From IMG/VR virus record IMGVR_UViG_3300009503_000014, positions 1 through 24,212 of that record: a stretch of 24,212 nt of DNA; one strand, given 5' to 3'. The position numbers were made by a program, and so were the translations under genes. The DNA comes from a virus. Below the pieces are notes generated by a model. That model worked only from the letters and a program-made list of their open reading frames with translations. It had not been told where the DNA came from and searched no databases. Below, piece by piece: positions 1 through 24,212 of the stretch. How positions within the stretch are numbered: the first letter of the stretch is position 1; each line of letters begins with the position of its first letter.

Positions 1-100
1 AGCCATGGCCCCCTCTTTCGAGTTACAGATTTAGAATAAAGGCTGTCAATTCTATAGGAACGGAAGCACCGGACTGGTTATATATATCATCTGTTGATAC
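1..100. repeat. 100-bp terminal direct repeat, left copy
   Basis: Bases 1-100 are identical to 24113-24212. The repeat lies inside a protein-coding frame that is continuous across the join, so it most likely reflects an assembler overlap on a circular or circularly permuted molecule rather than a biological terminal repeat. The unique circle is then 24,112 bp. Confidence 0.95.
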
Positions 101-2435
101 TTCGCAGTATGGGACATGGCTCCCACCACAACCAACTGTCGGTGGTGGTATATCTGCAATGCGTGAAGTTCGAGCAATGGTGGATCCTCCTGCGAATGTG
201 TTTGGTATCATAGGTTATGATATACAGATCAGTAAAGATCAGGTGAATTGGTATAAACCAGCACTCGGATTAGATGTATACGCATCAGAAGAAAACTTTA
301 AACAGGGTAATATCGGGGAATGGCGAAGGATCTCAGTACCACAATGGACTCAATCTGTGCCTCTTGAGAATCAGGCTACAGATCCACAGGCAACGACGTA
401 TTATTTTAGATTTCGTATTGTTACTGATCGTATATTTGCATCAGGAACTCCATCTGGATATTCGAATTCGGTCGGTAAAACGGCAGGTCCATGGTCATCT
501 GTGATTCCTGTTATAGCTACGCCAACATCTGCCTATGATGTAATTAAAGCACGCAAAGCAGATGGGACCATGCAGCCGGGAGCACTTGGAGTTGAAAAGA
601 TTTATGCAGAAAATTTAGCTGCTATAACAGGAAATCTATCCGTTTTATCTGGCGGGCAAGAGGATCCTTATAACTATTGGTCACTGAGCGACTACCCAGG
701 ACGTCCATCAGATAGACCTGTAGGCAAGTTCCGTGTGGGCACGGAAGATGTATATTTGTTTTCTAATCCGCAAGCATCAGGTACGGAGCAGGATCCTTAT
801 ATAGAAATACGTGGTAAAAATAATCAATATATAAAAGTAACATCACAAGGGATTATATTTTCTGATGCCTGGGCATCAACATTCGCATCCAATTCTGCCT
901 TCATTGAAAGTCTATTATCAAAATCTTTACAGATACAATCAGGTGGTCATCTGCGTAGCGGTGGGTATAATGCATCGGGTAGCAACCCAAGCGGTGATCC
1001 GGGGGTCTATCTATCTGGAGGAGGTACAAGTCATCTTACAAAAGCTATTTTACATAATTCTAAAGTCGATGTGACTTATAATGGTGGGTGGACGTTTAAT
1101 TCTATTTCAGGCGCTACAAGCATTAAAACACTTCCAAGACAATATGCACATTTCCAGCATAATGTATTTGAACTTTCGAATGGAGATCTCATTCTAATCG
1201 GTCATACGACTGGCACGAATAATAATTATATGGGGGTTGAGCTTAGGAAAAGTAATGGAATTTGGGGGGATTGGGTCACTTTATACGATAATACACCATA
1301 CTATGTTATATCAAGTATTAAGGCTCAATCTGATGAAATCTATACAGTTTGCATACAGCTCACAAATTACCAATACCAATATAAGGTTATATTACGGAAA
1401 AGAGCAAGTAATGGTGTATGGAACACTTATGATACTGATTATACAATCAATACTGAATCAGAGGGAGTAGGAATATTAGGAGAGTATCCTATTCCTAGTT
1501 ATATATCTGGGGAATATATTTATTTTATCGTTAATTTTAGTAATATAAACGGCCGATTCGTTAGAGAGTATAGAATAAAACTATCTGATTATTCTTGTGA
1601 ATATGTACAAACATTAAATCTACATACAAATGAGTTTAGGTTATATAGCATAACAAATATAAATAATGAGAAATATTTAGCAACGGTATGGGTTAAAAAT
1701 CAATTTATCGGTATATCAATTAGGGATGTTAATGGTGCATGGGGAACATTAACACAAGTTGCTACTAATGCTAACAATAGTGCTTTAGCAGGCTCTGCTA
1801 CATATATGCCTGATGATAGGACAATTATATTTTATGCTAAGGATTATTCTAATGAACTAGCTTATAGAATCAGGTCTTCTGACGGATCATTATCATCGGA
1901 GCAATCTGTATACACTTATCCCGCTGGCCCTCGGATAAGCGCTTCTTGTATGAGTGGAGCGAAGGTAGCTTTGCTAGTAGCAAATCCACAATATAATTCA
2001 GATTACAAATTATACGAAACTTTATCTACGAGTTATTATACTTCCGTCCCAAAAGGCATTATTCCTTCGGATATTGGTGCTGGTATTGTCGAAGTCGGGC
2101 AAAACTCAAACGGCACATGGATTAAATTCAGTGACGGGACGATGATTTGTAACGGTAATATAGATATAGATACTACTATGGCTTTGATGAATAGTAATAT
2201 TGGAAGCTACGGATGGTCGTTTTATTTCGTGCTGTACGCTAGTGGTGTTGTGGTCAACTTGCCTGCAGAATTTTTATCTACAAATTCTTATCAATTCATT
2301 CTCAATGAGAATGATGGTCGTGTAACTTTTTCCTACCACGAGCGAGCTACCAAATCACAAGTTAAAGTAGGATATGCTTGTCATACAATTACAAGTGCAT
2401 CGTTTGACTGGATAGCGATCGGGAGGTGGAAGTAA
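1..2435 (+). CDS. Tail tip / receptor-binding protein, C-terminal part (continues from 22459)
   Basis: This is the 3' part of the gene that begins at 22459; codons here start at base 3. Joined across the 100-bp overlap, the protein is 1362 aa, and window base 159 is Met605. Two fibronectin III-like segments span about residues 470-725 (the second mainly window 101-520). A linker of the type seen after host-specificity proteins follows ([21 protein letters not shown] pattern, window 570-650). Window 1036-2040 (about residues 897-1231) contains about five loosely repeated blocks with NGxWGxW-like motifs, which look like a beta-propeller. The C-terminal knob (about residues 1232-1362) has the [13 protein letters not shown] motif and ends DWIAIGRWK, typical of phage tail-fibre tips. 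Inference: the N-terminal half forms the tail hub and the C-terminal half binds the host surface. The exact fold of the repeated region is not certain. Confidence 0.85.
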
Positions 2436-2710
2436 TGAAGATTAAATACAGCCCAGTACATACGGATAACCAGGAAACAGTTATAGAATACGTGGATGAA
2501 AATACTATTATGATTGACTACGATGTCTATGAATTTGACCCTGAATCCGTCGAATGGCCGGATATAGCCGAGCAGACAGTGTTTAGAATTCTTGGAGCTC
2601 ACCGAGATGAGAAGGGAGAACTGTGGCTTGTGGTAAGAAGATTTTATACTCAACTTGCTCGTCCGGATTGGGATACAGGAGATTATCATGAAGTTAGTCG
2701 GAAAGACTAA
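2435..2710 (+). CDS. Small tail-region protein of unknown function
   Basis: A 91-aa acidic protein. The ATG at 2435 overlaps the TAA of the tail tip gene and follows a strong GGGAGGTGG at 2421-2429, so I prefer it over the in-frame GTG at 2426. It is rich in Glu, Asp, Tyr and Trp and has no membrane segment or cysteine. The end overlaps the next gene by 23 bases. Its position between the receptor-binding protein and a tail-fibre assembly chaperone suggests a tail-fibre accessory role, but I do not recognise the family. Confidence 0.7.
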
Positions 2711-2930
2711 GGAACAAGTCGAGCAAGAGCGGCTTAAGAGACTCGCTGAGCAGGTTCGAGCGGAGCGGAATCGAAAACTTGCCGAAACGGACTGGATGGT
2801 ATTGACTGATGCACCTATCGATGAAAAGAAGAGAGAAGCTATTTTGCGCTATCGACAAGCATTAAGGGATCTTCCACAACAAAAGTCTTTTCCGCTTGAT
2901 ATAAAATGGCCAGAATTGGGACTTCTATAA
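2688..2930 (+). CDS. Phage tail assembly chaperone (Phage_tail_APC-like)
   Basis: An 80-aa protein starting at ATG 2688 behind CAGGAG (2676-2681). It has a charged, helical N-terminus ([20 protein letters not shown]) followed by the hallmark pattern [17 protein letters not shown], then [11 protein letters not shown] and a closing WPELG. That arrangement is characteristic of the short tail-fibre assembly chaperones encoded directly after tail-fibre genes. Such proteins are thought to help fold or trimerise the fibre. The position here, right after the receptor-binding protein, fits. An alternative upstream TTG at 2655 has no Shine-Dalgarno sequence. Confidence 0.75.
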
Positions 2931-2937
2931 TGAAAGG
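2918..2937 (+). repeat. Junction element copy 1 (GGGACTTCTATAATGAAAGG)
   Basis: A copy of the roughly 20-bp sequence also found at 9625, 14084, 15337 and 18769. Here it covers the last codons of the tail assembly chaperone and the Shine-Dalgarno region of the XhlA-like gene. It differs from the portal/protease copy at several positions. Confidence 0.5.
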
Positions 2938-2944
2938 AATTTAA

Positions 2945-3259
2945 GTGTCAGAAGAAACTTTTGTGAGTAAAGCAGAACACAATTATATTCACTCAAATCT
3001 GCAACGTAAAATTGATGAGACTGAAGCACAATTAAATGGATTAGGGCAGCGGCTAACAAAAGTCGAGCAAGAAATTGCACGAATGCAAGAACGTGATCAA
3101 GCACAATGGCACATGATTGCAAAGCTTGAAGCAAAGATTGATATTGTGTTAACTAAGATTGAAGATATTACAAAAAAATCAGTACGTATTTGGGAAGCGG
3201 TTTTCTTGACTTTCCTTGGCGGATTAGTTGGAGTACTAATCCGCAATGTTTTTAAGTAA
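2945..3259 (+). CDS. XhlA-like membrane protein, possible holin component
   Basis: A 104-aa protein starting at GTG 2945 with AAAGGA at 2932-2937. Residues about 10-75 form a coiled coil (LQRKIDETEAQLNGLGQRLTKVEQEI...), followed by a lysine/arginine boundary and one C-terminal membrane segment (about residues 82-100, AVFLTFLGGLVGVLIRNVF). This coiled coil plus tail-anchor layout matches the haemolysin XhlA family of phage lysis cassettes, which cooperates with a holin in Bacillus phages. It is the last gene of the late operon and far from the main lysis block at 9650-11122. It could instead be a membrane protein of infection or exclusion. Confidence 0.65.
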   Translation: MSEETFVSKAEHNYIHSNLQRKIDETEAQLNGLGQRLTKVEQEIARMQERDQAQWHMIAKLEAKIDIVLTKIEDITKKSVRIWEAVFLTFLGGLVGVLIRNVFK

Positions 3260-3270
3260 TTTTTAAGTAA
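3249..3270. repeat. Perfect 11-bp tandem duplication at the end of the XhlA-like gene
   Basis: TTTTTAAGTAA occurs twice in tandem (3249-3259 and 3260-3270). It duplicates the last codons and stop of the XhlA-like gene and directly abuts the integrase stop on the other strand. No clear hairpin terminator is visible between these converging genes. Confidence 0.8.
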
Positions 3271-4470
3271 TTAGGCTAATAAATCTTGAGTTTGAGTAAT
3301 GATTTCAAGATCTTCAGGCAAATAATCTGTGTAATGTTCGGTCATTTCTTCTGATCCATGCCCTGTCATTTTCCTTAATACATCTTCTGAAACTCTTCGG
3401 CGCAGTAATGTATTAAAGAATCTTCTAGTTGAATGAAAAGTTAGATTTCGTTCTTTATAATCATAAATACCAACTTTCTCCATGCGTTTATAAAGCCACT
3501 CCCGGAGCCTGTTTGCTGTAATAGGTGTTTCTTTACCTGGATGGAATGAGAACAAATATCCCTGCTGTTTAATAAAATCTGCAAGTTCATTATAGAGCGA
3601 TTCTGAAATCGGTATTGCCCGGGCGTCCTTATCTTTCGGTATTGTTCTTTTTTTTAATTTTGTACTATATTGGCCTGTTACGTTTATATAATACATCGTT
3701 GTTAATCGATCTTTTTTCTTTATCGTTTTAGTCCTGATATCATCGGTTTGTAATCCGCAGATTTCACCGATTCGTAAACCAGTTAGGAATGCGAGCTTCG
3801 TAGCTAAATAATAAACCCTATCCTTCGTTTCCACCGGCGCATTTAGGATTCTTTCTACTTCATCAAAACTAAATCCACCGAACTTTTTTGAGTTTATAGC
3901 GAGTTGCGGAACGTTTTGCCAGGGATTTTGTTTAATCACTCCTAGACGCACAGCTTCTTTCATCATTGTTGAATAGATACTACGACGATTATTCACGGTT
4001 TTATGTGAGGACCCATCCTGTAACCAGTCAAAAAGCAGGTTCTCACAATCTTGTGATGATATTTTTGAAATAGGTAATTTACCATGGAATGGTTTGATAT
4101 GGTTCTCCCAGATTTTCCTGCCATCTAAAACATAGCGTTCGGTTATAGATGGTTTATCTATAGGCGATCGCAATAGTTTTGAGCGAACATATCTTGATTG
4201 ATCATATTCCCAAAAATGCATCTCATTTTCTACCCAGCTTGTGAGTGTGATAGTGTCAGATATATGCAGTGAATCTTCTTTGAAGAGCTGCTGGAGTTGT
4301 TCTATAGCTCTCTTGATTGACGCTCCTTTTTCTTTCTGCGATTCGAAAGATATCCCTGTTGATTTAATTAGGCGTTTCCCATTCTTATAGAAATAGTAGT
4401 AAATATATTTAACGTTACTGTTTTTTCTCTGTCTAATGAATATACCGAAAGGGAATTTGTTATATCTCAT
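3271..4470 (-). CDS. int: Tyrosine-type site-specific integrase
   Basis: A 399-aa phage integrase. It has an N-terminal arm-binding region (about 1-70), a core-binding SAM-like domain (about 75-185) and a catalytic domain (about 200-390). The catalytic set is visible: Arg233 in LTGLRIGEICGL, His346 and Arg349 in HSTRRF, His371 in MTGHGS and the nucleophile Tyr380 in TEHYTDYL. It would catalyse recombination between attP and a bacterial attB, giving lysogeny. The tRNA 3' end fragment about 110 bases upstream of its start marks the attachment site. It is transcribed leftward, in the same direction as the repressor and away from the early operon, and converges with the late operon. Confidence 0.95.
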   Translation of the reverse strand: MRYNKFPFGIFIRQRKNSNVKYIYYYFYKNGKRLIKSTGISFESQKEKGASIKRAIEQLQQLFKEDSLHISDTITLTSWVENEMHFWEYDQSRYVRSKLLRSPIDKPSITERYVLDGRKIWENHIKPFHGKLPISKISSQDCENLLFDWLQDGSSHKTVNNRRSIYSTMMKEAVRLGVIKQNPWQNVPQLAINSKKFGGFSFDEVERILNAPVETKDRVYYLATKLAFLTGLRIGEICGLQTDDIRTKTIKKKDRLTTMYYINVTGQYSTKLKKRTIPKDKDARAIPISESLYNELADFIKQQGYLFSFHPGKETPITANRLREWLYKRMEKVGIYDYKERNLTFHSTRRFFNTLLRRRVSEDVLRKMTGHGSEEMTEHYTDYLPEDLEIITQTQDLLA

Positions 4471-4511
4471 ATTAAGAAGTATATATCATTTTCTGGAAAT
4501 TTGAAGCTTTT

Positions 4512-4535
4512 TCTGCTAGCCATTCTGCTAGCCAT
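4512..4535. repeat. 12-bp tandem repeat near attP (candidate integrase arm sites)
   Basis: TCTGCTAGCCAT occurs twice in tandem, each copy containing the palindrome GCTAGC. It lies between the integrase start and the tRNA fragment. The position suits integrase arm-type binding sites, but this is inference. Confidence 0.5.
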
Positions 4536-4582
4536 GAGACTTTACCTAAAAATAATTTATTATATTAGAAAGAATAAAAATA

Positions 4583-4607
4583 TGGAGGTGGCGGGAATCG
4601 AACCCAC
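4583..4607 (-). other. attP: 3' end of a tRNA or tmRNA gene: attP core
   Basis: Read on the minus strand, the sequence gives a T stem GTGGG, a T loop TTCGATT, the other T stem strand CCCGC (one G-U pair), a 7-base acceptor strand CACCTCC and discriminator A, followed by TATTTTT. No CCA is encoded. Only the 3' part is present; no D or anticodon arm is seen upstream. Phages that integrate into tRNA or tmRNA genes carry this end so that the host gene stays intact. The host gene should begin GGAGGTG (or GGGGGTG if the acceptor contains a G-U pair); I cannot tell which tRNA it is, or whether it is tmRNA. Confidence 0.8.
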
Positions 4608-4654
4608 AACACTACTGTATATAGCGGTATTTAGTGGTATATATCTTCAGATAA

Positions 4655-4670
4655 ACGCTATATATAGCGT
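4655..4670. repeat. Perfect 16-bp palindrome in attP region
   Basis: ACGCTATATATAGCGT is a perfect inverted repeat. A related TATATAGCG lies at 4617-4625. Candidate site for excisionase, integrase arm domain or a host architectural factor. Confidence 0.5.
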
Positions 4671-4751
4671 CTATAGGACGGTGGGAGAGCGCTTTCTGTA
4701 CACCATTTTGTTGCCATTTGTCGGCCAAATGACCGAAAAATAATTCCCTAT

Positions 4752-4931
4752 TCATGCTGAGAAATTGTTATCTCTTGTCGGAAGGCTAATGAACGGAATA
4801 TTTAAAAGTATGATCATGAGTTTTTCTATGGCAACATCATTGATGATGACAGCATTGCTTCTATCCTGATGTTCTGCAAGAATACGGTAGGCTTCCCATT
4901 TTACTTGATAATAGCTATTCTTTGATACCAT
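4752..4931 (-). CDS. 59-aa protein coupled to the exonuclease gene
   Basis: On the minus strand, the ATG (4931-4929) overlaps the TAA of the exonuclease (TAATG), so translation is likely coupled. The product begins MVSKNSYYQVKWEAYRILAE and ends in FSA. It is a mixed helical protein with an isoleucine/leucine-rich stretch around residues 38-50 (MIILLNIPFISL), which may be a buried helix or a weak membrane segment. I do not recognise it. The tight overlap suggests it acts with the exonuclease. Confidence 0.6.
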   Translation of the reverse strand: MVSKNSYYQVKWEAYRILAEHQDRSNAVIINDVAIEKLMIILLNIPFISLPTRDNNFSA

Positions 4932-5680
4932 TATAAGCTTGCCTGCTCAAACATCTTTTTAAGAATCTTCAAAGTAATCTCTGCATCATAGATCGCACCA
5001 TGCATTTTATCTGAATCATATTTTATCTGGTAATAATTAGCTGTTTCACTAAGGGAAGGATATTTCCATTCTTGTTTCTTATTGATCCAATATACACAGA
5101 TAATATCCATATTCGCTTTCATTGTATCGAAACGTCTATACTTTTTTATGATGGGAACGAAACCTGCATCGAATGAAATATTATGTCCTGCGAACATGTG
5201 TACACCTTCACAGAATTGTTCAAATTCTTTATCTTCGTCAAAATACTTTGGATAATTTGCGTCACCACGGATCCGTTTTATGGCTTCTTTATTCAATCCA
5301 TTTACTCTTATGGCTTCCTCATTAAAAGGTTCCCTGGGATAGTAATATCGTTCCAACCGACTAATCTCCTTAAATCCAGAATTCTTATCCCATCTAACCC
5401 GTATTGCGCCAATAGATAATACACTATATTCACCCGGGTTCTTTCCATTCGTTTCTGTATCAAGGACAATAATATCTGTTAGATCATCATCGATCCATTC
5501 CAATAGATCAAATCTAGCATTAGTTCTTCGATAGCGATTAATAGCTTGAGTAGAGAAAGATTGATTTTTCTTTTTAAAGAAAATGCGTTTGATTAGCTTT
5601 AGGACTATCTTAATAGCCCTATATATCAAATAAAGGAACCCTGCAATCAATAAAAGAGTTAAAATTATACCGATATCCAT
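4931..5680 (-). CDS. Membrane-anchored DnaQ-like DEDDh 3'-5' exonuclease
   Basis: A 249-aa protein. Residues 3-20 are strongly hydrophobic and followed by a lysine-rich stretch (KLIKRIFFKKK), indicating an N-terminal membrane anchor with the enzyme in the cytoplasm. The exonuclease domain (about 65-245) has the full DEDDh set: Asp74 and Glu76 in VLDTETNG, Asp171 in GHNISFDAGF, and His227 and Asp232 in MHGAIYDAEIT. The family removes nucleotides from 3' ends of DNA or RNA using two metal ions. The start follows AAGGGGGGAAAG. It lies directly downstream of the repressor, so it is probably expressed in the lysogen. Its role is unknown; exclusion of other phages or a DNA-processing function at the membrane are possible. 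Confidence 0.85.
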   Translation of the reverse strand: MDIGIILTLLLIAGFLYLIYRAIKIVLKLIKRIFFKKKNQSFSTQAINRYRRTNARFDLLEWIDDDLTDIIVLDTETNGKNPGEYSVLSIGAIRVRWDKNSGFKEISRLERYYYPREPFNEEAIRVNGLNKEAIKRIRGDANYPKYFDEDKEFEQFCEGVHMFAGHNISFDAGFVPIIKKYRRFDTMKANMDIICVYWINKKQEWKYPSLSETANYYQIKYDSDKMHGAIYDAEITLKILKKMFEQASL

Positions 5681-5712
5681 TCTTTCCCCCCTTCAATCAA
5701 TTTTGAATGGAA

Positions 5713-6090
5713 TTATTTTGCACTGACTTTTTGTTCTGGCTTCCCTTCCCCCAATGCATGAATCATGGGACGAATGATATTAAGCTTTTCATCATCCAGG
5801 GCCTGAATAATATCAACTATGTCTGCAATCCTGGGCGGTGGTTTGAAAAGTATCCCCTCACGCTGGAATAAATCAATAAGATATTTTGTGCCTTCGTCAC
5901 CGGCTACTAAATATTCGACAGTTGTATTTAAAATTCTTGCGATATGATATGCTTGATCGGCTTTAGGGCATATTCGTTTTGTAATCCAGCCATTGAAAGT
6001 ACGAAAACTAATATTTGCTTTTTTAGCTACCCATTCTTGAGTTGTGTTCTGGGCCTTAATCAGTTCTTTAAGTCTAAGATATATATCCAT
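5713..6090 (-). CDS. CI-like lysogeny repressor (XRE-family HTH)
   Basis: A 125-aa protein with a helix-turn-helix of the XRE/Cro-CI type in residues 1-62 (RLKELIKAQNTTQEWVAKKA, then SFRTFNGWI and ARILNTTVEYLV). The remaining 60 residues are a short dimerisation-type tail without the Ser/Lys protease of LexA-like repressors, so induction by self-cleavage is not expected. It is transcribed leftward from the shared control region 6091-6172. No Shine-Dalgarno sequence precedes ATG 6090, and its -10 TATAAT lies about 17 bases upstream, so the message may be nearly leaderless, as lambda cI is from PRM. It should shut off the rightward promoter. Confidence 0.8.
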   Translation of the reverse strand: MDIYLRLKELIKAQNTTQEWVAKKANISFRTFNGWITKRICPKADQAYHIARILNTTVEYLVAGDEGTKYLIDLFQREGILFKPPPRIADIVDIIQALDDEKLNIIRPMIHALGEGKPEQKVSAK

Positions 6091-6095
6091 AATCT

Positions 6096-6154
6096 ATTTA
6101 TCGTAAATTATAGCTCAAAACTGCGTAAAAATCCGCTTGACAAATACGCTAAAT
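6096..6154. promoter_or_regulatory. Three operator-like sites between divergent promoters
   Basis: Three 13-bp sites sharing a TAAAW right half are evenly placed: ATTTATCGTAAAT (6096-6108, a perfect odd palindrome), AAACTGCGTAAAA (6118-6130) and AAATACGCTAAAT (6142-6154). Starts are 22 and 24 bases apart, about two helical turns. The first overlaps the -10 of the leftward promoter, and the third lies between the -35 and -10 of the rightward one. Inference: these bind the repressor and the small protein at 6193. Confidence 0.6.
6107..6112 (-). promoter_or_regulatory. -10 box of leftward repressor promoter
   Basis: The minus strand reads TATAAT exactly, 16 bases before the repressor ATG. No good -35 is found at 16-18 bases, so the promoter may need activation, as lambda PRM does. 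Confidence 0.5.
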
Positions 6155-6165
6155 AGAGTTATATA
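6137..6165 (+). promoter_or_regulatory. Rightward early promoter (TTGACA-17-TATATA)
   Basis: TTGACA at 6137-6142, a 17-base spacer and TATATA at 6160-6165 make a near-consensus sigma-70 type promoter. It would drive the early operon starting at 6193. An operator-like site sits in the spacer. Confidence 0.75.
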
Positions 6166-6192
6166 TGAGGCATGATTACTCAGAAAAGGGAA

Positions 6193-6402
6193 ATGAAGTA
6201 TTATAAAGTATCAATTCCGATATCTGATCAAGATAAAGATCGATTAAAGCAATTGATTGATCTTGACGGTGGGCACGTAGGTAAATGGATCAGAAATCTG
6301 ATCCTGAAAGAATTGGAACGCAGATCCCTTTCCTCCACTCTTCCCCATAACAGGATGTCGAGCCATGGCGACAGGTCCATGGCCCCGAGCCGGGGCGAGT
6401 AG
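6193..6402 (+). CDS. Small Cro-position protein, ribbon-helix-helix-like
   Basis: A 69-aa protein from ATG 6193, which follows AAAAGGG; the in-frame ATG at 6172 would lie at the transcription start and has no Shine-Dalgarno sequence. Residues 1-45 have a short beta-like start (MKYYKVSIPIS) and two predicted helices (DQDKDRLKQLIDL, VGKWIRNLILKELERR), resembling ribbon-helix-helix or MetJ/Arc-type DNA-binding proteins. The last 20 residues are encoded by unusually GC-rich sequence (about 6340-6410) and look unstructured. As the first gene of the rightward operon it sits where Cro sits in lambda and may oppose the repressor. Confidence 0.65.
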   Translation: MKYYKVSIPISDQDKDRLKQLIDLDGGHVGKWIRNLILKELERRSLSSTLPHNRMSSHGDRSMAPSRGE

Positions 6403-6409
6403 TCCTCGG
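6382..6409 (+). terminator. Alternative GC hairpins after the first early gene (possible attenuator)
   Basis: GCCCC (6382-6386) can pair with GGGGC (6392-6396). Alternatively, CCGAG (6385-6389) pairs with CTCGG (6405-6409). The two hairpins share bases and exclude each other, and the second is followed by ATTAATTTCTTCC. The position just after the Cro-like gene matches lambda tR1. The weak T-run makes termination uncertain. Confidence 0.4.
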
Positions 6410-6423
6410 CATTAATTTCTTCC

Positions 6424-6807
6424 ATGGACATTGAGGATCGATTATACAAAATTGAAGCGCTCCTCGAAAAACTATTAAAACTGCGCAGGCAAACGGTAGT
6501 CAGCCCATGGCTTACTGCCGATGACGCAGCGGAATATCTTTCAATAAATCCTTCTATCCTGCGACGTAAAGCGAAAGCCGGGAAAATAAAGTTTTACCGA
6601 CACCCAGGGACACGGAAAATGTGGTTCCATGTCCAGGATTTAGATGCCTATGTAAGAGGTGGTTGTTATGAAAATCCAAAAACAAACGAGACGGAGTGTG
6701 AGAGCGAAGGAGAAAAAGAGATTAATAAAGGAGCTGGACAGAATCTTCTCTTTCTATATCCGAAACAGGGACGGGTGGAAATGCGTAACGTGCGGGAGCA
6801 CCGATAA
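6424..6807 (+). CDS. Excisionase-like HTH protein
   Basis: A 127-aa protein. Residues 1-22 are helical and charged (MDIEDRLYKIEALLEKLLKL). Residues 29-78 form a MerR/excisionase-type winged helix (LTADDAAEYLSINPSILRRK, KFYRHPGTRKMWFHVQDLDAYV), as in Xis and phage DNA-bending or terminase-like HTH_17 proteins. The HTH domain ends at about residue 79, close to where the NinG-like gene begins (6668). The last 48 residues are translated from DNA that also encodes that gene in another frame, and they look like non-native sequence. No Shine-Dalgarno sequence precedes ATG 6424. Likely role: excision or regulation. Confidence 0.7.
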   Translation: MDIEDRLYKIEALLEKLLKLRRQTVVSPWLTADDAAEYLSINPSILRRKAKAGKIKFYRHPGTRKMWFHVQDLDAYVRGGCYENPKTNETECESEGEKEINKGAGQNLLFLYPKQGRVEMRNVREHR

Positions 6808-7126
6808 AGAATCTCTCCAGTGCGGGCACTTGTTTTCGAGAATTAGTTACAACACACGATGGGATGAGCGTAATGCTTATTGTCAATGTAATTGTTGCAA
6901 TTTTAGGCATGAGCACGATCCGGGCCCACTAACAAGCTATTTCTTATCGCTATATAGCTCAAGAGAGTATCAAAAATTATACAACGAATCACATAAACAA
7001 CGCCATTTTTACAACTACGATTTAATAAAGTTAATTGATTATTACAAAGCAAGATTAAAAGAAATGGGGGTGGAGTATGACACAGACAAAAACGGCAAAA
7101 TGGAATCTGACGGCGCAGCAAGCTAG
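6668..7126 (+). CDS. ninG: NinG/Rap-like recombination nuclease
   Basis: A 152-aa protein from ATG 6668 behind AGAGGTGG. A basic N-terminus (KIQKQTRRSVRAKEKKRLIKE) leads into a zinc/HNH-like core: CVTCGS, LQCGHLFSR, then RWDERNAYCQCNCCNFRHEHDPG. This matches lambda NinG (Rap), which cuts branched DNA such as Holliday junctions and D-loops to promote recombination. It overlaps the upstream HTH gene by 140 bases and the next gene by 50. It would act with the recombination-region protein at 7286. Confidence 0.8.
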   Translation: MKIQKQTRRSVRAKEKKRLIKELDRIFSFYIRNRDGWKCVTCGSTDKESLQCGHLFSRISYNTRWDERNAYCQCNCCNFRHEHDPGPLTSYFLSLYSSREYQKLYNESHKQRHFYNYDLIKLIDYYKARLKEMGVEYDTDKNGKMESDGAAS

Positions 7127-7289
7127 AGCGGTCTATTGGTTAAAAAATCATCCTGAACACATCATGCTTCTAAAAAGCAAAGATTTGGATTTCGCTCTCA
7201 AGCATAAGGACGAGTTTAGGAGAGCAGGCACATTTTCTGCATTCATCGAACTGAACTTAATCGAGATTGTGGGAGAAGATGACTTATGA
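7077..7289 (+). CDS. Small early protein of unknown function
   Basis: A 70-aa protein. ATG 7077 follows GGGGGTGGAG, and the gene overlaps the NinG-like gene by 50 bases and the next gene by four (ATGA). It has one tryptophan-containing helix (TAQQARAVYWLKNHPEHIML) and an acidic C-terminus. The family is not recognised. The tight packing on both sides supports it being real. Confidence 0.65.
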   Translation: MTQTKTAKWNLTAQQARAVYWLKNHPEHIMLLKSKDLDFALKHKDEFRRAGTFSAFIELNLIEIVGEDDL

Positions 7290-8185
7290 GTGATGCTCTT
7301 ATAAAACAAGATATGGCGGGCTTATCAGTGGATGATGTAGTCCACCAGATAGAGCAAATCCAGAATCTCATGAAAAAAGTGATGAAGCTTAATGAGCACT
7401 ATGGAATTAAACCGGGTACATCGAAGCCAACATTGTTAAAGCCAGGTGCAGAGAAGCTAAATTTCATGTTCCGGCTTGTACCAGAGTTTGAGATCCACCG
7501 GAATGATCTAGAAGGAGGTCATAGGGAATATATAGTCAAATGCAGGCTTAGACACCTACCTTCAGGGAACTATGTATCTGAGGGTGATGGATCCTGTTCA
7601 ACGATGGAAAGCAAGTATCGATACCGTAAAGGATATACGGAAGTGGAGGTTGGGGATCTACCAGGTAAATACTGGAGCCTGGTTGATGATGAAAAGAAAG
7701 CATTCTTACAAAAATTATTCGGCCCTGGTGATTATCGACTAAAAAAGAGATCCAACGGTTGGAAAGTAGTGAAAATAGAAGGGGATGGAGACAAGATCGA
7801 GAATAAAGACATTGCTGATGTCTACAACACTGTGCTTAAGATCGCTAAAAAACGAGCGTATGTAGACGCTACCATACTTGCATGTGCAGTTAGCGATATA
7901 TTCACACAGGATGTTGAAGACGGGATTCCTGAACCTGCGACAACCATAGACGATGAAAAACCAAAACCTGTTCAAATTGATGGGAATATTCGTGAAAAAC
8001 TAATCAAAGAAATATCCGTAATTATAAATCAGAATAATTTCACCGAAGCAGAAAAACGCTTTTATCGTGAACAAATAAAATCCACAGAAACAGACAGGCT
8101 TCATTTAGTTCTGGAAGATGCAAAAAAAGTAGCTTTGATGAAAAAAGAAAAGGGAGGGGATAATGTCACAGCAGAGGTTTATTAG
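7286..8185 (+). CDS. Conserved phage recombination/replication-region protein
   Basis: A 299-aa protein. The pattern HYGIKPGTSKPTLLKPGAEK (about residues 38-57), then GHREYIVKCRLRH, and SEGDGSCSTMESKYRYRK is shared by a common family of phage proteins next to recombination and replication genes. From memory the family is usually labelled hypothetical; an annealing or DNA-binding role has context support but is not proven. About residues 200-299 are charged and helical, and probably variable. The ATG overlaps the previous stop, and the end overlaps the initiator by 23 bases. It may partner with the NinG-like nuclease. Confidence 0.7.
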   Translation: MSDALIKQDMAGLSVDDVVHQIEQIQNLMKKVMKLNEHYGIKPGTSKPTLLKPGAEKLNFMFRLVPEFEIHRNDLEGGHREYIVKCRLRHLPSGNYVSEGDGSCSTMESKYRYRKGYTEVEVGDLPGKYWSLVDDEKKAFLQKLFGPGDYRLKKRSNGWKVVKIEGDGDKIENKDIADVYNTVLKIAKKRAYVDATILACAVSDIFTQDVEDGIPEPATTIDDEKPKPVQIDGNIREKLIKEISVIINQNNFTEAEKRFYREQIKSTETDRLHLVLEDAKKVALMKKEKGGDNVTAEVY

Positions 8186-9173
8186 TACATCATACTGGGA
8201 CGATGGGTGGGTGAGAAAGCTCTCTCCGAATGAGAAGCTTTTCTATCTCTACCTGTTAACCAATACATTAACAAATATCGCTGGTATTTACAAGATACTT
8301 GATGATCGCATTGAGTTTGACTGCGGATTCAGTAAAGAAGAAATCAGCAGAATGTGGAAAAAATTCTCAGAAGCGAAAAAGGCTATTAGATATGATGACG
8401 AGTGGGTCATCTTGCCAGCATGGCCCTCCCATCAAAAGTGGGAAGATCGACCGAAGATAAAGAAGGGGATTATATCGATACTCAAGAAATTGCCAGAAGG
8501 CGTTTTGGAATATGCAAGAGAGAATGGTTATAAGTTCGATCTAAGCATAGTACAACAGAAAGAACCAAAACAAGAACAAGGATATGATATCAATAACGTA
8601 TCCATACCTTATGGATATGATATGAAACCATATGCATATGATACGATATCATATACATATGATACGAACTATCTAGATTCTGATCTAGATCTAGATTCTG
8701 ATCTAGAGAGAGATATAGATTTAGATGCGCAAAGCGCAGAAAAAATCGCTCCCACTCAAGACATTGAAGTTCCCTATCGTATGATGAACAATGATTACAA
8801 TGACGATTATTTAAAAATTATTTTTGAAGCATGGAAAGCATTAGGCGACAAGGCAATCCAGCCATCATCTTACATAGTTTATCTTAACCAGCATTGTCCC
8901 CGGGATATTTTGCCAAATATCCGGGGTATCCATTCATCAGACGTACTGAAAGCGATCGAGAACTATAAGCAAATCATCTGTGATACGTCAGGCAGGTACT
9001 ATATACAAAATAAAATCGGAATAGGTGCATTTTTCAGGAACCATTTGGAGAAGTACCTACCTAAAAACTTTGATCCAAAGAACTTCATTAGGTTCGAACA
9101 GCTAGAGGTAGAGCAACGAAAAAAGCGAGACATGGAGGAAATAGACCGTATTCTTGCGAAGGAAGGGATATGA
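8163..9173 (+). CDS. Phage replication initiator
   Basis: A 336-aa protein starting behind GGGAGGGG. The N-terminal domain (about 1-115; RFISTSYWDDGWVRKLSPNE, FYLYLLTNTLTNIAGIYKI, PSHQKW..RPKIKKGI) is the winged-helix pattern of phage replication organisers and initiators. The middle (about 138-185) is low-complexity, Tyr/Asp-rich and encoded by DNA repeats that may be the origin. The C-terminal domain (about 210-336; FEAWKAL, KAIENYK, FFRNHLEKYLPKNF) resembles the helicase- or DnaD-like recruitment domain. Known relatives bind the origin and recruit host helicase, directly or via a loader. The next gene overlaps by four bases (ATGA) and could be that loader. Confidence 0.8.
   Translation: MSQQRFISTSYWDDGWVRKLSPNEKLFYLYLLTNTLTNIAGIYKILDDRIEFDCGFSKEEISRMWKKFSEAKKAIRYDDEWVILPAWPSHQKWEDRPKIKKGIISILKKLPEGVLEYARENGYKFDLSIVQQKEPKQEQGYDINNVSIPYGYDMKPYAYDTISYTYDTNYLDSDLDLDSDLERDIDLDAQSAEKIAPTQDIEVPYRMMNNDYNDDYLKIIFEAWKALGDKAIQPSSYIVYLNQHCPRDILPNIRGIHSSDVLKAIENYKQIICDTSGRYYIQNKIGIGAFFRNHLEKYLPKNFDPKNFIRFEQLEVEQRKKRDMEEIDRILAKEGI
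8580..8707. repeat. ori: Iteron-like repeats inside the initiator gene: candidate origin of replication
   Basis: Four 13-bp repeats of the form RSATATGATAYSA start at 8580, 8613, 8634 and 8655 (the last three 21 bases apart, two helical turns). They are followed by two 17-bp repeats CTAGATTCTGATCTAGA at 8673 and 8691 (18-base period), then AT-rich DNA. Lambda and related phages place iterons inside the initiator gene. The repeats also encode a Tyr-Asp rich linker, so a protein-level cause is possible. Confidence 0.55.
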
Positions 9174-9640
9174 CATTAAGCGAATTTATCCGTGAGGTCA
9201 AGGCTTACTATGATCGAACTGATACACAAGTGCTCAATAAGGTCATTGATTACATGAAAAGCATTGATGAAAACGAATATGATCGTATGTACAACGAATT
9301 ATTAAAGACGGTGCCACCGGCGAGGCAGGTAGGTGTAGCACAGCTCCATGAGATCGCTACAAGATTGAATGCGAGAAGAACCAAAGTTTTTGACGATAGA
9401 TTGCCTACTCAAGTGGTCTGCCCTGCATGCAATAACAAATTTCGGTATTTACAAGGTGTTGGCAGAATGCGAGAAGACGAAAATATTTACGAATTCTGCC
9501 CTGTCTGTCAATTCCCCATCCATGATTACATCGTACATCAAGAATATCTGAGCTCAAACAAAAACATTTATGGGATATACATCCAAAATCTTATTGCAGA
9601 AAAGCGAAAAGAACTGGAGAAAAAGAGACTTGTTAGTTAG
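9170..9640 (+). CDS. Zinc-ribbon protein, possible helicase loader
   Basis: A 156-aa protein starting behind AAGGAAGGG and overlapping the initiator stop. The N-terminal half (about 1-72) is helical, with LSEFIREVKAYYD...NKVIDYMKSID and an LHEIATRLNARR end, loosely like phage helicase loaders or inhibitors of the G39P type. The C-terminal half carries a zinc ribbon (CPACNNKF and CPVCQFPI, about residues 84-115). Placement directly after the initiator is where lambda-type phages carry their loader (P). The functional call rests on context and topology only. Confidence 0.5.
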   Translation: MTLSEFIREVKAYYDRTDTQVLNKVIDYMKSIDENEYDRMYNELLKTVPPARQVGVAQLHEIATRLNARRTKVFDDRLPTQVVCPACNNKFRYLQGVGRMREDENIYEFCPVCQFPIHDYIVHQEYLSSNKNIYGIYIQNLIAEKRKELEKKRLVS

Positions 9641-9645
9641 AGGGG
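9625..9645 (+). repeat. Junction element copy 2
   Basis: Reads AGACTTGTTAGTTAGAGGGG (from 9626) and resembles the other copies with a one-base insertion. It covers the stop of the zinc-ribbon gene and supplies the AGAGGGG Shine-Dalgarno sequence of the endolysin gene. Confidence 0.4.
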
Positions 9646-9649
9646 TAAA

Positions 9650-10117
9650 ATGATAAAGCTTTTGGCTCTGCCCTACGGATTAAGAGAAATAATGAATTAT
9701 TATGGGGATCCTCTTTCTCCGACATTTGCAGAAGAGAATCTATCTATTTTCCAGCTTCCGTTCGAGCTCCTGCTTTCATGGTCCGGAGAAACTTTGAGAA
9801 AAGTATATTGCCATAAAAAGGTTGGGGAAGCCTTCATAGATGCCTTGTATGAGATCAAAGAAATTGCCGGTGAATCCTATTTGAAAAAGTATTGTCTGAA
9901 TCAATTCGGGGGATGTTACAACAATCGTAGAAAAATAAATAGCAATGAACTATCAACGCATGCATGGGGCATAGCATTTGATATGTGCCCAGCTCTTGGC
10001 CCTTATGGAGAACCGGGTAGGCTACCATGGTGGTATGTAGAAGCATTTAATAAACGAGGGTTTGTTAATTTATGGCAAATTGATGGTATGCATTTCCAGG
10101 CATGTGCTGGTTATTAA
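9650..10117 (+). CDS. Endolysin, M15-family D-Ala peptidase
   Basis: A 155-aa cytoplasmic-type endolysin with no signal peptide. The zinc-site motifs of M15 peptidases are clear: His104 and Asp111 in STHAWGIAFDMCP, and His148 in DGMHFQAC, with Asp145 as likely catalytic acid/base. Members of this group cleave peptide cross-links of peptidoglycan. The domain occupies about residues 60-155; residues 1-55 are not recognised. It starts behind AGAGGGG. It opens the lysis block, followed by holin- and spanin-like genes. As it lacks a signal, release would depend on a holin. Confidence 0.88.
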   Translation: MIKLLALPYGLREIMNYYGDPLSPTFAEENLSIFQLPFELLLSWSGETLRKVYCHKKVGEAFIDALYEIKEIAGESYLKKYCLNQFGGCYNNRRKINSNELSTHAWGIAFDMCPALGPYGEPGRLPWWYVEAFNKRGFVNLWQIDGMHFQACAGY

Positions 10118-10170
10118 TTGAATGTTTGAGAAGGAATTACTATTTGATTAAAGAAGACAGGAGGTAATCA

Positions 10171-10488
10171 ATGATTGTATTAGAAAAAACAGAAAACATT
10201 AATATTACCGGAATTATCGAAAAGAGCATTTATATATTCGTAGAGTTCATAAAAGATGAAAAAAATCCTGATATGGTTATAATCAATGTAAGCATAGATG
10301 ATATTAAGCTATTATTTCGTGAGCATCCAGATATTATTACAACTAGCGTACGTGTGTATAAAGAATTCGTACAGGTTAATAAAGAGATCAAAAAATTGAA
10401 TGTTGGAGATAGTTTTGATTTATTTGTAGATGGAGATCGTTCTTCGCTTGAAGTACATATCAAAGAAATAACACAAATACAAAAATAA
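10171..10488 (+). CDS. 105-aa protein of unknown function in the lysis block
   Basis: A strong AGGAGGT precedes ATG 10171. The protein is a mixed alpha/beta type with many Ile, Val, Asp and Lys and no membrane segment, signal or cysteine. It lies between endolysin and holin candidates, after a 53-base gap that contains only a weak promoter-like pair (TTGAAT at 10118, TATTTG at 10141). I do not recognise it. It may regulate lysis timing or start the late block. Confidence 0.65.
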   Translation: MIVLEKTENINITGIIEKSIYIFVEFIKDEKNPDMVIINVSIDDIKLLFREHPDIITTSVRVYKEFVQVNKEIKKLNVGDSFDLFVDGDRSSLEVHIKEITQIQK

Positions 10489-10502
10489 TAAAGGAGAAAA
10501 AA

Positions 10503-10775
10503 ATGAAGACTAAAAAAATATTAAGAGGTAGAGATATGAGTAAAATTAAACAAATACATATCCTGCAATTCTCAACAGTTATGATGTTTATCATTATGGT
10601 TTTATGTGGAATTTATATATTGTTTTTCGATACTGGTAAAATTGATGCTTATGGCAGATTAATAAATATTTTATTCCCGATTTTTGTTGCAGAAGTAATA
10701 CCTGCATTAATTGGTTCTCCTCTATCGAAAGCTGTAGAAAACTTAACACAAAAAAAAGGAGGTGATGGTGTTTGA
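10503..10775 (+). CDS. Holin candidate with two start sites
   Basis: A 90-aa protein with two hydrophobic segments (about residues 22-43, FSTVMMFIIMVLCGIYILFF, and about 53-73, LINILFPIFVAEVIPALIGS), a basic N-terminus and a charged C-terminus, the size and layout of a small holin. ATG 10503 follows AAGGAG. A second in-frame ATG at 10536 follows AGAGGT, which would remove 11 residues carrying five basic charges (KTKKILRGR). Lambda S uses such a dual start to make holin and antiholin. Position between endolysin and spanins supports the call, but there is no family-specific motif. Confidence 0.6.
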   Translation: MKTKKILRGRDMSKIKQIHILQFSTVMMFIIMVLCGIYILFFDTGKIDAYGRLINILFPIFVAEVIPALIGSPLSKAVENLTQKKGGDGV

Positions 10776-11064
10776 AGCGATTATTAGTTTTATCATTGGT
10801 GTTTGTATTACTCTGTTCGCAATTGTATTCGGTAGAAAATCAGGTACTAATACAAGTACAGAAATTAGAGGAGGTAATCCAGGAAATGGAAAACTATTTG
10901 ACAAAATTAGAGAAGAACAACGAGCAGCTAAAGAACGAATTGAAAATAGTGAACGAGTCCTTGAACAAAACGAACGAGTTATATCAGACGCAAAAGATCG
11001 AATATCAAAAGCTAGAGAAATCCTTGGAAGAATTAAACAAGGAATACAAAACGTTGATGATTAA
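10768..11064 (+). CDS. Rz-like inner-membrane spanin candidate
   Basis: About 98 aa, starting at GTG 10768 (ATG 10765 or GTG 10762 are alternatives). Upstream lies AAGGAGGTGAT, a full-length match to the 16S anti-Shine-Dalgarno. Residues 2-22 form a membrane helix (EAIISFIIGVCITLFAIVFG) followed by GRK, then a Gly-rich linker and a charged coiled coil (IREEQRAAKERIENSERVLE...ISDAKDRISKAREILGRI). An N-terminal anchor plus a periplasmic coiled coil is the architecture of Rz-type i-spanins, which link to an outer-membrane lipoprotein and fuse the membranes. It almost fully overlaps the next gene in another frame. Confidence 0.6.
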   Translation: MFEAIISFIIGVCITLFAIVFGRKSGTNTSTEIRGGNPGNGKLFDKIREEQRAAKERIENSERVLEQNERVISDAKDRISKAREILGRIKQGIQNVDD

Positions 11065-11122
11065 AAATATCATACTAACAATATTATTGGGATCATTGGC
11101 AATGGCTTTGGTGATTAAATGA
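10772..11122 (+). CDS. Lipoprotein-like spanin candidate in an overlapping frame
   Basis: A 116-aa protein starting at TTG 10772 (TTGA overlaps the holin stop), nine bases after AGGAGG. Residues 1-15 are a short signal sequence ending at Cys15 (MKRLLVLSLVFVLLC), a relaxed lipobox with Leu at -1. A long coiled coil follows (about residues 28-92), and the C-terminus is a membrane helix (IKNIILTILLGSLAMALVIK). A lipoprotein signal at one end and a membrane helix at the other is the layout of unimolecular spanins such as T1 gp11. Being nested with an Rz-like frame also recalls Rz/Rz1. If Cys15 is not lipidated, it may be a secreted or bitopic protein. Confidence 0.65.
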   Translation: MKRLLVLSLVFVLLCSQLYSVENQVLIQVQKLEEVIQEMENYLTKLEKNNEQLKNELKIVNESLNKTNELYQTQKIEYQKLEKSLEELNKEYKTLMIKNIILTILLGSLAMALVIK

Positions 11123-11244
11123 CAAAACAAGACATGCTTATATTGCAGGAGAGGATACAATATAAAGATGCTCAAGAAAAATTGTATATTGAGCTAAAAA
11201 AAATTGGTGCTAGGTATGCAGAGGGGATGCTAAAAAAAAACTAA
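11119..11244 (+). CDS. Zero-frame product upstream of a frameshift site (41 aa)
   Basis: ATG 11119 overlaps the TGA of the spanin candidate (ATGA). The 41-aa product, MTKQDMLILQERIQYKDAQE and onward, ends at TAA 11242-11244 immediately after a run of nine A residues. On its own it looks truncated; the natural continuation is in the -1 frame. Confidence 0.55.
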   Translation: MTKQDMLILQERIQYKDAQEKLYIELKKIGARYAEGMLKKN

Positions 11245-11468
11245 TTAATTACACAAAATATCAAATCGAAGAATATTCGCATGATGCAGCAACGAGGCTA
11301 CTTATGAGAATGCTAAAGAAAGAAAACTATAAAGTAAGAGATTTTAAAAGAATGATGTACTTTGAAGTACTCAAAGCAATATTTGGTAATTGCAAAGAAG
11401 AAAGACACATAATTAATACCGATATAAACGATCTATATGGAGTTGCAAATGATACAGAAGATATGTAA
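11119..11468 (+). CDS. Frameshifted fusion protein (116 aa), possible late regulator
   Basis: Shifting -1 at A AAA AAC (11235-11241) extends the reading frame by 75 codons to TAA 11466-11468. The downstream part (YQIEEYSHDAATRLLMRMLK, then FKRMMYFEVLKAIFG) is helical and conserved-looking and lacks a start with a Shine-Dalgarno sequence; its first internal ATG is at 11304. The EEYSHDAATRL segment faintly recalls sigma-region-2-like helices in small phage regulators, and the position just before the packaging genes suits a late activator; this is a guess. The alternative is a one-base homopolymer error or a real decaying gene. Confidence 0.5.
11235..11241 (+). other. -1 frameshift slippery site A AAA AAC followed by UAA
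   Basis: In the zero frame the codons are AAA (11236) and AAC (11239), preceded by A, then the stop TAA (11242). Both tRNAs could re-pair one base back (AAA, AAA). A stop directly after the heptamer is a known stimulator of shifting. No obvious downstream stem was found. Confidence 0.5.
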
Positions 11469-11916
11469 ATATCCAGGATGCCCGAATTGTGCTGAAAACA
11501 ATGGATACTGCAAAATACATCAAAATTTGGGAAAACAGATAGAGAATAATTATCAAAAAATACTTAAAACGAGAGAACGAATAGCTAAACTTCATGAACG
11601 AGATTATTTAAAAAAATATAGGAATACCTATCGATGGAAGATGTTAAAAAAACAAATATTGGAGGAACATCCATTTTGTAGCAAATGTGGCAGATCCGAT
11701 CAACTGGAAGTGCATCATATTATTCCTCATCGAGGATCCGAAGATCTTTTTTTTGATAGGGAGAATTTGATCGTCATGTGTAAATCATGTCACTTGAGCG
11801 AAACTATGCGCTTATTGCGTGAGAAACAGAAACTGCAAAGCCGGGGGAGGGGTGCAGAGAAAATTGATCTTTTGAATAACCCGCACGTCTACCACTCGAA
11901 TGTGCACACCGGCTAG
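11449..11916 (+). CDS. HNH endonuclease of the packaging module
   Basis: A 155-aa protein. I prefer ATG 11449, six bases after GGAG, over the in-frame ATG 11437, which lacks one. An N-terminal zinc knuckle (CKYPGCPNCAENNGYCKIH, about residues 6-24) precedes a basic helix and an HNH domain: CSKCGRSDQLEVHHIIPH, then RENLIVMCKSCH (about 72-120). Such nucleases lie next to terminase genes in many HK97-like cos phages, where they work with TerL at cos cleavage. The gene overlaps the end of the frameshifted gene. This supports cos packaging, though no cos site could be identified by eye. Confidence 0.88.
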   Translation: MIQKICKYPGCPNCAENNGYCKIHQNLGKQIENNYQKILKTRERIAKLHERDYLKKYRNTYRWKMLKKQILEEHPFCSKCGRSDQLEVHHIIPHRGSEDLFFDRENLIVMCKSCHLSETMRLLREKQKLQSRGRGAEKIDLLNNPHVYHSNVHTG

Positions 11917-11943
11917 TTTTTGTGTTACCTGGATGTAGCAGGG

Positions 11944-12396
11944 ATGAACAAGAGTGTCACACTGAAAAAAGCACTTGGTACATTTAGGCATGACAGAGAT
12001 AAAGAAATATATATTCCAGGTCAATATATTGACAGAATTAAAATACCAAAAGGCATTCGAAAGGATACAAAGTTATTCTGGAAAATAACCGTACCACCAA
12101 TATTATCCCTTAAGCTTATACAGCAGCAGGATATTGTTATATTGCATCAGGCGTTTCATATACTTGATGATGCGCTCAGAATCCGTGAAATGAAAAATAA
12201 TATGCAGATTACCGAGGATCCACAGACATATATAATGCTGAGTAGACAGGAATCTAAATTAATCGAAAAGTTTGAACAAATCCTTCGGCGTTTTTATGTA
12301 ACACCGAAAGAACGTTTCCGGATATTTAGCTATCTCCAAGAACTACAACAAAAGCAAAAAGAAAAAGATACCATTGATGAGCTTATACTCTCATGA
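11944..12396 (+). CDS. terS: Terminase small subunit
   Basis: A 150-aa protein from ATG 11944 (an in-frame GTG at 11920 also lacks a good Shine-Dalgarno sequence). It is mostly helical and charged. The C-terminal pattern MLSRQESKLIEKFEQILRRF followed by YVTPKERFRIF resembles P27-type small terminases, which bind phage DNA and regulate the large subunit. The strongest evidence is position: it overlaps the large terminase by four bases and follows the HNH gene. The DNA-binding part cannot be pinpointed. Confidence 0.7.
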   Translation: MNKSVTLKKALGTFRHDRDKEIYIPGQYIDRIKIPKGIRKDTKLFWKITVPPILSLKLIQQQDIVILHQAFHILDDALRIREMKNNMQITEDPQTYIMLSRQESKLIEKFEQILRRFYVTPKERFRIFSYLQELQQKQKEKDTIDELILS

Positions 12397-14096
12397 CTAA
12401 ATATGAAGAATATATTGCAGCGGTTAGAGATCGAAAAATAATCACATGTGATAGATCCCGGAAGGCTGTCCTGCGTCATCTTTTTGATCTTGAGCGCATG
12501 AATAAAAAAGAATTCAACTATATTTTTGAAAAAGAAAAAGCGGATTTAGCTATTCGCTTCATTGAAGAGAACCTAGTATTTTATGAAGGTCAAAAGGCTG
12601 GTCAATCATTTTTACTTGAACCATTTCAGGCTTTCATTGTTGCCTCTTTGTTCGGATGGGTCCATAAAGAAACTGGTTTACGGAGATTCAGACGAGCATT
12701 TATTTTCGTTGCTAGAGGCAATGGGAAATCTCCGCTGGCGGCTGCCGTTGGTTTATTATTTCTGCTAAAAGATCCAGGAGGGCAGATTTATTCTATTGCC
12801 ACAGATTTTAAGCAGGCTAGTATATGCTTCAATCATGCAAAACAATTTATTCAGCGTAATGAAAAACTTTCACAATTAATCACTGTATATACAAAAGCAT
12901 TAGAGTTTAGCGTTAAAGCATCTATCTTCCGACCATTGTCGAAATCATGGAAAAGCTTTGACGGTTTTAACCCTTCGTGCGCCATTGCAGATGAAATATC
13001 TGCAATGCATGATTCATCGATCTTATCTCCTATCGAGTCTGCATTGTTTAAGAGACCTGAGAGTCTGGAATTAATGATAACTACTGCCAATTATATTTCT
13101 CCGCAATCTCCTGGATTTCTTGAATATGAATATGCAACAAAGGTTCTTGATAGAATCGTGCATGATGATCGTTATTTTTCTATCATCTTTGAGCTAGATA
13201 AAAACGATGACTGGAAAAATGAAAAAGTTTATAGAAAAGCGAATCCAGCAAGTTTTGTTGACATCGAGGAGCTGGTAGCACAGCGAAATCTTGCAATGAA
13301 CCGCAAAGAAAAAGAAAGAGAATTCCGAACAAAAAACCTAAATCAATGGCTAATCGGTTCGCAGGATGGATGGATGCCAAATGAAAAGTTTTTAGTATGC
13401 GAAAAAAATTACAAACAACATAAGAAACTAATCACAGAAGATATTCTTAAAGATTCTCATTCCGCAATCGGGGCTGATTTTTCTGACCGCCGTGATTTAT
13501 CTGTCTATACAATTGCATTTTATTTGAAAGAAATAGACAAGATTTATCTAAAACACAAAGTATTTATACCGGAAGCGGAGCTTCTATCTAAAGAACAACG
13601 TGATAGCGAGATGTTTGGCTATTGGGTACGTGAAGGTTTTGTTATTGTTACACCTGGCGAAACGCAAGATCGTTCCATCATTGTTAATCATATACTTGCT
13701 GATATCGAGAAATATGGTATTAAGAGTATGGCTTATGATCCGCAGATGAGCTTAGAGATAATCGAAAAGTTACAAGATAAGATCGCTTTATTCCCTATCA
13801 ATCAACGGTTGGAAGTACTCTCGGAACCAACCAAAGATTTTGAAGAGTTTATACTCTCGGGTAGAATCATTGATGCGAATCCAGTGATGCGCTGGTGCGT
13901 AAGTAATGCACGACGCTATACCACAAACAAGCTGGTCAAAATAACAAAAGTACATAAAGATAGCCCACAGCGCATTGATTTAGTTATCTCTAGCATTTTG
14001 GCGGTGTTCAAACTAAGAGAATTGATAAATATAAAACCGAATGCGGAAGTGAAAGTTGACTTTAAAAAATTATCAAAAGCAATGGGACTTATTTAG
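12393..14096 (+). CDS. terL: Terminase large subunit (HK97-type)
   Basis: A 567-aa ATPase/nuclease that pumps DNA into the prohead. The ATPase part shows Walker A at about 107-113 (ARGNGKSP), Walker B with Asp200-Glu201 (CAIADEISA) and coupling motif MITTAN (about 228-233). The RNase H-like nuclease domain begins near Asp362 (AIGADFSDRRDLS), with a further acidic cluster near 440-460 (MAYDPQMS). Length is normal for the family (about 550-570). It is translated from an ATGA overlap with the small subunit and works with the portal encoded next. Confidence 0.95.
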   Translation: MTKYEEYIAAVRDRKIITCDRSRKAVLRHLFDLERMNKKEFNYIFEKEKADLAIRFIEENLVFYEGQKAGQSFLLEPFQAFIVASLFGWVHKETGLRRFRRAFIFVARGNGKSPLAAAVGLLFLLKDPGGQIYSIATDFKQASICFNHAKQFIQRNEKLSQLITVYTKALEFSVKASIFRPLSKSWKSFDGFNPSCAIADEISAMHDSSILSPIESALFKRPESLELMITTANYISPQSPGFLEYEYATKVLDRIVHDDRYFSIIFELDKNDDWKNEKVYRKANPASFVDIEELVAQRNLAMNRKEKEREFRTKNLNQWLIGSQDGWMPNEKFLVCEKNYKQHKKLITEDILKDSHSAIGADFSDRRDLSVYTIAFYLKEIDKIYLKHKVFIPEAELLSKEQRDSEMFGYWVREGFVIVTPGETQDRSIIVNHILADIEKYGIKSMAYDPQMSLEIIEKLQDKIALFPINQRLEVLSEPTKDFEEFILSGRIIDANPVMRWCVSNARRYTTNKLVKITKVHKDSPQRIDLVISSILAVFKLRELINIKPNAEVKVDFKKLSKAMGLI

Positions 14097-14102
14097 TAGA
14101 GG
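14084..14102 (+). repeat. Junction element copy 3 (GGGACTTATTTAGTAGAGG)
   Basis: Covers the last codons and stop of terL and the AGAGG Shine-Dalgarno sequence of the portal gene. Differs from the portal/protease copy by one base over 19. Confidence 0.6.
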
Positions 14103-14107
14103 TATGA

Positions 14108-15337
14108 ATGTTTAATTGGTTCAAAAAACGAGCAACACAATTGCCAAGAATTGCATATTATTATGTTGATTCTCTCTATGCTGCTCTGAATGATTCAAAT
14201 CCGACAGTGATGTTCTGTGAAAACTTAATTGCAAATAGTATCGCTTCATTGCCACTCGAACTTTATTTTAGAAGAAACGACGGAAGCGCTATCATTGCAT
14301 TCTTCCATCCCAAATATCGTATCATTACGAAGCGACCAAACTTAAATGAGACATATTCTGTTTTCTATTCAGCGCTTGTGCGTCACCTGATCCGCTATGG
14401 GAATGCATTTGTATTTAAAGTTACAAATGATGATGGTGAATTATCGCAATTGATATTGCTTGATCCCACAACTGTAACAATAAGACTTGAAGGATTACAA
14501 AAGATTTATTTTGTCGGTGGGCAAGCATATACAGATGTAGATATCTTACATATACCTTCTGGATATGGGTATGATGGTATACGTGGCAAATCAATTATCG
14601 AATATGCTAGACAATCTATTCAAAACAGCAATAAACTTGCTCTTTATACTTCAAATTTCTATGACAATAATATACTCACAAGAGTAAAGGTAACGATTGG
14701 GAAAGAGAATGTTTCGTATGAAGATATAATCGATATAGCCGATTTCTACAGTCATCTTGGATCTAAGTTGAATTCAGGCAAACCGATAATTGAGTTCAAT
14801 GGTAATAAAGTTGAGTCTTTCAAACTTTCTGGCGATGTAAACGAACTGATCCCTGCACGTGAGTTTGAAGAGAGAGCAATTTGCCAATTTTTCGGTGTAC
14901 CGTATGAATTACTAAGCATGAACAAGCAAGGGATCAACTATGAGCAAGTAAATCTGATTTTTAAGAATAGTTGTTTAATACAATATACAGACCGTATTGA
15001 GCAATATTTTGAAAAACTTCTTACTGAATATGAACAAGAACGATATTTCTTAGAATTTGATTACAATGAATTCTTGCGACCAGACGCAAAAACAAGAAAC
15101 GAGATCCTCACCACGAATCTTAAGCTCGGTATCATAACAACAAATGAAGCGAGAAAACAGATTAATCTTCCTGCGCTTGGCGAAGAACTTGCAGGAGATG
15201 TGCCTATCCGTGATGGTGTTGGACCACTCACAGACGATGTAATCGAGGCATACGCTGCCGGTGCACGTCTAAAACTCGAAGAACTGAAAAAGATTCAAGA
15301 AGGCGCTGATTCAGTATCAGATAATAAATCTAAATAG
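14108..15337 (+). CDS. Portal protein (HK97 family)
   Basis: A 409-aa protein starting behind AGAGG. It has the typical portal course: N-terminal VMFCENLIANSIASLPLELY, a stem and clip region with LIRYGNAFVFK and YDGIRGKSIIEYARQSI, then FGVPYELLSMNKQGINYEQVN and a C-terminal helical part (GIITTNEARKQINLP...GDVPIRDGVGPL). Twelve copies form the DNA channel at one head vertex, docking the terminase and later the connector proteins. Its length is normal. It lies between terL and the prohead protease as in HK97. Confidence 0.93.
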   Translation: MFNWFKKRATQLPRIAYYYVDSLYAALNDSNPTVMFCENLIANSIASLPLELYFRRNDGSAIIAFFHPKYRIITKRPNLNETYSVFYSALVRHLIRYGNAFVFKVTNDDGELSQLILLDPTTVTIRLEGLQKIYFVGGQAYTDVDILHIPSGYGYDGIRGKSIIEYARQSIQNSNKLALYTSNFYDNNILTRVKVTIGKENVSYEDIIDIADFYSHLGSKLNSGKPIIEFNGNKVESFKLSGDVNELIPAREFEERAICQFFGVPYELLSMNKQGINYEQVNLIFKNSCLIQYTDRIEQYFEKLLTEYEQERYFLEFDYNEFLRPDAKTRNEILTTNLKLGIITTNEARKQINLPALGEELAGDVPIRDGVGPLTDDVIEAYAAGARLKLEELKKIQEGADSVSDNKSK

Positions 15338-15356
15338 GGACTTATTTAATAGAGGG
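15337..15356 (+). repeat. Junction element copy 4 (GGGACTTATTTAATAGAGGG)
   Basis: Here the element is intergenic: it starts at the last base of the portal stop codon and ends in the Shine-Dalgarno sequence of the protease gene. As most of it is not translated, codon constraint cannot explain its similarity to the copies at 14084 and 18769. Confidence 0.6.
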
Positions 15357-15359
15357 TCT

Positions 15360-16064
15360 ATGAAAATACGAGAACAAAGAAACTTTATATCAAAGAAACT
15401 CACTTTTGAAATCAGACAAGACCAGGGAGAAAAGATTTTTGAAGGCTTCATCCCCTATAACGTTAGAAGTGAATTTATGGGATTTTATGAGATATTGAAG
15501 CCTGGGTGTTTTAGAAAAACGATTCAAGAACAGCGTATTGTAGCACTGTGGAATCATGATACTAATTTGGTGCTTGGTAACACTTCAAGTGGGAATTTTG
15601 CACTGCAGGATAGCGAAGATGGCTTGCGATGCAGATTAGTACTTCCCCGGACTAATTTCGCAGATGATTGTTATGAAATCGTTCGGGCTGGAATTGTTAA
15701 TACCATGAGTTTTGGGTTTTCTGTAATTCGTGAACAATGGGATGAAAATGCTCAAGAGCGGCAAATCTTAGAAGCACGTCTATATGAAATCAGCTTTGGA
15801 GTACCATTCCCGGCATATACGGAGACACTTGCGAATACACGAGAGCTGATTATGCATACATATAATTTAGATATTGAAAAACTTGCAGGTTTATTGAGTA
15901 GGGAAAGACTGACTAAAGAAGATCAAAAAGAGATCCAAGTATGGATCGATAAACTGAATGCTCTAATTCATACGGATCAGGACCCTGCGCCGGTTATGCC
16001 ACGCAGCGCCCCCATAACCGAGATGGATTTAGAGTTATTCAAATTGAAATATATGGAGGAATGA
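15360..16064 (+). CDS. Prohead maturation protease (HK97 gp4 family)
   Basis: A 234-aa serine protease with the herpesvirus-assemblin-like fold of HK97 family proheads. Likely catalytic residues are His66 (VALWNHD), Ser117 (NTMSFGFSV) and Glu143 in LYEISFGVPFPAY. It cleaves the delta domain from the capsid protein and itself during head assembly. The C-terminal 60 residues are helical and charged and probably scaffold-like. Its start lies just after AGAGGG. The capsid gene follows after four bases. Confidence 0.92.
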   Translation: MKIREQRNFISKKLTFEIRQDQGEKIFEGFIPYNVRSEFMGFYEILKPGCFRKTIQEQRIVALWNHDTNLVLGNTSSGNFALQDSEDGLRCRLVLPRTNFADDCYEIVRAGIVNTMSFGFSVIREQWDENAQERQILEARLYEISFGVPFPAYTETLANTRELIMHTYNLDIEKLAGLLSRERLTKEDQKEIQVWIDKLNALIHTDQDPAPVMPRSAPITEMDLELFKLKYMEE

Positions 16065-16068
16065 ATAT

Positions 16069-17178
16069 ATGGAAAGATTGATTGCAGATCGCAAGAAAGC
16101 GATCGAAGAGATGCGCAAATTGCTTGAGAACGCAAAAAATGAGAATCGGGCGCTAAATGATCAAGAGAAAGAGGTTTATTCGAAATTCGAAAAACATGCT
16201 GAAGAACTAAAACAAGCGATCGAGGCTGAAAAAAGACTTTTGGAAATGGAGAAAGAACTACGTGATTTTAAACTACCGATTGTATCTGATGCAAAACCTG
16301 GCAAGAAGGAATTCAGGGATCTATTGGAAGCCCTGGTTAAAGAGAAAAGAGCGATAACTATTTCCGGTACGGGTGCTACGCAAGTAATCTCTGAAATCGT
16401 GCGTGAACTAGTAAAGAATAATACTTTGCTGAGCAGATATCGGACATTCTACGGACCTAATGCATCGACCGTAATACCGATTCTATCTCCTCTTCCTGCT
16501 ACAGCGGGTCCTCTTGCGGAAGGAGGATCTCTTACCGCAGATACGCAAGCTGCTCTTGCAGCTAAAACGCTACAGCCGAAAGCTTACGCATCACTATTGC
16601 CTGTATCAGCAGAGACATTGCTCATGTCTGGAGCAAACATAGAAGCTGCACTCCCTGAAGCTTTTGCGGATGTATTCCGTGATGCAATGATGGCAGGTTC
16701 TATCACCGGCAGTGGCACCTCCGGAGCAATGCTAGGGATGTTCGCTTCAAGTGCGCTATCTAATAGCGTAAGCTGTGGTGCATCTGGAGCTCCTAAACTC
16801 GCAGACTTGCTTAATCTTGCGCTAAAAATCAAAGATCTAACAGAAACGGGCATGATTGTTCTGAATGGTACATTCCTTGCCGGAATGCTTGCTGAAAGCG
16901 GATCGAGCTTGGATGCTATCAAGAACGAAATCATGATCCGTGGATCGGTGCTTGGGATACCCATTTATCCCACGGGGCATGCTCCTACAACGATAACCGC
17001 AGGTTCGATTGTCGCTGTAGGTATGGATCCCAGGAATTATGCGTTGGGCATTGCTCAAGAAGTAACCATTAGGCCGATCGAAACCACAGGAGATACTTAT
17101 ACTTACTTTAAAGCGATGATGTTCTTCAATGGTACCACGATCGTACCGAAAAACGGCTATAAACTGGTAACTGTATAG
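16069..17178 (+). CDS. Major capsid protein (HK97 fold)
   Basis: A 369-aa protein starting behind GGAGG at 16055. Residues 1-75 are a coiled-coil delta domain (ADRKKAIEEMRKLLENAKNE...EKRLLEMEKELRDF) that serves as internal scaffold and is removed by the protease. The mature part (from about residue 85-100) has the HK97 pattern: SEIVRELVKNNTLLSRYRTF, PLAEGGSLTADT, KTLQPKAYASLLPVSAETLL and the C-terminal MFFNGTTIVPKNGYKLVTV. The GC content here is higher than in neighbours, consistent with high expression. It would form the icosahedral head. Confidence 0.94.
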   Translation: MERLIADRKKAIEEMRKLLENAKNENRALNDQEKEVYSKFEKHAEELKQAIEAEKRLLEMEKELRDFKLPIVSDAKPGKKEFRDLLEALVKEKRAITISGTGATQVISEIVRELVKNNTLLSRYRTFYGPNASTVIPILSPLPATAGPLAEGGSLTADTQAALAAKTLQPKAYASLLPVSAETLLMSGANIEAALPEAFADVFRDAMMAGSITGSGTSGAMLGMFASSALSNSVSCGASGAPKLADLLNLALKIKDLTETGMIVLNGTFLAGMLAESGSSLDAIKNEIMIRGSVLGIPIYPTGHAPTTITAGSIVAVGMDPRNYALGIAQEVTIRPIETTGDTYTYFKAMMFFNGTTIVPKNGYKLVTV

Positions 17179-17187
17179 GAGGTATAA

Positions 17188-17391
17188 ATGGCCAGACGCA
17201 GTGAATTGAAAAATGGGGGGGGAGACCCCCCTATTGAATCTTTTGAGAAAATTAGCGTTGTATTTCTAACAACTGTTAGCATGGAAGGATATCCAATTTA
17301 TTTTCCCGGCAACAAAGCGGAACTGCCGGTAGCAATCGCCAAATCTCTTGAAAACGAAGGTGCGATACGAGTAAATGCTGATCACGCTTGA
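17188..17391 (+). CDS. Small head-region protein
   Basis: A 67-aa protein behind AGGAGG. An N-terminal flexible region (NGGGDPPIES) is encoded by a G8/C6 hairpin. The rest (VVFLTTVSMEGYPIYFPGNKAELPVAIAKSLENEGAIRV) resembles small head genes located between capsid and connector in HK97-like phages, with a KAELP..A..LE..GA pattern. Function is unknown; a head decoration or assembly role is possible. It overlaps the connector gene by 17 bases. Confidence 0.65.
   Translation: MARRSELKNGGGDPPIESFEKISVVFLTTVSMEGYPIYFPGNKAELPVAIAKSLENEGAIRVNADHA
17215..17231 (+). other. G8/C6 hairpin just inside the gene after the capsid gene
   Basis: Eight G residues (17215-17222), AGA, then six C residues (17226-17231) form a 6-bp all-GC stem in an AT-rich region, followed by TATTGAATCTTTT. 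It lies nine codons into the small head gene. It might limit downstream transcription or protect the 3' end of capsid mRNA. Confidence 0.5.
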
Positions 17392-17869
17392 TTACTTCAA
17401 TAGAGTAACAGGTGACTATAATAGTGAACTCGATCAATATAAAACAGATGCCATTAAGGCATCACAGGAGATAATCGAGGCGTATTTAGGTTTTCTGATC
17501 GAACCAAAGAATTATGATATGACAATTATATCTTATAGTAGGCGGCAGGTAAAACTACCTGCCCCTGCTATTTCAATCTTGTCAATTGAGGGAACTAACG
17601 CTACCTATTATACCAATTATAATTACATACATTTTTCTGATGATGTATATGGCCTTACTCTCAGAATTCAATTCACGGGAGGGTTAAATCCTGTACCATC
17701 TATTATCCTACTTGCCTGTGTGGAAATTGCTTCACTGAAATTAGCCGAAAAAGGTTTAAATGTCGCTTTCTCGGGATTGCAAATGCCAGATGGAATGGGG
17801 TATCAGCGTTACAACTATACAAATTATGAAAAATTCCTGAAGCCATTGGAGCATTATAGGATACGGTAA
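17375..17869 (+). CDS. Head-tail connector (gp6-like adaptor)
   Basis: A 164-aa protein. The helical N-terminal part (DYFNRVTGDYNSELDQYKTDAIKASQEIIEAYLGF) and the beta region (QVKLPAPAISILSIEGTNATYYTNYNYIHFSDDVYGLTLRIQFTGGL, here described in parts) followed by helix IILLACVEIASLKLAEKG are the layout of HK97 gp6 / SPP1 gp15-type adaptors, which bind the portal as a ring. Position between capsid and gp10-like genes agrees. The stop overlaps the next start by one base (TAATG). Confidence 0.75.
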   Translation: MLITLDYFNRVTGDYNSELDQYKTDAIKASQEIIEAYLGFLIEPKNYDMTIISYSRRQVKLPAPAISILSIEGTNATYYTNYNYIHFSDDVYGLTLRIQFTGGLNPVPSIILLACVEIASLKLAEKGLNVAFSGLQMPDGMGYQRYNYTNYEKFLKPLEHYRIR

Positions 17870-18345
17870 TGCAGGTACGATTCGAACTTGAGTTTGATGA
17901 CAAAAAAATCAGGGAAGCATTAGGGGAGTTTAGAAATGATGCAGGCAAAATAAAGAAGCGTATGCTCGGTAAAATATTATCTATGGCTCGGAAAAATGTG
18001 CGGAAAGGGCTTCGAGGCAAAATTCTTAAACGAGATCTTGGGGACTTATATAGATCCGTGAAATATACACTCTATAAGGCAGGGTCCGGATCTATCAAAG
18101 CCGGTGCATTTTATGCATCTTTTCATGAAGAAGGTATTGATGAAATAAGGCCCAGGAAAGAAAAGGTACTCACTTTTAAAATAGGTGATGAATGGAAGAG
18201 AGTAAAAACAGTGAAACTACCCAAAAGAGAATTTTTTAATCCGATCGTTCGATCAACCATATACTCTTATGAAACAGAAGAAGAAATGGATAAACTCATG
18301 CAATTGATCCTAGATCAATATTTTAAGAAGAAATATGGACTTTAA
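17869..18345 (+). CDS. HK97 gp10-like head closure / tail completion protein
   Basis: A 158-aa basic protein. The features MARKNVRKGLRGKILKRDLG, LYRSVKYTLYKAGSGSIKAG and AFYASFHEEGIDEI, followed by PKREFFNPIVRS, match the gp10-like family (also called Phage_HK97_gp10 or virion morphogenesis), which completes the head-tail interface. The HEEG and PREF-like motifs are typical. It overlaps the next gene by 11 bases. Confidence 0.8.
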   Translation: MQVRFELEFDDKKIREALGEFRNDAGKIKKRMLGKILSMARKNVRKGLRGKILKRDLGDLYRSVKYTLYKAGSGSIKAGAFYASFHEEGIDEIRPRKEKVLTFKIGDEWKRVKTVKLPKREFFNPIVRSTIYSYETEEEMDKLMQLILDQYFKKKYGL

Positions 18346-18781
18346 AGCATTTGAAGAAAGCCTATTAGCCTATTTCCAAAATAATTTAGCAACAAAGCTA
18401 GATCAAGGCGTGCCTCCACCGGTATTATTTTTGCTTGATTTGCCTGATGTGCAAAGCAAGACAGAAACTATTATTTTTTATCTCTATATACCGGAGTATG
18501 AATTTGAACAATTGACTATGGAATCTAAAGCGTTAAATGCAGAAGTGAATATTTTTGTAACATTCCAAGGAGTGGGTGTATCAAATGCCACGCTCGGCAA
18601 TATTGCGAAATCATACATGAAAGCCCTATATGCACTTATAGAATCAAATAAAACATTGGGTGGTATTGTGGATAATACATCTTGCGAGAAAATACACTAT
18701 TATGATGCAGTATTTGGCATACCATCAGGTAAAGCAATTGAGATGCTAATTCGTGTAGAAAAAGAAGTAGGACTTATATAA
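18335..18781 (+). CDS. Tail terminator-like protein
   Basis: A 148-aa protein in the position of the tail terminator (lambda gpU / HK97 gp11-like). It starts with helix FEESLLAYFQNNLATKLDQG, then alternates strands and helices (IIFYLYIPEYEFEQL, AEVNIFVTFQGVG), as expected for that fold. Sequence similarity is not recognisable by eye, so the call relies mainly on order between the gp10-like and tail tube genes. It ends VGLI with a junction element. Confidence 0.6.
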   Translation: MDFKAFEESLLAYFQNNLATKLDQGVPPPVLFLLDLPDVQSKTETIIFYLYIPEYEFEQLTMESKALNAEVNIFVTFQGVGVSNATLGNIAKSYMKALYALIESNKTLGGIVDNTSCEKIHYYDAVFGIPSGKAIEMLIRVEKEVGLI

Positions 18782-18788
18782 TAGAAGG
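18769..18788 (+). repeat. Junction element copy 5 (AGGACTTATATAATAGAAGG)
   Basis: Covers the last codons and stop of the tail terminator gene and leads into the GAAGGAG of the tail tube gene. It matches the portal/protease copy at 17 of 20 positions. Confidence 0.55.
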
Positions 18789-18796
18789 AGTAGAAC

Positions 18797-19768
18797 ATGA
18801 TCAGTGGAAATAGATTACGAGTACAAGTTGGTAAAGAAACAACATATGGGGTTGTTGCGACAGGGCAATATCAAATAAAAGTGAGTTCCGAAGGATTCAA
18901 ACTAAAACTGAATAAAAAGGATGAGGGCGTTCTCACCGGAGGCAAAACATCCGGAATAGTAGCTACAATGAGTAAAAGCACTGAAGGAACGCTCGCTTTT
19001 TTAGCACGACCAGATGATATCGGATTGTTCTTAAAAGCATGCCTTGGAATAGAAGATGCCCCAACTCTTGTACAAGGATCATCGAATGCCTATAAACATA
19101 CATTTAAAGCTATTGGGACTTCTCTTACGGATCATCTACCTTCGCTAACAGTGCTTATTGATCGCATTGCGCAGGTATTAGCTTATAATGGTTGTAAAGT
19201 TCAAAGTTTAGCATTTTCGGCAGCTCCTGAAGACTTTCTCAAAATAGACGCAAATTTCGTAGGTAAAGATGAATCATCTGGAACATTGGCAACATTAACT
19301 CCTTCGTTACTAAAAGCATTCAAGTTTCACAAAGGTAAGGTGAAAATAAATGCGGTCGAATATGCGGATGTAACCTCTATCAAATTTAATTACAATAATA
19401 ACCTGATTAATAATCTTCAAACAACTGGAACAGGACTTTATTTCTATGAGCCAGAGGTTGGTACGAGAGAAATTACTGCAGAATTAGAAGTTCTATTCAA
19501 TGCATCCTCCATCAATTTCAGAAATAGTTATTACCTGACAGATAATGATTTATCCCTTGAACTTGAGTTTACATCTGAAGAGAATATTGAACCTGGTTAT
19601 CCTTATAAATTAATAATTACAATACCACACATGCAGGTTAATGAAACGAATCCTACTATTGGCGGTGGGGATGTTGTAAAACAGACAATTGCTCTCAAAG
19701 CTATTGAGGTAGGATCTGATGAGCTGATTACTATAGATCTTATCAATAGCAAACAAACTGCTTATTGA
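18797..19768 (+). CDS. Major tail tube protein
   Basis: A 323-aa protein starting behind AAGGAG. The N-terminus (RLRVQVGKETTYGVVATGQYQI) and the course SSEGFKLKLNKKDEGVLTGGKTSG, EGTLAFLARPDDIGLFLKACLG are typical of phage tail tube proteins of the long type. The C-terminal half is beta-rich (SLELEFTS, YKLIITIPHMQVNETNPTIGGGD). It would stack as hexameric rings around the tape measure protein. It ends just before a 10-bp tandem duplication and a strong AAGGAGG for the chaperone gene. Confidence 0.88.
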   Translation: MISGNRLRVQVGKETTYGVVATGQYQIKVSSEGFKLKLNKKDEGVLTGGKTSGIVATMSKSTEGTLAFLARPDDIGLFLKACLGIEDAPTLVQGSSNAYKHTFKAIGTSLTDHLPSLTVLIDRIAQVLAYNGCKVQSLAFSAAPEDFLKIDANFVGKDESSGTLATLTPSLLKAFKFHKGKVKINAVEYADVTSIKFNYNNNLINNLQTTGTGLYFYEPEVGTREITAELEVLFNASSINFRNSYYLTDNDLSLELEFTSEENIEPGYPYKLIITIPHMQVNETNPTIGGGDVVKQTIALKAIEVGSDELITIDLINSKQTAY

Positions 19769-19784
19769 ACTGAATTGAACTGAA
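19765..19784. repeat. 10-bp tandem duplication after the tail tube gene
   Basis: TTGAACTGAA occurs twice in tandem, the first copy containing the tail tube stop codon. It looks like a recent slippage duplication. Confidence 0.75.
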
Positions 19785-19794
19785 AGGAGGATAG

Positions 19795-20118
19795 ATGAAA
19801 CTATCAGAAATGAATTATATTTTTACTACACGAATTGAGTTAGATGATAAGGGTAATTTTCTCGAACTTAGAGAACCGAATTCGCTTGAATTGAAAGATT
19901 TTAGTGAAGATGGTAAGGCTAATTTCGAGTTATTAAAGAAACTATTCCCCACTTGCATTGTTGATCACTCATTTGAAGATGATGAAGGTAGGAAAGCGAA
20001 AGCTGCGGATGTGGCAAAAGTCATTGCAGAGTCTGGATCTCTCTATACGGAAATTATCCAGGAGTGGTTAAACTCTATCCCTTTCGGCAAGAGGAGGGCT
20101 GGGAAATCAGGCAAGTAG
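19795..20118 (+). CDS. Tail assembly chaperone, short form (gpG-like)
   Basis: A 107-aa acidic protein behind AAGGAGG. It begins with MKLSEMNYIFTTRIELDDKG and contains a helix with FELLKKLFPTCIVDHSF. Genes in this position, between tail tube and tape measure, encode the chaperone that coats the tape measure during tail assembly. A second form is made by a -1 shift near its end (see the 193-aa fusion). No family motif beyond size and position. Confidence 0.75.
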   Translation: MKLSEMNYIFTTRIELDDKGNFLELREPNSLELKDFSEDGKANFELLKKLFPTCIVDHSFEDDEGRKAKAADVAKVIAESGSLYTEIIQEWLNSIPFGKRRAGKSGK

Positions 20119-20375
20119 CAAGAATTCTGTTTTCCAGCGGAGATCCTCTATCAATAGACGAGATTAGATATTTATATATAAAATGGCGATTCTTTTTCGA
20201 TCTTTTCTACCAATGTGTGGATCGTGAAAATGGTAATTGGCTTCATTTCCCATTTTCTTGTGATGCGGTCCGACAACCGTATCGAACCATGCAAATTCTA
20301 AAGTTCATGCAAGCTTTATGGATCGAAAAGATCATGGAAGAAAATGAAGCGCTAAAAAGGGACAAATATGGCTAG
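19795..20375 (+). CDS. Tail assembly chaperone, frameshifted long form (gpGT-like)
   Basis: The -1 frame is open from 19986 to 20375 and has no independent start with a good Shine-Dalgarno sequence (GTG 20064 only). A slip at C CCT TTC (20079-20085) joins residues 1-97 to 96 more residues, ending ...ALKRDKYG, for a total of 193 aa. The T-like extension is helical and Trp/Phe-rich (RYLYIKWRFFFDLFYQCVDR). In lambda and HK97, G and GT forms are needed in a fixed ratio. The extension overlaps the tape measure start by eight bases. Confidence 0.8.
20079..20085 (+). other. -1 frameshift slippery heptamer C CCT TTC
   Basis: Zero-frame codons CCT (20080) and TTC (20083) are preceded by C, giving the canonical X XXY YYZ arrangement. 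An AGGAGG sequence follows at 20092-20097. A weaker alternative is T GGG AAA at 20100-20106. Confidence 0.7.
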
Positions 20376-22455
20376 TGTAACCTATAAAATTAATAGCCAA
20401 TTTGATGAAGCCGGAGCAAAAAAGGCGCAGGAAAGCCTAAACGCATTAGAGAAGACTGCCAGGGGACTTACAAATGTATTCAAGGGACTGGTTGCTGTCT
20501 TTGCTGCGAATCAGATTGGGAAGGCCATATCGGATATTGTATCTGCCTTTGAGACACAGCAGAAAGCGCTTGCGGAATTAACTAGATCTGTGCAAAACAA
20601 TGCGAATCTAACGTCTAAATCATTGCAAAACATTATTGATTACACACAAAAATTGCAAAAACAAAGCATTTACGGTGATGAAGAACTGCAAAAACAAGCT
20701 GCATTCCTTGCAGGATTAAACCTTACGGAGGAACAAATAAAGAATATACTGAATGCATCAGTTAATCTCGCATCATCAGGCATGATGCCTCTAGATACTG
20801 CAGTTGAAAATCTTGCAAAGACATATGCGGGTACAGCGGGCGAAATTAGTGTGCTTATTCCCTCGATCCGCAATCTGACAAAAGAACAATTAGAATCCGG
20901 TGAGGCGGTGGCCTTGGTAACTAGACAATTCCAAGGTATGGCTGAAACAGCTGCACAGACACTTGAAGGTAGAACAAAACAAATAACAAATATCATCGGC
21001 GATATTAAAGAAAAAATAGGTGCTACATTCGCAATCGCTAAACTTGAAGTGCTCGAACGATTGAAACCGATCCTAGAGGGGATTGATGAATGGTTATCCA
21101 AAAACTTAAATAAAATTGTTAACTTTTTCATTAATCTTCCAGAAATTGCTGGAATTGCTTTGAATGCGGTCTGGTCAATTATCAAAAGAGTGTTTACATT
21201 CGATTATCTTTATGAGAATTTCAAAAATCTTGCAGATCTTATTTTTAAAGTTTTCCTATTACTCTTGCGCTCCATTTATGCTACTTTGAATGCAGTAAGC
21301 AATACAATCTGGTGGCCTCTTGAATATGGGTTTAACATAATTGTTTTTTCTATTCAGAAGGCTTTTGTGGGCCTCGTTAATTTATTCATTCTTGGTATCC
21401 AGAAAATTGTAGATTTAGTAAATAAAGTACTCCCAAAAGACAAAGAATTAAAACTTGGATTTGGTACGCTAAAAGAACCAGAAGCTCCTAAATTTGAAGG
21501 TGAAGCTATCAAAAATGCATGGAAAAACATAGGATCGGAATTCTGGCAGGGAGTTAAGAATCTTAGTAATGCAGCGAGTACATTAGTAAATAATGCATTG
21601 TCTCCTATTATACCAGTTATAAATGAGGCTATGGATAAAATCAGTGATGTTCTTGATCGTAAATTGCCTGATAAATATCAAAAATTCTTATTTCCAGAAA
21701 CTCAAACAATTAATGCTAGTGGGACGGTGGGTCCTATGGCACCGGCTGTTGAAGTTGCAAATATTGGATATGGCCATGGATTTGAAGGAGAAACTGGGCC
21801 GGTGGCCCAGGTTAGCAGCATGTTTGGCAGTTTATTACAGGCTATCGGGCCCCTTATAGATATGTTCATGCAATTAAATAGTATCCGCATGATCTTGAAC
21901 CCTCTCCAGATTGTATTCCAAGCCATTCTTAGAACATTGCAACCGATTATAGATAGTTTATTGAAGCCATTGATTGGCATATTTGATATTATTGGACAAA
22001 CGATTGGGAAAATGCTTGCACCTCTGCTTTTGCAATTAGCGCCCATTATAAAACTTGTATCTCAGGCATTTATATTTATCTATAACTATGCTCTCAGACC
22101 TTTTGGTAATGCAGTAATATGGTTGATTGTAACTATTCATAATATGATAGCAACTGTAGTAAATGGAGTAATACGTGCGTTAGACAAAATACCATTTGTT
22201 AATATAGACTGGAGGATGGAGAAATTAAATTATGATCAATTGTCATTACAAGCAATATCCGAAACAGACTTAAATACATCTGGATCTATTGCAATGCAGC
22301 AGCAAAGTACAACGGGTGCCTCAGCAACATACACAGGAGTTAGAGATGTAACTATTAACATATATTTCGAACATAGTTTTGTGAATGGAGATGCAAGAGC
22401 AATTGCACTTATGCTTAGAGATGAGATTCGATACGCAGAGAAATTAGGATATTAA
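20368..22455 (+). CDS. Tape measure protein
   Basis: A 695-aa protein, the largest of the tail genes upstream of the tip. The N-terminal region (about 1-230) is helical and coiled (AGAKKAQESLNALEKTARGL, QKALAELTRSVQNNANLTSK, TKQITNIIGDIKEKIGATFA). Several hydrophobic segments follow (about 250-345 and 490-600), as usual for tape measures that enter the host membrane. The length suggests a tail of about 100 nm by the usual residue-to-length rule (inference). It is preceded by the chaperone pair and followed by the tip protein. No lytic enzyme motif was seen. Confidence 0.9.
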   Translation: MASVTYKINSQFDEAGAKKAQESLNALEKTARGLTNVFKGLVAVFAANQIGKAISDIVSAFETQQKALAELTRSVQNNANLTSKSLQNIIDYTQKLQKQSIYGDEELQKQAAFLAGLNLTEEQIKNILNASVNLASSGMMPLDTAVENLAKTYAGTAGEISVLIPSIRNLTKEQLESGEAVALVTRQFQGMAETAAQTLEGRTKQITNIIGDIKEKIGATFAIAKLEVLERLKPILEGIDEWLSKNLNKIVNFFINLPEIAGIALNAVWSIIKRVFTFDYLYENFKNLADLIFKVFLLLLRSIYATLNAVSNTIWWPLEYGFNIIVFSIQKAFVGLVNLFILGIQKIVDLVNKVLPKDKELKLGFGTLKEPEAPKFEGEAIKNAWKNIGSEFWQGVKNLSNAASTLVNNALSPIIPVINEAMDKISDVLDRKLPDKYQKFLFPETQTINASGTVGPMAPAVEVANIGYGHGFEGETGPVAQVSSMFGSLLQAIGPLIDMFMQLNSIRMILNPLQIVFQAILRTLQPIIDSLLKPLIGIFDIIGQTIGKMLAPLLLQLAPIIKLVSQAFIFIYNYALRPFGNAVIWLIVTIHNMIATVVNGVIRALDKIPFVNIDWRMEKLNYDQLSLQAISETDLNTSGSIAMQQQSTTGASATYTGVRDVTINIYFEHSFVNGDARAIALMLRDEIRYAEKLGY

Positions 22456-22458
22456 CCT

Positions 22459-24212
22459 ATGGCCTATTCGATACAAATAAAGTTTGGTACAGAATGGCAA
22501 AATTATGAAGGTACTATTTCTGATTTAGTAATTACAGAGGTATTGCATAATAATCTAAAACCTGCCGATGCCTCTTGCACATTTTCTCTCGTACCTAATA
22601 TTGCTTTATTTAATCTTTTGCGAGGAATTGATACTGCAAACATTCAAGCAAGAGTATTGCAAAATTCTACAATTCTTTTCAGTGGATATATTCGCAAGAC
22701 ATTTGAGTTTAAAAAAACACAACGATTACAGCCTGTTAAAGTGGAGTTGGTGAGTCCATCCTTCATATTGAAGAAAAAAATCACTTCTGAGTTTCGGTAT
22801 ACAAATACATCGCTCAATACGATTATAATTGCATTGCTCAATGCATGTGGTATTACGAACTATGATATCCCAGACTTTAATATAACAGTGCCTGTTTTTC
22901 TTGCTACGTTAGAGGAATCATATCATGATGTACTTGCAACTCTATTATTTGAGTATGGCTATGTATTTTATTTCAATAATGAGGGGCAATTTAAAGTATA
23001 TCGTTACTATCCTGATTCTTTAAGCACAATTAAGGAATTTAACGGAACGAACTGTATTGATGAGATCTCACAGACGAAGAAAGAAGAGCAGAAAGAAAAG
23101 ATTATTGTAAAATGGTATGAGATTAAGGATCTGAGCAATATAATAGTTTTTAGCGACACCACAAATGCAAAGGATGGATATAAATGTTATATAACACTTC
23201 CACCTCAACAATATCTTGGTGGTAAAGAGGAATGGTTTGCCGAGTTTAACCACGAGGAAGGAGAAATCATTTTCGCTTCAGGAATAAATCTGAGTATAGA
23301 TAAAGGACAATACATACAGGTTCTTAAATTTGAGCAACGGGGAAATCGGGCATTATTAAGCATAAAAAATACCTCTACACTGTATGATGATCGAATACTC
23401 AAGCTGGACATCACTGCATCAACGGTAAAAGTGAAGAAAAATATTAATACATCTATTGTACAGAGATCTGCTACGCCGAATGATGCAGAAGAAATAGAAA
23501 CAAAATACATATTTAGCAAAACTTATGCGGATGCGCTTGCGAATTACCTGTCATGGTATCATAAATATTGCGATTATACATATAATCTTAAATCAAAAAC
23601 GAATTATGCCATCGGAGATCTAGTAATTATCTCTGAATATGGTCTAGGAAGCATTACGGCACGAATTACAAAACGAACTATAAAATTACAAACTGGTGTG
23701 ATTGAATATGAATTGGAGGGAGTTTCAGAATATACTCCTGTTACAGCTGATGGTGGTAGCTATATAGAAAATAGGATCCCAGCTCAAACATTAGATAACT
23801 TATATAATCAAATTGATGGAATCAATCAAACGCTTGCTGGTCAAAATAGGGACCAGACTATACCACTAAATCCTTTAGCTCTTGAAGCTAAAGCTTATAT
23901 CGATGGTATTTATATACGAATAATACCAGCTGATAGTGGTACATTGCTACAACAAGCAGTTAAATATCGCATTCAACGAAGCACAGATGAAGGATCAACA
24001 TGGTATGATATAAATGGCGTTCTAAATGGTTCTGCTACGATTGAGAACTCACAATATTTTTGGCAATTTAATCGATCTGTCGATGGTTATCCAGAAGCTA
24101 GTGGCAATCCTGAGCCATGGCCCCCTCTTTCGAGTTACAGATTTAGAATAAAGGCTGTCAATTCTATAGGAACGGAAGCACCGGACTGGTTATATATATC
24201 ATCTGTTGATAC
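22459..24212 (+). CDS. Tail tip / receptor-binding protein, N-terminal part (continues at base 3)
   Basis: ATG 22459 lies three bases after the tape measure stop, with only a weak AGGAT upstream, so translation is probably coupled. The frame is open to the window end and continues at base 3 of the left end. Residues 1-430 form a hub-like region with alternating strands (SIQIKFGTEWQNYEGTISDL, FSLVPNIALFNLL, NYAIGDLVIISEYGLGSITA), followed by helix LDNLYNQIDGINQTL and an FN3-like segment (AYIDGIYIRI to [12 protein letters not shown]). The layout is that of a siphovirus distal tail hub fused to the host-binding part. Confidence 0.85.
   Translation, partial: MAYSIQIKFGTEWQNYEGTISDLVITEVLHNNLKPADASCTFSLVPNIALFNLLRGIDTANIQARVLQNSTILFSGYIRKTFEFKKTQRLQPVKVELVSPSFILKKKITSEFRYTNTSLNTIIIALLNACGITNYDIPDFNITVPVFLATLEESYHDVLATLLFEYGYVFYFNNEGQFKVYRYYPDSLSTIKEFNGTNCIDEISQTKKEEQKEKIIVKWYEIKDLSNIIVFSDTTNAKDGYKCYITLPPQQYLGGKEEWFAEFNHEEGEIIFASGINLSIDKGQYIQVLKFEQRGNRALLSIKNTSTLYDDRILKLDITASTVKVKKNINTSIVQRSATPNDAEEIETKYIFSKTYADALANYLSWYHKYCDYTYNLKSKTNYAIGDLVIISEYGLGSITARITKRTIKLQTGVIEYELEGVSEYTPVTADGGSYIENRIPAQTLDNLYNQIDGINQTLAGQNRDQTIPLNPLALEAKAYIDGIYIRIIPADSGTLLQQAVKYRIQRSTDEGSTWYDINGVLNGSATIENSQYFWQFNRSVDGYPEASGNPEPWPPLSSYRFRIKAVNSIGTEAPDWLYISSVD
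24113..24212. repeat. 100-bp terminal direct repeat, right copy
   Basis: Identical to 1-100; see that entry. The reading frame of the tail tip gene is the same in both copies. Confidence 0.95.

Follow-up and report, generated by a model that had tools for sequence, protein, structure and literature searches.

Overlapping spanin genes are common in phages and are usually overlooked by annotation (PMC6139136). Two-component spanin pairs, of which Rz/Rz1 is the classical type, are overlapped in 228 of 528 cases (PMC6139136), and in 507 of the 528 a cysteine is present in the periplasmic part of either subunit. The unimolecular spanins (u-spanins) have no periplasmic cysteine in any of the 58 known examples (58/58), and their main family, that of T1 gp11, is beta-rich (PMC6139136). 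The lipobox follows the consensus [LVI][ASTVI][GAS]C, with AWAC, LNGC and FVGC as reported variants (PMC6139136). In the known cases in which spanins share DNA, nesting is confined to part of one gene or to a short lipoprotein. For overprinted viral genes in general, the correlation of codon usage with the genome has been used as a criterion to tell the ancestral frame from the overprinted one (PMC3744397).

Here we describe a locus in which nearly the whole of two genes, referred to as frames A and B, overlaps from a common start, and in which both products are coiled-coil-like with membrane anchors. It is highly probable that A and B are both coding. The spanin and overprinting literature searched contained no case in which two genes for helical membrane-anchored proteins overlap almost completely from a shared start. 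If both products are made, the locus would clearly exemplify how overprinting can give rise to a lysis protein, perhaps a u-spanin of helical type, and how one ribosome-binding site can serve two lysis genes. We put the probability that B acts in a spanin-like way, whether or not A takes part, at about 0.5.

The phage, its host bin and the lysis cassette

The window, that is, the whole stretch of DNA analysed, is 24,212 bases long. Its ends are identical over 100 bases (1-100 and 24113-24212), and this terminal repeat indicates a closed circular genome that is complete at about 24.1 kb. The phage encodes an integrase (3271-4470), excisionase-like, replication and HNH proteins, the large terminase, portal, protease, capsid, tape measure and tail genes. 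This content of integrase, excisionase-like, replication, endolysin, terminase, portal, capsid and tail genes points to a temperate tailed phage.

The phage is contig 2 of an 895-contig MAG (88% complete, 6% contamination), and its GC content, 0.374, is the same as in the other contigs of the bin (0.35-0.38). The UvrD-type helicase of the bin clusters with Candidatus Poribacteria (support 96), a phylum represented as a whole by 85 genomes in the collection searched. No host 16S was found in the bin. The presence of Omp85 in the bin indicates that the host is diderm. The host, which is linked to the phage by binning alone, appears to be a poribacterial-like, diderm, uncultured bacterium. Adjoining the integrase, at about 4584-4605, is a tRNA 3'-end-like sequence that is probably attP; when a second copy of this 22-base sequence was sought in the bin, only the phage copy was found, and no attB. 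Beside a repressor-like gene, a 249-aa ORF (4931-5680, minus strand) has an N-terminal membrane helix and, by eye, a DnaQ-type exonuclease motif, and its product is possibly a membrane-anchored nuclease.

Judged by its sequence, the phage is without a near relative in the collections searched. TerL gave only 30-34% matches, the best being to Geobacillus phages at about 34% identity. Homologue searches were empty for the endolysin and also for the capsid, the portal and the holin-like ORF, the capsid and portal having no match in viral_contigs. Frames A and B had no homologue in viral_contigs or phages, and against 194 relatives they gave only weak coiled-coil noise. The features of the cassette are as follows.

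9650-10117, plus strand: M15 peptidase endolysin (Pfam PF13539, 28.2 bits, over the cut-off; PHROG 17001 endolysin, E 2.4e-18)
10171-10488, plus strand: ORF in the lysis cassette with no assigned function
10503-10775, plus strand: two-TM holin-like ORF, 90 aa (no family match; putative holin from topology only)
10756-10766, plus strand: Shine-Dalgarno (SD) sequence AAGGAGGTGAT, 11 bases, perfect complement of the usual 16S 3' end
10762/10765/10768-11064, plus strand: frame A, 98-100 aa (starts GTG10762, ATG10765 and GTG10768; stop TAA)
10772-11122, plus strand: frame B, 116 aa (start TTG10772; stop TGA)
11060-11122, plus strand: tail of B beyond the A stop, coding for a C-terminal membrane helix
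11119-11244, plus strand: 41-aa ORF whose ATG overlaps the B stop as ATGA (no family match)

The lysis-cassette context of B is given by an M15 endolysin that exceeds the Pfam cut-off and by a holin recognized from topology only. A and B lie on the same strand with about 290 bases in common, and the third frame across this stretch is full of stops. A preliminary description of this DNA had noted two plausible membrane/coiled-coil frames and a single SD near GTG10768 and TTG10772. Both observations hold: openness and features of the two frames go beyond chance in the tests given below, and the SD, which falls within the 3'-terminal part of the holin-like ORF at a workable distance from the A and B starts, matches the anti-SD perfectly, with GGAGG 5 nt away from GTG10768 and 9 nt away from TTG10772. 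The TTG of B overlaps the TGA stop of the holin-like ORF as TTGA. A hairpin controlling the A and B starts was sought, and none was found beyond chance (z 0.09).

An XhlA/hemolysin-like ORF (2945-3259, plus strand), which closes the tail operon and lies apart from the endolysin, codes for a second lysis-like coiled-coil protein of the phage, which is 104 aa long and has a coiled coil and a C-terminal TM (PHROG 937, E 3e-5).

Architecture and candidate roles of the two products

Protein A consists of an N-terminal membrane helix, a Gly/Asn-rich linker and a 60-residue amphipathic helix. Protein B has an export signal (K2-R3, h-region 4-15), a coiled coil at about 22-95 and a C-terminal hydrophobic membrane helix at about 98-115. 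These predicted topologies were read from the sequence itself, no trained predictor of signal peptides or TM helices being used. The AlphaFold models, which are single-sequence and tell little more than that the chains are helical, gave a membrane helix (2-23), a disordered linker and a helix (39-98) for A, and a single helix (2-115, pLDDT 95.7) for B. The only cysteine of B, C15, is in the signal and that of A is in the TM, and neither protein has a periplasmic cysteine. Searches of Pfam, PHROGs and NCBIfam yielded no firm match for A, and for B they returned only matches of a generic coiled-coil kind.

The position of the pair after the endolysin and holin-like genes, together with two membrane-anchored coiled coils, suggests a function in the step that completes lysis of a diderm host, and the layout of B is most likely nearer to a unimolecular spanin than to Rz/Rz1. 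The preliminary description ascribed to B the layout of the u-spanin T1 gp11. B shares with the T1 gp11 u-spanins an export signal, a periplasmic segment, a C-terminal TM, the lack of a periplasmic cysteine and a place at the end of the cassette. It has no canonical lipobox and no beta-rich domain: in contrast to T1 gp11, B is all-helical (in a single-sequence model) and almost wholly overlapped by A, and no sequence similarity of B to this family was found. The lipoprotein-like signal that had been read into B could not be upheld, as V-L-L-C at residues 12-15 fails the consensus and differs from all three reported variants, and a six-frame scan of the phage found no canonical lipoprotein. Because VLLC is non-canonical, an outer-membrane anchor of B is doubtful. 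B may either be lipidated at an odd site, or be cleaved by signal peptidase I into a type I inner-membrane protein, or keep the signal as a second anchor.

The description of A as Rz-like was borne out for the N-terminal TM and the helix, which follow the order of an i-spanin; the flank charges leave the membrane orientation ambiguous. The flanks of the TM are acidic (Glu) before and basic (Arg-Lys) after, which favours C-in and a cytoplasmic rod. Lambda Rz likewise has a basic C-flank.

We propose that the last part of the lysis cassette would be an overprinted gene pair. A would be the older gene, and its small product would be anchored in the inner membrane by its N terminus and carry a helical rod. 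B would have arisen atop A in the +1 frame and would then have been shaped into an exported coiled coil, held in the inner membrane by its C-terminal helix. Both would be translated from one strong ribosome-binding site within the holin-like gene, with ribosomes probably gaining access to B through termination-reinitiation at TTGA. The holin and the M15 endolysin would open the inner membrane and the wall first, and B, alone or zippered with A, would then most likely act on the outer membrane in a spanin-like manner. In this mechanism we infer the translation of both frames, the topologies, the partnership of A and B and the disruption of the outer membrane; the spanin assignment is putative, and B would be most like a helical u-spanin. 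A stronger proposal would be that these 361 bases hold a complete spanin-like system, in which an all-helical B, anchored at both ends, was overprinted de novo on an older membrane-anchored helical A, with both starts lying within 10 bases under one SD, and the two proteins, neither with a canonical lipobox, cooperating at the outer membrane. We regard this stronger proposal as rather unlikely.

The main alternative, which we entertain tentatively, is that both frames are genes whose products do not disrupt the outer membrane. These products would then have an accessory part in lysis at the inner membrane, as XhlA-like proteins or as regulators of the holin, or B would be a type I inner-membrane protein without an outer-membrane anchor, cut by signal peptidase I after S16 or S20. 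The non-canonical lipobox of B, the absence of a canonical lipoprotein from all six frames of the phage and the flank charges of A are in keeping with such roles, and so is a match of the coil and TM of B to PHROG 1193 'hemolysin', which is weak and coil-driven (E 0.003). XhlA-type proteins (PF10779, PHROG 1193/937) have in common with B a small coiled coil and a C-terminal TM. However, B has an export signal, which XhlA proteins are not known to have; PF10779 was absent from the best 25 Pfam matches of B, and the ORF at 2945-3259 is the better XhlA-like candidate. It should be added that an inner-membrane protein of type I whose TM is C-terminal has been considered a possible i-spanin, in a form so far undescribed (PMC6139136), so that this alternative shades into the preferred reading of B as spanin-like.

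A classical two-component spanin, with A as the i-spanin and B as a lipoprotein o-spanin in extreme overlap, appears quite improbable. As in embedded or overlapped Rz/Rz1, two lysis-region membrane proteins lie on the same DNA in two frames, A has an N-terminal TM followed by a coiled coil, and the overlapped architecture is common, as the numbers given at the outset indicate. But the A and B starts are 4-10 bases apart under one SD, instead of the second start being late or nested, and in the described overlapped pairs the i-spanin is overlapped at its end by the o-spanin, which does not begin 4 bases after the i-spanin start. Moreover, B has a strong C-terminal TM, which is absent from o-spanins, and about 96% of pairs have the periplasmic cysteine that A and B lack. 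The absence of a canonical lipoprotein and of periplasmic cysteines makes a classical Rz/Rz1 pair unlikely.

Evidence for constraint on both frames, and their probable relative age

T-rich DNA gives hydrophobic residues and purine-rich DNA gives charged helices in several frames, so resemblance alone is no proof that a frame is coding. In the tests of openness, one protein was fixed, synonymous codons were redrawn from phage usage, and the other frame was scored. With protein B fixed, A was open in none of 20,000 trials (0/20000; analytically 10^-7.1 over 22 closing sites), and with B's own codon set P was 0.008. At all 22 sites of B where a common synonym would close A, the closing synonym is avoided (22/22, log10 P -7.1). 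For example, Asn at closing sites is AAC in 7/7, as against AAT for 77% of Asn codons genome-wide, and Tyr is TAC at the single closing site and TAT at 4/4 harmless sites. ATT AA sites, which would close frame A, occur twice beyond the A stop (within 11060-11122) and nowhere inside the overlap. With protein A fixed, B was open at P 0.0033 in simulation (0.3%; analytically 10^-2.8). In composition, A has a GC3 of 0.12, which is under all 108 windows of other phage genes, and B has a third-position purine fraction of 0.77, which is over all 108.

In the feature tests, one protein was likewise fixed and the other frame was kept open in the null. Given A, B exceeded the null in heptad moment (P 0.00025), a/d score (0/4000) and signal h-region (P 0.003); with the exact codon set of A, the heptad value was P 0.0037 and N-terminal hydrophobicity was not significant (P 0.11). 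Given B, A exceeded the null in TM hydrophobicity (P 0.001), heptad (P 0.017) and codon likelihood (P 0.0035), and with the exact codon set of B its features could not be told apart from the null except for helix propensity (P 0.01). For calibration, the same test was applied to the shadow frames of greatest length in the host bin and the phage, 29 in number besides A. P values of these control ORFs were roughly uniform, the lowest being 0.015 for the a/d score and 0.008 for the heptad moment. These single-genome synonymous-codon tests favour coding constraint on both frames.

That only A is a gene, with B as the open shadow of a purine-rich coiled-coil gene, is very unlikely. Codon usage is normal in A and not in B, and a long open frame was rejected as sufficient proof of B, since the host bin has roughly one shadow run of at least 96 codons for every 10,000 codons. 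As long open shadows are not rare, the weight lies on openness, composition, the feature tests and the operon junctions. Against a shadow origin, the heptads and h-region of B go beyond the null given A, none of the 29 control shadows is comparable on the a/d score (0/29), and B extends beyond the A stop into a membrane helix and joins its neighbours through TTGA and ATGA. The converse, that only B is a gene and A its shadow, can hardly hold: B tiles the operon via these two junctions and the amphipathicity of A is in part a consequence of B, but the openness of A has P of about 1e-7 given B and phage codon usage (0.008 with B's codon set, as above), and A has gene-like codon usage and a TM in excess of the null. 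In this way the wobble positions of each frame allow a case for dual coding to be made even where a phage is an orphan with no homologues.

The codon usage of A fits the genome (LLR +0.17 per codon, rs 0.67), whereas that of B deviates (LLR -0.07; rs 0.34 in the overlap). By the codon-usage criterion (PMC3744397), applied to the rs values as such, the genome-like usage of A and not of B suggests that A is ancestral and B the overprint. The locus shares with de novo overprinted viral genes (PMC3744397) one frame of genomic codon usage and one deviant frame; it differs from them in that it belongs to a DNA phage and in that both products look structured, helical and membrane-bound. Elsewhere in the phage, the excisionase-like ORF (6424-6807, plus strand) and the HNH-like ORF (6659-7126, plus strand) overlap by about 150 bases in different frames.
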